NCBI RefSeq assembly: GCF_029873215.1
Contig: NZ_CP123620.1
Coordinates: 3,844,001 to 3,908,000, forward strand
DNA: 64,000 nucleotides
Direction: 5' to 3'
Source of the DNA: Nocardioides sp. BP30
Lineage (GTDB): Bacteria > Actinomycetota > Actinomycetes > Propionibacteriales > Nocardioidaceae
The stretch's first letter is position 1. Every line of letters starts with the position of its first letter. The position numbers and the translations under genes are program-made. The notes under the pieces were generated by a model. It did no database searches, was not told the DNA's origin, and saw only the letters and a list, made by a program, of their open reading frames with translations. This document shows positions 1 through 64,000 of the stretch, one piece after another.

Positions 1-534
1 GGCCGCCTTGACGCTCGGGACGCCGTAGACCTTGGACCCGGGTGCGGCGGCGAGCCTGTCGGCGACCTCGGCCTGCACCATCACGAGGCCCTTCCGCAGC
101 GTCGGCAGCAGGGCCATCAGATGCAGCAGCACCGGCACCGAGACGTTGTAGGGCAGGTTGGCCACCAGCGCGGTCGGCGCGGGTCCCGGCAGGTCGGAGA
201 CCTTCAGCGCGTCCTCGTTGACCAGCCGGAACCGGTCGGCGACATCGGCCGCGTGCTCGCGGATCGTCTGCGGCAGGCGGCCCGCCAGGAGCGGGTCGAT
301 CTCGATCGCCGTCACCTCGGCACCGGTCTCCAGGATCGCCAGCGTCAGGCTGCCCAGCCCGGGCCCCACCTCGACCACCACGTCCCCGGCGCCCACGCCC
401 GACTCCCGCACGATCCGGCGGACCGTGTTGGCGTCGATGACGAAGTTCTGTCCGCGCTGCTTGGTGGGTCGCAGCTCCAGCTCTGCGGCGAGTGCGCGGA
501 CCTCGGCGGGTCCGAGCAGGCGGAGGTCGGGCAT
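1..534 (-). CDS. rsmA: 16S rRNA dimethyladenosine transferase (partial, 3' end cut)
   Basis: RsmA/KsgA dimethylates two adjacent adenosines near the 3' end of 16S rRNA late in small-subunit assembly. The N-terminal 178 residues are visible: the family start [18 protein letters not shown], then the SAM-binding motif [20 protein letters not shown] and the catalytic NLPYNVSVP (NLPY motif). The C-terminus lies beyond base 1. The ATG at 534 is chosen because it precedes the conserved start by about 27 residues and lies 7 nt after a TAGCCT -10-like box, which suggests a leaderless mRNA. The rsmA-rpf-tatD neighbourhood is common in actinobacteria. Confidence 0.95.
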
Positions 535-541
535 GGGCGAC

Positions 542-547
542 AGGCTA
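542..547 (-). promoter_or_regulatory. -10 box for a leaderless rsmA transcript
   Basis: TAGCCT on the minus strand fits the TANNNT -10 pattern and ends 7 nt before the rsmA ATG. No Shine-Dalgarno sequence fits in that gap, so the mRNA probably starts at or next to the start codon. Inference from spacing only. Confidence 0.45.
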
Positions 548-648
548 GCGGGGAGGCCCGTCGGCGCCGCGGTCGCCGACGTCCGCCGACCCGTCGAGGT
601 GCCTCGACAAGCTCGGCGGACGTCGGTCGCGCGGTGCTGGAGGGCCGG

Positions 649-1929
<1,281 letters not shown>

Positions 1930-2018
1930 TCAACTCGAGGGCTCGGATCTGGCGGGCGATCGTGAGAATGGTCTCAATATTTCGCCTCAGGTGTCACAGG
2001 AGTCCCACCGGCATCTGC

Positions 2019-2912
2019 TCAGGGACGCCCCAGGATCTTCTGCACCGCCGACTTCGTGATGCCCAGGCGGAGCGCTATCCACTCCATGGTCCGCCCGTTG
2101 GCCGCGAGCTCCCGGACGTAGGCCCGCCGCCGGTCGGCCAGCTCTCGGGTCTGCTCGCTCAGCCGCGTCAGCTCGAGGCCCGCCTCGATCGCCTTGAGGA
2201 CCAGGTCGCGGTCCCGCTCCTCCTGCGGGGGCGTACTCCCCCGTCGCGACCGACCCCCTGCAGCGCCGGCGGTCGCCGCCGCATCGCGGAACGCGTAGAT
2301 CAGCCGAGCAGCGGCGGGGCCACCGGGGTCGCCGGGGGCGAGGATGAGCGGCTCGAGCAGCGCTCGCAGCGGGGCGGGGTTCTGGCTCCGCGTCGCGGCA
2401 GCGCAGGCTCTGTCGTTGCGGTCCTTGTCCAGCAACGTCCAGTCGACCGAGCGGCCCGACACCTGCGCCACGTCGGCCAGGAAGCTGCGTTGCGCACGCC
2501 CGTTGCCCTCCCGGAAGGGGTGGACGTGATTGAGGTCGAGGTAGAGCAGCGCCAGGCCGCTGAGGAAGACCTCGTCCTCGACCACCTCGCTCAGGAGCGG
2601 CCCTTCGTGGAGTCGGACGAGGACCTTGGTGAGCCGGGCGTCGATGAGATCGTGCGGCCAGAAGTGCGTGCCGCCCTTGCTGAAGTCCTCGCTGCGGTAG
2701 TTCCCGGCCCAGTCGTAGACGTCACCGAACAGCCAGCCGTGGAGCGCGCGCAGGTGGGCGGCGGTGAAGGTGCGCTCGACCGGCGCCAGGCCGATGGTGG
2801 CGAGGCGGACGCCGACGAAGTAGGCCTCCGCGCGGGCCAGCTCCTCCTTGTCGGTGATGCCCCGGCGGTTCCGCAGGACGGTCGTGCCGGGATAGAAGGA
2901 GGACTCAGTCAC
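2019..2912 (-). CDS. fic: Fic-domain protein, probable AMP-transferase toxin
   Basis: Fic enzymes transfer AMP, or another phosphate-containing group, to hydroxyl side chains of target proteins. In class I systems the Fic protein is a toxin held off by a small antitoxin. The full Fic motif HPFREGNGRAQR is at residues 131-142, with catalytic His131, Glu135 and the GNGR anion-hole residues. Before it is the usual DWAGNYR segment (67-73), and at the C-terminus a helix-turn-helix-like segment (WIALRLGITKSAVQKILG). The GTG start at 2912 lies inside the last codons of the antitoxin gene (8-base overlap, GTGACTGA), so translation is probably coupled. 297 residues, no obvious defect. The target protein cannot be read from sequence. 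Confidence 0.88.
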   Translation of the reverse strand: MTESSFYPGTTVLRNRRGITDKEELARAEAYFVGVRLATIGLAPVERTFTAAHLRALHGWLFGDVYDWAGNYRSEDFSKGGTHFWPHDLIDARLTKVLVRLHEGPLLSEVVEDEVFLSGLALLYLDLNHVHPFREGNGRAQRSFLADVAQVSGRSVDWTLLDKDRNDRACAAATRSQNPAPLRALLEPLILAPGDPGGPAAARLIYAFRDAAATAGAAGGRSRRGSTPPQEERDRDLVLKAIEAGLELTRLSEQTRELADRRRAYVRELAANGRTMEWIALRLGITKSAVQKILGRP

Positions 2913-3084
2913 GGGCAGGGGGCCAGCGGCGATCCCCGGCGGCGAGCATCTGCTCGAGGGTCGCCCGACCGGCCGCGTACTCACGCGCGACGTCCAGGAA
3001 CTCCTCGGTCGGCTCCACGCCCTCGAGGCGGCTGGAGACCACGGCGTTGCCGAGGTCGCGGCTGCGCGACTCGACGATCGTCAT
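2905..3084 (-). CDS. small Fic antitoxin (VbhA-like)
   Basis: A 59-residue protein directly upstream of fic and overlapping it by 8 bases. It carries SSRLEG at residues 17-22, which matches the class I Fic inhibitory motif [S/T]xxxE[G/N]. In that family the motif's Glu contacts the second Arg of the Fic motif and blocks productive ATP binding. The rest is predicted helical (EEFLDVAREYAAGRATLEQML), the usual shape of VbhA-type antitoxins. ATG at 3084; no strong ribosome-binding site is seen. The call rests on the motif, size and position. Confidence 0.75.
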   Translation of the reverse strand: MTIVESRSRDLGNAVVSSRLEGVEPTEEFLDVAREYAAGRATLEQMLAAGDRRWPPARD

Positions 3085-3174
3085 GCCCGATCCCCTTCCG
3101 ACGCCCGTACACCCCCACTGTACGTCGATGACCGCCGCGGCACCAGGCGCACGACGACGCTCGCGGAAGACCGC

Positions 3175-3993
3175 CTACCAGGCGCCGTACGCCCTGTCGG
3201 TGTTCGCGTCGACGGCCAGGCAGAGCGCCTCGAGGTCCTCCTCGAGCACCTCGGCCATCACTCGCAGCGTGGTCGGGACCATGTACGCCGCATTGGTCGC
3301 GCCGCGATGCGGATGCGGGGTCAGGAACGGCGCATCGGTCTCGACCAGGATCCGGTCGCGGGGCGTGATCGCGAGCGCCTCGCGCAGGTAGGAAGCGTTC
3401 TTGAAGGTGACGGTGCCGGCGAACGAGAGGTAGGCGCCCCGATCCAGGCAGGCGCGAGCGAAGGCTGCGTCGCCGGAGAAGCAGTGCATCACCCAGCGCT
3501 CGGGCGCGCCCTCCTCGTCGATCACCGCGAGCACCGCGTCATGCGCCTCCCGGTCGTGGATCTGCAGCGTCTTGTCGTGCCGCTTCGCCAGATCGATGTG
3601 CCGGCGGAACGACTCGGTCTGCACCGCCCGGCCGTCCTCCCCGGTACGGAAGAAGTCGAGCCCCGTCTCCCCCACCACCCGCATCTTCGGATGCGCCGCC
3701 ACCAGCCGCTCGATCTCGGCGAGCGCGGCCTCCAGATCCGGCTGCAGGGGCGCGTCGTTGGGATGCAGCGCCGCTCCGCCGATCACGTTGGCCCACTCCC
3801 GCGACGCCTGCTCGGCGAAGCGTGCGGAGGGCAGGTCGCAGCCGATCTGCACGATCCGGGTGACCCCGACGGCGGCAGCCTTCGCCAGTCCCTCGGCCAC
3901 CGGCAGCTCGTCCTCACCCCGGACGATGTCGACATGGCAGTGGTTGTCCACGACCGGTGCGGGCAGCGGCTCGGGCAGCGGTGCGAAGCTCAC
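3175..3993 (-). CDS. tatD: TatD-family metal-dependent deoxyribonuclease
   Basis: TIM-barrel amidohydrolase-superfamily protein; family members have 3'-5' exonuclease or DNA-repair roles. Metal ligands are visible: HCHVD near the N-terminus (residues 18-22), Glu in VVGETGLDFFR, His in QIHDREAHDA, the MHCFSG motif, and the late Asp in LVETDAPFLTPHPHRG. At 272 residues it is a typical length. Its GTG start at 3993 overlaps the stop of the upstream hydrolase gene by four bases (GTGA), so the two are probably translated together. Confidence 0.93.
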   Translation of the reverse strand: MSFAPLPEPLPAPVVDNHCHVDIVRGEDELPVAEGLAKAAAVGVTRIVQIGCDLPSARFAEQASREWANVIGGAALHPNDAPLQPDLEAALAEIERLVAAHPKMRVVGETGLDFFRTGEDGRAVQTESFRRHIDLAKRHDKTLQIHDREAHDAVLAVIDEEGAPERWVMHCFSGDAAFARACLDRGAYLSFAGTVTFKNASYLREALAITPRDRILVETDAPFLTPHPHRGATNAAYMVPTTLRVMAEVLEEDLEALCLAVDANTDRAYGAW

Positions 3994-4838
3994 GCGTCCC
4001 CGATCCGGCCCAGGATCGCCTCGGCGGCCTCCTGCGGCGCGTGCGTGGGGATCCAGTGCGAGACGCCGACCAGCTCGACGAACTCGTAGGGCCCGGTGCA
4101 GTACTCCGCCGTCTCCTCCGGGCCCTTGCGGTCCAGCGCCGTGTCGCCGTCACTCCACACCATCGTCGTCGGCACGCGCACGGTCAGGTCGTCGCGCAGC
4201 CCGCCCAGCGAGAACGGCAGCGCCCGGTAGTAGCCCAGTCCACCGGGCAGCGCCCCGTACTCGACGATCTCGGTCTGGAAGCGGGCGACGTCCGCCCGGG
4301 TCATGCCGGCGCCACGCAGCATCCGCCGCATCCGGCCGGTCTCACCCAGCCACTCCGGCAGGAGCGGCACGTTGAAGGCGGCCATGTACCAGGACTTGAG
4401 CGCCTGACGCCCGCGCAGCGCATGGACGAAGGCGGCGGGGTGCGGGACCGAGAAGGCCGTGTACGACGCGACCAGCTCGGGTCTCTTGGCGGCGAGATGC
4501 CAGCCGACCATGGCACCCCAGTCGTGCCCGACGAGGTGGATCGGCACGTCGCCGCCCTGGCCCCGGACAGCCTCGATCAGCGCCGCGACGTCGCGGGAGA
4601 GCTCGGGCAGGACATAGTCCCGGCGGCGCGGCGGACGGGCACCCGGCGAGTAGCCGCGCTGGTCGGGCGCCAGGGTGCGCAACCCCTGGGCGTGCAGCAG
4701 CGGGGCGACGTCGCGCCAGCAGGTGTTCCGTTCGGGGAAGCCGTGCAGCAGCACCACGACCGGACCGTCCAGGGGGCCGGTGTCGGCGACGTCGAAGACC
4801 AGCCCGTCGCGCTCGTACTGCGTGATCCGCTCCGTCAT
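3990..4838 (-). CDS. alpha/beta hydrolase, epoxide-hydrolase-like
   Basis: 282-residue alpha/beta-hydrolase fold protein. It shows the oxyanion HGFPE loop after a VVVLLHG strand, the LAPDQRGYS segment, a nucleophile elbow GHDWGAMVGWHLA with Asp in the nucleophile position (as in epoxide hydrolases and haloalkane dehalogenases, rather than Ser), and a C-terminal GVSHWIP catalytic His. The substrate is unknown. A GGGAG sequence lies about 9 bases upstream of ATG 4838. It overlaps tatD downstream by GTGA. The Asp nucleophile supports epoxide hydrolase over esterase. Confidence 0.82.
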   Translation of the reverse strand: MTERITQYERDGLVFDVADTGPLDGPVVVLLHGFPERNTCWRDVAPLLHAQGLRTLAPDQRGYSPGARPPRRRDYVLPELSRDVAALIEAVRGQGGDVPIHLVGHDWGAMVGWHLAAKRPELVASYTAFSVPHPAAFVHALRGRQALKSWYMAAFNVPLLPEWLGETGRMRRMLRGAGMTRADVARFQTEIVEYGALPGGLGYYRALPFSLGGLRDDLTVRVPTTMVWSDGDTALDRKGPEETAEYCTGPYEFVELVGVSHWIPTHAPQEAAEAILGRIGDA

Positions 4839-4866
4839 CGTGCGTCCGCTCCCTGCGCTCGTCGTC

Positions 4867-5724
4867 TCACGTCGGCTGCTTGTGCACCGCGTCGTAGACC
4901 TGCCGCTTCGGCAGGCCCGCCAGCCGGGCGACCTCGGCGATCGCCTCCTTGCGGGTCAGTCCGCCAGCCTCCTCCTCGGCGACGGCGGCCCGCAGGCTGG
5001 CGTCGTCATCCGCCACCGTAGCGGCTGCGCCGACGGCCCCCTGGACGACGATGGTGACCTCGCCGCGAAGGCCGTCCTCCGCCCAGGCGACCAGCTCCGC
5101 GAGCGGACCGCGACGTACCTCCTCGTGGGTCTTGGTCAGCTCGCGGCACACCGCAGCCGGCCGGTCCTCACCGAACGCGTCGCGCATCGCCGCCAGGGCG
5201 GCCGGCGTGCGGTGCGGGGCCTCGAAGAAGACCATCGTGCGCTCCTCGGCCGCCAGCGAGGCCAGTCGGCGCGAGCGCTCGCCGTTCTTGCGCGGCAGGA
5301 AGCCCTCGAAGCAGAACCGGTCGACCGGCAGACCGCTGACCGCCAGCGCCGTCAGTACGGCGGAGGGGCCGGGCACGGCCGTCACGGCGACACCGGCCGC
5401 CACGCATGCCGCGACCAGCCGGTAGCCCGGGTCGGAGACCGACGGCATGCCCGCGTCGGTGACCAGGAGCACCCGCTCACCGCCGAGCAGCGCCTCCAGG
5501 AGCTGCGGCGTACGGCCGCTCTCGTTGCCCTCGAAGTAGGAGACCACCCGGGCCGAGACGCTCACCCCGAGCTCGGTGGTGAGGCGCTTGAGACGCCGGG
5601 TGTCCTCCGCGGCGATGACGTCGGCACCGGCGAGCTCCTCGGCCAACCGCGGCGGGGCGTCGGAGACCCGGCCGATCGGGGTCGCCGCCAGCACCAACAC
5701 GCCTGGACCATCTCCGGAGGACAC
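4867..5724 (-). CDS. rsmI: 16S rRNA (cytidine1402-2'-O)-methyltransferase
   Basis: RsmI methylates the ribose 2'-OH of C1402 in 16S rRNA, part of the decoding centre. The SAM-dependent tetrapyrrole-methylase fold is clear: [10 protein letters not shown] at the N-terminus, [59 protein letters not shown] and FEGFLPRK, all hallmarks of the family. The C-terminus has a small helical domain with [26 protein letters not shown] 5724 is chosen because a TACGAT -10 box lies six bases upstream (leaderless). A GTG at 5700, just before LVLAATP, is the alternative. Divergent from the mannosyltransferase gene. Confidence 0.93.
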
Positions 5725-5730
5725 GGCCCC

Positions 5731-5740
5731 ATCGTAGAGT
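5731..5740. promoter_or_regulatory. overlapping divergent -10 boxes for rsmI and the mannosyltransferase
   Basis: ATCGTAGAGT contains TACGAT on the minus strand (5731-5736) and TAGAGT on the plus strand (5735-5740), which share the central TA. Each -10-like box ends 6-8 bases before a GTG start (5724 on minus, 5749 on plus), as expected for leaderless transcripts. The arrangement is repeated at 48961-48970. Confidence 0.5.
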
Positions 5741-5748
5741 TCACGATC

Positions 5749-7548
5749 GTGACGACCGCGCCACCTGCCTCCGCACCCTCGCGCGAGCCTCGCCCGGACG
5801 CGCCGCTCGTGCGCCGCACGCTGAGCAGGACCGCGCTGGGACGGCCGGTTCCTTCCGCGTGGCGACGGGCGGCGGCTCGGATGAGCGACGAGGACCCGGT
5901 GATCAGCTGGGTGGTCTCGATCGGCATCACCGTGATGGCGTTCCTGCTGCGGATCTGGCATCTCGGCTCGCCGCACGTCTTCGCCTTCGACGAGACCTAC
6001 TACGCCAAGGACGCGTGGTCGCTGCTGCACTACGGCTACGCCCGCAACGCCGTCACCGACGCGGACAAGCTGATCCTGGGCGGCACCACCGACCCGACCA
6101 AGGTCTTCAGCCCCGACGGCGCGGAGATGATCGTCCACCCCGAGGTCGGCAAGTGGCTCATCGCGCTGGGCGAGAAGGCCTTCGGGATGGACCCGTTCGG
6201 CTGGCGCATCGCGTCCGCCGTGATCGGCGCCCTGATGATCCTGGTGCTGATCCGGCTGGTCCGACGCCTGACCGGCTCCACCCTGCTCGGCGCCGTGGCC
6301 GGCCTCCTGATGTGCTTCGACGGCCTGGAGTTCGTGCTCTCCCGGCTCGCCCTGCTCGACATCTTCGGCGCGTTCTTCATCCTGCTCGCTGTGCACTTCA
6401 TGGTCATGGACCGGGACTGGTTCCGCGCGAAGATGGCCCGGCTGGTCACCGAGCAGGACGTGCTGCGCCACCAGCAGGACGGCGCAGCCTTCGGTCCCGT
6501 CCGCCGACTGCTGTTCCGGCCGTGGCTGCTCGCCTCGGGGCTCACCTGGGGCCTGGCGCTGGGCACCAAGTGGGACGCCGCTTACCCGCTGGCCTGCTTC
6601 GCGCTGCTCTCCCTCGCCTGGTGCGCCGGGGCGCGCCGGATGTTCGGCGTCTCCTGGGCGGGAGTCAAGTCGCTGCTGGCCGACGGCGTGACGGCGTTCG
6701 TCCACCTCGTCGTGGTGGCAGCGGTCGTCTACGTGACCTCGTGGACCGGCTGGCTGATCCACCATCACGTCTACGAGCAGTCGCTGTCCTCGACCCAGTA
6801 CACGCAGTACACCGGCAAGGGCCACTGCGGCGGGACCGACAACCACACCTACGTCTCCGACGACCCGGACACCTCGGCCCGGTGGTCGACGGCGAAGGAG
6901 CCGGACCAGCACGGTCTCGCCGGCGTCGAGCAGGCACTGAAGTCGCTGTGGTACTACCACCAGGACGTCTACACCTTCCACACCAACTTCCTGCAGTGCG
7001 CGACCCATCCCTACGCCTCCCAGCCCGCGGGCTGGCCGCTGCTGAACCGCCCGGTCGGGGTCGCCGCGGACAACGGCATCCAGCCCGGCGCCACCGACGG
7101 TGGCCAGACGTGCAAGGCCGCCGCGGGCGACACCTGCCTGCGCCAGGTGCTGCTGCTGGGCACGCCGGTGCTGTGGTGGGGCGGTGCTATCGCCCTGATC
7201 GCCGCGGGCATCCTGTGGATCGGCGCCCGCGACTGGCGCTACGGCGTCGCCGTCGTCGGCGCCCTGTCGACGTGGCTGCCCTGGCTGCAGTACGCGAACC
7301 GGCCGATCTTCAGCTACTACGCGATCTCGATGCTGCCCTTCATCATCGTGGCGATCGTGCTGGGCATGGGCCGGATGATCGGCACCGCCCGGGTCTCCAC
7401 GCCCCAGCGCACCGTGGGCGTGATCGTCTCCGGGGCGTTCTTCCTGCTCGTGCTGGTGAACTTCGCCTGGTTCTGGCCCATCTACACCAACGGCCTGCTG
7501 AGCCGCGCGCAGTGGCTCGACCGCATCTGGTTCCAGAGGTGGATCTGA
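5749..7548 (+). CDS. pmt: dolichyl/polyprenyl-phosphate-mannose--protein O-mannosyltransferase
   Basis: Multispanning membrane glycosyltransferase (GT39) that moves mannose from polyprenyl-phosphate-mannose to Ser/Thr of secreted proteins on the outer face of the membrane. 599 residues. After a cytoplasmic N-terminal tail come repeated hydrophobic segments, the catalytic loop [14 protein letters not shown] with the paired acidic [14 protein letters not shown] in the first external loop, and [18 protein letters not shown] large external loop is rich in Tyr and Cys. The C-terminal [14 protein letters not shown] segment is family-typical. GTG 5749 has no Shine-Dalgarno but an upstream TAGAGT. 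The gene ends one base into the next start (TGATG). Confidence 0.93.
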
Positions 7549-7922
7549 TGCGCAGCCGGATCGTGTGGTGGGCCCTGGCCCTCGACCTCGTGTGCGTGGT
7601 CGCGTTCGCCGCCGGCGGCAAGGACGCGCACGACGAGTCGTCGACGTGGTGGGTGGTCGTCCGGATCGCGTGGCCCTACGCGGTCGCGTGCCTGCTGGGG
7701 TGGGCGTACGTCGCGCGCCGCGGGTGGGACCCGCGGCAGGTACGCCCCGCCGGCATCGTCGTGCTGGCGGCGACGTACGTGCTCGGGATGGTGCTGCGGC
7801 TGATCAGCGGCCGGGGGATCGCCGTGGGCTTCCTGATCGTGGCCATCGTCTTCCTCAGCCTGACGATGCTCGGCTGGCGCCTGGTCGCGGGCTGGCTGGC
7901 CGGCCGCCGCGCTGCGGCCTGA
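7548..7922 (+). CDS. small membrane protein, DUF3054-like
   Basis: 124-residue protein with four predicted membrane helices (near residues 5-20, 38-53, 67-85 and 92-115) and short charged loops such as [14 protein letters not shown]. It starts on the last base of pmt (TGATG), so it is probably co-translated. It resembles the DUF3054 family of actinobacterial membrane proteins, whose function is unknown. Confidence 0.75.
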
Positions 7923-7943
7923 GAGGCGCCTCGCCGTCGTCGC

Positions 7944-9728
7944 TCACGACACCGTCGCCGCGCGCATCTTCGCCAGCCGGTCGCGCAGCGCATCGGCTCG
8001 GTGGGCGTTGCCGGCGAGGTCGACGTAGGCGTCGCCGTACGCCCACAGGAGCGCGTCGTCGAGGCGACGGACGGCCCCGGGCGGGTAGCGGTAGGCCATC
8101 CGCCGGGCGACCGTCTCCTCGTCGACCGGGCGCAGCGCCGCGGCGAGCTCGGTCAGCGAGGTGATGCCCAGCTCGAGGATGAGGCTGGCGATCCACGCAT
8201 AGTGGTCGATCCGCGACCAGCCGGCGTCGGCATACTGTCCGGCGAGGAACGCCGCCAGCTCGCGCGGGCTGATCCGCGGGTCGTCGTCGGCCGCCTCGAG
8301 CACCGTGTCGTGCAGGCCGAGCCGCAGACGGTCGCGGATCGTGGAGAACTCCCGGTCGGCGAGCTCGAGCAGGCCGGCAGCGAGCGTGAACCGGCGGTCG
8401 AACTCCGAGACGTGCTCGGCCGGGATGGTGCCCTTGTAGCGGATGTCGTGCTCGAACTCCGCCCACGCGTGCTGCAGCACCGTCCGGATCTGGACCTGCG
8501 CCTGGCGACCCGCCAGCAGCTCGTAGCCGGCGGGCGGCTCGCGGTCCGGGTCGAGGCCGACCAGCAGGTGCCGGCTGGCATAGCCGAAGCGGCCCTCGTC
8601 GGCGGTCTCCCGGCCCATGTCCCGGTCGTCGTGCACCACCACCTCGTCGCCGAGCAGATCGACGACCGCCTGGACGTCGCTGTGCACGTAGGTGATCACG
8701 CGGATGCCGATCTGGTCGGTGATCTCCTCCAGCGGCCTGCGGTAGATGCGCCGCCCGTCGAGGGTGCGGGCGGCCTTGGCGGCGAAGGAGGAGACCGACT
8801 TGGCCCGTCCGCCGACCGTCAGGTAGTTGATGCCCGCGTCGTCGAGGATCCCTGTCACCAGCCGTACGAACTCCTCGGTCGCCCGCTGTCGCTGCGGCTG
8901 GGTCCGCGCGTACTCGCGGACGGCGACGTCCGGATCGGTCATCGACGCGGTCCGCTGGCGCGGCGTCGGAGTGAGGTCCTCGGGCAGCGTCGGCGTGACG
9001 ATGTAGCCCGTCTCGAAGTCGCCGTACGTCGTGGTCTGCTCGGGCCGATGGGTGGCGAACAGGGCGACGTATGCGCACACCACCGCGTCCACCTGGTCCT
9101 CGACGACCCGCAGCTCGCTCTTGCGGATCGCGTCCCTCACCGCGTGGGACAGCGACCGCCACGAGCGGGCGCCCGCGGGGTCGGCCGCCGCGCCGTCGAG
9201 GATGAGCGGCGGCTCCGCACTCGCCCGCGACTCCAGCAGGTCCATCAGCAGGGTGAGCTCGGCGCGCAGCCGGGCGAAGTCGCGGCCGGGCTTGTTCTTG
9301 TACTTCAGCGTCCGGCCTAGCCGGAACAGCGCGACGGTCGCCGGGTGCGGGTACACCTCGATCGCGCGCCGGCCACGGCCGGACCGCGGGTTCATGTCCA
9401 GGCCGAGCCGGCTCGCGATCCGTGCTCCGCGGGGCTGGCCGCTCAGCTCGGGCTTGCCGGTGTTCGACGGGTGGGCGCCGGCGTCGAACCGGGCGAAGTC
9501 GGCGTTCAGCAGTGCCTCGGCGGGGCGGTTCCCGGTGGCGTTGGTGACGATGAGGGGCGCGTCGATGGCGACGAGGCAGTCGCCCTCGACGTACGGCGCG
9601 AGCGTCTCGACGATCTCATCGTCGTCGATCGCCTGCGACACGTGCACCAGCCGCCCGGCCTCGTCGAGCACCGCCAGCCCGGTCGGCCTGCGCTCGCCCC
9701 AGGCCAGGTCGACTCCCACGAAGTACAT
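7944..9728 (-). CDS. DUF429 (RNase-H-like) domain fused to a RelA/SpoT alarmone-synthetase domain
   Basis: One uninterrupted frame of 594 residues with two domains that are normally separate. Residues 1 to about 255 match DUF429 predicted RNase-H-fold nucleases, with acidic residues in VGVDLAWG, LVAIDAPL and QVDAVVCAYVALFA. Residues about 263-594 form a RelA/SpoT-type synthetase: GGRAKSVSSFAAKAAR (basic substrate loop), ITDQIGIRVITYV, and the diagnostic VQIRTVLQHAWAEFEHD followed by RYKG. No HD hydrolase motif is seen, so it should make (p)ppGpp or a related nucleotide rather than degrade it. An internal ATG at 8942 (Met263) starts a normal-looking stand-alone synthetase, so the alternative is a shorter gene at 7944-8942 plus a DUF429 piece that lacks a stop. 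ATG 9728 has no clear ribosome-binding site. Confidence 0.72.
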   Translation of the reverse strand: MYFVGVDLAWGERRPTGLAVLDEAGRLVHVSQAIDDDEIVETLAPYVEGDCLVAIDAPLIVTNATGNRPAEALLNADFARFDAGAHPSNTGKPELSGQPRGARIASRLGLDMNPRSGRGRRAIEVYPHPATVALFRLGRTLKYKNKPGRDFARLRAELTLLMDLLESRASAEPPLILDGAAADPAGARSWRSLSHAVRDAIRKSELRVVEDQVDAVVCAYVALFATHRPEQTTTYGDFETGYIVTPTLPEDLTPTPRQRTASMTDPDVAVREYARTQPQRQRATEEFVRLVTGILDDAGINYLTVGGRAKSVSSFAAKAARTLDGRRIYRRPLEEITDQIGIRVITYVHSDVQAVVDLLGDEVVVHDDRDMGRETADEGRFGYASRHLLVGLDPDREPPAGYELLAGRQAQVQIRTVLQHAWAEFEHDIRYKGTIPAEHVSEFDRRFTLAAGLLELADREFSTIRDRLRLGLHDTVLEAADDDPRISPRELAAFLAGQYADAGWSRIDHYAWIASLILELGITSLTELAAALRPVDEETVARRMAYRYPPGAVRRLDDALLWAYGDAYVDLAGNAHRADALRDRLAKMRAATVS

Positions 9729-9885
9729 GCGCCCAGGGTGACAGGTCTCCCTTCGCTCGGGCGGGTCGCCCGGGTGAGGGTCGGCGCGGCGGCACCCGAC
9801 AGCTCGCGGAGGCGAGTCGCTATCCTTCCCTCCGGACCCGACGACGACCCGACGCTCAGGGCCGGCCGCAGGTGATGAGGAGACA

Positions 9886-11144
9886 GTGACCCAGGCAGGA
9901 ACCTCCGACGAGCCCCTGGCGGCCCCTCGCGAGGTCACGGCGCCGGCGCCCGCACGTGCGTCCGGCTGGGACTGGTCGGACCCGACGGTGCTGCTGGTCG
10001 AGGACGACCCGGGCGACGCGCTGCTGGTCGAGGAGCTCGTCGCGGACTGCCATCCGCCGATGTCCCTGCGGCACGCGAGCTCACTCGCCGAGGCCACCGC
10101 GCTGCTCGCCGACCTGCGACCCGACTGCGTCCTGCTGGACCTCCACCTCCCCGATGCGCAGGGTCTCGACGCGCTGACGGTGATCCAGGACTCGGCCGAG
10201 ACCATCGCCGTCGTCGTCCTGACCGGTCAGAGCGAGGAGGAGATCGGCCTGGCGGCGATGGCCGCCGGCGCCCAGGACTATCTCGTCAAGGGCCACGTCG
10301 ACGCCGAGTGGCTCGGCCGCGCCGTCCGGTACGCGATGCAGCGCAAGGAGGCGGAGCGCTCGGCGGTCGCCCTGCACGCCAGCCAGCTGCTCGCCCAGGA
10401 GAACGCGCGTCTCGAGCGCGGGCTGCTGCCCAAGCCGCTGATCGGCACCACCCACGCCCTGGAGGTCGTCAGCCGCTACCAGCCCGGCCGGGCCCAGGCG
10501 CTGCTGGGCGGGGACTTCTACGACGTGATCCAGCTGTCCGACGGCACGGTCGAGGTGCTCATCGGAGACGTGTCGGGTCACGGGCCGGACGAGGCTGCCC
10601 TCGGGGTCGCGCTCCGCATCGCCTGGCGCACGCTCGTGCTCAGCGGGATCCCGGCCGACCAGCGCGTCGGGCGCCTCGAGCAGATCCTCATCGCCGAGCG
10701 GCCCGCCGAGCACACCTTCGCCACCCTGACCTGCGTGACGATGCTGCCCGATCGGCAGCGTGTGCGGGTCGTGCGCGCCGGCCACCCCGGCCTCATGGTG
10801 CGCACCGCCGACTCGCTGGAGCTGATCGAGGTCTCCGGCGGTCCGGCCATCGGCATCCTCCCCGACTCGGAGTGGGAGGCGGCCGAGCTGGTGATGCCGG
10901 GCGCCCCCTGGGGGCTGGTGCTGTTCACCGACGGCCTCTTCGAGGGCCGCACCGACCTCGCCGGCAACCGGCTCGGCGAGGACGGGCTGCTGACGGTGGG
11001 GCGTGAGCTCACAGCGGCCTCCTCCGAGGACTTCGTCGACAGCCTGGTGGAGCACGCCCAGCGCTTCTCCGAGGGCTACGGCGGCCTGGAGGACGATCTG
11101 GCCCTCCTGCACCTGCGATGGCACGAGGGAACGGAGGCACGGCG

Positions 11145-11148
<4 letters not shown>
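9886..11148 (+). CDS. response regulator-PP2C phosphatase fusion (RsbU/SpoIIE type)
   Basis: 420-residue cytoplasmic output protein. An N-terminal receiver domain (residues about 34-155) has the acidic pair in VEDDPGD and phospho-acceptor Asp85 in CVLLDLHLP. A short helical linker (ENARLERGLLPKPL) leads to a PP2C-like phosphatase domain with GGDFYDV and IGDVSGHGPDEA metal-binding motifs and the late LVLFTDGLFEGR and DDLALL. Such proteins often dephosphorylate anti-anti-sigma factors. GTG 9886 follows AGGAG with good spacing. It overlaps the kinase gene by ATGA, so phosphorelay from that kinase is the simplest model. Confidence 0.9.
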
Positions 11149-12763
<1,615 letters not shown>

Positions 12764-12767
<4 letters not shown>

Positions 12768-13207
12768 CCGGCCCCACGCAGCCCATCGAGGTCCTGCTCG
12801 TCGAGGACGATCCCGGCGACGAGCTGATGACGCGCGAGGCGTTCGAGGACAACAAGATCGCCAACACGCTGCACGTCGTCCGCGACGGCGAGGAGGCGCT
12901 CGACTTCCTCTACCGACGCAACGAGCATGCGGACGCACCGAGGCCCGACCTGATCCTGCTGGACCTCAACCTGCCCAAGTACGACGGGCGCCAGGTGCTG
13001 CAGCAGATCAAGTCCGACGCCGACCTCTCCCTGATCCCGGTCGTGGTGCTGACCACCTCCTCGGCCGAGGAGGACATCCTGCGCAGCTACAAGCTGCACG
13101 CCAACGCCTACGTGACCAAGCCGGTCGACCTCGACCAGTTCATCGCCGCCGTCCGGCAGATCGACGAGTTCTTCGTGACAGTGGTCCGGCTTCCCGGCCG
13201 GAACTGA
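12764..13207 (+). CDS. single-domain response regulator, Rcp1-like
   Basis: 147-residue stand-alone receiver domain with no output domain. It has VEDDPGDELMTREAFE at the start, phospho-acceptor Asp67 in LILLDLNLPKYDG, TTSSAEEDI and the conserved Lys in YVTKPVDL. The longer loop between beta-2 and alpha-2 (EALDFLYRRNEH) is typical of the Rcp1 family, which pairs with phytochrome-type kinases. It overlaps the kinase gene by ATGA. It may act as a phosphate sink or shuttle between the kinase and the receiver-phosphatase upstream. Confidence 0.9.
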
Positions 13208-13237
13208 CCCGCCCGCCGCGCAGCGGCGTCGCCGAGG

Positions 13238-13855
13238 TCAGGCTCCGGTCGCCGGTCCGACCACGATCACGTGCAGGTTGCGCGGACCGTGCACGCCCTC
13301 GACCCGGCTGAGCTCGATGTCGCTGGTGGCCGACGGTCCGCTGATCCAGGTCAGCGGCCGGCCCTGACGCACGCTCGCGGTCAGCAGCCCGACCGCGTCG
13401 GGCACGTCGAGCACCACCTGGTCGACGGTGACGATGCAGACGTGCGTGTCCGGCACCAGGGTGATGGCGCGACGGCCCTGGCCCGGACCGTGGTCGAGCA
13501 CGATCGTCCCGGTCTCGGCGATGCCCACGACGGCCTCGGTGACGACCACGTCGATCCCGTCGAGGTCCGCGGCGGTCAGGCTGCCGTCGTCGACTGTCGC
13601 GCCCGGGACGTCGACCCCGAGGCCGGCCGGCACCACCACCGAGGCGCCAGCGGGCACCGCCGCAGCGACGGCCGCCGCGAGATCCTCCGGCGTACTCCTC
13701 ACGACGGCGGCGCGGTAGTCGGCCACCCGCTCGGCGAAGTGTCCGACGACGTCCTCGACCGGCGTACGGCGGGGGGCGGGGGGCGCTGCCGGCACGTCGG
13801 TGACGTCGGCCAGCGCCGACCGCACCCGGGCCAGGATCTGCTCGCGAGCCGTCAT
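13238..13855 (-). CDS. lutC: lactate utilization protein C (LUD domain)
   Basis: LutC is a subunit of the LutABC L-lactate dehydrogenase complex that oxidises lactate to pyruvate. The 205-residue protein begins with TAREQILARVRSAL and has the LUD-domain glycine-rich block GIAETGTIVLDHGPGQGRRAITLVPD, then ISGPSATSDIELSRVEGVHGPR, which is highly characteristic. The start overlaps lutB by ATGA (13852-13855). Last gene of the operon. Confidence 0.94.
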   Translation of the reverse strand: MTAREQILARVRSALADVTDVPAAPPAPRRTPVEDVVGHFAERVADYRAAVVRSTPEDLAAAVAAAVPAGASVVVPAGLGVDVPGATVDDGSLTAADLDGIDVVVTEAVVGIAETGTIVLDHGPGQGRRAITLVPDTHVCIVTVDQVVLDVPDAVGLLTASVRQGRPLTWISGPSATSDIELSRVEGVHGPRNLHVIVVGPATGA

Positions 13856-15348
13856 CGTCCCTCTCCTTCCGAGCGGCCGCCATCGGTCCGCTCCCACCAC
13901 GACCTGAACGACTCCGGTGGGGCCGGCGGGAGGTCGCGTGCTCCGGCCCACTTGCTCAGGACCGGCAGCGAGCCCAGCCGTCGGGCGGCACCGAGGCCGA
14001 CCCGGGTGAACCGCTCTCCGAAGCCGAGCTTGCGCGCATCGGACAGCGCCACCGCCGCGCCCTTGAAGGCGATCGCCTCGGCGGCATGTCCGGAGCCGAG
14101 GGACTTCACCCCGTGGCCGCGGCGGGCGTCGACGACCTGGGCACGCTGGTCCACCAGCACCGAGGGGATGTCGATGCGGACCGGGCAGGCCTCGAAGCAG
14201 GCACCGCAGAGCGAGGAGGCGTACGGGAGGGAGTCGACCTGCTCGTCGGTCCCGATGCCCTTGAGCAGCGGGTTGAGGATCGCGCCGATCGGGCCCGGGT
14301 AGACCGAGCCGTAGGCGTGCCCGCCGGTGCGCTCGTAGACCGGGCACACGTTCAGGCAGGCCGAGCAGCGGATGCAGCGCAGCGCCTGTCGCCCGGTCCG
14401 GTCGGCCAGGGCGTTCGTGCGCCCGTTGTCGAGGAGCACGACGTGCACCTCCTGCGGCCCGTCGCCCGGGGTGACGCCCGACCAGGTGGAGGTGTAGGGA
14501 TTCATCCGCTCACCCGTCGAGGAGCGCGGCAGCAGGCGCAGCAGCGGGTCGAGATCCTCCCACTGCGAGACGACCTTCTCGATGCCCACCACCGAGACGA
14601 GCACCTCGGGCAGGGTCAGGCACATCCGGCCGTTGCCCTCGGACTCCACCACCACCAGGGTGCCGGTCTCGGCGACGGCGAAGTTGGCGCCCGAGACCCC
14701 GACCTTGGCCCGCAGGAACTTCTCCCGGAGGTGCTCGCGCGCGGCGGCCGCCAGGACGGCCGGCTCGTCGGTGAGGTCCTCCGGCGCGGGCCGGCCGACC
14801 TCCTTCATCGCACGCAGGAAGATCTCGCGCACCTCGGCGCGGTTGCGATGGATGGCGGGGACGAGGATGTGCGAGGGCAGGTCGTCGCCCAGCTGGACGA
14901 TCAGCTCGGCCAGGTCGGTCTCCCAGGCGGCGATGCCCTCGGCGGCCAACGCCTCGTTGAGCCCGATCTCCTGGGTCACCATCGACTTGACCTTGACCAC
15001 CTCGTCGACGCCGTGGCGGCGGGCGATCCCGGTCACGATCCGGTTGGCCTCGGCGGCGTCCTGAGCCCAGTGCACCGTCGCGCCGTTGGCGGTCAGGGTC
15101 TCCTCCAGCCGCAGCAGCTCCCGCTCCAGCCCGAGCAGCGCCGCCTCCTTGACGCCGGCTCCCGCGAGGCGCAGGTCCTCCCAGCCGGAGTCGCCGGTGA
15201 TCGAGTCGGTGACCTCCTCGACCAGTCGGGAGCGCTTGCCGCGGATGGTGCCGGTCGCGTGCGCGAGGTTGTGACGCAGCTGGGCGTTGCCGAGGGCCTC
15301 GCGCGCAGCGGTCGGGAAGACCGGCATCCCGACGAAGGTGCCGCTCAT
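13852..15348 (-). CDS. lutB: iron-sulfur lactate utilization protein B
   Basis: 498-residue LutB. The N-terminal LUD domain carries VKSMVTQEIGLNE, GVSGANFAVAETGTLV and NGRMCLTLPE. The C-terminal half has two ferredoxin-like 4Fe-4S clusters, CIRCSACLNVCP and LCGACFEACPV, and a basic tail. It passes electrons within the LutABC complex. ATG 15348 overlaps lutA (ATGA) and its stop overlaps lutC (ATGA), so the three proteins are tightly coupled. Confidence 0.95.
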   Translation of the reverse strand: MSGTFVGMPVFPTAAREALGNAQLRHNLAHATGTIRGKRSRLVEEVTDSITGDSGWEDLRLAGAGVKEAALLGLERELLRLEETLTANGATVHWAQDAAEANRIVTGIARRHGVDEVVKVKSMVTQEIGLNEALAAEGIAAWETDLAELIVQLGDDLPSHILVPAIHRNRAEVREIFLRAMKEVGRPAPEDLTDEPAVLAAAAREHLREKFLRAKVGVSGANFAVAETGTLVVVESEGNGRMCLTLPEVLVSVVGIEKVVSQWEDLDPLLRLLPRSSTGERMNPYTSTWSGVTPGDGPQEVHVVLLDNGRTNALADRTGRQALRCIRCSACLNVCPVYERTGGHAYGSVYPGPIGAILNPLLKGIGTDEQVDSLPYASSLCGACFEACPVRIDIPSVLVDQRAQVVDARRGHGVKSLGSGHAAEAIAFKGAAVALSDARKLGFGERFTRVGLGAARRLGSLPVLSKWAGARDLPPAPPESFRSWWERTDGGRSEGEGR

Positions 15349-16130
15349 CGCCGGGCTCCTGCGGTCGTGGGGACGCCGAGGACGGCGCCCTCGGTGGAGG
15401 CCAGGATCTCGGCCAGGTGGACGGTCCGGACACCGGCGCGCTGGCGGCTCATCAGACCGCCGATGTGGGTCAGGCAGGAGTTGTCGCCGGCCACCAGCAC
15501 CTCCGCACCGGTCTCCTGGACGTGACGCACCTTGTCGGTGCCCATCGCCACCGAGGTGTCGGCGTTCTTGACGGCGAACGTGCCGCCGAAGCCGCAGCAC
15601 TGGTCGGCACCGGGCAGGTCGAGCAACGTCAGCCCGCGGACGCTCTCCAGCAGCAACCGGGGCCGGTCCCCCACCCCGAGCATGCGCAACGAGTGGCAGG
15701 TCGGGTGGTAGGTGACGGTGTGCGGGAAGTAGGCGCCCACATCGGTCACCCCCAGGACGTCGACGAGGAACTCCGAGAGCTCGTAGACCCGCGGCGAGAC
15801 CTCCGCCACGGCCCGCTCCAGGCCCGGGTCGCCGGAGCGGCGGGCGACCAGTCCGTGCTGGTGACGAGCCGAGCCGGCACACGAGCCGGAAGGGGTCACG
15901 ATGGCGTCGTATCCGCTGAACGCGTCGACGAAGGTGCGCACCACCGGCACCGCCTCGTCGAGGTAGCCGGTGTTGACCATCGGCTGAGCGCAGCACGTCT
16001 GCGCGGCGGGGAAGTCCACCTTCACGCCGAGGCGACGCAGCAGGCGGACCACCGCCTGTCCGGTGCCGGGGTAGAGCGCGTCGTTGATGCAGGTGACCAT
16101 CAGGGCGACGCGCATCGGGCCGACCGTCAT
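15345..16130 (-). CDS. lutA: (Fe-S)-binding lactate utilization protein A
   Basis: 261-residue protein with two CCG-domain cysteine clusters: AQTCCAQPMVNTG in the first half and ADQCCGFGGTFAVKN in the second, plus CAGSARHQHG and TYHPTCH. These bind an unusual iron-sulfur cofactor in the heterodisulfide-reductase/LutA family. ATG 16130 has a weak AGGCGGA upstream; ATG 16115 (MRVALMV) is an alternative. Divergent from the regulator at 16242, with the operator between them. Confidence 0.93.
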   Translation of the reverse strand: MTVGPMRVALMVTCINDALYPGTGQAVVRLLRRLGVKVDFPAAQTCCAQPMVNTGYLDEAVPVVRTFVDAFSGYDAIVTPSGSCAGSARHQHGLVARRSGDPGLERAVAEVSPRVYELSEFLVDVLGVTDVGAYFPHTVTYHPTCHSLRMLGVGDRPRLLLESVRGLTLLDLPGADQCCGFGGTFAVKNADTSVAMGTDKVRHVQETGAEVLVAGDNSCLTHIGGLMSRQRAGVRTVHLAEILASTEGAVLGVPTTAGARR

Positions 16131-16158
16131 TCGGGTTCCGCCTTCCTGCGTTGACCAT

Positions 16159-16177
16159 TGTGTGGTCTGACCACACA
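16159..16177. promoter_or_regulatory. GntR/FadR-type operator between lutA and its regulator
   Basis: TGTGTGGTCTGACCACACA is a perfect 19-base inverted repeat centred on 16168. It contains TGGTCTGACCA, which fits the FadR-subfamily operator pattern TNGTNNNACNA. It lies in the 111-base divergent region, just upstream of lutA and about 65 bases before the regulator start, so one bound regulator could control both directions. A TAGAGT sequence at 16187-16192 could serve as the regulator's -10 box. Confidence 0.75.
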
Positions 16178-16241
16178 CGGCGACTGTAGAGTGACCGTCA
16201 CCCGGCGTCAAGGTCGCCGACCCGCAGCGAGGAGCACCCCC

Positions 16242-16973
16242 GTGACCGAGGCCGCCTGGCGACCCGTCGCCCGCAGCCGCGCCTACGAGCTGGTCGTCGA
16301 CCAGATCGAGGAGCAGATCCTGGCCGGATCGCTGCGCGTCGGTGAGCGCCTGCCCGGTGAGCGGGAGCTGGCCGCGCGGCTGGAGGTGTCGAGGGCGGCG
16401 GTGCGCGAGGCCATCCGCACGCTGGAGGCCCAGGGGGTGGTGCGCTCCTCGGTCGGGTCTGGGCCGGACGCCGGCACCGTCGTCTCCGCCGTACCGTCCG
16501 AGGCGTTGAACCGGCTCCTGCGGCTGCACGTCGCGCTGGCGAACTTCCCCATGCGCGACGTCGTCGAGGCGCGGGTGATGCTGGAGCGGTTCTCCGCCAC
16601 CCTCGCCGCAGCCCACGCCGACGAGGCGCGGCTGGCGCACCTGCTGGCGCTGCTCGAGGCGATGGACGACACCGGCATCGACCGGGAGCGGTTCAACGAC
16701 CTCGACACCGACTTCCACATCGCCATCGCCGAGGCGGGCGGCAACCGGCTGGTCGCGGACATGACGATCGCGATCCGCGACTCCACCCGGCGCCCGATCC
16801 TGCGCGGCCTCGAGGGGCTCGGCGATTCCTGGACCGAGGTCTGCGCCGACCTGCGCCACGAGCACCGTCGCCTCTACGACGCGATCCTCGCCGGGGACGC
16901 CGGGGCGGCCGCCGACGAGGTCGAGACGCACATCCGCGGGACGAGTCGCTGGCTGCCCGGTGCCCTCGACTGA
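16242..16973 (+). CDS. GntR-family (FadR subfamily) regulator of lactate utilization
   Basis: 243-residue regulator. The N-terminal winged helix-turn-helix has YELVVDQIEEQILAGSLRVGERLPGERELAARLEVSRAAVREAIRTL, the full GntR signature. The C-terminal all-helical FCD domain contains the metal-binding pattern (DFHIAIAEAGGN, HEHRRLYDAI, ETHI). GTG 16242 is preceded by GAGGAG. Its position opposite lutABC and the FadR-type operator make lactate, or a related hydroxy-acid, the likely inducer. Confidence 0.88.
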   Translation: MTEAAWRPVARSRAYELVVDQIEEQILAGSLRVGERLPGERELAARLEVSRAAVREAIRTLEAQGVVRSSVGSGPDAGTVVSAVPSEALNRLLRLHVALANFPMRDVVEARVMLERFSATLAAAHADEARLAHLLALLEAMDDTGIDRERFNDLDTDFHIAIAEAGGNRLVADMTIAIRDSTRRPILRGLEGLGDSWTEVCADLRHEHRRLYDAILAGDAGAAADEVETHIRGTSRWLPGALD

Positions 16974-17084
16974 GGTCGGCGATGGCTCGGCAAGGCAGGC
17001 AGCCGAACCGTCACTCCTCCGGCCGGTTCCGCCAGGGCGGCGCCGGTCGACCCGGCACAGCTCGGCGAACCGACGCGGCTCGGC

Positions 17085-20000
17085 TCAGCGCACCGTCCGC
17101 TCGGTGTAGGGGATCAGCCGCACCGGCCCGACCAGCCCGTAGGCCTGCCGCGGCACCACGCCGTAGACCGCCGGCGTGACGGTGCGCAGCCGGTTGATCA
17201 GCGTGCTGGCCACCTCGACCTCGATCAGGTTGCGCCCCGCGTGCAGCAGGTCGCCGACGTCCACGGCCGTGTCGAGGACGTCGCAGGGCGGCACCCGGCG
17301 GCCGTTGACCCGCACCCGGAAGGTGTCGTTCACCTCGCCGAGGTCGAGGACGGCGCCGTCCGCACCCGTCCAGTCGCGGCCCAGGTCGACGGTGACGGTG
17401 TAGGTGCCGACGCCCGAGACGTCCTCCAGCCCGGCGATCTGCGACCAGGGCGCCAGCGTGTCCAGGTGGACGCGGCGCACCGGCCGGATCGTCTCGGTGG
17501 CGCTCGCGCCGGGCTGCCAGTCCTCCACCGCCAGGTCCCAGGCGGCGAGCGCGATCGGGTCACGGACCCGGTCGATGGTGACCGAGCGCGTCCGGCCGCC
17601 GGTCGTCACGCTGACAGTGCCGGCGGCGCTCGCCCGCAGCACGAGGGCGTTCCCCTCGACCCGGAGCGACCCGGCGGAGACGGCCGTCGCCGACGGCGTC
17701 CGACCGTGCGGCCTCGCCAGCGCCACCACGCTGGACTGTCCCGGCAGCAGGTCGACGCTCACGCGGATCTGGTCCCCCTGCCGCTCCCAGAGCGCGATCG
17801 GGCTGGTGGCGCCGGTCCATGCGTCGAGCAGGTAGGGCACGGCGTCGGAGCGGCTCGCGGTCAGCCACAGATCCTGGGTGACGCGGACCAGCTTGCGGTT
17901 CTCGGCGTGCTTGGCGTTGGCGACGTAGTAGAGATCGGTGTCGCCGACCACCCGGTGCATCGTCATCGCCGTCGAGCTGTCGTGCCGTACGTCCGGGGTG
18001 ATGCCCAGATCGGCCAGCGCCGCCGGGATGTCGGTCTCGAGCGCCACCGTCCGCGTCGTCGGCAGCGCCTGGATCCTGGTCACCAGCGCCCGGACGCGGT
18101 CGGTCTCGCCGGGCTGCGCGAGCCCGACGGGGGCGGCCGTCGTCCAATCGCCGAGGAAGATCACCGGCAGCCCGTCGCGCGCAAGCTCCAGGACGCGCTG
18201 CGCTGTCGCCTCGGCGATCGTGCACTCGCCGCCACGGAACTGGTCCGGCCCGATGATCATCACCTTGTACGCCGGACCGTCGGGGGCCAGCCGGCCGCGC
18301 CGTACCCTCGCCCTCGGCAGGTCCAGGAGCGCCGGCGTCGCGAACGAGTGGGTCCAGCCGATCGGGATGCCGTTGTTGGTCGCCCACGGCGCCCCGATGC
18401 CGGTCGAGGTCCAGCCCTTCTGGCGCAGGAAGACCACGTCGTAGCGCGGCGTCCCGGTCTGGAGGACCAGCTGGGTGCGATTGAGGTAGTCGGCGACGTC
18501 GGGGATGTGGCGCCACTGCGGCGTGCGCGGTCCCCAGGCGTCGCCGTAGCCCACCGCGTTGCTGTAGTACGGCGAGAACGCGGCGAAGCCGGGCCAGGTC
18601 ACCTCCGGCGCGGTGGCGTAGGCGAAGCCGTGGATCATCGCCATGTTGACACCGGCGACGTACACGCTGTTGAGCGTCTGCAGCGCGCGGTCCCAGGTGG
18701 TCTGGTAGGCCGCACCCGCGTAGCAGATCGCCTCGCACGACATCACCGTGTGCCCGGCCATGTCGCGACCGCCCGCCTCCACGCGGTAGTCGTCGAGGTT
18801 CTTGAAGCCCAGCGACTCCGTCTCGGGGATGTCGAGCAGCGAGGCGTGCTCGACGGTGTCGGTCTGCAGCCCGTACGGCTGCACCCGCAGCCCCATGCCC
18901 AGACCGCGGGCGAACGCCTGGATCCTCAGCAGGTGGTGATCGCGGTAGAGATCGGAGATCACCTGGTTGAAGTCGTCGCGCACCCGCGTCGTGGTGACAG
19001 CGTCGTAGGCGAAGACGTACTTCTCCTTGACCTCGACCACCAGCGGCAAGTAGGGCAGCAGGTCGTAGCCCGCGCGCTCGGCGAACTCGTGCACCATCAG
19101 CGGCGTCCAGATGGTCGCGCCGCTCTCGATCTCCAGCGAGTCCTCGAAGAGGTAGCCACCTGCCTGACGCAGCAGGCGTCGCATCTCGCGGTCGAGGATG
19201 CGCTCGTTCCAGAAGTCGATCACGGCGCTGGACCCGGCAGCGCTGAAGTGGTCCACCACGTAGGCCCGCGGATCGGTGTGCGGCCCCGCCTCCGGCTCCT
19301 GCGCGGAGCCGCGGCGCCAGTACGACAGCACCAGCCAGGTGCCGCCGGCCGGGGCGGTCCACGTCAGGCGGCCGTCCACGACGCGGTCGGTCAGGTCGAC
19401 GTACGTCGTGGGGTCCAGCGTCTGCACGCCCTTGACCGGGGCGCCGACGGTGAGGAACGCCTGCACCGCCTCCAGGTGACGCACGGTGCTGCCGCCGGCC
19501 GGTGCCACCAGCGGCTCGGGCACCGCCGCGTCGTAGACCTCGCCGCCGGCGACCTGTGCCTGGCCGTGGGCGAGCTCGGTGCACGCGGCGTCGTCGTCCG
19601 GGGTGATCGTGGGCACCGCCGCCGGCCAGGACGGGCCGATCGTGATGTCGATGCGTACGTCGCGCCGCGCTCCCTGGGCCAGCGCCGCCTTCACGCCGGC
19701 CACCCACGACGCGGTGCCCCAGCCGAAGCGCTGCAGGTCCATGGTGATGCCGCGGGCGGCAAGGCTGTGCGTCACGTCGGCCACCTCCAGCACGCCGAAG
19801 CCGGCCGCCGCCACCTGGTCGACCTCGCGGGCCACCTCGGCCGCGGTGACGTCGCCGTTCGGCCACCACCAGCGGAAGCCCGCCGCCGTCCGCTTCCCCG
19901 GCCGCCGGAAGCCGGCCAGGACCTCGGCCCCCGAGGCCCGGGCGGACGAGGTTCGGCCGACACCGCCTGCGGCGGCCGCCTGTGCGGGCGCTCCGGCCAG

Positions 20001-20102
20001 GACGGCGACGCCGGCCGCCGCCGCGGCGGCGCCGAAGAGCGCGCGGCGGCGGATGCCGGACGGGTCCTGCTGCGCGTGGTGCGCGTGCTGCTCACTCATC
20101 AT
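17085..20102 (-). CDS. exported GH106-type alpha-L-rhamnosidase
   Basis: 1,005-residue glycoside hydrolase that should release terminal L-rhamnose from glycans or plant glycosides. A Tat-like signal peptide is seen near residues 18-45 (GIRRRALFGAAAAAAG, then an Ala-rich segment), so it is exported folded. The GH106-like catalytic part begins with AGFRWWWPNGDV and includes EDSLEIES, VMSCEAICYAGAAYQTTWD and GFAYATAPEVTWPG. Towards the C-terminus a beta-sandwich ligand-binding-like region (FRVRVNGRRVPP, GRNLIEVEV) follows. It is the last gene of the rhamnose cluster, 26 bases after rhaB, which supports the substrate assignment. Confidence 0.85.
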   Translation of the reverse strand: MMSEQHAHHAQQDPSGIRRRALFGAAAAAAGVAVLAGAPAQAAAAGGVGRTSSARASGAEVLAGFRRPGKRTAAGFRWWWPNGDVTAAEVAREVDQVAAAGFGVLEVADVTHSLAARGITMDLQRFGWGTASWVAGVKAALAQGARRDVRIDITIGPSWPAAVPTITPDDDAACTELAHGQAQVAGGEVYDAAVPEPLVAPAGGSTVRHLEAVQAFLTVGAPVKGVQTLDPTTYVDLTDRVVDGRLTWTAPAGGTWLVLSYWRRGSAQEPEAGPHTDPRAYVVDHFSAAGSSAVIDFWNERILDREMRRLLRQAGGYLFEDSLEIESGATIWTPLMVHEFAERAGYDLLPYLPLVVEVKEKYVFAYDAVTTTRVRDDFNQVISDLYRDHHLLRIQAFARGLGMGLRVQPYGLQTDTVEHASLLDIPETESLGFKNLDDYRVEAGGRDMAGHTVMSCEAICYAGAAYQTTWDRALQTLNSVYVAGVNMAMIHGFAYATAPEVTWPGFAAFSPYYSNAVGYGDAWGPRTPQWRHIPDVADYLNRTQLVLQTGTPRYDVVFLRQKGWTSTGIGAPWATNNGIPIGWTHSFATPALLDLPRARVRRGRLAPDGPAYKVMIIGPDQFRGGECTIAEATAQRVLELARDGLPVIFLGDWTTAAPVGLAQPGETDRVRALVTRIQALPTTRTVALETDIPAALADLGITPDVRHDSSTAMTMHRVVGDTDLYYVANAKHAENRKLVRVTQDLWLTASRSDAVPYLLDAWTGATSPIALWERQGDQIRVSVDLLPGQSSVVALARPHGRTPSATAVSAGSLRVEGNALVLRASAAGTVSVTTGGRTRSVTIDRVRDPIALAAWDLAVEDWQPGASATETIRPVRRVHLDTLAPWSQIAGLEDVSGVGTYTVTVDLGRDWTGADGAVLDLGEVNDTFRVRVNGRRVPPCDVLDTAVDVGDLLHAGRNLIEVEVASTLINRLRTVTPAVYGVVPRQAYGLVGPVRLIPYTERTVR

Positions 20103-20128
20103 GTCTCCCGAGTTGTGATGGCGGTGGA

Positions 20129-21631
20129 TCAGCGCGACAGGCGCCTCTCCGCTGTGTCCCAGTCCGCGCCCGAGCGTGGCTCGTAGCGCCGCAGGTCGTG
20201 CGTACGCCGCACCAGCGACCGCATCGCGGCCAGGTCCGGCAGGTCGTCGCCCCCGCGCATCCGGCTCAGGGTGCGGGCCTGCACCAGCGCGTTGCCGAGC
20301 GCCGCCGCCTCAGCGGGGCCGGCCAGCACCGGCAGCCCACAGGCGTCGGCGGTGAGCTGGCACAGCAGCGCGTTCTGCGAGCCGCCACCCACGACGTGTA
20401 CGAGCTCCAGGGTGCGACCGGCGAGCGCGGCACCCTGGCGCAGGTTGCGGCGGTAGGCGAGGGCCAGGCTGTCCAGGATGGTGCGGACGACCTCGGCCGG
20501 TGTCTCCGGCACGGGTTCGCCGCTCGCCCGGGCGAGTGCCCGCAACCGCTCCGGCATGTCGCCGGGTGGCAGCAGCGAGGGATGGTCGATGTCGACGACC
20601 GTGCGCAGCGGCGCGACGTGCGCGGCACCGGCGAGCAGCGTGGGCAGGTCGGCGGTCAGACCCTGCGCCGCCCAGGTGCGCTCGGCCTGCGAGAGCACCC
20701 ACAGACCCATCACGTTCTTGAGGAACCGGATGGTGCCGTCGACGCCGCCCTCGTTGGTGAAGTTGGCCAGCCGCGCTTCCTCGGTGAGGACGGGCTTGTC
20801 GAGCTCGAGACCCACCAACGACCAGGTCCCCGAGGAGATGTAGGCGATCTCCTCCTCCTGGGCAGGTACGCCGACGATCGCCGACGCGGTGTCGTGCGAG
20901 CCGACGGCGATGACCGGCACCTCCGGCTCGCCGGCTCCGCTCGTGCCGATCGCCTGGCCGATGGCCGGCAGGACCGGCCCGACCACCGAACCCGGGTCCC
21001 GCAGTGCCGGCAGCGCCGCCCACGGCAGCCCGAGCCGCTTGGCGAGATCGACCGACCACGCCTGGGCGCTGACGTCGTAGAGGCCGGTGGTCGAGGCGTT
21101 GGTGCGCTCGGCACCGATCTCCCCTGTCAGCCAGTAGGTGAGCAGGTCCGGCAGCAGCAGCAGGGTCTGCGCCGACTCCAGGGCGGCCGTGCCGCGCGCC
21201 GCCACGAGTTGGAAGACGGTGTTGAACGGCAGCTCCTGCAGGCCCGTCACGGCGTACAGGTGAGCCGGGTCGACGACCTTCGCCACCCGCTCCGGGACAC
21301 CCACGGTGCGGGCGTCCCGGTGCGAGTAGGGGTTGCCGAGCAGCTCGCCGTCCCGGTCGAGCAGGCCGTAGTCGACCGCCCAGGAGTCGATGCCGATGCC
21401 GTCGAGGCGCCCTGCCAGGGCGACCTTGCGGAGCCCTGCCAGCACCTCACGATGGATGCCGACGACGTCCCAGAAGAGCGAGGAGCGGATCGGCACGCCG
21501 CCGTTGGGGAAGCGGTGCACCTCCTCGAGGCGCAGCACGTCCGGTCCTACCTCGGCGGCCATCACCCGACCACTGGTGGCGCCGAGGTCGACCGCCGCGA
21601 CGCGCAGCGGCCCCGAGGAGGCGATGCTCAT
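20129..21631 (-). CDS. rhaB: L-rhamnulokinase
   Basis: 500-residue FGGY-family sugar kinase that phosphorylates L-rhamnulose at O-1. Visible motifs are AAVDLGATSGRVM (phosphate 1), GIDSWAVDYGLLD (catalytic Asp region), AVGSHDTASAI, YISSGTWSLVGLE and VHVVGGGSQNALLCQLTADA. Length and motif order are typical of RhaB. ATG 21631 overlaps the stop of the upstream aldolase gene by ATGA. Confidence 0.95.
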   Translation of the reverse strand: MSIASSGPLRVAAVDLGATSGRVMAAEVGPDVLRLEEVHRFPNGGVPIRSSLFWDVVGIHREVLAGLRKVALAGRLDGIGIDSWAVDYGLLDRDGELLGNPYSHRDARTVGVPERVAKVVDPAHLYAVTGLQELPFNTVFQLVAARGTAALESAQTLLLLPDLLTYWLTGEIGAERTNASTTGLYDVSAQAWSVDLAKRLGLPWAALPALRDPGSVVGPVLPAIGQAIGTSGAGEPEVPVIAVGSHDTASAIVGVPAQEEEIAYISSGTWSLVGLELDKPVLTEEARLANFTNEGGVDGTIRFLKNVMGLWVLSQAERTWAAQGLTADLPTLLAGAAHVAPLRTVVDIDHPSLLPPGDMPERLRALARASGEPVPETPAEVVRTILDSLALAYRRNLRQGAALAGRTLELVHVVGGGSQNALLCQLTADACGLPVLAGPAEAAALGNALVQARTLSRMRGGDDLPDLAAMRSLVRRTHDLRRYEPRSGADWDTAERRLSR

Positions 21632-23670
21632 CGCAGGAAGGCCGCCGCGACGCCCGCGTCGACAGGGATGTGCAGGCCCGTGGTGTGGCTGAGCTCGGCG
21701 GTGCAGAGCACGAAGACCGCGTTGGCGATGTTCTCCGGCAGGACCTCGCGCTTGAGGATCGTGCGCTGGGCGTAGAACTTGCCCAGGTCCTTCTCCTCCA
21801 CGCCGTAGACGGCGGCACGGTTGGCTCCCCAGCCGCTGGCGAAGATGCCCGAGCCCTGGACGACGCCGTCGGGGTTGACACCGTTGACCTTGATGCCGTG
21901 CTCCCCCAGCTCCGCCGCGAGCAGCCGGACCTGGTGGGCCTGGTCGGCCTTGGCCGCGCCGTACGCGACGTTGTTCGGGCCGGCGAAGATCGAGTTCTTC
22001 GAGGAGATATAGACGATGTCGCCGCCCAGCTCCTGCTCGATCATGACCTTGGCGGTCGCCTTGGAGACCAGGAACGAGCCCTTGGCCATCACGTCGTGCT
22101 GCAGGTCCCAGTCCTTCTCGGTGGTCTCCAGCAGCGAGCGCGAGAGCGAGAGGCCGGCGTTGTTGACGATGAGGTCCACCCCGCCGAAGGCCAGCACGGC
22201 CGCGTCGACGGCGGCCTGGACCGCGTCGGCGCTGGAGACGTCGACCTGGACGCCGACGGCGACGTCGGTCGAGCCCAGCTCGGCGGCCGCCTCCTGCGCC
22301 TTCTCCAGCGACAGGTCGGCGATCACGACGCAGGCGCCGTTCTCGGCCAGCTTCTTGGCGGTGGCCTTGCCGATCCCGGAGGCGGCACCGGTGACCAGCG
22401 CGACGCGGGTCGCCAGCGGCTTCGGCTTCGGCATCCGCTGGAGCTTGGCCTCCTCCAGCGCCCAGTACTCGATGCGGAACTTCTCCGCCTCGTCGATCGG
22501 CGCGTACGTCGAGAGCCCCTCCGCACCGCGCATCACGTTGATGGCGTTGACGTAGAACTCCCCTGCCACCCGGGCGGTCTGCTTGTCCTTGCCGAAGCTG
22601 AACATGCCGACGCCCGGGACCAGCACGATGAGCGGGTCCTTGCCGCGGATCGCCGGCGAGTCCGGTGTGGCGTTGCGGTCGTAGTAGCCCTGGTAGTCCT
22701 CGCGGTAGGACACCGCGAGCTCCTTGAGCCGCGCGATCGACTCCTCCACGCTCGCCGACGCCGGCAGGTCCAGCACGAGCGGCTTGACCTTCGTGCGCAG
22801 GAAGTGGTCGGGGCAGGAGGTGCCGAGACCGGCCAGCCGCGGGTGCTCGGTGGCGGCGAGGAAGTCCAGGACGACGTCGGAGTCGTTGAAGTGGCCGACC
22901 ATCGGGCGGTCCGCCGAGGCGATGCCGCGGATGGTCGGCGCGAGTGCTGCCGCCTTCGCGCGACGCTCGGCGTCCGGCAGGGCGCCGTACCCCTCGAGGG
23001 CCGGACCGAACGGCTCGGCCTTGCTGTGCTCGGCGATGTACGCCGCGGCGGTGTCGATGATCCACAGCGAGTTCTGCTCGGCCTCGTCGCTGGAGTCGCC
23101 CCACGCGGTGATCCCGTGGCCGCCGAGGATGCAGCCGATGGCCTGCGGGTTCTTCTCCTTGATCGCGGCGATGTCCAGCCCCAGCTGGAAGCCGGGCCTG
23201 CGCCACGGCACCCAGACGACCTTGTCACCGAAGATCTTCTCGGTCAGCGCCTCGCCGTCGGCGGCGGTAGCGATCGCGATGCCGGAGTCGGGGTGGAGGT
23301 GGTCGACGTGGGCGGCGTCGACCAGGCCGTGCATCGCGGTGTCGATCGACGGCGCGGCGCCGCCGTTGCCGTGCAGGCAGTAGTCGAAGGCCGCGACCAT
23401 CTCGTCCTCGCGCTCGACGCCCGGGTAGACGTCGACCAGTGCGCGCATCCGGTCCAGTCGGAGCACGGCCAGGCCCGACTCCTTGAGGGTGCCCAGGTCG
23501 CCGCCGGAGCCCTTGACCCAGACCAGCTCCACGGGCTCGCCGGTGACCGGGTCGGTCTCGGTGCCCTTGGCCGAGGTGTTGCCACCCGCGTAGTTGGTGT
23601 TCTTCGGGTCGGCGCCCAGGCGGTTGGAGCGAGCGATCAGCTCGGCTGCCGTCCCGTTATACGAGGTCAT
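21628..23670 (-). CDS. rhaEW: bifunctional rhamnulose-1-phosphate aldolase / lactaldehyde dehydrogenase
   Basis: 680-residue fusion. Residues 1 to about 410 are a class II aldolase/adducin domain (NYAGGNTSAKG, WVKGSGGDLGTL, HVDHLHPDSGIA with metal-binding His, and GGHGITAWG) that splits L-rhamnulose-1-phosphate into DHAP and L-lactaldehyde. Residues about 425-680 are a short-chain dehydrogenase with the NAD site VTGAASGIGKATAKKLA, NNAG, and the catalytic Ser/Tyr/Lys region (YISSKNSIFAGPNNVAYGAAKA), expected to oxidise lactaldehyde to lactate. The same fusion is known as RhaEW (YuxG) in Bacillus. Lactate made here could feed the lutABC system nearby. Confidence 0.93.
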   Translation of the reverse strand: MTSYNGTAAELIARSNRLGADPKNTNYAGGNTSAKGTETDPVTGEPVELVWVKGSGGDLGTLKESGLAVLRLDRMRALVDVYPGVEREDEMVAAFDYCLHGNGGAAPSIDTAMHGLVDAAHVDHLHPDSGIAIATAADGEALTEKIFGDKVVWVPWRRPGFQLGLDIAAIKEKNPQAIGCILGGHGITAWGDSSDEAEQNSLWIIDTAAAYIAEHSKAEPFGPALEGYGALPDAERRAKAAALAPTIRGIASADRPMVGHFNDSDVVLDFLAATEHPRLAGLGTSCPDHFLRTKVKPLVLDLPASASVEESIARLKELAVSYREDYQGYYDRNATPDSPAIRGKDPLIVLVPGVGMFSFGKDKQTARVAGEFYVNAINVMRGAEGLSTYAPIDEAEKFRIEYWALEEAKLQRMPKPKPLATRVALVTGAASGIGKATAKKLAENGACVVIADLSLEKAQEAAAELGSTDVAVGVQVDVSSADAVQAAVDAAVLAFGGVDLIVNNAGLSLSRSLLETTEKDWDLQHDVMAKGSFLVSKATAKVMIEQELGGDIVYISSKNSIFAGPNNVAYGAAKADQAHQVRLLAAELGEHGIKVNGVNPDGVVQGSGIFASGWGANRAAVYGVEEKDLGKFYAQRTILKREVLPENIANAVFVLCTAELSHTTGLHIPVDAGVAAAFLR

Positions 23671-23674
23671 TGGT

Positions 23675-24838
23675 TCAGTTCCATCCTGCCTGCGTACCGC
23701 CCACGCGGTCCGCCTCGATCTGCTGCTGGTAGCCGCTCTCCAGGTAGGCCCGCATCGGGTTGGCGGGCAGCCCCCGGCCCTCGCGCCAGGCGGCGAGGTC
23801 GGCTCGGACGTCGGTGTAGAAGGCGTCCATGAAGATCTCGTTGGCGAGCAGCACGTCGCCGCTCTCCTGCGCCTTGGTCAGCGCGGCGCGGTCGAGGAGC
23901 AGCGCGCGCGCCGTCATCTCCTGCACGTTGAGGACCGACCGGATCTGGCCCGGGATCTTGTCCTCGATGTTGTGGCACTGGTCGAGCATGAAGGCGACAT
24001 CGCTGTCGGCCTCCAACGCACCGCCGCGCACGCACTCCACCAGGATCCGGAACAGCTGGAAGGGGTCGGCCGCACCCACGATGAGGTCGTCGTCGGCGTA
24101 GAAGCGGCTGTTGAAGTCGAAGGAGCCGAGCTTCCCCAACCGCAGCAGCTGGGCGACGATGAACTCGATGTTCGTGCCCGGCGCGTGGTGCCCGGTGTCG
24201 AGGCAGACCATCGCCTTCTCCCCCAGCGCCGCCACCTGGACGTACGACGTACCCCAGTCCGGGACGTCGGTGTGGTAGAACGCCGGCTCGAAGAACTTGT
24301 ACTCCAGCACCAGGCGCTGGTCCTCGCCGAGCCGGTCGTAGATCGTCTGCAGGCTCTCGGCCAGGCGGTCCTGGCGGCCGCGGATGTCCGCCTGACCGGG
24401 GTAGTTCGAGCCCTCGGCCAGCCAGATCTTCAGGTCGCGCGAGCCGGTGGCGTCCATGACGTCGATGCACGCCAGGTGGTGGTCGATCGCCTTCTGCCGG
24501 ATGCGACGGTCGGTGTGGGTCAGGGCGCCGAGCTTGTAGTCGTCGTCCTGGAAGGTGTTCGAGTTGATCGTGCCGAGGCCGATGCCGAGGTCGTCGGCGT
24601 ACCGGCGCAGGGCGCCGAAGTCGTCGACCAGGTCCCACGGGATGTGCAGCGCGACGGTCGGTGCAAGACCGGTGTAGCGGTGCACCGTGGCGGCGTCGGC
24701 GATCTTCTCCTCGACCGTGCGGGGGGTGCCGGGAGTGCCGAAGACCTTGAACCTGGTCCCGGAGTTGCCGTAGGCCCAGGAGGGGACTTCGATCGCCTGG
24801 CCCTCGAGGAGGGGAGCGATCTCTTGGAAGGTCGTCAT
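23675..24838 (-). CDS. rhaI: L-rhamnose isomerase
   Basis: 387-residue TIM-barrel isomerase that converts L-rhamnose to L-rhamnulose. It is of the RhaI type found in actinobacteria and pseudomonads, not the longer E. coli RhaA type. Visible motifs are LHIPWDLVDDFGALR, GLGTINSNTFQDDDYKLG, WLAEGSNYPGQADIRGR, CLDTGHHAPGTNIEFIVAQL, LGSFDFNSRFYADDDL and FMLDQCHNIEDKIPGQIRSV, which include metal-binding Glu, His and Asp. It sits four bases before rhaEW. Confidence 0.94.
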   Translation of the reverse strand: MTTFQEIAPLLEGQAIEVPSWAYGNSGTRFKVFGTPGTPRTVEEKIADAATVHRYTGLAPTVALHIPWDLVDDFGALRRYADDLGIGLGTINSNTFQDDDYKLGALTHTDRRIRQKAIDHHLACIDVMDATGSRDLKIWLAEGSNYPGQADIRGRQDRLAESLQTIYDRLGEDQRLVLEYKFFEPAFYHTDVPDWGTSYVQVAALGEKAMVCLDTGHHAPGTNIEFIVAQLLRLGKLGSFDFNSRFYADDDLIVGAADPFQLFRILVECVRGGALEADSDVAFMLDQCHNIEDKIPGQIRSVLNVQEMTARALLLDRAALTKAQESGDVLLANEIFMDAFYTDVRADLAAWREGRGLPANPMRAYLESGYQQQIEADRVGGTQAGWN

Positions 24839-24839
24839 G

Positions 24840-25226
24840 TCAGTTCGCTTCTCGTGTTGCGGTGGCTTCTGGAGTGGCGCTGGGGGTCGAGCGGGTCCGC
24901 TCGAGCTGGTCCTCGAGGTGGAAGACCTCCTCGAGTCGGAGGAATCCGGTGTCCGGCGCGCGGCCGTCGAGGTCGACGAAGAAATCGCCCATCTGCGCCT
25001 GCCAGCGCTCGTTGACGTCGGTGCGGTTCATCGCCGAGACGGCCTCCTCGAGCGAGGTCGTCTCGAAGTAGCCGATGAGCAGGCCGTCGGGACGCAGGAA
25101 CAGGGAGTAGTTGGACCACCCACTGGCGGCGAGCGCCTCGAGCATGTCGGGCCACACGGCCCGGTGCCGGGCCTTGTACTCCTCGAGCCGATCGGGCTTG
25201 ACCTGGAGCTGGAAGCAGACACGCAC
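24840..25226 (-). CDS. rhaM: L-rhamnose mutarotase
   Basis: 128-residue dimeric alpha/beta-barrel protein that interconverts alpha and beta anomers of L-rhamnose. Conserved features are RVCFQLQVKPDRLEEYKARHRAVWPDML (catalytic His), NYSLFLRPDGLLIGYFE and the late W near QAQMGDFF. It has a longer polar C-terminal tail than most (residues about 105-128, TRSTPSATPEATATREAN). GTG 25226 has GAGGAC six bases upstream. It ends one base before rhaI. Confidence 0.92.
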   Translation of the reverse strand: MRVCFQLQVKPDRLEEYKARHRAVWPDMLEALAASGWSNYSLFLRPDGLLIGYFETTSLEEAVSAMNRTDVNERWQAQMGDFFVDLDGRAPDTGFLRLEEVFHLEDQLERTRSTPSATPEATATREAN

Positions 25227-25254
25227 GGGGACGTCCTCATCGATGCGGGAGGTT

Positions 25255-25296
25255 CCCGGGTCCGGCCGCGATGGGGGATGCGCGGCCGGACCCGGG
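25255..25296 (-). terminator. 16-bp GC hairpin between rhaS and rhaM
   Basis: A perfect 16-base-pair stem (25255-25270 with 25281-25296) encloses a 10-base loop in the 86-base gap between rhaS and rhaM. It has no T-tract and genes continue on the same strand, so it is more likely a partial terminator or an mRNA 3'-end stabiliser for the transporter part than a full stop. Confidence 0.7.
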
Positions 25297-25312
25297 CGGA
25301 GGGGGGGATGGA

Positions 25313-26371
25313 TCAGAAGTTGAACTTGTCGATGTTCGACTTGTCGAAGACCGTCGGGTCGCCCAGCAGGACGGTCCCGTCCGCGCCCACGGTGTACTTG
25401 CCGAGCGTGCCGGCGGTGAAGGTGTCACCCTGCTTGCCGGTGATGGTGCCGTCGACCAGGGCCTTGGCCGCGTACGCCGCCAGGTAGCCCAGGTCGCTGG
25501 GGTTCCACAGCGCGAAGGACGTCACGGTGCCGTCCTTGACGTACTTGCGCATCTGGTTGGGGGTGCCCAGACCCGTCAGCGCGACCTTGCCCTTGGCCGA
25601 GGAGGTGTCGAGGTAGCGGGCCGCGGCCGCGATGCCGACGGTGGTCGGCGAGATGATGCCCTTCAGGTTCGGGTGGTCCTGCAGCAGGGCGGCGGTCTTG
25701 TCGAAGGAGGTCTGGTCGTCGTCGTTGCCGTAGACCACGCCGTCGAGCTTGATGTTCGGGTGATCGGCCGCCAGGTCCTTCTTCATCAGATCGATCCAGG
25801 CGTTCTGGTTGGTCGCGTTCGCAGCGGCCGAGAGGATCGCGATCTCCCCCGAGTCGCCGATCTGCTGGGCGATCTGGTCGACCTGGGTCTTGGCGATGCC
25901 CTCGGCGGAGGCCTGGCTGATGTACAGGTCGCGGCAGTCGGCGCTGGTGTCGGAGTCGAAGGTCACGACCTTGGTGCCGGCCGACATCGCCTGCTTGATC
26001 GCACTGCACGGCGCCTTCGGGTCGTCGGCCGAGATGACCAGCGCCTTGACGCCCTGCTGGGCGGCGGTGTTGATGAAGGAGACCTGACCGTCGGGGGTGG
26101 CGGTGTCGGGGCCGACCTCCTGGTACTTGCCCTTGAACTCGTTGACGGCCTTCTGGCCACCGTCCTTGTCCGAGGCGTCGAAGTAGGGGTTGCCGAGGTT
26201 CTTCGGGATGAACGTCACGGTGGTGCCCGAGGCGCTGCCGCCGCTGCCGCCGCTGCTGTTGCCGCCGCCGCTCGCGCTGTTGTTGTCGCTGCTGCCGCAA
26301 GCGGTCAGGCTCAGCGTGGCCGTCACGGCAACTGCCGCGAGGGCGGACAGCCGTCGAGTGCTGAACTTCAT
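25313..26371 (-). CDS. rhaS: rhamnose ABC transporter substrate-binding lipoprotein
   Basis: 352-residue lipoprotein. The signal peptide ends in the lipobox LTAC (Cys near residue 25), followed by a Ser/Gly/Asn-rich linker. The mature part is a type 1 periplasmic binding protein: TVTFIPKNLGNPYFDASDKDG, NTAAQQGVKALVISADD, GTKVVTFDSD and KGIISPTTVGIAAAARYL. It is the RhaS type and is placed between the permeases and the catabolic genes. The following 16-bp hairpin may raise its mRNA level relative to the downstream genes. Confidence 0.92.
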   Translation of the reverse strand: MKFSTRRLSALAAVAVTATLSLTACGSSDNNSASGGGNSSGGSGGSASGTTVTFIPKNLGNPYFDASDKDGGQKAVNEFKGKYQEVGPDTATPDGQVSFINTAAQQGVKALVISADDPKAPCSAIKQAMSAGTKVVTFDSDTSADCRDLYISQASAEGIAKTQVDQIAQQIGDSGEIAILSAAANATNQNAWIDLMKKDLAADHPNIKLDGVVYGNDDDQTSFDKTAALLQDHPNLKGIISPTTVGIAAAARYLDTSSAKGKVALTGLGTPNQMRKYVKDGTVTSFALWNPSDLGYLAAYAAKALVDGTITGKQGDTFTAGTLGKYTVGADGTVLLGDPTVFDKSNIDKFNF

Positions 26372-26376
26372 TGTTC

Positions 26377-27468
26377 TTACCTCTCTGTGGTGCTGGATGA
26401 AGAGGCGACCGCTTGCCGTCGCCTGAGGGTTCCGAGACCCGTCCGCCGGGCCGACTGCTTGGACAGCCAGGCGAGGACGCTGGTGGACATCACCGAGAGC
26501 ACCAGGAGTGCGCCGATGACGATGTTGATGACGTTGACCGTCTGGTTCTCCAGGCGCATCGCGCTCTGGATGACGCCGATGAGCAGGACGCCGGCGACGA
26601 CGCCGTGCAGCGCACCGCGGCCGCCGAAGATCGACACACCGCCGAGCAGGACCGCTGCGATCACCTTCAGCTCGTCGCCGGTGGCGTTGTCACCGCGGGC
26701 GTTGCCGGTGCGCAGGGTGATGTAGATGCCTGCAGCCGCCGAGACTGCAGCGGTGAGGATGAACAGGATGAACTTCGTGCGGGCGACGTTGACGCCGCTG
26801 AAGTGGGCCGCCTCGTCGTTCAGGCCGATCTCGAAGACCCCGCGGCCGAAGGAGGAGAAGTGCAGCAGCCACACGAAGATCACCAGGAGCACCAGGATCG
26901 GGATCACGATCACCGGGTAGCGGGTGTTGCCGATGTGCTGCTGGGCGAGGTTCGTCCACTTCGTCGGGAAGTCCGTCTTGGCCGTGGTGCCGAGCAGGCC
27001 GACAGCGAGACCGCGGAACAGCGCTTGCGTGCCGATCGTGACCGCCAGGGACGGCAGCCCCACGTAGGCGACCAGGAACCCGTTGAGGGCCCCGGCGACG
27101 ACACCGACCAGGATGGCGATCAGCCCCGCCAGCGGGATCGACAGTCCGGCGTCCTGGTGCAGGATGCCCACCATCACGCTGGACAGACCCACGACGCTGG
27201 CGACGGAGAGGTCGATCTCGCCGGTGATGATCACCAGGGCCATCGGCAGCGCGATCAGCATGATCTCGGCGTTGTCCAGGCCGAGGAAGTAGATCGTCAG
27301 CGGGCTGTTGAAGTTGGCCACGTTGCCGGCCGCCCAGGCGAAGACGAGGACGAGCAGCGCGATGATCGCGAACTCGCGGGTGAGCAGCACCCGTCGCCAC
27401 AGCGGCCGGCTGTAGGCCGGGTAGGTGCGGGTGGTCGGCGCGGTGTCGCCGACGGTCGCGGAGGTCAT
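26377..27468 (-). CDS. rhaQ: rhamnose ABC transporter permease
   Basis: 363-residue BPD_transp_2-family permease with about ten hydrophobic segments. Conserved parts are IMLIALPMALVIITGEIDLSVASVVGLSSV, LPSLAVTIGTQALFRGLAVGL and VLLGGVSIFGGRGALHGVVAGVLLIG. The N-terminus has a cytoplasmic tail ending RRVLLTREFA. It overlaps rhaP by ATGA and lies 5 bases before rhaS. RhaQ and RhaP are told apart by order and similarity, so the names could be swapped. Confidence 0.9.
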   Translation of the reverse strand: MTSATVGDTAPTTRTYPAYSRPLWRRVLLTREFAIIALLVLVFAWAAGNVANFNSPLTIYFLGLDNAEIMLIALPMALVIITGEIDLSVASVVGLSSVMVGILHQDAGLSIPLAGLIAILVGVVAGALNGFLVAYVGLPSLAVTIGTQALFRGLAVGLLGTTAKTDFPTKWTNLAQQHIGNTRYPVIVIPILVLLVIFVWLLHFSSFGRGVFEIGLNDEAAHFSGVNVARTKFILFILTAAVSAAAGIYITLRTGNARGDNATGDELKVIAAVLLGGVSIFGGRGALHGVVAGVLLIGVIQSAMRLENQTVNVINIVIGALLVLSVMSTSVLAWLSKQSARRTGLGTLRRRQAVASSSSTTER

Positions 27469-28496
27469 GCGTTGTCCCTCGCTTCGATGATCTTGCGGTC
27501 ACGCCGGACGGAGAGCACCCGGTCGAGCACGATGGAGCCGATGATGAGGACGCCGACCACGAACTGCTGCCAGAAGTCCTGGACTCCCAGCACCGGCAGC
27601 GCGCGGTTGATCGTCACGAGCAGGAAGGCGCCGATCGCGGCGCCCCACACGGTGCCGCTGCCGCCGAAGATCGCCACACCGCCGATGACCGCGGCGCCGA
27701 CGGCCTGCAGCTCGAGGTTCAGCCCGGCGTTGGAGCTGACCGTGCCGTAGCGGGCCGCCGTGGCGACACCGGCCAGGCCGGCCATCGCCCCGGAGAGGAG
27801 GAACGCCGCGAGGATGCGGCGCGTCACCTTCAGCCCGTAGAGGTCGGCCGCGTCGGGGTCGGAGCCGATGGCGTACAGCTCACGACCGCCGCGGGCGGTG
27901 TAGAGGTAGTAGCCGACGACCGCCAGCACCACCACCGCCAGGAGGAACAGCACCGGGATGGAGGCGATCTGCTTGGTGCCCAGGTTGAGGAAGCTGTCGG
28001 GCATGTCGGAGGCGTTGACCCGGTTGCTCCCGGCCCACGACAGGAAGATACCGCGGTAGATGTACATCGTGCCGAGCGTGATCACCAGCGCGGGGACCTT
28101 GCCCCAGGCCACCAGCACCCCGTTGACCAGGCCGAGCACCGCGCCGAAGCCGAGCCCGATCAGGAACACGAGGAAGACCGGTGTGCCGGGGTGGGCGATG
28201 AAGATCCGGCCGGTCAGGTACGCCGTGAGGCCGACCACGGAGCCGACCGACAGGTCGACGTTGCGGGTGATGATCACCGCTGCCTGCCCGACAGCGAGGA
28301 TGAGCAGGATGGACGGCGTCAGGAGCAGGTCGCGCCAGCTGTTGTCGCCGAAGAGGAAGTGCGAGTTCTTCACGGTGGTCACCGCGATGACCAGCACCAG
28401 CACCACCGCGACGGCGATCTCTCGCGAGCGCAGGGCGCCGCCCAGGATCCGCCGTACGGGCGAGATCTCGCTGGGGCTCAGGGTCAGGGCGCTCAT
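27465..28496 (-). CDS. rhaP: rhamnose ABC transporter permease
   Basis: 343-residue partner of the neighbouring permease and the same family: VGQAAVIITRNVDLSVGSVVGLTAYL, VPALVITLGTMYIYRG and GAAVIGGVAIFGGSGTVWGAAIGAFLLV. The heterodimer forms the membrane channel for rhamnose entry. ATG 28496 overlaps the ATPase stop (ATGA) and its own stop overlaps the next permease start (ATGA). Confidence 0.9.
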   Translation of the reverse strand: MSALTLSPSEISPVRRILGGALRSREIAVAVVLVLVIAVTTVKNSHFLFGDNSWRDLLLTPSILLILAVGQAAVIITRNVDLSVGSVVGLTAYLTGRIFIAHPGTPVFLVFLIGLGFGAVLGLVNGVLVAWGKVPALVITLGTMYIYRGIFLSWAGSNRVNASDMPDSFLNLGTKQIASIPVLFLLAVVVLAVVGYYLYTARGGRELYAIGSDPDAADLYGLKVTRRILAAFLLSGAMAGLAGVATAARYGTVSSNAGLNLELQAVGAAVIGGVAIFGGSGTVWGAAIGAFLLVTINRALPVLGVQDFWQQFVVGVLIIGSIVLDRVLSVRRDRKIIEARDNA

Positions 28497-30037
28497 GCAG
28501 ACACCTCCACCGATGTCGTCGGCAGGTCGTTGGGGCGTGCGGACCGGGTGGCGGCGTGCATGACCTTCTCCGGCGTCGCCTCGTCGCGGGCGATGTCGGC
28601 GGTGATCTCGCCCTCGCACACGACCAGCACGCGGTCGGCCATGCCGAGCACCTCGGGCAGCTCGGAGGAGATCATCAGGATCGCGACGCCGCGTCCGGCG
28701 AGGTCGGAGAGCAGACGGTGCACCTCGGACTTGGTGCCGACGTCGATGCCGCGGGTGGGCTCGTCGATGATCAGCAGCTTCGGCTCGGTGGCCAGCCACT
28801 TGGCGATGACGACCTTCTGCTGGTTGCCGCCGCTCATGGTGCTCGCGGCCATGTCGAGCGCCGAGGTCTTGACCTCCAGGCGGCTCGCCCACGGTCCGCT
28901 CGCACGGTTCTCGGCCGCGGTCGTCAGCACCCCCGCCTTGGCGAGCCCGGTGCGGATCACCGCGGCGACGTTGTGGGCCACCGAGGAGTCGACCACCAGG
29001 CCCTGCTTGCGCCGGTCCTCGGGGATGAAGGCGAGGCCGGCCTTGATCGCCGCGCGGACGTTGCGCCGCGGCACCTCGCGACCGAGCATCCGCACCGAGC
29101 CTGAGTCGTAGCCGTCGACGCCGAAGACCGCGCGGGCGATCTCGCTGCGTCCGGCCCCGACAAGGCCCGCCAGACCGACGATCTCGCCGGCGCGGACGGT
29201 GAAGCTGACGTCGTGGAAGACCCCGGCGGAGTTGAGCCCGGTGACCTCGAGGACAGGCTCGCCGATCGGCGCCGGCGTCTTCGGGAAGAGCTCGGCGACC
29301 TCACGCCCGACCATGCGGGCCACGATCTCCTCGACCGAGGTCTCGGCGATCGGGTCGGTGGAGATGTACTCCCCATCGCGCATCACCGTCACCGTGTCGC
29401 ACAGGTCGAAGACCTCGTCGAAGCGGTGCGAGATGAAGACCAGCCCGCGGCCCTCGTCGCGCAGGCTGCGAGCGACGGCGAACAGCCGCTCTACCTCGAC
29501 ACCCGACAGCGCCGCGGTCGGCTCGTCCATGATGAGAAGGCTGGCGTCCAGCGAGATGGCCTTGGCGATCTCGATGATCTGCTGGTCGGCGATCGAGAGT
29601 CCGCGGGCCGGCCGACGCGGATCGATGCGGACCCCGAGGCGCTTGAACAGCGCCTCGGCCTCGGCGTACATCGCCGCCCGGTCGATCCGGCGACCACGGC
29701 CCAGGGGCTGACGACCCATGAAGATGTTCTCGGTGACCGACAGGTCCGGGAACAGCGTCGGCTCCTGGTAGATCACCGCGATGCCGGCCGCCTTCGAGGC
29801 GGCTGTCGAGGCGAAGTCCACGTCCTCGCCGCGGAAACGGAAGGTCCCGGCGTCGCGGCGGTGCACGCCCGCGACGATCTTGATCAGCGTCGACTTGCCG
29901 GCGCCGTTCTCGCCGACGAGGGCGTGGATGGACCCGCGCTCCACCGTCAGGCTGCTGCTGCGCAGCGCCACGACGGAACCGAAGGACTTGGCCACGTCGC
30001 GCAGCTCAAGCACCACTTCGGGGTTCGGTCCAGGCAT
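28493..30037 (-). CDS. rhaT: rhamnose ABC transporter ATP-binding protein
   Basis: 514-residue double ATPase. The first half has Walker A GENGAGKSTLIK, signature GLSIADQQIIEIAKA and Walker B LLIMDEPTAALS. The second half has a degenerate Walker A (GLVGAGRSEIARA), signature TMSGGNQQKVVIAKWL and LLIIDEPTRGID, the sugar-transporter (RbsA/MglA) pattern. ATG 30037 is preceded by AGGAG at good spacing; the frame is open further upstream but that part lies across the promoter and operator. First gene of the apparent rhamnose operon. Confidence 0.93.
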   Translation of the reverse strand: MPGPNPEVVLELRDVAKSFGSVVALRSSSLTVERGSIHALVGENGAGKSTLIKIVAGVHRRDAGTFRFRGEDVDFASTAASKAAGIAVIYQEPTLFPDLSVTENIFMGRQPLGRGRRIDRAAMYAEAEALFKRLGVRIDPRRPARGLSIADQQIIEIAKAISLDASLLIMDEPTAALSGVEVERLFAVARSLRDEGRGLVFISHRFDEVFDLCDTVTVMRDGEYISTDPIAETSVEEIVARMVGREVAELFPKTPAPIGEPVLEVTGLNSAGVFHDVSFTVRAGEIVGLAGLVGAGRSEIARAVFGVDGYDSGSVRMLGREVPRRNVRAAIKAGLAFIPEDRRKQGLVVDSSVAHNVAAVIRTGLAKAGVLTTAAENRASGPWASRLEVKTSALDMAASTMSGGNQQKVVIAKWLATEPKLLIIDEPTRGIDVGTKSEVHRLLSDLAGRGVAILMISSELPEVLGMADRVLVVCEGEITADIARDEATPEKVMHAATRSARPNDLPTTSVEVSA

Positions 30038-30047
30038 TGACCGCTCC

Positions 30048-30065
30048 TTTTGAAAGGTTTCAAAA
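30048..30065. promoter_or_regulatory. LacI-family operator upstream of the rhamnose operon
   Basis: TTTTGAAAGGTTTCAAAA is a near-perfect palindrome (8-base arms around GG) with the TTGAAA..TTTCAA core typical for LacI-family regulators. It lies between the -10 box and the ribosome-binding site of rhaT, where a bound repressor would block transcription. The LacI-family gene starts 144 bases away on the other strand. Confidence 0.8.
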
Positions 30066-30076
30066 CAACGGGCTCG

Positions 30077-30106
30077 ACTGTAGGTGACTGTGATCACAGT
30101 CGTCAA
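30077..30106 (-). promoter_or_regulatory. sigma-A-like promoter of the rhamnose operon
   Basis: On the minus strand TTGACG (30101-30106) and TACAGT (30077-30082) are 18 bases apart, close to the consensus -35/-10 arrangement. A perfect 16-base palindrome, GACTGTGATCACAGTC (30086-30101), fills most of the spacer and touches the -35 box. A second regulator binding here would compete directly with polymerase. Confidence 0.65.
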
Positions 30107-30174
30107 GCACCTTCCTCAACTTTCCGCCTCGCACGGTGCGAAGCGACGAAGTCTGCTTAACTCCTCGCAGGGTT

Positions 30175-30187
30175 TTGAGCGTTTCAA
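30175..30187. promoter_or_regulatory. imperfect LacI-type operator before the regulator gene
   Basis: TTGAGCGTTTCAA lies 21 bases upstream of the LacI-family start and has the TTGA and TTTCAA half-sites of the rhaT operator, with one base less spacing. It could allow weak autoregulation. Similarity is partial. Confidence 0.4.
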
Positions 30188-30208
30188 CGATGAACCGGGG
30201 GTGGGGAC

Positions 30209-31237
30209 ATGGCGAAGCAGCACGGCAGCCGACGTGGGTCGTCGGTGAAGGACGTGGCCGCGGCAGCCGGCGTGTCGCTCGGCACGGTGTCCAACGTGCT
30301 CAACCGCCCCGAGCTGGTCAGCACCACCACCCGCGAGCGCGTCGAGCGGGCCATGGCCGATCTCGGCTTCGTGCGCAACGAGACCGCGCGGTCGCTGCGC
30401 ACCGGCCGGAGCAGCACGCTGGCCTACGTCATGCTCGACTCGCGCAACCCGTTCTTCACCGACGTCGCGCACGGCATCGAGCTGGCCACCGAGGCGCTCG
30501 ACCACACCCTGTTCCTGTGCAACAGCGACAACCGGGCCACACGCGAGACCGCCCTGCTCTCCCAGCTGCAGGAGCGGCAGGTCCAGGGCATCCTGATCAC
30601 GCCCGTCGATCCGGAGAGCCCGGCGCTGCAGACCATCGCCGAGCGCACCCCGCTGGTCGTCGTCGACCGCACCCGCGGCTCGGCGGACCTGTGCACCGTC
30701 GCCGTCGACGACATCCTCGGTGGTCGGCTGGCGCTGGAGCACCTCATCGACCTCGGTCACCGGCGGGTGGCCTTCGCCGGCGGCCCCATGTCGGTCGGGC
30801 AGGTAGCCGACCGCTACGAGGGCGCCCGCGCGGCCTGGACCGACGCCGGCCTTCCCGCCGCGGACCTGATCTCACTGGAGTGCACGACGCTCACGGCGGC
30901 CGAGGGACGCACCGTCGGCGAGCAGCTCGCGGGCATCCCCAGCGCCCGTCGGCCCACCGCCGTCTTCTGCGCCAACGACCTGGTCGCCCTCGGCCTGCTC
31001 CAGCACGCGATCGGGCGAGGGTGGCGGGTGCCCGGCGACCTCGCCCTGGTCGGGTACGACGACATCGAGTTCGCCGCGACCGCCGCCGTACCGCTCACCT
31101 CGGTGCGCCAGCCACGGCAGGAGCTGGGACGCACGGCCGCCGAGCTGGTGCTCGACGAGGGCTCCAACCCCCAGCACGAACACCAGCAGGTGGTCTTCAC
31201 CCCGACCCTGGTCGCGCGAGCCTCGACCACGGGGTGA
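30209..31237 (+). CDS. LacI-family transcriptional regulator of rhamnose genes
   Basis: 342-residue regulator. The N-terminal LacI helix-turn-helix reads VKDVAAAAGVSLGTVSNVLNRPELVSTTTRERVERAM. The rest is a periplasmic-binding-protein-like sensor domain (YVMLDSRNPFFTDVAHGIE, LVVVDRTRGSADLCTVAVDD, GHRRVAFAGGP, PTAVFCANDLVALGLL, LVGYDDIEFAA). ATG 30209 follows GGGGGTGGGG. It is divergent from rhaT with two LacI-type half-site pairs between them, so repression lifted by rhamnose or rhamnulose is the natural model. Confidence 0.9.
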   Translation: MAKQHGSRRGSSVKDVAAAAGVSLGTVSNVLNRPELVSTTTRERVERAMADLGFVRNETARSLRTGRSSTLAYVMLDSRNPFFTDVAHGIELATEALDHTLFLCNSDNRATRETALLSQLQERQVQGILITPVDPESPALQTIAERTPLVVVDRTRGSADLCTVAVDDILGGRLALEHLIDLGHRRVAFAGGPMSVGQVADRYEGARAAWTDAGLPAADLISLECTTLTAAEGRTVGEQLAGIPSARRPTAVFCANDLVALGLLQHAIGRGWRVPGDLALVGYDDIEFAATAAVPLTSVRQPRQELGRTAAELVLDEGSNPQHEHQQVVFTPTLVARASTTG

Positions 31238-31272
31238 CGAGCCGGCCGGCACTCCCCTCCGACGACGCAGAA

Positions 31273-31300
31273 CGACCCGGCCCCATAGGGGTCCGGGTCG
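31273..31300 (+). terminator. terminator hairpin after the LacI gene
   Basis: A stem of 12 pairs with one bulged T (CGACCCGG then CCCC, loop ATA, GGGG, T, CCGGGTCG) starts 36 bases after the regulator stop. There is no strong T-tract, as is common in high-GC actinobacteria. It marks the end of the core rhamnose region. Confidence 0.75.
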
Positions 31301-31330
31301 CGCCGCGGTTGCCACGATCTGGTGGTCCTG

Positions 31331-31744
31331 ATGGGACAAAGATCGAAACAGTTTTGGCGACTGGTCAACGTCCTGTCCTCGGAGGCGCCTGCAGCCCGCT
31401 CGGCGCCGGCCGTGCCGCCCAAACGTGCCTTTCGCTTCACGGCTGACCAGCGCCAAGCCGTGGTCGCGGCCTATGAGGCTGGCGCCACCATGTCCAGCCT
31501 GGCCCAGCAGTACGGCGTGAAGCGCGACACGATCGGCAAGTTGTTGCGGCGAGAAGGGGTGTCGATCCGCCGACCGCGACGCATCACGGCGGCTCAGGTC
31601 GACGAAGCAGTCCGGCTCTACGTCGCCGGCTGGTCGGCCGCTCGCATCGCCGACCACCTCAAGTTTGATCAGGCCACGATCCACAACCAGCTCAAGAAGC
31701 GGGGTGTCAGTCTGCGCGGCCCGCATGACTGGCGCTACTTGTGA
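31331..31744 (+). CDS. small protein with two helix-turn-helix motifs
   Basis: 137 residues from ATG 31331 (an in-frame GTG at 31322 is an alternative). Two Hin/resolvase-like helix-turn-helix segments are seen: MSSLAQQYGVKRDTIGKLLRREGVS (residues about 52-76) and AARIADHLKFDQATIHNQLKKRGVS (about 101-125), each followed by basic residues. The N-terminus (SKQFWRLVNVLSSEA) has no recognised domain. It looks like the DNA-binding part of a recombinase or a companion regulator without a catalytic domain. It is the first gene of the accessory block, so it may be left from a mobile element. Function not assigned. Confidence 0.6.
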   Translation: MGQRSKQFWRLVNVLSSEAPAARSAPAVPPKRAFRFTADQRQAVVAAYEAGATMSSLAQQYGVKRDTIGKLLRREGVSIRRPRRITAAQVDEAVRLYVAGWSAARIADHLKFDQATIHNQLKKRGVSLRGPHDWRYL

Positions 31745-31795
31745 TCTGCCGAACGCGCCACTTGACGGTGTAGCTGCGGTCTGGACCCGCCGGTC

Positions 31796-31936
31796 TCAAG
31801 CAGGTCCTGGCGATGTACCGCAGCCGGCGCAGCGGTAGAGGCGGATCGACACCACGAGAGTCGTTGGCCGCCAGCCCTGAGGTTCGTGGGCGAGCCGACG
31901 AGTCACTGTGTCGCGAGACCAGACTTTATGTTTCAT
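31796..31936 (-). pseudogene. ISL3-family transposase N-terminal remnant
   Basis: A 46-codon frame carrying RRLAHEPQGWRPTTLVVSI followed by RLYRCAGCG, which matches the zinc-binding N-terminal part of ISL3-family transposases (pattern: LAHxPxGWRPTTLxVxxRRYRCxGCG). It ends in a stop just after the Cys pair; no catalytic domain follows. The surrounding 300 bases (31745-32045) hold nothing else that I can recognise. Confidence 0.6.
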
Positions 31937-32045
31937 CAGCCGCACTTCCTAAAACAGGTTTTCGATAGCCCAGCACGGACAGCTCGCTAGATTGCCCTAG
32001 TCACATAAACGGCGCGAAGCGAATAGTGCTCGGCCTGATATCAGT

Positions 32046-32356
32046 CTAGGAAACTGTAAATTCCCGAAGATCAGGCGGCCAAACAACCGTGTACCTATCG
32101 CCGTCAATTGCTCGGTACGCCGCCCGCACACCTGGCCATCCCGGCTGCGACGCTAAATTATTTTGAGCTTCTCGAAATGTCTCCAGCGGCCGATCGTGTA
32201 GACAAATATATTCATCTCGCCGGCGCCAAAATCATGTCCGTCTACATATCCATGGTCCGAGTCAAGGAGAAGCTCAAGCGAATCTTCCATGTCAACGAGC
32301 GCGTCGAAATCTTTATCCGAGACGCCCGTCCATTGAAATATGAGTATGAATTGCAT
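32046..32356 (-). pseudogene. small conserved-looking gene with a -1 frameshift
   Basis: From ATG 32356 a frame reads MQFILIFQWTGVSDKDFDAL and continues through DGHDFGAGEMNIFVYT (54 residues). The natural continuation DRPLETFREAQNNLASQ, then RAAYRAIDGDRYTVVWPP, is in the next frame and ends at TAG 32046. Inserting one base near 32195-32197 would restore a single protein of about 103 residues. Function unknown. No ribosome-binding site is seen on this strand. Either a genuine frameshift or a sequencing error. Confidence 0.6.
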
Positions 32357-33091
32357 ATGGCTACCAAGGGTAAGGAGGTGGACGCAGGCCACCTGCGATC
32401 TGCTTTTGAATATTACCGCGCTCCAAAGATCAGCCTCGCGCCGCTGGAGATCGTGTCGGACGCCGACCTGCAGGTTGCTGATACTGACAGGGAAGGCGCC
32501 CGACGCGACGGTAATCGATGCCCAAGATCCCAGCACCGCCGCTGCGGCCACCTGCGTTTTGGCCGCCGTGATCGTCTGCGGAGCCAATTGCGCGTCGACC
32601 GCAGCCGCGAAGTCGATGACCAAGTGCAGCCGAGACACCGGAACACCAAGGTCTGCCGACAAGGTAGCGACGTCGCCAGCGGTGAGGACGGCGCTGCCAA
32701 TGTCGCCAACGGAGTGCCGAAGGATCGCGCCCTGTCCGTGAATAGCCGCAGCGACTGCGAGAGCGGTCCGCGTGGGCCCCGGGTCGCTCACACCGACGAC
32801 GGGAAGCATGCGCATACCAGCGTTGGCGAACCCTTGGCTAACCTCCAAGGGAATCGTCGTGCCGCTGTGAAAGAGCGGAACATGGCTGCAGCCGAACGCC
32901 AGAGTGGTGAGGCCAGGCAAGTACTTCGTCGCGTTGCCGAGCGCCTTGTATAAGCCGGCGAGATGGTTGCCGTCTGCCTCAGAGCACAGCTCGTAGATTA
33001 CGAGCAGTGATGATTCGACCGGCCGGCCGAGCTCGCCGATTGCCTGGAACTCACCCGGCTTGGCCTTCAAGATGGGCCGGTACGTCGTCAC
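32153..33091 (-). CDS. Beta-family protein, probably with a replaced C-terminus
   Basis: 312-residue frame from GTG 33091. The start (TTYRPILKAKPGEFQAIGEL) and the middle (LPVVGVSDPG, DFAAAVDAQL, ITVASGAFPVSIS, then RREADLW) resemble the Beta_protein family (Pfam PF14350), of unknown function and often found on mobile elements. After about residue 235 the frame runs in frame into the separate small gene at 32356, so the last 75 residues (MQFILIFQW onwards) are not expected in this family. The protein is therefore probably truncated. Family assignment is from memory of the N-terminal pattern. Confidence 0.5.
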   Translation of the reverse strand: MTTYRPILKAKPGEFQAIGELGRPVESSLLVIYELCSEADGNHLAGLYKALGNATKYLPGLTTLAFGCSHVPLFHSGTTIPLEVSQGFANAGMRMLPVVGVSDPGPTRTALAVAAAIHGQGAILRHSVGDIGSAVLTAGDVATLSADLGVPVSRLHLVIDFAAAVDAQLAPQTITAAKTQVAAAAVLGSWASITVASGAFPVSISNLQVGVRHDLQRREADLWSAVIFKSRSQVACVHLLTLGSHMQFILIFQWTGVSDKDFDALVDMEDSLELLLDSDHGYVDGHDFGAGEMNIFVYTIGRWRHFEKLKII

Positions 33092-33097
33092 ACAGAC

Positions 33098-33193
33098 CTA
33101 CTTCGTGTCGCGCGGCGGATTCGGGTCGTTGCCTGGGGCAACCGTGTCCGAGTCGCGGATCTGGCCATCGAGGCCGCCAACTAGGGTCGTCAT
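33098..33193 (-). CDS. possible 31-residue ORF just upstream of the Beta-family gene
   Basis: ATG 33193 opens a 31-codon acidic frame (TTLVGGLDGQIRDSDTVAP then GNDPNPPRDTK) that stops 6 bases before the GTG of the Beta-family gene. Position suggests a leader peptide or a small first gene of that operon. No recognised motif, no clear ribosome-binding site. Confidence 0.25.
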   Translation of the reverse strand: MTTLVGGLDGQIRDSDTVAPGNDPNPPRDTK

Positions 33194-33390
33194 GCCACCG
33201 AGGGCGGGACGAAAGAATTCGTCCGTCCTCGGTGTCGTTGCAGCCGTTCGAATGACGTACAGTCTGGTCGGGCTGATCGCCGGTCAGATGCAGCGAACGC
33301 CCGCCGAAGACAATGGATGAACGGACGTTAGCAGCCGGCCCTCGCAAGCGTCTATCGGTCGTTTAGTATCGAGTTAGTAGCATCTGGCTA

Positions 33391-34558
33391 GTGGCGCGTG
33401 GCGTTAGTTCCTGAACGGTTGTGTTTCTGAAATCATCGGGTTATGGCGAATCGTCCTGCCCCGGCGTTGGTGTTGCGTGATGGCGATCGGGAGAAGCTTG
33501 AGGGCTGGCTGCGGTCGAGGTCGGTCCGCGCCGGGCTGGCGAAGCGGGCGCGGATGATCCTGCTGGCTGCTGATGGGGGGGCCAAAGAGGATATCGCGTC
33601 TCGGGTGAGCGCCTCACGAACGACGGTGATCCAGTGGCGGGCCCGCTACGCCGAACGCGGGATCGCGGGCCTGGAGGATCAGGAGCACTCTGGGCGTCCC
33701 CGGGAGCTTGACCACGCCGCGATCGTGACCGCCACCTTGAAACCGCCGCCGAAGAAGCTTGGGGTGACGCACTGGTCGAGCCGCCTGCTGGCGAAACGGT
33801 TGGACACGAGCAACACCACCATCGCTCGGGCATGGCGCTCCTACGGTGTGAAGCCGTGGAAGGCCGAGTCGTTCCGGTTCTCCACCGACCCCGAGCTGGT
33901 CGGGAAGGTCACCGACATCTGCGGGCTCTACCTCGGCGCCAGCCAGGCGGACGGGGGCAGCCCAGCGAACGCGATCGTGCTCAGCGTCGATGAGAAGTCC
34001 CAGATCCAGGCGCTGGACCGCACGGTGCCGATCCTGCCGATGCAAGAAGGCAGGATCGAGCGGCGCTCGCACGACTACTACCGGCACGGCACCACCACCC
34101 TGTTCGCCGCACTCGAGATCGCCACCGGCCAGGTCACCGCGGCCTTGAAACCGAAGCACCGCCACCAGGAGTTCTTGGCCTTCCTCAAGCAGATCGAGCG
34201 GACCTTCCGCGACGCCCTCGACGGGAACGGTGAGCCCGTCGAGCTGCACCTGGTGATGGACAACTACGCCACCCACAAGCACCGAAACGTCCGCGCCTGG
34301 CTAGCCGAACACCCCCGGTTCAAGGTCCACTTCACCCCGACCCACGCCACCTGGATGAACCTCGTCGAGGTCTGGTTCGGCCTGGTCGAACGCCAAGCCG
34401 TCCGCCGCGGCGTCTTCAAGTCTGTTCCCGACCTCAACGCCAAGCGCCGCGCCTACATCGAGGGCTGGAACAAACGCGCCCACCCCTTCGTGTGGACCAA
34501 GACCGCCGAAGCGATCCTCAAGAAGGCCAACCGTCCAACAACTTCAAATCCGCGCCAC
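33391..34558 (+). mobile_element. IS630-family insertion sequence
   Basis: 1,168-base element. The ends are GTGGCGCG (33391-33398) and CGCGCCAC (34551-34558), perfect 8-base inverted repeats, flanked on both sides by TA (33389-33390 and 34559-34560), the TA target duplication typical of IS630/Tc1-mariner elements. It holds one intact transposase. It is inserted between the Beta-family gene and the RHS immunity gene without breaking either. Confidence 0.85.
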
Positions 34559-34561
34559 TAG
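33443..34561 (+). CDS. IS630-family transposase
   Basis: 372-residue DDE transposase. The N-terminal helix-turn-helix pair is KRARMILLAADGGAKEDIASRVSASRTTVIQWRARYAERG. The catalytic core has the first Asp in IVLSVDEKSQIQAL, the second in LVMDNYATHKH and the late Glu in HATWMNLVEVWFGLVERQ. The frame is intact, so the element may be active. The stop codon TAG is built from the flanking TA target duplication plus the next host base. Confidence 0.93.
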   Translation: MANRPAPALVLRDGDREKLEGWLRSRSVRAGLAKRARMILLAADGGAKEDIASRVSASRTTVIQWRARYAERGIAGLEDQEHSGRPRELDHAAIVTATLKPPPKKLGVTHWSSRLLAKRLDTSNTTIARAWRSYGVKPWKAESFRFSTDPELVGKVTDICGLYLGASQADGGSPANAIVLSVDEKSQIQALDRTVPILPMQEGRIERRSHDYYRHGTTTLFAALEIATGQVTAALKPKHRHQEFLAFLKQIERTFRDALDGNGEPVELHLVMDNYATHKHRNVRAWLAEHPRFKVHFTPTHATWMNLVEVWFGLVERQAVRRGVFKSVPDLNAKRRAYIEGWNKRAHPFVWTKTAEAILKKANRPTTSNPRH

Positions 34562-34623
34562 CAGACCGACCTTACACTTGGCAGGATAAGCGGCAATTCG
34601 ACATCAATTCGCGCAACCTGCTC

Positions 34624-35061
34624 CTACGTCTGCTGCACGCGTTGCCGCAGTAGCAACGCCGCAGCGGCCACTATTGCACTGAATGGCAGAACGATCATGA
34701 ACATCAGTAGTAGAGCCTGTAGAACTTGAGTGACGTTCGAACTGAATTCAAGGGCCGAACTCGGACCCATTGCAACATAGGCGACCGCCAAACAGGTATA
34801 GCAACCCGAAAGAACGATAACCGTCAAGATCGAAGTCATGTAGACGGGTCGTAGTGCCCTCAACATTGCCAATGCGGCCACAAAAGCGATCACCGGGCCA
34901 AACAAAATCGCGGCGTCCGGCCAACCGCCAATCCCATCAGCCTCCGCGTCATGCCCGCCCAAGATCGCAACCACCCACGGCGCGATAGATGCCAAGATAA
35001 GCACACATGCGGAAACGAAAAGAACGGTCGAACGACCGCTTAAAGGCTTTACTGTCGTCAC
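34624..35061 (-). CDS. four-helix membrane protein, candidate RHS immunity protein
   Basis: 145-residue protein with four predicted membrane helices (residues about 12-33, 50-72, 77-102 and 115-137) and little else; it ends RQRVQQT. Its GTG start at 35061 overlaps the stop of the RHS toxin gene by four bases (GTGA). A small gene directly behind a polymorphic toxin, translated with it, is the classic place for a cognate immunity gene. A membrane location would suit protection against a phospholipase that acts on the membrane. No homology recognised. Confidence 0.6.
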   Translation of the reverse strand: MTTVKPLSGRSTVLFVSACVLILASIAPWVVAILGGHDAEADGIGGWPDAAILFGPVIAFVAALAMLRALRPVYMTSILTVIVLSGCYTCLAVAYVAMGPSSALEFSSNVTQVLQALLLMFMIVLPFSAIVAAAALLLRQRVQQT

Positions 35062-38000
35062 TTGCACGTCACCGCTCCATTCCGCCAATAGAGGTAGCAT
35101 AGCACGCTGATTGATCTTGTATACTTGCCGATCGTTTTAGTCTTCGCGACGACGGCAGCATGGGCCGTTTGAGCTCGCCGCACGCAGCCACTCCGATCAT
35201 GGAACGGCCCACCTTTGTGGCGATCATAATACCAATTGCAGTTTCGCTTCAATTCCCAGCCGAAGATTCCATCGCAGTCGCTCCGGGCGTTCCCCCAACC
35301 ATATCCCAGGCACATATCGTGATATGCGCATGGACCCTTGAAGCTGACGTCGCCATATCCGTCAGGGTACATCGTGCAATAGTCATGAGTCGAGCCCGAA
35401 GCCCCGCCGTCATAGCAGTACGCACTTGGAACATCGACAAAGCCGCTGTAATCAACGATTGGCTTACCGACCCAATAGCTGCTACTTGGACACTTTGCTT
35501 GACCGCTAATATCCGTGTTATTGATGGGATCTTCGGGATAACCATACGGCGTGGCATTCCCACCCGGAACCGGGTCGACCGACAAGAACGAACCTGTCTT
35601 TGGATTGTATACTCGGGCGCCCATCATAATTAGTGCATTACCCGGAGTATCCGTAGCCCGTTGGTCCTTCCCTAGAAACCCATAGCGCACGCGAGTAGCA
35701 CCAGAATGGATCGGGTTTCCGAATTCGTCGTATTCACCATAACTGCCAATTTGCGCCGACCCAAGCTCAGCCGCTTGTGTCGCGACGAAATCGCCATGAA
35801 TGTTTGTGAGTTGATATGTCATTGAGTCGCCAGTAACGGTCGCCACCGTGCCCAAGCCAGGCAGTTTGACATATCTTGTTCGGATCCATGACGTACCGTC
35901 ATCGCGAGACTCCTCGATGCCACTCGGCGAGTCTGTGACGTCGCTGAATTGATAGCGAACTCGATCCGTCGAGACGCCGCCTTCCGTCGTCGTCGCGGTC
36001 GACGTCCGTCCATCGGGGTCTACGCCGTACGAAACCAAGATATCCGCAGTATCGGCTTCGGGGTTAGTCGGCGTCTCCGAAAGCGACTTGACTTTATCGT
36101 CTGCAAAGTAGGTCGCCTTGGATTCGGAACCCCCGACGTCGTTCAAATCTTCGGCGGGTACCGTCAGCGTGCGGCCGAGCGCGTCGTAGGTATAGCCCGA
36201 GTCGAGTCGCCGACCGGCGTCGTCGTAAGTTGCCGACGTTGAGCTTTGCGCGATGCTTGTCTGGCACGAACCATCGGAAGCCGGTCCGAAGTAGTCGGTG
36301 CGATCTCGCTCCGAACTTGCGGTGAAGTGATATCGGTGAACCGAGCACTCACCTGCCACGGCGCCTGCCCCTGCTGCAGAGCCGTCCCAAGTCCGCACCT
36401 CGATGAGCCGTCCGATCGAATCGTACGAATATCCTTGGCGCGACGAGACCGAATTGCCTGTCACGACTCGATCATCGATATCCACCGCGTTCGCAAAGCT
36501 AAGCATAGGCTGCGATGCATTTTTTGACACGTAGTCGAGGCGAGTCACCGCGAGCGAATTGTTATGCTCTACGACCGCCTGCAAGCCGTTGGGGTAAGAG
36601 ACCGCCGAAACTGCACCCGCAGCGTCGTAGCGAATCGCAAATGTCTCATCAGCGCCCGCCACGACGCCGGCGTCGACTGCTGTCAGCAGACCGCGGTGCT
36701 CACCAGAATTACCACTGGGCTCGTCGTACGTATAGGTGTACGTGCCGGATCCGTCAAAGAATGTGGATACAGCCCCATCTGCGGTGTAGTGGGTCTTCGA
36801 TACAAGTCCGGTGCTATCAGCATAGGAGACGACGCGCCCCCACGAGTCGTAGCCGGTCGCGAGCGTGCTGGTGTCACTTCCCGGCGTACTACCGGCGTCA
36901 GACGACTCCGTTTGCAGGCCAGTCGTAGGACTGTACGTAAGTGTCGTGACGCGCATGTCAACGTCGACTCCGGTGCCGGATACTGAGACTGCTCGACGGG
37001 TCACTCTTCCCACACGGTCATATGTCGTGCTGGTCATCCGCGTAGCGGCACCTGCAGTCTCCGTCACGATGAGGGGCTGCAGATCAGCGTCGTATGACGC
37101 ATAGTGTCGTACGACAGTTGTCCGCCCTGGGGGCTGAATCGCCGCCTCGACAATACAGACCAACCCGTCCCATCGCATGCGATCAGGATGTCCTGTGATG
37201 TCACAGCGCGGATCAGACGAACCGACACCGTAATAGATGGTAATGGTGCTGTGAGCATCGCTGCCCGCACCATTCTGATCTGCGGCACCGCCGGGACTTC
37301 GCGTCTCGATCTGAAGCCCATTCGCGTCGTACCTGTCTGTCTCGACGTTCCAGGAGCCATCTGCGAGCTGGGTCTTAGTCGTCGTCGCAACACCAAGAGT
37401 CCAGCCGTTGCCGTCCCCAGACACGATCGGGCCGTAGCCGTACCGCGTGACTACAACATCATGCTCCGCGGACGCAGAGCCCAGAGCCATTTGGGAGTCA
37501 GCCGCAGACCGACGTTCCTCCACCACTAGGCCGAACGTATTCTCGTCCGCCGCGTACGCCGGCTTTTCCGGTCCCCCGAGTGACGAAGATGAATGCGGCC
37601 CGTCCTGCGCGCCGTCGTAGATGTATGTCGTGTGCGCGCGGTAGAGGCCCACCGTACCGTCTTTAAGAACGGAGGTATCCGCGGGGTCGTATTCGTCCTC
37701 GATCCGCGATCCGTCGCCATCCTGATGGTCGGCGTCCCCGTCATCATTGTAGTAGTTGAACTTTGATTCCAATTCTGCGACCGCTGCCTGCTGCGCGGGG
37801 TCAGTCGACGAACTGAGCGCACGTGCGCGACCGGCCGCGCTCAGCACCCGAGATGCGTTCCCGTAGGCGTCATACCAAGTCGTATCGACCAACCACGTAC
37901 CCGAGCCAGACCCGCTCGGATCAATGTTTCCGTGAACCGCTGTATTAGTCAGTGCGCCGGCGACGTCATAGAACCATAGATTCGCTCTAGTAATGTCGGT

Positions 38001-41000
38001 CGAACTGTCATCGGAAGGCGTGTATACGGCAGCGGCCGCCATCGGCAAGACTGTCTGTCCCCATCGTGCCGCGTTCGACACTGAAAAGTCGACTCCCGTG
38101 GCGGCTGGGTTCAGGCCGTATAGAACCCGCCACGTCGCAAGGCCGCTTCCATCTGTGCTCGCAGAGTCAAGGACACGTGCTGTACGAGTAACGCGGCCCG
38201 CGGCGTCGTACGTGAACGTCCAAGAAGCCTGGCCAGCTGGAGTCACCTTGCTCAGCAAGGTCCTGCCTTCGACCGTCGTGGTGTTGTACTCGTAGGCCGT
38301 GCACAGTGGTACGAGTGGCCCGTTACCAGTATCGGTAGCGTCGGGGTCAGGGCCACACGCAGTCGCCAGGAGCGACGCAGACCCGCTGTAAGTGAAACTC
38401 GCAGCGGTCTCAACGGTCACGTGCTCGCTATCAGCGACGACGCGGTCGATCCGAATGATGCGTTGAACTGCCGATGCACCGGATCCGAAGGTTCCGTAGG
38501 CAAGTCGCAGCCCACGACATCCTGCCTCTTGAACTGCATCGGTGCATGTCGTGGCGTCACCTGGATCGGTTTGTGCGATCCAGGTGGGTGCGCCGGCAGC
38601 GGTTGCGGTCAGCACTACCTCGGGATCATCGCTGTTAGACTCACTCGCCGAAGACGACTCGTATATCCACGTGCCTGCAGTCTCCCCGGTAAGCGCCTGC
38701 GTCCATGTTGTGATCTCACCGCCGTCCCCTCCAGCACCTGCTCGGACCAGAGTTGCTGTCCACGGTCCTGCACTGGGGGTTGTGGTCCCCCCGCTTGTTG
38801 GATCAAGCGTGAGGCGCGAGCCATCGTCAAGCCCGGCCGGCTTGAAGACGATTGGAACTGTCGGCGCAGAAACCTCGTCAGAGTTCGAGACCGGCGCAAA
38901 TTCTTGGGTTGAATTTCCGGCCGTAACCAAGACCAGAGTTCGGTCCTGATCACGACGGTCCACTAGGGTTGCGGCAGCATCGCCCGGAGCCTGAAGAGTC
39001 GTCGACCAACCCGGGCCAAACGGGTCCGTCCGCGCTCCGGCCGACAGCGACGAGCTATCGTATGAATCGAATGTCCGCCCAATACCTGCCGACGCATCGG
39101 CGGCGTCTTGTTCCGACAGGCTCATTTCGCCCGTCGTCAGCGCGACCTTCGCCGGCCCGAGATCCGTGGACGGGAAGTCGCCGCCGAAAGCCGTCGGTAC
39201 GAGCTGCGCACCGCTTTCTATAGCGCACTTACTGATGTCGCCAGGCATGATGAAGCAAATTCGAATGTCGAGACGCGCGGGCGCTGTCAGTTTTTCTTGG
39301 GCCCCGCCTTCGTTTGGCACATACGTCTCAGCACTTGCATTCCAGATTAGTTGCGGCGTGTTTGAAGTAGATTCAGGACCTCCCGGGATTGTGCCTGACA
39401 CGACGGAGCCTTGCCAAGCGCCGCCGGTTTCCGTGTCGATTAGTTGGTCGTCGGTTACCTGGTCCGCGACCAGCGGGATCCACGAGGTCGACCCGGAGAA
39501 TCGCCAGCTTGCGGTAGCTCTAACGGCGCCCGAGGGGCCGTCGGCTTGTATGGGAAAAGAGCCGGTGGAAACCGTATCGGAAGTTAGACTGTCCATTCCG
39601 GCTGGACCCGCTCCGAAACCGAAAGTCTCTTTCTTTCCAACGTTTCCGGCCTTATCAGTAGCTGTTGCCAAGATTGTGTTGACGCCTTTGGTAGGGGTCC
39701 AAGCGAAGGTTGCAACCCCGGAAGCGTTGGCGCTGACGCTCGCGGGCGCGCCGCCGTTGAGTGTATAGCTGAAGGTCTTCGTGTCTGCGGAGCCCGTGAG
39801 CGTAAAGGTATCGGCGACGGGCCCCGTCGAGTCCCACTGGCCTTGGATATATTTGGCGGCGTTGATAGTCGTCGTCGGGGGGCTTGTATCAACGGTGAAA
39901 GTCGTCGCTGCCGAAGGCGCGCTGGTTACATACGGGTCCTGTGCTGTTGCCGTGACCGAATAGGTGCCCCCGTCAATGAGCTTCCCAGCCGGAACCTGGA
40001 TCGACGCAGCACCCTGCGCGCCTGCGGCCGTACTGCCTGTCCACACGACTGCGGCGCCTTGCTTGATGGTGAAGTTCGCGTGCACGCTGCCATCGGAGTC
40101 GGTGAGAGTGGTCATGAGCTTCGGCGTCGTTGATGTAGAAAACCCGGCATTACTGGGAGTGGAGGTTGTAGTTACCGTGGGCGCCGTCGGCGTGCTCGGG
40201 ACGGTGTTGAACGTGACCGCCAGGGCCGGGACGCGGCCCGTGGAATTGCATGCTGGGGCACTGGAGTCGGGCTGGTGCGAACAGAAGGTCTTATCCTGAA
40301 TGTCGGCAGTCTCATCGCTTGCGCGCAACATCACACCGTCGTTCTCGAGGGTACCGGCATACCACGCCCGAACCATTGAGGTGACGTCGATCGATCCGAA
40401 AGCGTTAGGGCAGCTGTTTGAGTAGCCGTGGGACCACGATGCCGATCCAGCGTAAGAGCTTGTATAAGTCGGCTGCGTAGCCCAAACGTCAGTGGCGTAC
40501 CAGAGCGACGTGATCGGATAGGCCAGCATCGGCTGCGACGCGCAGGAGTTGGAGACAGTGTTAAAAATGCTCAGGGACGCGGAGATGATTGTCTTGCCGC
40601 TCGGAACGGCGCTGAGTGGAAAATTCAGCAGCGCGCGGCGTTTGTCGCCGGAAACGTCACCAAACTTGAGATTGTAATCTCCGCCATGTGAGGTCAGATC
40701 ACCTTGCCGGATCCAAGTATCACGGCTGGGCGTGATGTTCACGGCAGGGTCGATCGTGACGGGGTAGACCGTTGCGGGGTCGTTCAAAAAGTTTTTCAAA
40801 TTCTCCGGAGCAACGCCTGATGCGTCGGTTATGCCGAGATTCAAGCTACCAGGAGTTGTTGGCCCGGCTGCCTCACTGGTGCTCTCATTTTGGGCTGTAT
40901 CACCAGGGGTGAGAGTATTCGCAACGGTGATAGAGTTCACGGGCGTACCGTCTGGATCCACCTTTGCGTCATAGATGACCGGCGCTGTAACAGTCATCGC

Positions 41001-41768
41001 TGTCTGCCCCCGGCTTTTCCCTGCTGTCGCGTTGAGAACGACCGCTCCTGGCTGATCGCTGTCGCTGGTCGTTGGCTTTAGTCCGGAGGTACCGATCTGC
41101 AGGGCGAGGCCATCGAGAGATGCGAGATTCGCTGGCTTGTTGGCGAGGACGTACGATTCTTCCATGCCGTGGGCGGTGGCACTCAATACCAGGTCAACGT
41201 TGGTGCTGACTTTGTAAGTTGCGCTGTTTCCACTGATGACAGGAACGGGCAGTTTCTTATCGAACGATAGACTCAATTCCTTTGCGCCCTTGGTCGCCAT
41301 AGCGGCCGGTCCATCACCACCGCCAGAGAAGACAACATTGACCGGCGACGCCTTGGGCGCGTAGTTCCCGTCGGCGGTAGGGACCAGATCGTAATCGACC
41401 GGTACCCAACTGCCATGATCGTCGAGAATGCGAACGGGCGAGATTGCCGTTTCGACAGTAACAGTGCCGTCTGGGTTGGCCCAGGCTGTCGAGTATTGAG
41501 TGCGATCGCTCGTGATCTCGACTCTAGATCCCTGCCGCCGAGCATTCACTCGCGCCGACACTTCGTCCGGCGAGGTCGTGACCTTCCCCGCAGCGTCGTG
41601 CACTACGGGCGCTGCCTCCGCAGCGTCCGTCAATGGCGTCACCGCTGCAGGAAGATATGCCGAAGCAACCACTAGTGCGATGCCGGCAAGGGCACTGCGG
41701 CGGACGCCACCGAACAGATTACTGGGTGAATTCGTGGTCTTACGAGTGAAGACGAGACGATCTCGCAT
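35058..41768 (-). CDS. secreted RHS-repeat polymorphic toxin with phospholipase-A2-like C-terminus
   Basis: 2,236-residue protein. A Sec signal peptide (residues about 22-52, ending AAEAAP) is followed by a beta-rich region with a DNRLRE-type domain (DTWIRQGDLTSHGGDYNLKFG), Ig-like stretches (FTVDTSPPTTTINAAKYIQG), and many RHS/YD repeats (YDAAGRVTR, YDRVGRVTRR, YDSWGRVVSY, YDSIGRLIEV). The RHS core ends with GARVYNPKTGSFLSVDPVPG. The last 147 residues (35061-35501) differ: ten Cys and FKGPCAYHDMCLGYG then RSDCDGIFGWELKRNC, the His-Asp and Cys pattern of phospholipase A2. ATG 41768 follows GGGGGG; an in-frame ATG at 41816 is less likely. Base composition is AT-richer than neighbours. Coupled by GTGA to the membrane gene. 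Confidence 0.88.
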   Translation of the reverse strand: MRDRLVFTRKTTNSPSNLFGGVRRSALAGIALVVASAYLPAAVTPLTDAAEAAPVVHDAAGKVTTSPDEVSARVNARRQGSRVEITSDRTQYSTAWANPDGTVTVETAISPVRILDDHGSWVPVDYDLVPTADGNYAPKASPVNVVFSGGGDGPAAMATKGAKELSLSFDKKLPVPVISGNSATYKVSTNVDLVLSATAHGMEESYVLANKPANLASLDGLALQIGTSGLKPTTSDSDQPGAVVLNATAGKSRGQTAMTVTAPVIYDAKVDPDGTPVNSITVANTLTPGDTAQNESTSEAAGPTTPGSLNLGITDASGVAPENLKNFLNDPATVYPVTIDPAVNITPSRDTWIRQGDLTSHGGDYNLKFGDVSGDKRRALLNFPLSAVPSGKTIISASLSIFNTVSNSCASQPMLAYPITSLWYATDVWATQPTYTSSYAGSASWSHGYSNSCPNAFGSIDVTSMVRAWYAGTLENDGVMLRASDETADIQDKTFCSHQPDSSAPACNSTGRVPALAVTFNTVPSTPTAPTVTTTSTPSNAGFSTSTTPKLMTTLTDSDGSVHANFTIKQGAAVVWTGSTAAGAQGAASIQVPAGKLIDGGTYSVTATAQDPYVTSAPSAATTFTVDTSPPTTTINAAKYIQGQWDSTGPVADTFTLTGSADTKTFSYTLNGGAPASVSANASGVATFAWTPTKGVNTILATATDKAGNVGKKETFGFGAGPAGMDSLTSDTVSTGSFPIQADGPSGAVRATASWRFSGSTSWIPLVADQVTDDQLIDTETGGAWQGSVVSGTIPGGPESTSNTPQLIWNASAETYVPNEGGAQEKLTAPARLDIRICFIMPGDISKCAIESGAQLVPTAFGGDFPSTDLGPAKVALTTGEMSLSEQDAADASAGIGRTFDSYDSSSLSAGARTDPFGPGWSTTLQAPGDAAATLVDRRDQDRTLVLVTAGNSTQEFAPVSNSDEVSAPTVPIVFKPAGLDDGSRLTLDPTSGGTTTPSAGPWTATLVRAGAGGDGGEITTWTQALTGETAGTWIYESSSASESNSDDPEVVLTATAAGAPTWIAQTDPGDATTCTDAVQEAGCRGLRLAYGTFGSGASAVQRIIRIDRVVADSEHVTVETAASFTYSGSASLLATACGPDPDATDTGNGPLVPLCTAYEYNTTTVEGRTLLSKVTPAGQASWTFTYDAAGRVTRTARVLDSASTDGSGLATWRVLYGLNPAATGVDFSVSNAARWGQTVLPMAAAAVYTPSDDSSTDITRANLWFYDVAGALTNTAVHGNIDPSGSGSGTWLVDTTWYDAYGNASRVLSAAGRARALSSSTDPAQQAAVAELESKFNYYNDDGDADHQDGDGSRIEDEYDPADTSVLKDGTVGLYRAHTTYIYDGAQDGPHSSSSLGGPEKPAYAADENTFGLVVEERRSAADSQMALGSASAEHDVVVTRYGYGPIVSGDGNGWTLGVATTTKTQLADGSWNVETDRYDANGLQIETRSPGGAADQNGAGSDAHSTITIYYGVGSSDPRCDITGHPDRMRWDGLVCIVEAAIQPPGRTTVVRHYASYDADLQPLIVTETAGAATRMTSTTYDRVGRVTRRAVSVSGTGVDVDMRVTTLTYSPTTGLQTESSDAGSTPGSDTSTLATGYDSWGRVVSYADSTGLVSKTHYTADGAVSTFFDGSGTYTYTYDEPSGNSGEHRGLLTAVDAGVVAGADETFAIRYDAAGAVSAVSYPNGLQAVVEHNNSLAVTRLDYVSKNASQPMLSFANAVDIDDRVVTGNSVSSRQGYSYDSIGRLIEVRTWDGSAAGAGAVAGECSVHRYHFTASSERDRTDYFGPASDGSCQTSIAQSSTSATYDDAGRRLDSGYTYDALGRTLTVPAEDLNDVGGSESKATYFADDKVKSLSETPTNPEADTADILVSYGVDPDGRTSTATTTEGGVSTDRVRYQFSDVTDSPSGIEESRDDGTSWIRTRYVKLPGLGTVATVTGDSMTYQLTNIHGDFVATQAAELGSAQIGSYGEYDEFGNPIHSGATRVRYGFLGKDQRATDTPGNALIMMGARVYNPKTGSFLSVDPVPGGNATPYGYPEDPINNTDISGQAKCPSSSYWVGKPIVDYSGFVDVPSAYCYDGGASGSTHDYCTMYPDGYGDVSFKGPCAYHDMCLGYGWGNARSDCDGIFGWELKRNCNWYYDRHKGGPFHDRSGCVRRAQTAHAAVVAKTKTIGKYTRSISVLCYLYWRNGAVTCK

Positions 41769-42057
41769 GGTCAGCCCCCCGGTTCGCCTGGGCTCGTCGC
41801 CCGCATCTGTCCCCAAGCGGGACAGTCAGCCGCACGCTACGCGTTCCTGACTGCTACCTGTGTGAAATCGAAGAATTTTCTGACCGCAGCATGTTGAACG
41901 CCTGACTGACGTCGTACCGGCCCGGCGCGTTTCCACGTGGCCAAGCTGTGATCGCGGAGGCTGCTGCGGTGTGCTGAACCGCCGGCACCACACCGGCCGG
42001 CTGATCAACGACACTGCCTGGCCCTTGAGCTAACCCGGCAGCTGTCCAGGCGCTCAG
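41769..42057. other. region upstream of the RHS gene without a recognised gene
   Basis: 289 bases, moderately AT-rich near 41860-41890. On the minus strand 41854-42057 is open in the same frame as the remnant upstream (after its TAA) and ends RYDVSQAFNMLRSENSS, but it has no start codon. The promoter of the RHS gene should lie here; no convincing -35/-10 pair is visible. Confidence 0.3.
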
Positions 42058-42237
42058 TTACCGCGGCAAGCCCAATGCTGCGAACAGGTAAGGCTTGCTG
42101 GCCCGTGTCACCTCGATCGCGACGACCCACTTCGGAGCGAAGAACAGGAGGTAGCGGGAGACGGTCCGCCACGCGTCGGATGCGTACAGGCGCAGCGCGG
42201 CCAGGCGCGACTTCTGCGACCAGTCGTCCAGTGCCGA
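42058..42237 (-). pseudogene. 3' remnant of an unidentified gene
   Basis: A 59-codon open stretch without a start codon, bounded by a TGA at 42238 and ending TAA 42058. It reads LDDWSQKSRLAALRLYASDAW, then RTVSRYLLFFAPKWVV and ASKPYLFAALGLPR, protein-like with a hydrophobic stretch and ordinary codon use. Probably the tail of a gene cut by recombination. Not recognised. Confidence 0.35.
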
Positions 42238-42286
42238 TCAGTCCTTCAGACAGCGCCCAACAGCGGGCTTGTTCACCGTCGCCGTG

Positions 42287-43042
42287 TCAGTTGACCCCGG
42301 GGAGGTCGAAGCTCAGGGTATCCGGCAGCACGCCCTTGCTGGTCATGTTCTGGCCGGCGGCGTAGGTGAGCTGAGCGTAGTTGGTCACCCTCTGCTCCCG
42401 GAACCACAGGCCGCGGGCTGCCTGTTTGTAGATGGCCTGGTTGAGTCCGTCAAAGCCGTAGGCCTTGGGGATGGTGAAGGCGATCGGGACTGGTCCCCAC
42501 GTGCTGCCCTGGATGGTGGGGTTGATCGGGAAGGACTGGGGCCCGTCGCAGTAGGAGACGGGTTGGTTGCTGAAGTCCATCTCCATGTCGAGGAGTTCAC
42601 CGACCTGGGGCTTCTGGATGGAGAAGGCCAGGTTGCCGCCGGCGTAGGTCGGGACGTCGAAGGTGACGCCGCCGACCACGACGGCGTCGCTGCTGTCGGA
42701 TCCGCAGCCGACGCTGGATGGTGCGGACGGCACGATGCTTGACCATGTGCTGGCCAGCGCCGGGTCGTTCGCGCGCATCGGGCCAGCGAGCTGCAAAGTG
42801 CCGTTCAGGGTGGTGCCCAGCGCCGAGTAGCTGAAGCTGTAGGTCGTCGGCTCCATCGGTGCAGCAGCCGACGTTGTAGTCGCGACAGCAGGCGCTGTGG
42901 TCGACGCCGTTGCCGAGACGCTGACGTACCCGTCATCCGGGGTGCCCGCGGTTGAACTCGAGCCGCAAGCAGTGAGAGCTGCAAGTCCAGCGACCAGGAC
43001 ACCGACCGTCGCGATGCGCGGTCGTTGTCGGTTGGTGGCCAT
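42287..43042 (-). CDS. hypothetical lipoprotein
   Basis: 251-residue lipoprotein. The signal peptide ends with lipobox ALTACG (Cys at residue 26), followed by a Ser/Thr/Ala-rich spacer (to about residue 62). The body is a beta-rich domain that begins TTYSFSYSALGTTLNGTLQLAGP and contains two Cys (VGCGSDSS and SYCDGPQSF) that could pair. No family recognised. ATG 43042 overlaps the stop of the upstream fragment by one base (TGATG). Lies at the inner edge of the accessory block. Confidence 0.7.
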   Translation of the reverse strand: MATNRQRPRIATVGVLVAGLAALTACGSSSTAGTPDDGYVSVSATASTTAPAVATTTSAAAPMEPTTYSFSYSALGTTLNGTLQLAGPMRANDPALASTWSSIVPSAPSSVGCGSDSSDAVVVGGVTFDVPTYAGGNLAFSIQKPQVGELLDMEMDFSNQPVSYCDGPQSFPINPTIQGSTWGPVPIAFTIPKAYGFDGLNQAIYKQAARGLWFREQRVTNYAQLTYAAGQNMTSKGVLPDTLSFDLPGVN

Positions 43043-43341
43043 CAGAAGAGGTCCTGTTCGTGCCAGGTCAGTGGCTTGGAGCTGTCGCACATGGCGTAGC
43101 CGTTGAGGTAGAAGTCGAGCGCACTCTCCCCTGCTGATTGCGACAGGTTGATCGTCCACGGTTGGCCGGGAGTAATGGCAACGGCGACGGCACCCTTCTG
43201 GTTGAAGGGTGTGGTGGTCGCGATGGGGTCGCGGCTGCTCTGAACGATCTTGACGGTGCCCTGGTAGCCGCTGTCGTCGTAGCCGTACTGCGAGCCGGGG
43301 ACGTAGTTGATGCTCAGGTAGCTCAACCAGGCCATCTTCAA
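43042..43341 (-). CDS. hypothetical protein, probably N-terminally truncated
   Basis: 99-residue frame reading MAWLSYLSINYVPGSQYGYD near the start and SKPLTWHEQDLF at the end. It has no signal peptide and starts in what looks like the middle of a folded domain. Its first codons overlap the recombinase remnant on the other strand, so a deletion or recombination joint near 43,320-43,340 probably removed the real N-terminus. Its stop is coupled to the lipoprotein start. Not recognised. Confidence 0.45.
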   Translation of the reverse strand: MKMAWLSYLSINYVPGSQYGYDDSGYQGTVKIVQSSRDPIATTTPFNQKGAVAVAITPGQPWTINLSQSAGESALDFYLNGYAMCDSSKPLTWHEQDLF

Positions 43342-43595
43342 AAGGATCTACGTCTACAACGACACGATCACCGGATACGAGATGAACGAGCCCCTCGCTG
43401 AGCTCCTTGCCCTCGAAGCAGGCGACCGCACGCTGGAGACCACCGGCAGTATCGACGCAGCCGAGGACGCCACCGAGCGCACCTTCGTCCACCACGCCCG
43501 AGAACGCAGCAAGGCCGCTCCGAAGAGCGGCCTTGCATGCCTTGATGTCGTCCTAGCGGCTGTTGCTAGTTCCCATGGTTCCAGTAACGACCGCC
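43322..43595 (+). pseudogene. C-terminal remnant of a site-specific recombinase at tRNA-Ala
   Basis: Open frame without a start, preceded in frame by TAG at 43319. It reads LNQAIFKRIYVYNDTITGYE, then ELLALEAGDRTLETTGS, the style of the C-terminus of actinobacterial serine recombinases (NQAfFERIYVDD...). It runs into the 3' end of tRNA-Ala, the usual place for an integrase gene beside its attachment site. All catalytic parts are missing. The call rests on the short RIYVYND pattern and on location. Confidence 0.5.
43509..43536 (-). terminator. UUCG-loop terminator downstream of tRNA-Ala
   Basis: Perfect 12-base-pair stem (43509-43520 with 43525-43536) whose loop on the minus strand is UUCG closed by C-G, a very stable tetraloop. 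It lies 60 bases after the tRNA 3' end on the minus strand and is likely its terminator. Confidence 0.8.
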
Positions 43596-43671
43596 TGGTG
43601 GAGCTGAGGGGATTCGAACCCCTGGCCTTCTCATTGCGAACGAGACGCGCTACCAACTGCGCCACAGCCCC
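43596..43671 (-). tRNA. tRNA-Ala (anticodon CGC)
   Basis: Full cloverleaf on the minus strand: acceptor GGGGCTG/CAGCTCC with one G-U pair, anticodon stem TCTCG/TGAGA around loop TTCGCAA (anticodon CGC, reads GCG Ala), T-arm AGGGG-TTCGAAT-CCCCT, and an encoded CCA end at 43596-43598. It is the likely integration site for the accessory block on its left. Confidence 0.96.
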
Positions 43672-43738
43672 AGTGCGTCGTCGCCGACGCGAGATGAAAC
43701 TTAGCACCAGCCCGGGCGGGGCCGGAAATCAGGGTGGA

Positions 43739-44575
43739 TCAGGAGCCCGTGGCGCGGCGCTCGCCCTGCCCGCCGGCGTCGCGGCGGGCAGCGTCGGCCT
43801 CGCGGGCCAAGGCGCTGTCGGACTCGCTGCGGCCCGAGCTCCACACGCCGGTGGAGTCCAGGTCGATCGTGTGGACCGTACGCCGGGCAGCGGGCGGCTT
43901 GGAGACGTAGGTCGGCAGCGGTACGTCGACCGGGTCCCAGCTCGCCGCGGCGACCACCGGGATGTCACTGGTCTCGTCGTCGAGCACGGCGCCCTCCACG
44001 ACCGGGGACTCGCCCGGCTCGGCGGCAGGCGCTGGAGCGTCCGCTTCGACAGCCGCAGCGTCGGGAGCCGTCCGGCTGGCAGCCGCCGGGCGCACCGGCA
44101 CGGCGCGGCGTCCGGACCGCTCGCGGCGGACCATCAGCCGGCAGGCGACCAGCCAGGCTACGAGCAGCGCGACCGGAGCAGCCTGCCACTGCCAGGACAG
44201 CCGCCCGACTCCGGCCGCCGCCGCGACCGCCGCGTTCGCCAGCACCAGCACGACCAGGACGTTGCGGCGCCGAGCCGCCGCCGAACCGCGCCGCTTCCGC
44301 TGCCGCACGGCCGCCGGGGCCGCCGGGGCCGCCGGGGCCGCAGGCGCGGACGTCGCCGGGGCAGCGACCGGGGCAGCGGCCGGGCCGGCCGAGGTCCCGG
44401 GCACCAGCCGCGTCGTACGGTCCGTGGCCGGCTCGCGACGCGCCAGCACCCGCATGGTGTGGGAGAACGTCGAGACCGTCCGGTTGCGCAGGCCCACGTC
44501 GTGGTGCTCGAGCGCCTTGGGGATGAGGTAGGCGGCCCACGCCACGGCCACGGCGAGGAAGATCAGAGCGGTCAC
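43739..44575 (-). CDS. glpR: Glp receptor-like membrane protein GlpR
   Basis: 278-residue membrane protein. N-terminal helix ALIFLAVAVAWAAYLIPKALEHHD, then VGLRNRTVSTFSHTMRVLARRE, a Pro/Ala-rich linker and a pair of helices near residues 104-142 (NVLVVLVLANAAVAAAAGV, APVALLVAWLVACRLMV), then a long acidic cytoplasmic tail. The pattern and the place after glp and the acetyltransferase match GlpR, which in Corynebacterium works with the gephyrin-like Glp at the division site. Identification is from pattern and synteny. GTG 44575 has a TAACCT box 7 bases upstream. Confidence 0.75.
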   Translation of the reverse strand: MTALIFLAVAVAWAAYLIPKALEHHDVGLRNRTVSTFSHTMRVLARREPATDRTTRLVPGTSAGPAAAPVAAPATSAPAAPAAPAAPAAVRQRKRRGSAAARRRNVLVVLVLANAAVAAAAGVGRLSWQWQAAPVALLVAWLVACRLMVRRERSGRRAVPVRPAAASRTAPDAAAVEADAPAPAAEPGESPVVEGAVLDDETSDIPVVAAASWDPVDVPLPTYVSKPPAARRTVHTIDLDSTGVWSSGRSESDSALAREADAARRDAGGQGERRATGS

Positions 44576-44582
44576 ATCTGGA

Positions 44583-44588
44583 AGGTTA
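44583..44588 (-). promoter_or_regulatory. -10 box for a leaderless glpR transcript
   Basis: TAACCT on the minus strand ends 7 bases before GTG 44575 and no Shine-Dalgarno fits between. It suggests that glpR has its own promoter in the 84-base gap after the acetyltransferase gene. Confidence 0.4.
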
Positions 44589-44659
44589 GGAGCGCTAGCG
44601 CACCATGGGGCGGATGTCTACAGGTGTGTCGCAAAACCACTCCTGTGACTTCTGTGATT

Positions 44660-45298
44660 TCAGTGCTCCGACGCCTCCAGCCGACGGAGCATGCCCTCGG
44701 GACACTCCTCGACGGTCACGGCATAGATCCGATGGTCGCGCCAGGCGCCGTCGATGTGCAGGAACCGGGGTGCGTAGCCGATCTCGCGGATGCCGAGCTT
44801 CTCCACCACCCGCAGCGAGTTGGAGTTCTCCGGCCGGATGCAGATCTCGATGCGATGCAGGCCTGCCGCCTCGAAGCAGTGGTCGATCACCAGTGCCACC
44901 GCACGAGGCACCGCTCCGCGACCCGCCTGGTCGCGATCGATCCAGTAGCCGATCGAGGCGAACTGCGCCGAGCCCCGCACGATGTTGTTCACGGTGATCT
45001 GACCGGCGAACCTGCCGTCCACCTCGATGGCGAAGGGGTAGGTCGCCCCGGCGCGAGCGGCCCGGTGCAGGCGCCGTACGAGGGCCGGGAAGGTGGTGGG
45101 TCGGGCGTCGCCGCCCGGGGGCACCGTCGCGTCCCAGGGATGCAACCAGGCCGCCGAGCGTCGCCGGGACTCGTGCCAGGCGCGGCTGTCGCGGCGGGAC
45201 AGGGCGCGCACCTTCAGCTCCCCACCGTCGGCCAGCCGGGTGCGCAGCGTCGCCGGCCAGGCGCGGCCGGCTCGCCGGACCGCACCCTGGAGCGCCAT
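44660..45298 (-). CDS. GNAT-family N-acetyltransferase, RimJ-like
   Basis: 212-residue acetyltransferase with LRTRLADGGELKVRALSRRD at the start, AIEVDGRFAGQITVNNIVRG, the acetyl-CoA loop YWIDRDQAGRGAVPRAVALVIDHCF and ENSNSLRVVEKLGIREIGYAPR. This is the RimJ/RimL pattern for N-terminal acetylation of ribosomal proteins. Starts on the last base of mogA (TGATG). Confidence 0.88.
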   Translation of the reverse strand: MALQGAVRRAGRAWPATLRTRLADGGELKVRALSRRDSRAWHESRRRSAAWLHPWDATVPPGGDARPTTFPALVRRLHRAARAGATYPFAIEVDGRFAGQITVNNIVRGSAQFASIGYWIDRDQAGRGAVPRAVALVIDHCFEAAGLHRIEICIRPENSNSLRVVEKLGIREIGYAPRFLHIDGAWRDHRIYAVTVEECPEGMLRRLEASEH

Positions 45299-45801
45299 CA
45301 GTGATCGCTCCCGAGGGACTGCTCGACCGCGTGCTCGATCACCGGCCGCAACACCTCGACGGCATCCTTCACGCCGCCTCGGGAGCCGGGCAGGTTGATC
45401 ACCAGGCAGGATCCGGCCAAGCCGGCGAGGCCGCGGGAGAGCATCGCCGTCGGGACGCCCTTGGCGATCCCCGCGGCGCGGATCGCCTCGGCGATGCCGG
45501 GGATCTCGCGGTCGAGCAATGGCCTGGTGGCCTCCGGGGTGAGGTCGGTCGGCGTGAGCCCGGTGCCCCCGGTCGTGAGCACCACGCGCGCGCCGCCGGC
45601 GACGAACGCCGCGATCGCCGTGCCCACCGGCTCGCCGTCCGGTACGACGACGGGCGCGCCCACGGCGAACCCGAGCTCGTCGAGGAAGTCGGCCAGCAAC
45701 GGTCCGGTGGAGTCCTCGTAGACCCCCGCCGCCGCCCGGTTCGACGCCACGACGACGCCCCCGCCGGGCCGGGCCGCCGGATGCTCGGCCGAGCCGCTCA
45801 C
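45298..45801 (-). CDS. mogA: MogA/MoaB-type molybdopterin adenylyltransferase
   Basis: 167-residue protein that activates molybdopterin as MPT-AMP before molybdate insertion. It has [40 protein letters not shown] (MPT-binding loop) and [17 protein letters not shown], the full MogA/MoaB set. GTG 45801 overlaps moaC by GTGA; the stop overlaps the next gene by one base. Confidence 0.92.
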
Positions 45802-46286
45802 CGGGCGCCGTCCTCGCGCACCCAGTCCCCCGACTTCCCGCCGCTCTTGGCCTCGACGCGGATGTCGGTGATCACTGCCGCCTTGTCCACTGCCTTGACC
45901 ATGTCGACGACCGTCAGGGCGGCGACGCAGACCGCTGTCAGCGCCTCCATCTCCACGCCGGTGCGGTCAGCGGTGCGCACGGTGGCGCTGATCTCCACGG
46001 CGTCGTCGGCCACCGCCAGCTCGACCGCGACGCCGGACAGCGCCAACGGGTGGCACAGCGGCACCAGGTCGGGGGTGCGCTTGGCGCCCATGATGCCGGC
46101 GATCCTGGCCACCGCCAGCGCGTCTCCCTTCGGCACGCCCTCCCCGCGCAGCAGCCGCACCACCTCCGGCGAGACGAGCACCCGGCCCGAGGCGGTCGCC
46201 GCGCGCGCCGTCACTCCCTTGGCCGTCACGTCGACCATCCGGGCCGCCCCGCTCTCGTCGAGGTGGGTCAGCCGGTCGCCGGCCAT
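45798..46286 (-). CDS. moaC: cyclic pyranopterin monophosphate synthase
   Basis: 162-residue MoaC that completes cPMP formation in molybdenum-cofactor synthesis. Conserved motifs are [78 protein letters not shown] and the terminal [13 protein letters not shown] 46286 is one base inside glp (TGATG). The moaA partner is not in this window. Confidence 0.96.
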
Positions 46287-47533
46287 CAGCCGAGCCCGTT
46301 CTCGTGGCCGTGCTCGATCAGCAGCACGTCGACCTCGGCACCCGCCGGCACGGCGGTGACCTCCTCGGGTACGACCAGGAGGCAGTTGGACTCCGCGAGG
46401 CTCCCCAGCATGTGCGAGGCCGGGTTGCCGATCGGCGTCACCACGCCGTCGGCGTACCTGCCCCGCATGTACTGCCGACGACCGGCCGGAGAGCTCATCG
46501 GCACGGACAGGCGTGCCCGGATCGGCGGCCGCCGGTAGGGCTGGAATCCCATCAGGCGGCGCAGCGCCGGTCGGACGAAGACCTCGAAGGAGACGAAGGA
46601 GGAGACCGGGTTGCCCGGCAGGCAGAAGATCGGCACCCGATCCTCGCCGACCAGCCCGAAGCCCTGGGGCTTGCCCGGCTGCATGCTCACCGGACCGAAC
46701 CACACACCGTCGGGGGTCAGGGCCTCCTTGACCACGTCGTAGTCGCCCTGGCTGACCCCGCCCGAGGTGATCACCAGGTCCGCGCGCACGAGCTGGTCGT
46801 GCAGGGCCGTCCGGAACGCGTGCGGCTCGTCGGGCACGATCCCCACCCGGAACGCGATCGCGCCGGCCGCCCGGGCCGCGGCGGCGAGGAGGTAGGAGTT
46901 GCTGTCGTAGATCGAGTCGTGGCCGAGGGGCTGGCCGGGCTCGCGCAGCTCGGAACCGGTCGAGATGACCACCACGCGCGGGCGCGGCCGGACCGACACG
47001 GTGGCCCGTCCGACGGCGGCGAGCAGGCCGAGGTGCCGGGCGTCGAGGACGGTGCCCTCGACAACGACCAGGTCACCCTCGGCCACGTCCCCGCCGGCCC
47101 GGCGCACGTGCTGGCCCTCCTCGCGCGGCGCCTCGCTGATCAGGACCTGGCCCACGCCGCGGTCGGTCGCCTCGTAGGGGACGATCGTGTCGGCGCCCGT
47201 CGGCACCGGTGCCCCGGTCATGATCTTGACCGCCGTGCCGGGTGCGAGCGCGTGCACCCTGGCGGTGCCTGCGCCGATCTCGCCGACGACCGGCAGTTGG
47301 AGCGGACCCTCCGGGCTGGCGTCGGCGACGTCGTCGAAGCGCACGGCGTAACCGTCCATCGCCGAGTTGTCGAAGCCGGGCAGCGAGACGGACGCGTGCA
47401 CGTCCTCGGCACAGGCCAGACCGAGGGCGTCCATCAGCGGCTGCGGGAACGCGGCCATCGGCTCGACCGCCTCGAGGATGCGCTGGCAGTGCTCGTCGGG
47501 GCTGACCGGGACGATGGGCGAGGCTTCCGACAT
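46286..47533 (-). CDS. glp: gephyrin-like molybdopterin molybdotransferase
   Basis: 415-residue MoeA-family enzyme that inserts molybdate into MPT-AMP; in Corynebacterium the homologue Glp also binds FtsZ. Motifs: [90 protein letters not shown] and [22 protein letters not shown]. It lies 25 bases after the UDP-glucose pyrophosphorylase gene and begins the moaC-mogA-acetyltransferase chain with one- or four-base overlaps. A TAGGCT box ends 8 bases before ATG 47533. Confidence 0.92.
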
Positions 47534-47541
47534 GTGACGAG

Positions 47542-47547
47542 AGCCTA
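47542..47547 (-). promoter_or_regulatory. -10 box for a leaderless glp transcript
   Basis: TAGGCT on the minus strand ends 8 bases before the glp ATG. No ribosome-binding site is seen in the 25-base gap, so an internal leaderless promoter is possible even within the apparent operon. Confidence 0.4.
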
Positions 47548-47558
47548 CTGGTGCCGGG

Positions 47559-48953
47559 TCAGGCCTTCGCGACCTCGTCGTCGGAGAAGACCGCACCGGC
47601 GTCGATCCGCTGGGCGGCGTCGGTCTCCAGGCTGACGTCACCGAGGATCTGCACGGCCGGGCCGAAGGTCCAGTCGCCCTTGACCCGCAGGGCGCTCGCC
47701 TTGGTCAGCGACGGCGCACCCTCGGGGAAGCGCTTCTCGAACTCGCTGACCACCTTGTAGTAGTCGCCGTCGAGGTCGACGAACGGAACGTCGGTCGCGA
47801 CCTGCTCCAGGGTGAAGCCGTCGCGGATCTCGTAGACGTCCGAGCGCAGCACGAGCAGGTCGTTGGTGGTCTTGACCGGGATGAAGCGGTCCCTGCCCAC
47901 CTCGATCAGCTGGGCGCCCTCGAAGACCTCGATCGCCGAACCCATCGCGGTCTCGACCTGGATCACCTTGGCGGTGGACGGGTCGCTGGGGTCCACCGTC
48001 TTCTCGTTGCGGATCAGCGGTAGGCCCAGGATGCCGTCGCGGGCGTCGAGGGCCTCCTTCATCGCGCGCAGGTCGAACCAGATGTTGTTGGTCGAGCAGT
48101 AGCGGTGCCGGCTCAGGTCCTGCAGCGCCTTCTGGTCCTCCGGCAGGGTCTGGGCCGTCTCGCGCAGGACGATCCTGCCATCGGACTTGCGGCGGGCGAA
48201 GTGACCGCCCTTGCGGTCGGAGGCCGTACGCCGGACCGCCTCGATCGCGAACGGCGCCCCCGAGGAGGCGAACCAGCCCGCGACGTGGGCGTCGGGCACC
48301 GCGCCGAGGTTGTCGGAGTTGGAGACGAAGAGCCGCTCGAACCCCTGCTCCAGCAGCGTGTCCAGCAGGCCCGTGCCCCGCAGCGCCGTGTAGATGTCGC
48401 CGTGCCCGGGCGGACACCACTCCAGGTCGGGGTCCTTGGGCCAGCTCACCGGAACCAGACCGTCGGCGAGCAGCCGCGGCTCCATGTTCTGCCGGAACTC
48501 CAGCGGCAGACCCTCGACCGGCAGGTCCTCGTAGCGGGCCAGCGCGTCGAGCGTGTCCGCCGAGGTGCGGAACGAGTTCATCAGGATCAGCGGCAGCGGC
48601 GCGCCGTAGCTCTGCCGCAGGTGGAGGATCTGCCGCGCGATGATGTCGAGGAAGGACATGCCCCGACGCACGCACAGCAGCGACTTGGCCCGATCCATGC
48701 CCATGGACGTGCCGAGGCCGCCGTTGAGCTTGATGACGGCGGTGGTGCGGATCGCGGCGGCGGCGTCCTCCTCGGAGACCTCCGCATCGGCCAGGGCCGG
48801 CATGTCGACCGGCTCGATCGACTCCTCGGGGATCTTCCCGGTCTCACCGCGCTCGAGCTGCCGGTAGTAGTGCGCGAACGTCTGAACGGCGACCTCGTCG
48901 ACGCCCGCGTCCCGCATCTTCGCTACCGCTGCGGCCAGGCCAGGGCTACCCAT
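47559..48953 (-). CDS. UTP--glucose-1-phosphate uridylyltransferase (eukaryotic-type UDPGP family)
   Basis: 464-residue enzyme that makes UDP-glucose. It belongs to the UDPGP family rather than the smaller GalU type: VIKLNGGLGTSMGMDRAKSLL (UTP loop), LPLILMNSFRTSADTL, EFRQNMEPRLLADGLVPV, WCPPGHGDIYTALRGTGLL, LFVSNSDNLGAVPDAHVAGW, and a C-terminal left-handed beta-helix. ATG 48953 is preferred because a TACGAT box lies 7 bases upstream; an in-frame ATG at 48989 is beyond that promoter. Divergent from the cyclo-ligase. Confidence 0.92.
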   Translation of the reverse strand: MGSPGLAAAVAKMRDAGVDEVAVQTFAHYYRQLERGETGKIPEESIEPVDMPALADAEVSEEDAAAAIRTTAVIKLNGGLGTSMGMDRAKSLLCVRRGMSFLDIIARQILHLRQSYGAPLPLILMNSFRTSADTLDALARYEDLPVEGLPLEFRQNMEPRLLADGLVPVSWPKDPDLEWCPPGHGDIYTALRGTGLLDTLLEQGFERLFVSNSDNLGAVPDAHVAGWFASSGAPFAIEAVRRTASDRKGGHFARRKSDGRIVLRETAQTLPEDQKALQDLSRHRYCSTNNIWFDLRAMKEALDARDGILGLPLIRNEKTVDPSDPSTAKVIQVETAMGSAIEVFEGAQLIEVGRDRFIPVKTTNDLLVLRSDVYEIRDGFTLEQVATDVPFVDLDGDYYKVVSEFEKRFPEGAPSLTKASALRVKGDWTFGPAVQILGDVSLETDAAQRIDAGAVFSDDEVAKA

Positions 48954-48960
48954 GGGGTCG

Positions 48961-48970
48961 ATCGTAGGCT
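48961..48970. promoter_or_regulatory. overlapping divergent -10 boxes for the pyrophosphorylase and cyclo-ligase genes
   Basis: ATCGTAGGCT contains TACGAT on the minus strand (48961-48966) and TAGGCT on the plus strand (48965-48970), which share TA. They end 7 and 6 bases before the starts at 48953 (minus) and 48977 (plus). Same geometry as 5731-5740. Confidence 0.5.
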
Positions 48971-48976
48971 GGCGGT

Positions 48977-49603
48977 GTGGCTGATCCACAAACTCCTCCT
49001 GGTTCTGGTCCCCCGCACCACAACGGATGGGCGAAGCTCGCGCTACGCGATCAGCTGCTCACGGCACGTCACCGGCTGGACCTGACCCAGATCGGCGAAG
49101 CCGCTCGAGGCCTGGCCGGCCAGTTGCTCGCGCTTCCCGAGATCCGCCGGTCGGCGACCGTGGCGGCCTACGTCTCCGTCGGCAACGAACCAGGTACAGG
49201 TCCCCTGATCGACGCGCTCCAAACATCGGGCCGACGGATCCTGCTGCCACGCGTGCTGCCCGACAACGATCTCGAATGGAGCGCGTACGCCGGACCCGGC
49301 TCGCTGCAGCGCGGGCCTCGCGGGATCCTCGAGCCCGACGGACCACCGCTGGGTGTGGAAGCGATCGCGGGCGCCGACGCCGTCCTGGTACCGGGGCTGG
49401 CCGTGGACGGCCGCGGCTTCCGGCTGGGTCGCGGCGGCGGCTCCTACGACCGTGCGCTGGGCCGGGTGCCGCGGGGGACGTTCACCTGCGTGCTGCTCTA
49501 CGACACCGAGGTCGGCCTCGACGTACCCGTCGAGCCGCACGACCGGCCGGTGACGGCGGCGGTCACCCCCTCGGGAATCACACGGCTGCGTCCGACGCTG
49601 TAA
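48977..49603 (+). CDS. 5-formyltetrahydrofolate cyclo-ligase
   Basis: 208-residue enzyme that converts 5-formyl-THF to methenyl-THF with ATP. Motifs: KLALRDQLLTARHRLD (ATP-binding basic start), VAAYVSVGNEPGTGPLIDAL, ILLPRVLPDNDLEWSAY, GPRGILEPDGPP, VLVPGLAVDGRGFRLGRGGGSYDRAL and DRPVTAAVTPSG. GTG 48977 lies 6 bases after a -10-like TAGGCT, so it is probably leaderless. Confidence 0.93.
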   Translation: MADPQTPPGSGPPHHNGWAKLALRDQLLTARHRLDLTQIGEAARGLAGQLLALPEIRRSATVAAYVSVGNEPGTGPLIDALQTSGRRILLPRVLPDNDLEWSAYAGPGSLQRGPRGILEPDGPPLGVEAIAGADAVLVPGLAVDGRGFRLGRGGGSYDRALGRVPRGTFTCVLLYDTEVGLDVPVEPHDRPVTAAVTPSGITRLRPTL

Positions 49604-49641
49604 ACTGGCAGTCGTATCCGTCGAGTGCTAACGGGAGAGTC

Positions 49642-49914
49642 GTGCCCACCTACCAGTACGCCTGCACCGAGTGCGGCCACGCCTTCGAACAGGTCCAGAG
49701 CTTCTCCGAGGACTCCCTCACCGTCTGCCCCGAGTGCAGCGGCCGCCTGCGCAAGGTCTTCAGCGCCGCGGGCGTCGTGTTCAAGGGATCGGGCTTCTAT
49801 CGGACCGACAGCCGCTCCTCCGGCGGCTCGTCGGCGAGCCCGTCGGGCAGCTCATCGGGCAGCTCATCGGGCGGCTCCTCGACCGCTGCCGCCTCGCCCG
49901 CCAGCAGCGACTGA
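49642..49914 (+). CDS. FmdB-family zinc-ribbon protein
   Basis: 90-residue protein with a zinc ribbon YQYACTECGHAFEQVQSF and LTVCPECSGRLRKVF (two CxxC pairs), then VVFKGSGFYRTDSR, the FmdB-family pattern. The C-terminal third is Ser/Gly-rich low complexity with a repeated SSGSSSG unit. Role unknown; family members are often called putative regulatory proteins. GTG 49642 follows GGGAGA. Confidence 0.88.
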   Translation: MPTYQYACTECGHAFEQVQSFSEDSLTVCPECSGRLRKVFSAAGVVFKGSGFYRTDSRSSGGSSASPSGSSSGSSSGGSSTAAASPASSD

Positions 49915-49990
49915 GTCCTTCGTCCACCGGGCGCCGCGTGCGGGTGCCCGGGCCTGTGGATGACGCGACGCACGGTCCGGCGGATCGTCC

Positions 49991-49996
49991 TACCGT
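49991..49996 (+). promoter_or_regulatory. -10 box for the leaderless SAF-domain gene
   Basis: TACCGT ends 6 bases before GTG 50003, with no room for a ribosome-binding site. Confidence 0.45.
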
Positions 49997-50002
49997 CGTG
50001 GC

Positions 50003-50671
50003 GTGACCTCCATTCTCGGGACCCTCCGCCGCACGACACGACAGCTGCGTCGCCGTGTGCTGACCCACCGCCGGCTGCTGGCCGGCGGCCTGGCCCTGAC
50101 CGCCGTGGTGCTCGGCCTGCAGGCCGCGCGCCCCTCGCCGCCCGCGACGGCCGCGCTGATCGTCGCCCGGCACGACCTGCCGGCGGGCGCGGTGCTGAGC
50201 GCCGCGGACCTGACGAGCGTGGCGGTGCCGCCCGACGCGATTCCCGCCGGGACGGTGCGCCGGGCCGCCGGGCGCATCCTGGCCACCCCGCTGCACCGCG
50301 GGGAGCCGCTCACCGATCTCCGGCTGGTCGGACCCGCACTGACCCAGGGACACCCCGACCTGGTGGCGGTGCCGATCCGGCTGCCCGACGCCGGCATGGC
50401 CGCCCTGCTCCGGGTGGGTGATCGCATCCGGCTGCTCGCCACCGATCCCCAGGGCAGCGACGCGCCGGTGGCCGTCACCACCGTCGCCGAGGATGCGCTC
50501 GTCCTCGCCCTTCCGGCTGCGGACGACGGGACAGCGGCGAAAACCTCCTCGACCGGCGTCACGAGCGCGCTCGGCGGCCGTCTCGTGGTCGTGGGAGTCA
50601 TCGAGAGCGAGGTCGACCGCGTCACGTCGGCAGCGGTGAGGGACTTCCTCACCTATGCCTACCCCCACTAG
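50003..50671 (+). CDS. SAF-domain protein, CpaB/RcpC-like
   Basis: 222 residues. N-terminal basic segment, one membrane helix (RRLLAGGLALTAVVLGLQA), then a SAF domain (LIVARHDLPAGAVLSAADLT, VRRAAGRILATPLHRGEPLTD) and a small RcpC-like beta domain (VAVPIRLPDAGMAALLRVGDRIRLL, RLVVVGVIE). CpaB/RcpC proteins act in Flp/Tad pilus assembly outside the membrane, but no other pilus gene is in this window, so its partner is unknown. Confidence 0.8.
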   Translation: MTSILGTLRRTTRQLRRRVLTHRRLLAGGLALTAVVLGLQAARPSPPATAALIVARHDLPAGAVLSAADLTSVAVPPDAIPAGTVRRAAGRILATPLHRGEPLTDLRLVGPALTQGHPDLVAVPIRLPDAGMAALLRVGDRIRLLATDPQGSDAPVAVTTVAEDALVLALPAADDGTAAKTSSTGVTSALGGRLVVVGVIESEVDRVTSAAVRDFLTYAYPH

Positions 50672-50732
50672 GGTCGAGGCGCTTCCTCTCGGGGAGATCT
50701 CCCCTCCTCCGACGATTCGAAAGAGATGTGAG

Positions 50733-51092
50733 ATGAGCGGCTTCAAGAAGTTCCTGTTGCAGGGCGACCTGGTGGCCCTCGCCGTCGCCTTCATCATCGG
50801 CGGCGCCTTCGCCACGGTGGTCAAGTCGCTGGTGGCGGTGATCATGGACCTGATCGGCAAGGCCGGCGGCACACCCAACTTCTCCAGCTACACCCCGCAC
50901 GGCGTGCACGTCGGCGCCTTCATCACCGCCCTGATCTCGTTCGTGATCCTGGCGGCGGTCGTCTACTTCTTCATCGTGGTGCCCTACACCAGGGCCAAGG
51001 AGCGCTTCTTCCCGACGCCTCCCGCCGCCGAGGGTGCTACCACCGAGTCCCTGCTCGCCGAGATCCGCGACCTGCTCGCCGCGCGGCAGTGA
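50733..51092 (+). CDS. mscL: large-conductance mechanosensitive channel
   Basis: 119-residue MscL. It begins FKKFLLQGDLVALAVAFIIGGAFATVVKSLV (amphipathic helix and TM1 with the gate-forming small residues), an external loop (GGTPNFSSYTPHGVHVGA), TM2 (FITALISFVILAAVVYFFIVVPY) and the cytoplasmic helix TTESLLAEIRDLLAARQ. It is slightly shorter than E. coli MscL because of a short external loop. ATG 50733 has AGAG upstream. Confidence 0.93.
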   Translation: MSGFKKFLLQGDLVALAVAFIIGGAFATVVKSLVAVIMDLIGKAGGTPNFSSYTPHGVHVGAFITALISFVILAAVVYFFIVVPYTRAKERFFPTPPAAEGATTESLLAEIRDLLAARQ

Positions 51093-51121
51093 CCGACTGA
51101 CCGGCCCTCACCGGTGCCGTC

Positions 51122-51364
51122 TCACCCGCCGTGGTGGGGCGGCACCTGTGCCTTCAGCCAGTCGTCGGAGCTGGGCGGGGCGCCGCGCTCCTCCCGCTCG
51201 TCGCGCGTGGTCTCGGGCAGTACGTCGCCGAAGATCTCGGCCAGGCGTCGCCGGCGCACCCACTCCGGCTCGGCCGGCTGCTCGGCCGGCTCCTCGGTCG
51301 GCTGCTCGGTCGGCTGCTCGGTCGGCTGGGGGTCGGACTCCCCACCCGGGCTGACCTCGCTCAC
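51122..51364 (-). CDS. small acidic protein downstream of the LCP gene
   Basis: 80-residue protein. The first third is a PTEQ/PAEQ repeat (about six 4-residue units, 12-base DNA repeat at roughly 51270-51330), followed by EWVRRRRLAEIFGDVLPETT and DDWLKAQVPPHHGG, which looks conserved. GTG 51364 overlaps the LCP stop by GTGA, so the two are coupled. Function unknown. Confidence 0.65.
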   Translation of the reverse strand: MSEVSPGGESDPQPTEQPTEQPTEEPAEQPAEPEWVRRRRLAEIFGDVLPETTRDEREERGAPPSSDDWLKAQVPPHHGG

Positions 51365-52728
51365 GTGCAGAGTCCGGCCTGCTCCAGCGCGGCCGTGTCC
51401 TGCGCGGATCGGGTCGAGGAACCCGACGGCGTACCGGATCCGCTGGCGCTGCCGCTTGGCGAGTCGCTCGCGCTGGGCGAGGCACTGGCGCTGGGAGAGG
51501 TGCTCGCGCTGCTGCCGGCACCCGCTGTCGGAGACGCGGTGGCGGTGCCGGGGAGGTTGCTGACGTTGATGGAGCCCGCCGTCAGCGAGCGCGAGAGCGG
51601 CTTGTCGTGCTTGATCGCGTTCCAGACCTGGGCCGCCTCGGGCCGCCAGACGACGCGGCCGGGGTAGGCGGTGGAGTAGGCCCACGGGACCGTGACGAAC
51701 TTGATCTTGTTCATCCCGATGCCCTTGAACTCGGTGGCCAGCCCGGCGATCTTCGAGAGGTTCTTCAAGCCGGGGTCGACGGTCAGGGACTTGGTCGCGG
51801 CATCGAGGAACTTGACCACCTTGACCGGGTTGGTCAGCGTGTTGGACGACAGCACCGCGTTGACCATCGAGCCGACGAAGGCCTGCTGGCGCTTGATCCG
51901 GCCCAGGTCGGTGCCGTCAGTGCCCGGGACGTGCCGGATGCGGACGTACTGCAGGGCCTGATTGCCCGAGATCTTGCGGGTGCCCGCCTTGAGGTAGATG
52001 CCGTGCGCGCGGTCGTCCCAGGTGTTCGGGATGCAGACGTTCACCCCGCCGATCGCGTCGACCATGGACTTGAAGCCCTCGAAGTTGACCACGACGAAGT
52101 GGTCGATCTTGATCCCGGTCAGGTTCTGGATCTGGGAGATGGTGCAGGCCGGACCGCCGACGGAGAAGGCGGCGTTCCACATCTGCGCCGTCGCGGCCGG
52201 ACTCACCGAGCCGGAGGAGGTCTTGCAGGCCGGCCGGTCGACGATCGAGTCGCGCGGGATGCTGATGCCGTACGCCCGCTTCCGGTCCGCCGAGAGGTGG
52301 ATCAGGATGGTGGTGTCCGAGCGCTGACCACCCTTGGTGAGCCCGTCCACGTCGCAGCCCGAGCAGTCCCGGCTGTCCGAGCCCATCACGAGGATGTTGA
52401 GCGGCTTCTTCGGGCCGGCGACCGCGAGCGCCGTCGGCTGGTCGCCGATGATGTCCTTGCCGGCGTCGTAGACGTGCAGGTTGCCGTTGAGGTGGCGGTA
52501 GAGGTACGCCGCCGACAGCCCGGTGACCAGTGCCAGCGCCACCACCGTCGAGACGAGCACCTTCAGCACCGTGTGCCGGGTGCGCGCCTTGGCACGGCGC
52601 TTGCCGGCGATGCTGGTCCGCCGACGGGCGACGGGCCGGGTGGCGTCAGGGGCGACCGGTCGACCCCGGACCGGGTCGGGAGCGATGCCCGGGGCAGCCG
52701 TGGGTTCCAGCTGCTCTGCGTCGGACAT
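51361..52728 (-). CDS. LytR-CpsA-Psr family cell-wall glycopolymer transferase
   Basis: 455-residue LCP protein that attaches wall glycopolymers to peptidoglycan outside the membrane. A basic cytoplasmic N-terminus and one helix (HTVLKVLVSTVVALALVTGLSAAYLY) precede the LCP domain: NILVMGSDSRD, GQRSDTTILIHLSADRKRAYGISIPRDS (catalytic Arg/Asp loop), IDHFVVVNFEGFKSMVDAIGGVNVCIP, ALQYVRIRHVPGTDGTDLGRIKRQQAFV. The C-terminal 60 residues are a Ser/Ala/Gly-rich low-complexity tail ending QAGLCT. Confidence 0.93.
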   Translation of the reverse strand: MSDAEQLEPTAAPGIAPDPVRGRPVAPDATRPVARRRTSIAGKRRAKARTRHTVLKVLVSTVVALALVTGLSAAYLYRHLNGNLHVYDAGKDIIGDQPTALAVAGPKKPLNILVMGSDSRDCSGCDVDGLTKGGQRSDTTILIHLSADRKRAYGISIPRDSIVDRPACKTSSGSVSPAATAQMWNAAFSVGGPACTISQIQNLTGIKIDHFVVVNFEGFKSMVDAIGGVNVCIPNTWDDRAHGIYLKAGTRKISGNQALQYVRIRHVPGTDGTDLGRIKRQQAFVGSMVNAVLSSNTLTNPVKVVKFLDAATKSLTVDPGLKNLSKIAGLATEFKGIGMNKIKFVTVPWAYSTAYPGRVVWRPEAAQVWNAIKHDKPLSRSLTAGSINVSNLPGTATASPTAGAGSSASTSPSASASPSASDSPSGSASGSGTPSGSSTRSAQDTAALEQAGLCT

Positions 52729-52865
52729 TGATCACCGTCACTCGTCTCGGATGGTCGCGGGGGCGCCGTTGACCCTACGTGCGACCTCCAAGTGTGCGGG
52801 CGAGTGCCGAGAAGCCAAAAATGTCGACGCACCGCCCGCGGCAGGAGCCGTGTCGGCGGGTGAGA

Positions 52866-52941
52866 TGGTGCCCCAGGCCAGAGTCGAACTGGCGACCTTT
52901 CGCTTAGGAGGCGGCTGCTCTATCCACTGAGCTACTGGGGC
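52866..52941 (-). tRNA. tRNA-Arg (anticodon CCT)
   Basis: Minus-strand cloverleaf: acceptor GCCCCAG/CTGGGGC, D-arm GCTC-AGTGGATA-GAGC, anticodon loop CTCCTAA (anticodon CCT, reads AGG), T-arm GCCAG-TTCGACT-CTGGC, and an encoded CCA at 52866-52868. The anticodon stem reads GCCGC against GCGAA, so the two outermost pairs (27-43 and 28-42) are mismatched. Confidence 0.92.
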
Positions 52942-53026
52942 GTGCCGTGATCGGCGCGCACATCCTGCCACCTCCACGTACCGAGGTTGAAGCCGGCGCT
53001 CGCGCGGGAGCGCCCGACGACCCGGC

Positions 53027-53284
53027 TCAGTGGTTGCGCAGCGCGGAGATCAGCTCCGACTTCCTCTTCGAGGAGTAGCCGTGCAGCCCCAGCTCCTTGG
53101 CCCGCTTGCGCAGGTCTGCGACCTTCCAATCGTCGTAGGGTGCCGACGTCCCGCCCTTGTGACCGACGGCCTTGCTACCGCGCTTCGCGACGGCGTTGGA
53201 GATCCGGGCGGCCTTCTCCTTCGACGCGCCGTCCTCCCGCAGGTCCTCGTAGAGCTTCTCGTTCTTGATGCTCGGGTTCGGCAT
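53027..53284 (-). CDS. small protein with a Rho-N/SAP-like C-terminus (DUF7218-like)
   Basis: 85 residues. The N-terminal half (NEKLYEDLREDGASKEKAARISNAVAKRG) is basic-acidic helical; the C-terminal half, WKVADLRKRAKELGLHGYSSKRKSELISAL, is a Rho N-terminal or SAP-like helix-extended-helix that often binds nucleic acid. It starts one base after the upstream small membrane gene. Family name from memory; function not known. Confidence 0.7.
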   Translation of the reverse strand: MPNPSIKNEKLYEDLREDGASKEKAARISNAVAKRGSKAVGHKGGTSAPYDDWKVADLRKRAKELGLHGYSSKRKSELISALRNH

Positions 53285-53285
53285 G

Positions 53286-53438
53286 TCACTTCCTCCCGTC
53301 GTCGGGTTCGATGCGCGAGTCGTCGTTCGCCACCTCGCGGGCGCGGCGCCGGTCGGCCAGCGCGGCGAACGCCTGGACCGCACCCGCACCGATCGCGAAG
53401 ATCACGAAGATCACGACGACGATCCACAGTCCGCTCAT
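53286..53438 (-). CDS. 50-residue single-helix membrane protein
   Basis: GLWIVVVIFVIFAIGAGAVQ gives one membrane helix at the N-terminus, then a short basic and acidic tail (ADRRRAREVANDDSR). ATG 53438 overlaps the upstream oxidoreductase stop by ATGA, and the stop is one base before the next ATG, so it sits in a tight operon. Function unknown. Confidence 0.7.
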   Translation of the reverse strand: MSGLWIVVVIFVIFAIGAGAVQAFAALADRRRAREVANDDSRIEPDDGRK

Positions 53439-54427
53439 CGGGCGCTCACCTCCTCTCGACGGGCCGCGCGCTCGCGTACGGCGGGCAGCACCTCGGCGCC
53501 GAAGCGCTTGATCATCTCGCTGTAGTGCGGGCCGATGTCGGCCACGTAGATCTCCTCGAAGCCGGCGTCGACGTACTCCCCGAAGGACTCGATGTGCCGG
53601 TCGATGTCCGGCCCGCAGACCAGGCTCGACCGGGTGGCCTCCTTGGTCACCAGCTGCGCGGCCTGCTCGAAGTGCCGCGGGGTCGGCAGGATCTGCGCCA
53701 GCTCACCGGGCAGCCCCGAGGTCGACCAGAGTCGGTGGGCGTGATCCAGTCCCTCCTCCTCGGTCGGCGCGAAGGCCGCCTTGAAGCCGGCCGCGGCCGG
53801 CTTCCCGCCCGAGGTCTCCCGGAACAGACCGAGCAGCTCGGTGTCGGCGGACGTGGTGATGTAGCCGTCCCCGATCTCACCGGCCAGGCGCGTCGCCGCG
53901 GGCCCGAAGCCGGAGACCCACACCTCGGGCGGTTGCTCCGGCAGCGTGTAGATCCGCGCGTTGTCGACCGTGTAGTGCTCGCCGCGATGATCGACGACCT
54001 CACCGCTCCACAACCGGCGCATCACCTCGACCGACTCCGCCAGCATCTCCCGGCGTACGTCGGCGCCCGGCCAGTAGTGCCCGTGCACGTGCTCGTTGAG
54101 CGCCTCACCGGTGCCGACCCCGAGCCGGAACCGGCCGTCGAGGAGCACCGCCGAGGTCGCCGCCGCCTGCGCGGTGATCACCGGTGAGAGCCGCATGATC
54201 GGGCACGTCACGGCCGTGGTGACCGGCAGCTTGCACACCTGGGAGATCGCGCCGATCGTCGACCAGACGAAGGCGCTCTGGCCCTGCTCGTCGTTCCAGG
54301 GATGGAAGTGGTCGCTGATCCACAGGGCGTCGAAGCCGGCCTCCTCCGCGAGTGCGGCCTGCTCCACAAGCTGGGCGGGCGCGTACTCCTCGCTGGAGAG
54401 GAAGTATCCGATCGTGGGGCCGGTCAT
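53435..54427 (-). CDS. LLM-class F420-dependent oxidoreductase (TIGR03557-like)
   Basis: 330-residue luciferase-like TIM-barrel enzyme expected to use coenzyme F420. Motifs: TIGYFLSSEEYAPAQLVEQAALAEEAGFDALWISDHFHPWNDEQGQS, LGVGTGEALNEHVHG, MRRLWSGEVVDHRGEHYTVDNARIYTLP, VWVSGFGPAATRLAGEIGDGYI. The pattern is that of F420-dependent glucose-6-phosphate dehydrogenase relatives; the substrate is unknown. ATG 54427 is chosen at the conserved start. Confidence 0.87.
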   Translation of the reverse strand: MTGPTIGYFLSSEEYAPAQLVEQAALAEEAGFDALWISDHFHPWNDEQGQSAFVWSTIGAISQVCKLPVTTAVTCPIMRLSPVITAQAAATSAVLLDGRFRLGVGTGEALNEHVHGHYWPGADVRREMLAESVEVMRRLWSGEVVDHRGEHYTVDNARIYTLPEQPPEVWVSGFGPAATRLAGEIGDGYITTSADTELLGLFRETSGGKPAAAGFKAAFAPTEEEGLDHAHRLWSTSGLPGELAQILPTPRHFEQAAQLVTKEATRSSLVCGPDIDRHIESFGEYVDAGFEEIYVADIGPHYSEMIKRFGAEVLPAVRERAARREEVSAR

Positions 54428-54447
54428 GACGGTGAGGTAACCGAGCC

Positions 54448-54642
54448 TCATCCCCCCATGCGCCCGCGGTTGGCCAGGATCACCGCGAGCGGCGGCAGCG
54501 GAGCGGCAAGCACCGACATCGCCACGGCGGCCGGCACCGACCACAGCCGGACCACGTTCCAGGCGAGCACCACCAGGACGACGCAGGCGCCCATCAGGAC
54601 CACGTACGTCGTCCGTCTGCGGCGGGCGCTCGGCTCGTTCAT
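54448..54642 (-). CDS. small membrane protein, DUF3099-like
   Basis: 64 residues with two membrane helices (TYVVLMGACVVLVVLAWNVV, VPAAVAMSVLAAPLPPLAVIL) after a basic start, ending ANRGRMGG. The pattern resembles the DUF3099 family of actinobacteria. ATG 54642 follows GGGAG. The frame is open further upstream but that part is not protein-like. Confidence 0.65.
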   Translation of the reverse strand: MNEPSARRRRTTYVVLMGACVVLVVLAWNVVRLWSVPAAVAMSVLAAPLPPLAVILANRGRMGG

Positions 54643-54814
54643 CCGGCTCCCGGTACCCGCCTCGGCGGGGCCGACATCCTCCGCGGACCCACGGGCGTGC
54701 GCCCGCGCATGCGCGGGGTAGGAGCGGGTACAGACGACGGCGTGATTCACCGCTTCGCTCAGCAGCTCAGGCTCTGCCTGGCGACCGCGCTGACCCCCGC
54801 GCACGAGCGAGGAC

Positions 54815-56002
54815 TCACCGGATCTCGAACCGGATTCCTGCCCGCTGCAGCCGGTCCGTCAACGCGGCGCCCATCGCGACGCCGGTCGTGACCGATCCGG
54901 CGCTGGGCGGATTGTCGTCCAGCGCCAGGCACAGCGCCGACTCGGCCAGCATCTTCGCCGTCTCGGCGTAGCCGGGGTCGCCCCCGGAGACGCGCGCATG
55001 GACCTTGCGTCCGTCGCCCTCGGCGATCAGGTCCACCCGGAACCACGAGGAGGCGCGCCGGGCCTCGTCCGGCCCCGCCCCCGGGGGGATCCTGGCGCCC
55101 AGCCAGCGCCGTACCGGCCCGAGCTGCGCCGCGGCCACCAGACCGAGCAGGCCGGCGGCACCCCCGACGGCGTAGCGCAGCGTCTTGGTGCCGGCGTAGT
55201 GGGAGTAGCTGAAGTCGGGGCCGTAGGCGGGCAGCGCTCGACCCGTCCGCGCCACGATCGCCGGATCGATGGTGGGCAGCGGCACCAGCCAGTAGCCCAG
55301 GTCCGGGTCGCGGTGTGGCCGGCCCGCCACCGCTCGGGAACGGCGTCCCTCGGGCCGCGGCTCCGCTCGCTTGCGCGCCTCGGCGGCGGCGCGCATCTGC
55401 CGGGCGCGGCTGAACTGGCCCAGCGCGGAGTGGAAGGTGCCGCCGGACAGCATGCCGCTGGCCCGCACCACGCCGCGCATCCGCACCGGCCCGCTGGCAT
55501 CGAGATGCCGCACGGCGAAGAGGGCGCCGAGGTCGTGCGGGATGGAGTCGAAGCCGCAGGCGTGCACGATCCGGGCGCCGGTGCGCTGGGCCACCGCGTG
55601 GTAGCGCACGTACATCTCGTCGACGAACTCCGGCTCGCCGGTCAGGTCCACGTAGTCGGTCCCCGCCTCGGCGCAGGCCCGGACGACCGGCTCGCCGTAC
55701 TCCAGGTAGGGCCCGACGGTGGTGATGACCACCCGGGTGCGGGCGGCCATGGCATCCAGGCCGGCCTGGTCGCCGACGTCGGCCTGCAGCAGCTCGACGC
55801 CCGCGACGGCCTGACCCCACCGTTGCACCAACCGGTCGCGGACCTCCCCCAATTTGGTGAGATCCCGGCCGGCCAGTCCCCAACGCAGGCCGTGTGGGCC
55901 ACCGTCTGAGGAGACGGCCTCTGCGAGATAGGAGGCCGTCAGCGAGCCGGTGAAGCCGGTGGCTCCCAGGAGCACCAGGTCGAGGTCACGCGCCGCAGTC
56001 AT
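54815..56002 (-). CDS. saccharopine-dehydrogenase-like / trans-acting enoyl-reductase-like protein
   Basis: 395-residue protein with an N-terminal Rossmann fold (LDLVLLGATGFTGSLTASYLAEA, LRWGLAGRDLTKLGEV) and VVITTVGPYLEYGEPVVRACAEAGTDYVDLTGEPEFVDEMYVRYH, then HACGFDSIPHDLGAL. This is the saccharopine-dehydrogenase-NADP family that includes mycobacterial trans-acting enoyl reductase, which works with polyketide synthases. No PKS gene is nearby, so the substrate is open. ATG 56002 is at the conserved start. Confidence 0.85.
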   Translation of the reverse strand: MTAARDLDLVLLGATGFTGSLTASYLAEAVSSDGGPHGLRWGLAGRDLTKLGEVRDRLVQRWGQAVAGVELLQADVGDQAGLDAMAARTRVVITTVGPYLEYGEPVVRACAEAGTDYVDLTGEPEFVDEMYVRYHAVAQRTGARIVHACGFDSIPHDLGALFAVRHLDASGPVRMRGVVRASGMLSGGTFHSALGQFSRARQMRAAAEARKRAEPRPEGRRSRAVAGRPHRDPDLGYWLVPLPTIDPAIVARTGRALPAYGPDFSYSHYAGTKTLRYAVGGAAGLLGLVAAAQLGPVRRWLGARIPPGAGPDEARRASSWFRVDLIAEGDGRKVHARVSGGDPGYAETAKMLAESALCLALDDNPPSAGSVTTGVAMGAALTDRLQRAGIRFEIR

Positions 56003-56077
56003 GGCCCCACTCTGGCATGGCCGCGGGAGCGATGGTCTAGACCGACCCGGGCCTCGCCGAGTGACCTCGACGGGGAT

Positions 56078-56102
56078 GTTTCGTTGGGTAGGCACAGGGG
56101 TA
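56078..56102 (+). promoter_or_regulatory. SigB/SigF-type stress promoter
   Basis: GTTT (56078-56081) and GGGTA (56098-56102) are separated by 16 bases, which matches the GTTT-N15-17-GGGTA consensus of general-stress sigma factors in actinobacteria. It lies 40 bases before the small gene at 56142. Confidence 0.5.
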
Positions 56103-56141
56103 GAAGGCTCTCACTCGGGAGCCGGCACAAGGGGGACAGCG

Positions 56142-56501
56142 ATGAAGCGAGTGGATCTGGAGCTCAGTGAGTTCACGCGGCGTGCGGGCTCGCTGCTCGT
56201 CTCGCACACCGACGCCGGGTTCGACAGGGGCCTCGAGCCGGGCGAGCAGCTGCTGATCCGTGACGGAGCGCAGCGATACCGGCTGGCCACCGTGCAGGAC
56301 ATCAGCTTCGAGCTGACCGACACCCACTACCGGCTGGAGCTGGGCGCCGAGGTCGACGCGGACCGTGCCGGTCTGCTGGTCGAGGAGGCGCCTGCCGTCC
56401 GCGCCGGCGGGATCGGAGCGAGCGAGGTCATCGCGCTGCTGCAGGAGGCCCGCGACGCGCTCGCCGCGCGCCCCTACCTGGCCGGCGCCCGACACCGCTG
56501 A
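56142..56501 (+). CDS. hypothetical 119-residue protein
   Basis: Soluble protein that reads KRVDLELSEFTRRAGSLLVS, then EPGEQLLIRDGAQRYRLATV and FELTDTHYRLELGAEVD, and ends with a helical ASEVIALLQEARDALAARP. It seems to have a beta-rich core and a C-terminal helix. ATG 56142 follows GGGGGA. Not recognised. The upstream stress-type promoter suggests expression under stress or in stationary phase. Confidence 0.75.
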   Translation: MKRVDLELSEFTRRAGSLLVSHTDAGFDRGLEPGEQLLIRDGAQRYRLATVQDISFELTDTHYRLELGAEVDADRAGLLVEEAPAVRAGGIGASEVIALLQEARDALAARPYLAGARHR

Positions 56502-56530
56502 GCCGGCATCCTCCGATCGGACGGACGTGC

Positions 56531-56548
56531 CTAGTCCGCACGGACTAG
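56531..56548. promoter_or_regulatory. 18-base palindrome upstream of the NarL-type regulator
   Basis: CTAGTCCGCACGGACTAG has perfect 8-base arms around CA. It lies 73-90 bases before the regulator start and 30 bases after the preceding stop. It could be an operator for that regulator (NarL-type proteins bind inverted repeats) or a short terminator for the gene at 56142; no T-tract follows. Confidence 0.5.
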
Positions 56549-56620
56549 CCCACCCGGGCCCGAGAGGATGCCGTCTCGTGACCATCAGCCTGGTCCTGGG
56601 TCGGCCTCGCTCGGGGGACA

Positions 56621-57337
56621 ATGGTGCCCATGCAGGACGGTCTGATTCGCGTTTTCCTCGTCGACGATCACGAGATCGTGCGCCGCGGCGTGCGCAGCAT
56701 GCTCGAGGCTGAGGGCGACATCAGGATCGTGGGCGAAGCCGGTACGGCGGCCGAAGCGCTGCCGGCCATCCTGGAGCTCGAGCCCGACGTCTGTGTGCTC
56801 GACGCCCAGCTGCCCGACGGCTCGGGTATCGAGATCTGTCGCGAGATGCGGGCGGTGAACCCCGACATCCGGGGGCTGATCCTGACCAGCTTCGACGACG
56901 AGGACGCGATCACCTCGGCGATCCTGGCCGGGGCGGCGGGCTACGTGCTCAAGCAGATCGAGAGCAACAGCCTGATCAGCGGGATCCGCCTGGTCGCCAG
57001 CGGCCACACCCTGATCGACCCGGTCATCGCCTCCCGGGTGGTGCAGCAGGTGCAGTTCCACCGCCGCGCCTTCGATGTCCTCGCCGAGCTCACCCCCCAG
57101 CAGAGCAAGATCCTCTTCCTGATCGCCGAGGGCCTGACGAACCGCCAGATCGCCGAGAAGCTGTTCCTCGCCGAGAAGACGGTGAAGAACCACGTCACCG
57201 GCCTGCTGGCCCGCCTCGGCGTCCAGCACCGGACCCAGGCGGCGGTGCTGGCCCACCGGCTCCGCGACGGGAACACCCCTCGGCTGCCCGCACCGCGACG
57301 CAGCGAGACGTCGATCGCCTCCGGCGCTCCGCGCTGA
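56621..57337 (+). CDS. NarL/DevR-type response regulator
   Basis: 238 residues. The receiver domain has DD in LVDDHEIVRRGV, phospho-acceptor Asp61 in VCVLDAQLPDGSG, LTSFDDEDAI and the Lys in YVLKQIES. The C-terminal LuxR-type helix-turn-helix is LTPQQSKILFLIAEGLTNRQIAEKLFLAEKTVKNHVTGLLARLGVQHRTQAAV. Close in style to DevR/DosR. ATG 56621 follows GGGGGA by 2-3 bases; ATG 56630 is also possible. No kinase gene adjoins it. Ends at a strong shared terminator. Confidence 0.92.
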   Translation: MVPMQDGLIRVFLVDDHEIVRRGVRSMLEAEGDIRIVGEAGTAAEALPAILELEPDVCVLDAQLPDGSGIEICREMRAVNPDIRGLILTSFDDEDAITSAILAGAAGYVLKQIESNSLISGIRLVASGHTLIDPVIASRVVQQVQFHRRAFDVLAELTPQQSKILFLIAEGLTNRQIAEKLFLAEKTVKNHVTGLLARLGVQHRTQAAVLAHRLRDGNTPRLPAPRRSETSIASGAPR

Positions 57338-57410
57338 GTCACGCGACGACGGCCGGCCTCGCCGGCGACGTCGTCGCCACCCCTACCTGATCCGCCCTGG
57401 GGAGGGAGGG

Positions 57411-57445
57411 GAACGGGGAGGCCGACCATGTCGGCCTCCCCGTTC
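57411..57445. terminator. strong bidirectional terminator
   Basis: A perfect 16-base-pair stem (57411-57426 with 57430-57445) and a 3-base CAT loop between two convergent genes, the NarL-type regulator (+) and the chemotaxis receptor (-). It can serve both strands. Confidence 0.85.
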
Positions 57446-57486
57446 TCAATGGCTCCCGCTCATGCTCGGGGCGACGCGCCGGCCCC

Positions 57487-59757
57487 TCAGAGCGTGAAAC
57501 GCCCCACCAGCGAGCGCAGCTCGGTGGCGATGTCGGTCAACTCGGTGGCCGACTGCAGCGTGCGGTGGGTGCCCTGCTGGGTGTCCGCCGCGGCGTTGGC
57601 CACCTGGGTGACGTCCTCCGCGATGCCGCCGGCTCCGGCGGCCGCCTCGGTCACGGAGCGCGCGATCTCGTTGGTGGTGGCGGTCTGCTCCTCGACCGCC
57701 GAGGCGATCGAGGCCTGGATGTCGTTGATCCGGGCGATCACCTCGGTGATCCGGCTGATCGCAGCGACGGCACCCTGGGTGTCGTTCTGGATCGCCTCGA
57801 TCTTGTGGGAGATGTCCTCGGTCGCCTTCGCGGTCTCCTTGGCCAGCTCCTTGACCTCACCGGCCACCACCGCGAACCCCTTGCCGGCATCGCCGGCCCG
57901 AGCGGCCTCGATGGTGGCGTTGAGCGCCAGGAGGTTGGTCTGCTGGGCGATGGAGGTGATCACCTTGATCACCTGCCCGATCTCGGCGCTCGACTCGCCC
58001 AGCGAGGCCACCGTCGTCTGCGCCCCTCCGGCGACGGTGACGGCGTCGGTGGCGACCGTCGCCGCCTCGGTCGCGCTCTTGGCGATCTCTCGGATGCTGG
58101 CCGTCATCTCCTCGGCGGCCGTGGCGACCGTCTGGATCGAGGCCGACACCTGCACCGAGGCACCCGAGGCAGACGCGGCCCGGTCCGAGGTGAGCGCGGC
58201 CCCCTCCCCCATCCCCTGGGCGAGCACCGTCAGCTGCTCGGCGGAGACGCCGATGCTGTCCGCCGTGCCGCCGATGTTGGTGAGGCTCACGCGGAACTGG
58301 GCGATCAGATCGTCCAGCGCCCGGGACACCTGGGCGACGGCATCGTCGCCGTCGGCCTGCAGCTGCCGGGTGAGATCACCCTCGGCCGCCGCGCGCACGG
58401 TGTCGAGGATGCGCTGCACGCCGGCGGCGGTCTCCTCGGCCTGCGCCCTGTCGCTCGCGTCCCGCGCCAGCGCCTCCAGCCGCTGGGAGACCATCCGGCC
58501 GACGTTGCGCAGGGCCTCCAGGCGCTGCGGGCTCGGGTCGAGGGTCTCGGTGGCGAAGAAGTCCATCGTGCCGACCACGCGACCCTCGACCATGATCGGG
58601 AAGCACACCCCGGACCTGACACCGACCTTCTGGGCGACCGGTGCGCGCACGCAGTCGGTCATCTCCCCGATGTCGCGGGTGAAGTACAGGTCACGCTGCG
58701 CCCAGGCCCGGCCCGAGAGGCCCACCCCCTCCGCGAAGGTCGTGGCGAGCGTCACCTGGCGGAACTCGGGCCCGGCGTCACCGGACTCCAGGCTGAAGTG
58801 GAGCAGTTGGTCCTCCTCCACGGTCCAGTAGGACCCGTAGGCCCAACCGAACGCGGACCGGACCGTGTCGAGCGCGACCCGGACGGCCTCCTGCGCACTG
58901 CTCACGCTCTGCAGCGAGACCAGCACCTTGTTGACCGCGGCGGTGTCCTCCGCGGCCTCGGCGGTCACCCGCTCGGCGCGGATCCTGTCCGTGACGACGT
59001 CCCACGTCGCCATCGCGCCGACGTAGGCGCCCTCGTGGTCGTGGATCGCGCTCACGAGCAGGTCGAGCGTCTCCGGACCGACCTCGATGTGGGCGTGCCT
59101 GGGCAGCCGGCGCTCGTCCGCCAGGATCCCGCGCTGGTGGCCCGGGTCCCGGTGGAAGACGTCGAGGCTCGAGCCGACCACCTGGTCGGCGCGCACCGGC
59201 AGGTGGGCCTCGAGCGCGCGCAGCGTGTCCAGCGAGGCCGGATTCACGTACTGGATGACGAGGTCGCGATCGGCGAACATCATGTTCGTCGGGCTGTTCT
59301 CCACCATCGACTGGAGCATGGAGCTGTGCGCCTCGAGCGCGAGCCGCTCGGTGATGCTCTCGACGGTGGCGATCGCACCGATCCGCTCGCCGCGCTCGCC
59401 GTACAGGGCCTCGACGGTGAACTCGACCGTCTCAGGGCCGGCCATCTGCGTGGTGACGAGCGGGAGGGCGCCCCAGTGATCACCGGGGCTCGCCGCCTCC
59501 AAGGTGTTGCCGAGGCAAATGTTGAGCGGCATGCCCACCACCGATTCGGGTGCGAAGGGCAGCTGTTCGCGGAGCTTCTCGAGCGCGGCTCGGGTCTGCG
59601 GGTTGATGTAGCGGACGATCAGATCGGCGTCGGCGACCAGGAGCTGGCTCCTGACGCCGTCCAGGACGTGGCGGAAGCCCTCCACGTCGAAGGTGGTGCG
59701 TGGTGGACTACCGGCTGCCGTGCTTTCCGGACCCGGCTTCCTGAGTAGTGCGGTCAT
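57487..59757 (-). CDS. soluble methyl-accepting chemotaxis protein with PAS, PAS and GAF sensors
   Basis: 756-residue receptor without a membrane helix. Sensor part: a PAS domain ([21 protein letters not shown], about residues 35-150), a second PAS ([20 protein letters not shown], about 155-270), a GAF domain ([24 protein letters not shown] onwards, about 295-445), a short HAMP-like linker ([17 protein letters not shown]), then the signalling coiled coil with hairpin tip ([47 protein letters not shown]). It probably senses a cytoplasmic cue such as redox or a ligand. ATG 59757 overlaps the cheW gene by 50 bases. GGGGGA at good spacing. Confidence 0.92.
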
Positions 59758-60232
59758 GGATTCCCCCTGTGTTTTCTGCTCCCGCGAAGATGTCCACCGC
59801 CCGGTCCGCGTCGAGGACCAGGAGGATCGCATCCGTCATCGGCCGGACGCCGAGCACGACGTCCTGGACCGTCGCGGGCATGGTTGACGGCACGGTCTCC
59901 AACTCGAGGCCGGCCGTGTCGATCACGTCGCCGATGTCATCGACGAGGAGGCTGACGACCTCCCCGCGACTGCGCACGATGACGTTCATGGGCAGTTCGC
60001 CCTCCGGCCGGGGCGGGAGCCCCAGCCGGACCCTGAGGTCGACGGCGGTCACGATCTGACCGCGCAGGTTGATCAGGCCGCGGACGGCCTCGTTGGCACG
60101 CGGCACCGGTGTCATCGGCTGGTGCCGGAGAACCTCCTGCACCTCGTTGACCGAGACTCCGAAGAAGTGCCCGGCGACCCAGAACGTGCAGTACTGATCC
60201 ACGACTGTCGCCGTGGCGGCGGCGTTGCTCAT
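59708..60232 (-). CDS. cheW: chemotaxis coupling protein
   Basis: 174-residue CheW that links receptors to CheA. Two SH3-like subdomains: [61 protein letters not shown] and [23 protein letters not shown], all family-typical. The C-terminal 25 residues are an extra polar tail and overlap the receptor start by 50 bases. ATG 60232 overlaps the cheA stop (ATGA). Confidence 0.94.
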
Positions 60233-62550
60233 GCGCTGACTCCTGTCCGGGCCACCACGGCCTCGAGGTCCACCAGGTCGGTGACGTGCTCCTGGACGAC
60301 GGCGGAGCCCGTGACGCCGTACCGGCGCCCGACCTCGCTGAGGACGACCGCCGTCTCGACGACGTCGAGGACCCGGTCGATGACGATGCCCACCGAGCGG
60401 TCGGCCAGCTCGTGGACGACGACCGAGACCTGCTCGGTGCGGTCCGAGGTGTCCATCAGCCCGATCGCGGGCGCGAGCCGGACCAGCGGCAGCAGGCCGT
60501 CGCGGTACTGCACGACCTCGTTGCCTCCGGTGCGCTCGACCCGGTCGCGGGGGAACTCCTCGAGCCGGGCGACGGCGGCCAGCGGGAGGGCGGCACGGCG
60601 GCCGTCCGCTACCTCGAGCACGAGCAGCGCCGTGCGCTCCTCCTCGTCCACGGCTGCGGCACGGGTGGCCAACAGCTCCTGCTCGACGGCGCCGACGCCC
60701 TGCTCCTGCGCCATCCCGGGGACGTCGAGGATCAGGGCGACGCGACCGTCGCCCATGATGGTCGCGCCGGCGTACATCGCCAGGCCCTTGAGCTGACGGC
60801 CGATCGGCTTGACCACGATCTCCTGGGTGTCGTGCACCTCGTTGACGCACAGCCCGAAGCGGACGTCGTCGGCCTGCACCACGACGACGGTGAGGTGGTC
60901 GCGCTGCTCGATGGTGTCGCCCAGTGCCTCGGCGAGGTTGACCAGCGGCAAGAGCCGACCGCGCAGGCGCAGCACGGGCGATCCGGCCAGGTCCTCGACC
61001 TGCCGGTCGAGGTCCTCGCCCTCGATCCGGACCAGCTCGACCAGGTTCGCCTGCGGGATCGCGTAACGCTCCGTGCCCTCCCCCACGATCAGGGCCGGGA
61101 TGATCGCCAGCGTCAGCGGGATCCGGATGCGGAAGGTCGAACCCTTGCCGACCTCGCTGGTGAGGTCGACCGAGCCGCCGATGCGCTCGATGTTGGAGCG
61201 GACCACGTCCATGCCCACGCCGCGGCCGGAGACGTTGGTGATGGTCTCGGCCGTGGAGAAGCCGGGCCGGAAGATCAGGTTGACGATCTCCTTGGTGTCC
61301 ATCCGGGCGAGCTGCTCGCGGGAGACCACCCCGCGGTCGAGAGCCACCGCGGCGATCCGGTCGGGGTCGATCCCCTTGCCGTCATCGGCGATCTCGACGA
61401 CGACCTGGCCGGACTCGTGGAAGGCGCGCAGGGTCAGCTTGCCCGCGCGGGACTTGCCGGCGGCGACGCGCTCCTCGGGGCGCTCGATGCCGTGGTCCAT
61501 GGAGTTGCGCACCATGTGCGTCAGCGGGTCCTTGACCGCCTCGAGGACCGAGCGGTCCATCTCGGTGTCGTGGCCGTCCATCGACAGCTCGACCTCGCGA
61601 CCGAGCTGACGGGCCAGGTCACGGACGATGCGCGGCATCTTGGACCAGACCTGGCCGATCGGCTGCATGCGGGTCTTCATGACCGACTCCTGCAGCTCGC
61701 TGGCGACCAGATCGAGCCGCTGGCTGGCCCGGATCAGCTCGGGGTCGTCCTGCGACTCGGTGCGCTGCAGGATCTGGTTGCGGGTCAGCACCAGCTCGCC
61801 GACGAGCTGGACGAGGTTGTCCAGCAGCTCGACATCGACGCGGACGCTGGAGTCGGCGACCGAGCGGCGCTCGGTGCCGTCCCACGGCTCGCCCGGCTCG
61901 GCGACCGGCTGTTCGGTCTGCTCGGCGACGGGCTGAGGTTCGACAACGGGCGCAGGCGGGGCGACCGGCTCCACGGCGACCGGCTCATCGGCGACCGGCT
62001 CCACGGCGACCGGCTCCACGGCGACCGGCTCCACGGCCGACGACGCGGCCTCCACGGTCTCCTCGGCCTCGACGGTCTCCGTGGCCTCGGCGGTCTCCTC
62101 GGCCACCGCGGCCGGCTCCTCGGCCTCGACCGGCTCCGCGGGCGCGGACTGCTGGCCGCCGTTGGCCAGCAGCAGCTCGATCGCCTCCTGGACCGGCACC
62201 ACGTCCACGGCGGGGTCCTTGTCGTTGCCGACACGCTCGATCCCGTCGAGGAGCGCACGGACGGTGTCGACCATCCGCAGCAACGCCTCGGCGATCGCAT
62301 CGTTCATGGCGTACTCGCCGTCACGCAGCTTCGAGAGCAGCGTCTCGCCGACGTGGGTCAGCCGTTCCAGCCGGCCGAACGCCAGGAACCCACTGGTCCC
62401 CTTGATGGTGTGGATCGTGCGGAAGATGCTCGACAGCAGCTCCCGGCTCCCCGGGTGCTGCTCCAGCTCCACCAAGTCGCGATCGAGTTGGTCGAGGTTC
62501 TCGTGGCTCTCCACGAGGAACTCGGCAATGATCTCGGCATCGTCGTCCAT
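60229..62550 (-). CDS. cheA: chemotaxis sensor histidine kinase
   Basis: 773-residue CheA. HPt domain with phospho-accepting His47 in FRTIHTIKGTSGFLAFGRLE, a long acidic Pro/Val/Glu-rich linker (about residues 145-235, with five copies of a 5-residue EPVAV-type unit), dimerisation helix (LDNLVQLVGELVLTRNQIL), ATPase with N box (PLTHMVRNSMDHGIE), VEIADDGKGID and NVSGRGVGMDVVRSNIERIGG, then two CheW-like regulatory parts. The receptor, cheW and cheA overlap. cheY, cheB and cheR are not in the window. AGGAAGGGG upstream of ATG 62550. Confidence 0.96.
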   Translation of the reverse strand: MDDDAEIIAEFLVESHENLDQLDRDLVELEQHPGSRELLSSIFRTIHTIKGTSGFLAFGRLERLTHVGETLLSKLRDGEYAMNDAIAEALLRMVDTVRALLDGIERVGNDKDPAVDVVPVQEAIELLLANGGQQSAPAEPVEAEEPAAVAEETAEATETVEAEETVEAASSAVEPVAVEPVAVEPVADEPVAVEPVAPPAPVVEPQPVAEQTEQPVAEPGEPWDGTERRSVADSSVRVDVELLDNLVQLVGELVLTRNQILQRTESQDDPELIRASQRLDLVASELQESVMKTRMQPIGQVWSKMPRIVRDLARQLGREVELSMDGHDTEMDRSVLEAVKDPLTHMVRNSMDHGIERPEERVAAGKSRAGKLTLRAFHESGQVVVEIADDGKGIDPDRIAAVALDRGVVSREQLARMDTKEIVNLIFRPGFSTAETITNVSGRGVGMDVVRSNIERIGGSVDLTSEVGKGSTFRIRIPLTLAIIPALIVGEGTERYAIPQANLVELVRIEGEDLDRQVEDLAGSPVLRLRGRLLPLVNLAEALGDTIEQRDHLTVVVVQADDVRFGLCVNEVHDTQEIVVKPIGRQLKGLAMYAGATIMGDGRVALILDVPGMAQEQGVGAVEQELLATRAAAVDEEERTALLVLEVADGRRAALPLAAVARLEEFPRDRVERTGGNEVVQYRDGLLPLVRLAPAIGLMDTSDRTEQVSVVVHELADRSVGIVIDRVLDVVETAVVLSEVGRRYGVTGSAVVQEHVTDLVDLEAVVARTGVSA
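61961..62035 (-). repeat. 15-base tandem repeat in the cheA linker
   Basis: Five head-to-tail copies of a 15-base unit (GCGACCGGCTCCACG with one variant copy at 61976-61990) encode repeated Glu-Pro-Val-Ala-Val in the linker between the phosphotransfer and dimerisation domains. Such repeats can change copy number by slippage without breaking the frame. Confidence 0.85.
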
Positions 62551-62654
62551 CGACTACCCCTTCCTGCGAGGGGGGAATCGGCGGCCGGGATCACCGCCTG
62601 ACCAGAACACCGTCCGGATCTCGAAAACAGCCCGCCCGCCGAGGCGGAGGAGGA

Positions 62655-62888
62655 TCAGCGCCGCTTGCGCAGGGCCTCGGCCAGCGACGCGACAGCGTCC
62701 TGGCTCGGCGAGGCCGACTCCTGGTTGGTGTCGGCGAGCTCCTGCAGGAGCTCCGCCCGGTGCACGCTCACCGACCGGGGCGCGTCGATGCCCACGCGCA
62801 CCACGTCGCCACGCACCTCCAGGACGGTGATGGTCACCTCGTCGCCGATGACGACGCTCTCACCCACACGTCGACTCAGCACCAGCAT
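62655..62888 (-). CDS. csrA: carbon storage regulator / translational repressor
   Basis: 77-residue CsrA, an mRNA-binding dimer that represses flagellin translation. It begins [20 protein letters not shown], with [21 protein letters not shown], the conserved RNA-binding strands. The C-terminal 25 residues ([20 protein letters not shown]) are longer than in E. coli CsrA. It lies 42 bases after fliW and its activity is controlled by FliW. A TAGCGT box 6 bases before ATG 62888 may give it a leaderless transcript of its own. Confidence 0.96.
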
Positions 62889-62930
62889 GAGGACACGCTA
62901 TCGCCTCGACCCACGAGCTCGGACCGGCGC

Positions 62931-63356
62931 TCAGCTCAGCAGTGGCGCCGCGACCGCCAGGTCGACGTCATCGAGGATGACCTGAGCGGCCCGGTTGCTC
63001 CGGGTGTCGACCAGCAGCGGCGCCCGCAGGTTCACCGTCGTGGAGGCCAGATCCGGTCCGGCATGAACGACGAGCAGCACCAGGACGTCGGCGACGTCGG
63101 CGATGCCGAGCGCGGCGACGGTCTCATCGGAGACCACCGGCTCGTAGTCGGGGTAGAACGGTGCCGCGGGTACGACGAGGAACTGCAGCCCGTCGTGGTC
63201 CAGCGAGCGCAGCGCCCCCAGGACGCCTGACTCGTCGACATGACTCAGCTCGAAGCGCCGGTCCTCGGGGAATCCCGGCATCGGCTCGACCAGCTCGATC
63301 ACCGGCAGGTCGGTGAAGGACCGCACCTCGTCGTACGTCGCCACGGCCAGCATCAT
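62931..63356 (-). CDS. fliW: flagellar assembly factor FliW
   Basis: 141-residue FliW that binds flagellin or CsrA and so links flagellin level to CsrA repression. Family pattern: VIELVEPMPGFPEDRRFELS, FLVVPAAPFYPDYEPVVSDE, VLVLLVVHAGPDLASTTVNLRAPLLVDTRSNRAAQVILDD. ATG 63356 overlaps the flgL stop (ATGA); a second ATG follows at once. Confidence 0.93.
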   Translation of the reverse strand: MMLAVATYDEVRSFTDLPVIELVEPMPGFPEDRRFELSHVDESGVLGALRSLDHDGLQFLVVPAAPFYPDYEPVVSDETVAALGIADVADVLVLLVVHAGPDLASTTVNLRAPLLVDTRSNRAAQVILDDVDLAVAAPLLS

Positions 63357-64000
63357 GCCAGGTAGTCCAGGAGGCTCTGCTGGCTCGTCTTCGAGATCGC
63401 TGCCAGCGCGGCGTTGTAGGCGGTCGTCTGGGTCTCCAGGTTGATCGTCGCCTCGGCGATGTCGATGTCCTCGACGTTGGACTGCACGGTCTTGAGCGCC
63501 AGCGTGTTGTCGCTGGCGACGTTGCTCGCGGCGGTGATCTGGTTCATCCGGGCGCCCTCGTCGGCGGCGGCACCGCTGATCCTGGTCCGCGCGTCCTGCA
63601 TCGCCTGGATGCCCGCCTGGATGCCGTCCGAGTCCGAGCTGCGCAGCGCGGCGGAGAGCTTGTCCAGGGCGTCGAAGATGCTGGTGCCGTCGGCCGTGGA
63701 GCCGAAGACCGACTGACCGTCGGAGTCGACCCTGACGACGGTGTCGGCGCCGACGCGCCGGCTGACCGAGCCACCGTCGCCGACGTACTGGACCTGCTGG
63801 ACCTGGTTGCCGTCGGCGTCCAGCACCGGGTTGCCGCTCGCGTCCGTCACGCCGACCTGTGCGAACGCGCTGCCGCCGGCGGTGGTGCCGCCGAAGACGG
63901 GTCGACCGAGGTACTGGCTGTTGGCGGTCGCCAGCAGCCCCTGCTTGATCTGGTCGATCTCGTCGGCGAGGGCGTTCTCGGCCGTCTGGCCGTTGGTGGC
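63353..64000 (-). CDS. flgL: flagellar hook-associated protein 3 (partial, 5' end cut)
   Basis: The C-terminal 215 residues of FlgL, which joins hook to filament. The visible part runs NALADEIDQIKQGLLATANSQYLGRPVFGG, a variable D2-like region (VQYVGDGGSVSRRVG), AARTRISGA-like helices and the conserved end NVEDIDIAEATINLETQTTAYNAALAAISKTSQQSLLDYLA. The N-terminus lies beyond base 64000. It precedes fliW and csrA with ATGA overlap, a common flgK-flgL-fliW-csrA order. Confidence 0.9.
   Translation of the reverse strand, partial: ATNGQTAENALADEIDQIKQGLLATANSQYLGRPVFGGTTAGGSAFAQVGVTDASGNPVLDADGNQVQQVQYVGDGGSVSRRVGADTVVRVDSDGQSVFGSTADGTSIFDALDKLSAALRSSDSDGIQAGIQAMQDARTRISGAAADEGARMNQITAASNVASDNTLALKTVQSNVEDIDIAEATINLETQTTAYNAALAAISKTSQQSLLDYLA

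Follow-up and report, generated by a model that had tools for sequence, protein, structure and literature searches.

Phospholipases A2 (PLA2s) serve as toxins in venoms, in immune systems and in bacteria. The toxin table published by Zhang et al. in 2012 (PMC3482391) enters the domain Tox-PLA2 with RHS and ALF repeats and with Actinobacteria among its hosts, and leaves the immunity column empty for it. The catalytic residues of PLA2, as named in a passage of PMC11525133, are a His/Asp dyad and the Asp that follows the His, and a passage of PMC9728194 gives the enzyme SvPLA2 a need for Ca2+ and two disulfides. No immunity protein is named for the Tox-PLA2 domain in the literature covered here (titles and abstract starts of non-subscription papers, and individual passages of PMC3482391, PMC12419801, PMC12994826 and PMC11470151); the passages from PMC12994826 do not mention PLA2.

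The locus described here lies in a window of 64,000 nucleotides (the whole stretch of DNA that was analysed, from Nocardioides sp. BP30) and resembles Tox-PLA2 in placing a predicted PLA2 fold (1kp4) as a putative toxin domain on an RHS protein. Of the motifs that PMC3482391 gives in its Tox-PLA2 entry, DxC[ST] is present in the window tip as DYCT, while of CxxHxxxYxN only the first half is found (CxxH is there, followed by HDMCLG, and HxxxYxN is absent). It differs from that table, which has no immunity protein for the domain, in carrying a coupled membrane gene. The preliminary description of this DNA had thought a PLA2 tip with a membrane partner uncommon; such tips on RHS toxins are already known and on record since 2012 (PMC3482391), and it is the recurrent membrane partner beside them that seems not to have been described.

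The RHS gene and its scaffold

35058 to 41768, minus strand: RHS protein, 2,236 aa (open reading frame and domain profiles)
41613 to 41768, minus strand: probable Sec signal peptide, about residues 1–52 (by eye: basic n-region, hydrophobic stretch, AEA-AP)
40275 to 40721, minus strand: DNRLRE domain (NF033679), residues 350–498 (profile match, E 1.5e-21)
35499 to 35732, minus strand: RHS repeat-associated core (TIGR03696 Rhs_assc_core), residues 2013–2090 (profile match, E 1.3e-10)
35061 to 35501, minus strand: PLA2 tip, residues 2090–2236, ten Cys (family profiles and alignments)

The RHS reading frame runs on the minus strand from an ATG at 41768 to a TGA stop at 35060–35058 and encodes 2,236 residues, with an N-terminus that, judged by eye, is probably Sec-like. 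RHS/YD repeat models score slightly under cut-off on the protein. The core boundary GARVYNPKTGSFLSVDP stands ahead of a 147-residue tip that contains GPCAYHDMC and RSDCD..F..ELKRNC, so that the reading frame, the boundary, the ten-Cys tip and both motifs named in the preliminary description are all present.

A search of the genomes of the genus with a 193-residue stretch that has the core at its end matched 15 of 118 genomes (own genome counted, with three further copies in it). Of the resulting 24 core loci, one is the window and one (L083) showed no match on reading, leaving 22, at a few of which downstream genes are cut off where the fetched stretch ends. Their tails, 14 to 430 residues long, are all unlike the window tip and are of 21 different kinds, one being common to L077 and L087. 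Three of ten tails scanned for domains carry toxin or pretoxin domains (PT-HINT in two, one of which also has DUF4258, and a DNA/RNA nuclease in the third). The PLA2 profile matched none of the reading frames at these other-tip loci, and a downstream frame with at least three helices was found at none of the 22. We identify the scaffold as a polymorphic-toxin scaffold from the RHS core ahead of the tip and the differing tips of its relatives, which upholds the preliminary assignment.

Base composition was not used to argue for a chimera or a tip swap. The GC contents of tip and partner (54.1% and 54.8%) are both under that of the RHS body (59.6%), but the GC3 of the tip (59.5%) falls inside the spread of windows along the RHS body (mean 64.3, s.d. 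4.4, minimum 53.1).

The phospholipase A2 tip

35316 to 35321, minus strand: His2150-Asp2151 (tip H61-D62), the same in all 50 rows of the family alignment
35271 to 35273, minus strand: Asp2166 (tip D77), at the alignment position of the dyad Asp of PLA2 and invariant in a 5-row alignment
35382 to 35384, minus strand: Asp2129 (tip D40) in DYC, kept in at least 90% of the 50 rows

Taken alone, the tip has no Pfam match at E 1, PF09056 included, so that its PLA2 membership is visible through a family profile only; the sole PDB match of the tip alone was judged noise. Among relatives of the tip, PF09056 matches 15 of 15 at E < 0.05 and passes its cut-off in six (two of the first five relatives, then four of ten further ones). 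A profile built from the 50-row family alignment finds the solved structures of SvPLA2 (1faz/1kp4/1lwb) at E 9e-23, the truffle enzyme 4aup at E 2.2e-21, 8k1w at 4.1e-18 and 7ygk at 1.2e-16. Because that alignment included the window, the profile was rebuilt without it, and the window-free version matched one of the 313 reading frames in the window, the RHS frame, at E 4.5e-21. The PLA2-like tip of the preliminary description is thereby borne out. Against a profile made from ten Streptomyces-type enzymes the tip scores weakly (10.2 bits), which places it in a divergent branch marked by CxxHDxC; its identity to the 49 other alignment rows is 15–40%, and on the PLA2 tree the window sits on a long branch, unplaced and in no supported set. 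By its sequence, then, the last 147 residues are a divergent group-XIV-like PLA2 domain.

Seven tip positions are invariant across the 50 rows (C42, F54, C58, H61, D62, C88 and C106). The four Cys among them are those of the two core PLA2 disulfides, which we infer the tip to form as well, and the tip has four Cys beyond the six of its nearest relatives. We take D40 to be the Asp expected in the Ca2+ loop, with a role in Ca2+ binding. The catalytic His, dyad Asp and Asp after the His of PMC11525133, as that passage gives them, correspond to tip H61, D77 and D62.

In searches for relatives of the tip, four of 294 genomes of the same family matched, own genome counted. Wider searches with tip alignments had 13 matching genomes out of 396 in the phylum, 12 out of 391 in the order and 84 out of 394 in the class, and a scan of genome contigs gave 51 loci. 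Two plasmid records matched, both from Arthrobacter and annotated as phospholipase A2, and tblastn with the tip found no relative in viral contigs.

The membrane partner and its recurrence

34624 to 35067, minus strand: partner, four-helix membrane protein and immunity candidate (145 aa if it starts at GTG 35061, 147 aa if at GTG 35067)
35075 to 35078, minus strand: GGAG, Shine-Dalgarno-like, inside the RHS gene (by eye), 7 bases before GTG 35067

From GTG 35061, which overlaps the RHS stop as GTGA, the partner has 145 residues and ends at 34624; its entry in the protein database has 147. That length, together with the GGAG 7 bases before GTG 35067, makes 35067 probably the start and the overlap one of 10 bases. 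The frame and the four membrane segments of the preliminary description thus stand, and its start and four-base overlap probably do not. By a simple hydropathy rule the hydrophobic segments span residues 13–31, 52–70, 78–96 and 116–134, and in the predicted topology the loops outside hold no basic and five acidic residues, those inside five basic and no acidic ones. About 60 bases past the partner lies an IS630-type element (transposase 33443–34561, 12-base inverted ends at 33387 and 34551–34562).

The partner is an orphan: no relative was found among about 5.8 billion proteins (exact sharers of 5-residue words, 859 candidates scored), and no match above cut-off to described membrane or immunity families in Pfam and NCBIfam. 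Three weak matches were judged noise (ZorA, the best in PADLOC, at E 0.055; Pfam Trp_oprn_chp at E 0.74; NCBIfam PRK10633 at E 0.097). Nine further genomes of the family gave weak matches, with E between 2e-4 and 8e-3, that were put down to shared hydrophobicity. Eight sit in frames of 309–867 aa; the ninth, L103, is a three-helix frame of 141 aa with a regulator gene after it, and neither an RHS nor a PLA2 gene was noticed in the 3.2 kb of this locus.

The pairing itself recurs. A first count took as partner any 90–200-aa reading frame with at least three hydrophobic segments and a start between −60 and +40 of the PLA2 stop, and found one at 20 of 66 PLA2 loci vs three of 441 other long reading frames at the same loci (Fisher p 1.5e-16); the PLA2 loci are not independent, L054/L055/L061, L059/L062, L064/L067, L040/L047 and L002/L003 being near-copies or close kin. 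A second count added 38 loci, required a 90–200-residue frame that has at least three membrane segments and begins no more than 60 bases from the PLA2 stop, and dropped duplicates and repeats of the window (L001, L005, L006, L007, L105, L107, L108, L111, L112, L116, L117, L119, L122, L123, L126, L127, L130, L136 and L141). It found a partner at 25 of 105 PLA2 loci, window included, a ratio that is not a frequency, as 14 of the new loci were picked for frames of 247–2,217 aa and many class matches lie outside the sample. The coupled partner of the preliminary description is in this sense real, recurring at these loci and at none of the 22 RHS cores with other tips. Like that of the window, the partners at L002, L003, L024, L040 and L047 overlap the PLA2 stop, and a second small membrane gene follows in tandem at L024, L054 and L061, two of these three being near-copies.

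PLA2 proteins longer than 215 aa make up 19 of the 25 partnered vs 33 of the 80 unpartnered. Six partnered proteins have at most 215 aa, and some of these short reading frames are probably truncated by start choice. Of the 80 loci without a partner by the rule of the second count, 47 encode proteins of at most 215 aa, from Williamsia, Nocardia, Microbacterium, Streptomyces and others. Among the 33 longer ones, two (L060, L069) have a 3–4-helix gene just upstream of the PLA2 gene, three (L058, L063, L070) are followed by a protein with a lipoprotein-like start, seen by eye (the automatic pattern caught L070 only), and L026 has a four-helix frame 108 bases downstream. Nothing comparable to the partner was seen near the remaining 27, which lowers our confidence both in the main reading of the locus and in the broader immunity class proposed below.

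The concern, raised in the preliminary description, that homologous tips might consistently lack the membrane gene is answered by the 25 of 105 PLA2 loci, though among the six PLA2-tipped RHS/YD-repeat proteins found (the window and L144–L148) only three have a partner. L144, from another family of the class, has a very similar RHS core end and a PLA2 tip with CDTHDLGYEL, and its partner is a 123-aa three-helix frame at +12. That of L147 is a three-helix frame whose in-range start is a TTG at +44. No small membrane gene lies within 60 bases at L145, L146 or L148; at L145 a 259-aa six-helix frame lies at +209.

Partner sequences are very variable. In a set of 18 partners (window included, some kin of each other), all 14 scored as four-helix have more Lys/Arg inside, the positive-inside rule giving N-in/C-in, and the other four, scored with three or five helices by the simple hydropathy rule, give no clear topology reading. 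Acidic outer loops are not general: on the outside, basic residues outnumber acidic ones in L044 and L049. Leave-one-out partner profiles did not separate partners from 28 decoys (small membrane reading frames from the same loci), the window partner ranking 20th of 29. Four high-scoring decoys of this round are second membrane genes beside PLA2 genes. With these four removed from the decoys and two of them joined to the partners (the others being near-copies), a second round against 24 decoys ranked several partners first and the window partner 7th of 25, or 16th by hhalign; two of its frequent top decoys, kept as decoys, sit just upstream of PLA2 genes (L060, L069). As the profiles did not part partners from decoys, we make no claim of a single homologous family. 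Mapped on the PLA2 tree, where L026, L060 and L069 too were given the label for a membrane partner, the labels require 8–10 changes vs 19–21 in shuffles; on this poorly resolved tree they appear clustered and not of one origin.

Proposed mode of action, alternatives and known systems

The reading we favour, and consider probable, is an RHS polymorphic toxin with a PLA2 tip that acts from outside and is neutralised by a membrane-embedded immunity protein. The toxin would be exported by Sec from this Gram-positive actinobacterium, its RHS shell carrying the C-terminal tip, and the tip would be a secreted-type, Ca2+-dependent, disulfide-stabilised PLA2 that cleaves phospholipids of neighbouring cells. 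It would most likely act from the outside, in an oxidising environment and with Ca2+ at hand to let it fold and work; in the cytoplasm, which is reducing and poor in Ca2+, a disulfide-rich, Ca2+-dependent tip would be expected to have no activity, and to have it outside (in a passage of PMC10730906, the authors of TslA speculate likewise on Ca2+ for their phospholipase toxin). The co-translated four-helix partner, predicted to have both termini inside and two acidic loops outside, would be the cognate immunity protein and would probably keep the enzyme from working at the membrane of the producer. An outward-facing, membrane-embedded immunity protein suits action outside, as with ExiCD against extracellular EsxX in the account of PMC12744356.

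Were the tip instead a lipase for scavenging nutrients or for acting on a host, carried by an RHS scaffold, the membrane gene would be a chance neighbour. The 80 of 105 PLA2 loci without a coupled membrane gene speak for this, with their 47 short proteins (a set that includes Williamsia, Nocardia and most Streptomyces-type enzymes), as do the three RHS-PLA2 proteins that lack one; yet 20 of 66 loci against three of 441 background frames, the enrichment of proteins above 215 aa among the partnered (19/25 vs 33/80), the stop overlap seen again at five loci and the recurrence of a partner next to another RHS-PLA2 protein (L144) lead us to think it unlikely. Nor do we find it probable, to a very similar degree, that the membrane protein is a helper of the PLA2 protein, for instance one that exports it, anchors it in the membrane or displays it. 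Overlapping genes on one strand and a membrane location would fit such a role, but the partner follows the tip rather than the scaffold, as none of the 22 other RHS cores has one, its sequence is very variable, and a lipoprotein-like gene replaces it at L058, L063 and L070. That the PLA2 fold of the tip has lost its activity or been turned to another use, such as lipid binding, with any toxicity coming from elsewhere, strikes us as very improbable: the tip is divergent, on a long branch at 15–40% identity to the 49 rows and with four Cys in addition to the six that its nearest relatives have, yet it retains His2150, Asp2151, Asp2166, Asp2129 and the four invariant Cys.

On the favoured reading of toxin and immunity protein, the recurrent membrane partner would offer a testable explanation of how the producing cell spares its own membrane from a lipid-cutting toxin, and it predicts toxin action outside, unlike nuclease tips on such scaffolds, which must enter the cytoplasm. 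More tentatively, the four-helix N-in/C-in proteins may be an undescribed, fast-evolving immunity class that stops secreted PLA2 toxins at the membrane surface and travels with the PLA2 domain over RHS and non-RHS secreted scaffolds in Actinobacteria (one record, L044, is titled Tissierella), with lipoprotein-like genes in its place at some loci.

WapA of Bacillus subtilis is reportedly an exported Gram-positive RHS toxin with a variable tip and an adjacent immunity gene, and its immunity protein WapI is said to be cytoplasmic; unlike the tip studied here, that of WapA is reported to be a tRNase. The group XIV secreted enzymes SvPLA2 (1faz/1kp4/1lwb) and TbSP1 (4aup) have by profile the same domain, with the His/Asp dyad kept, but are stand-alone proteins with two disulfides in the passages of PMC11525133 and PMC9728194, whereas the window has a ten-Cys tip on a 2,236-aa protein and a partner gene. 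TslA/TilA of Staphylococcus aureus, as set out in passages of PMC10730906, combines a secreted, Ca2+-dependent phospholipase A toxin and extracellular toxicity with immunity outside the membrane; it differs in its active site (changes of S164, D224 or H251 inactivate it), its T7SS and its lipoprotein immunity. Tle/Tli of Enterobacter cloacae likewise pairs an antibacterial phospholipase, with A1 and A2 activity, with a dedicated immunity protein, but the passages of PMC11470151 describe an alpha/beta-hydrolase, a T6SS and a lipoprotein immunity with ankyrin repeats. In EsxX/ExiCD, polytopic membrane proteins protect against an extracellular antibacterial toxin, as we propose for the window partner, although EsxX (PMC12744356) is an LXG/T7SS protein that depolarises membranes and is not a lipase.

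Base composition and neighbors of the RHS locus

The gene encoding the RHS protein with the PLA2-like tip (window 35058-41768) has a GC content of ~60% vs 69% in the window, and the whole RHS locus, not the tip alone, therefore looks foreign or unusual. An IS630-type insertion element, recognized by a transposase match and by perfect inverted ends of 12 bases each (GCTAGTGGCGCG/CGCGCCACTAGC), lies ~60 bases from the four-helix immunity candidate, on its downstream side. A Beta_protein gene adjoins both this element and the RHS locus.

Window 32153-33091 (-), 312-aa protein matching Beta_protein in Pfam (PF14350, E 2.1e-21)
Window 33387-34562 (+), IS630-type insertion element
Window 33443-34561 (+), IS630-type transposase (NF033545, E 2e-68)

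Other RHS cores in the genome

The same genome carries three further RHS cores (loci L086, L091 and L093), whose tips differ; that of L093 is hydrophobic and glycine-rich and is followed by a 122-aa two-helix ORF, with which it could make up a pore-forming pair.

Partner genes at other PLA2 loci

L003 holds a second copy of the Arthrobacter PLA2 locus; this copy is split and has its membrane partner ORF, and a Tn3 family transposase adjoins it.

L003 4349-5267, second copy of the PLA2 locus, split in two ORFs

At loci L024, L054 and L061, the first partner is directly followed by another small membrane gene, a tandem arrangement resembling an immunity array. At L058, L063 and L070, a gene with a lipoprotein-like start follows the PLA2 gene in place of the four-helix gene, recalling the Staphylococcus aureus secreted phospholipase A toxin TslA and its lipoprotein immunity protein TilA (PMC10730906).
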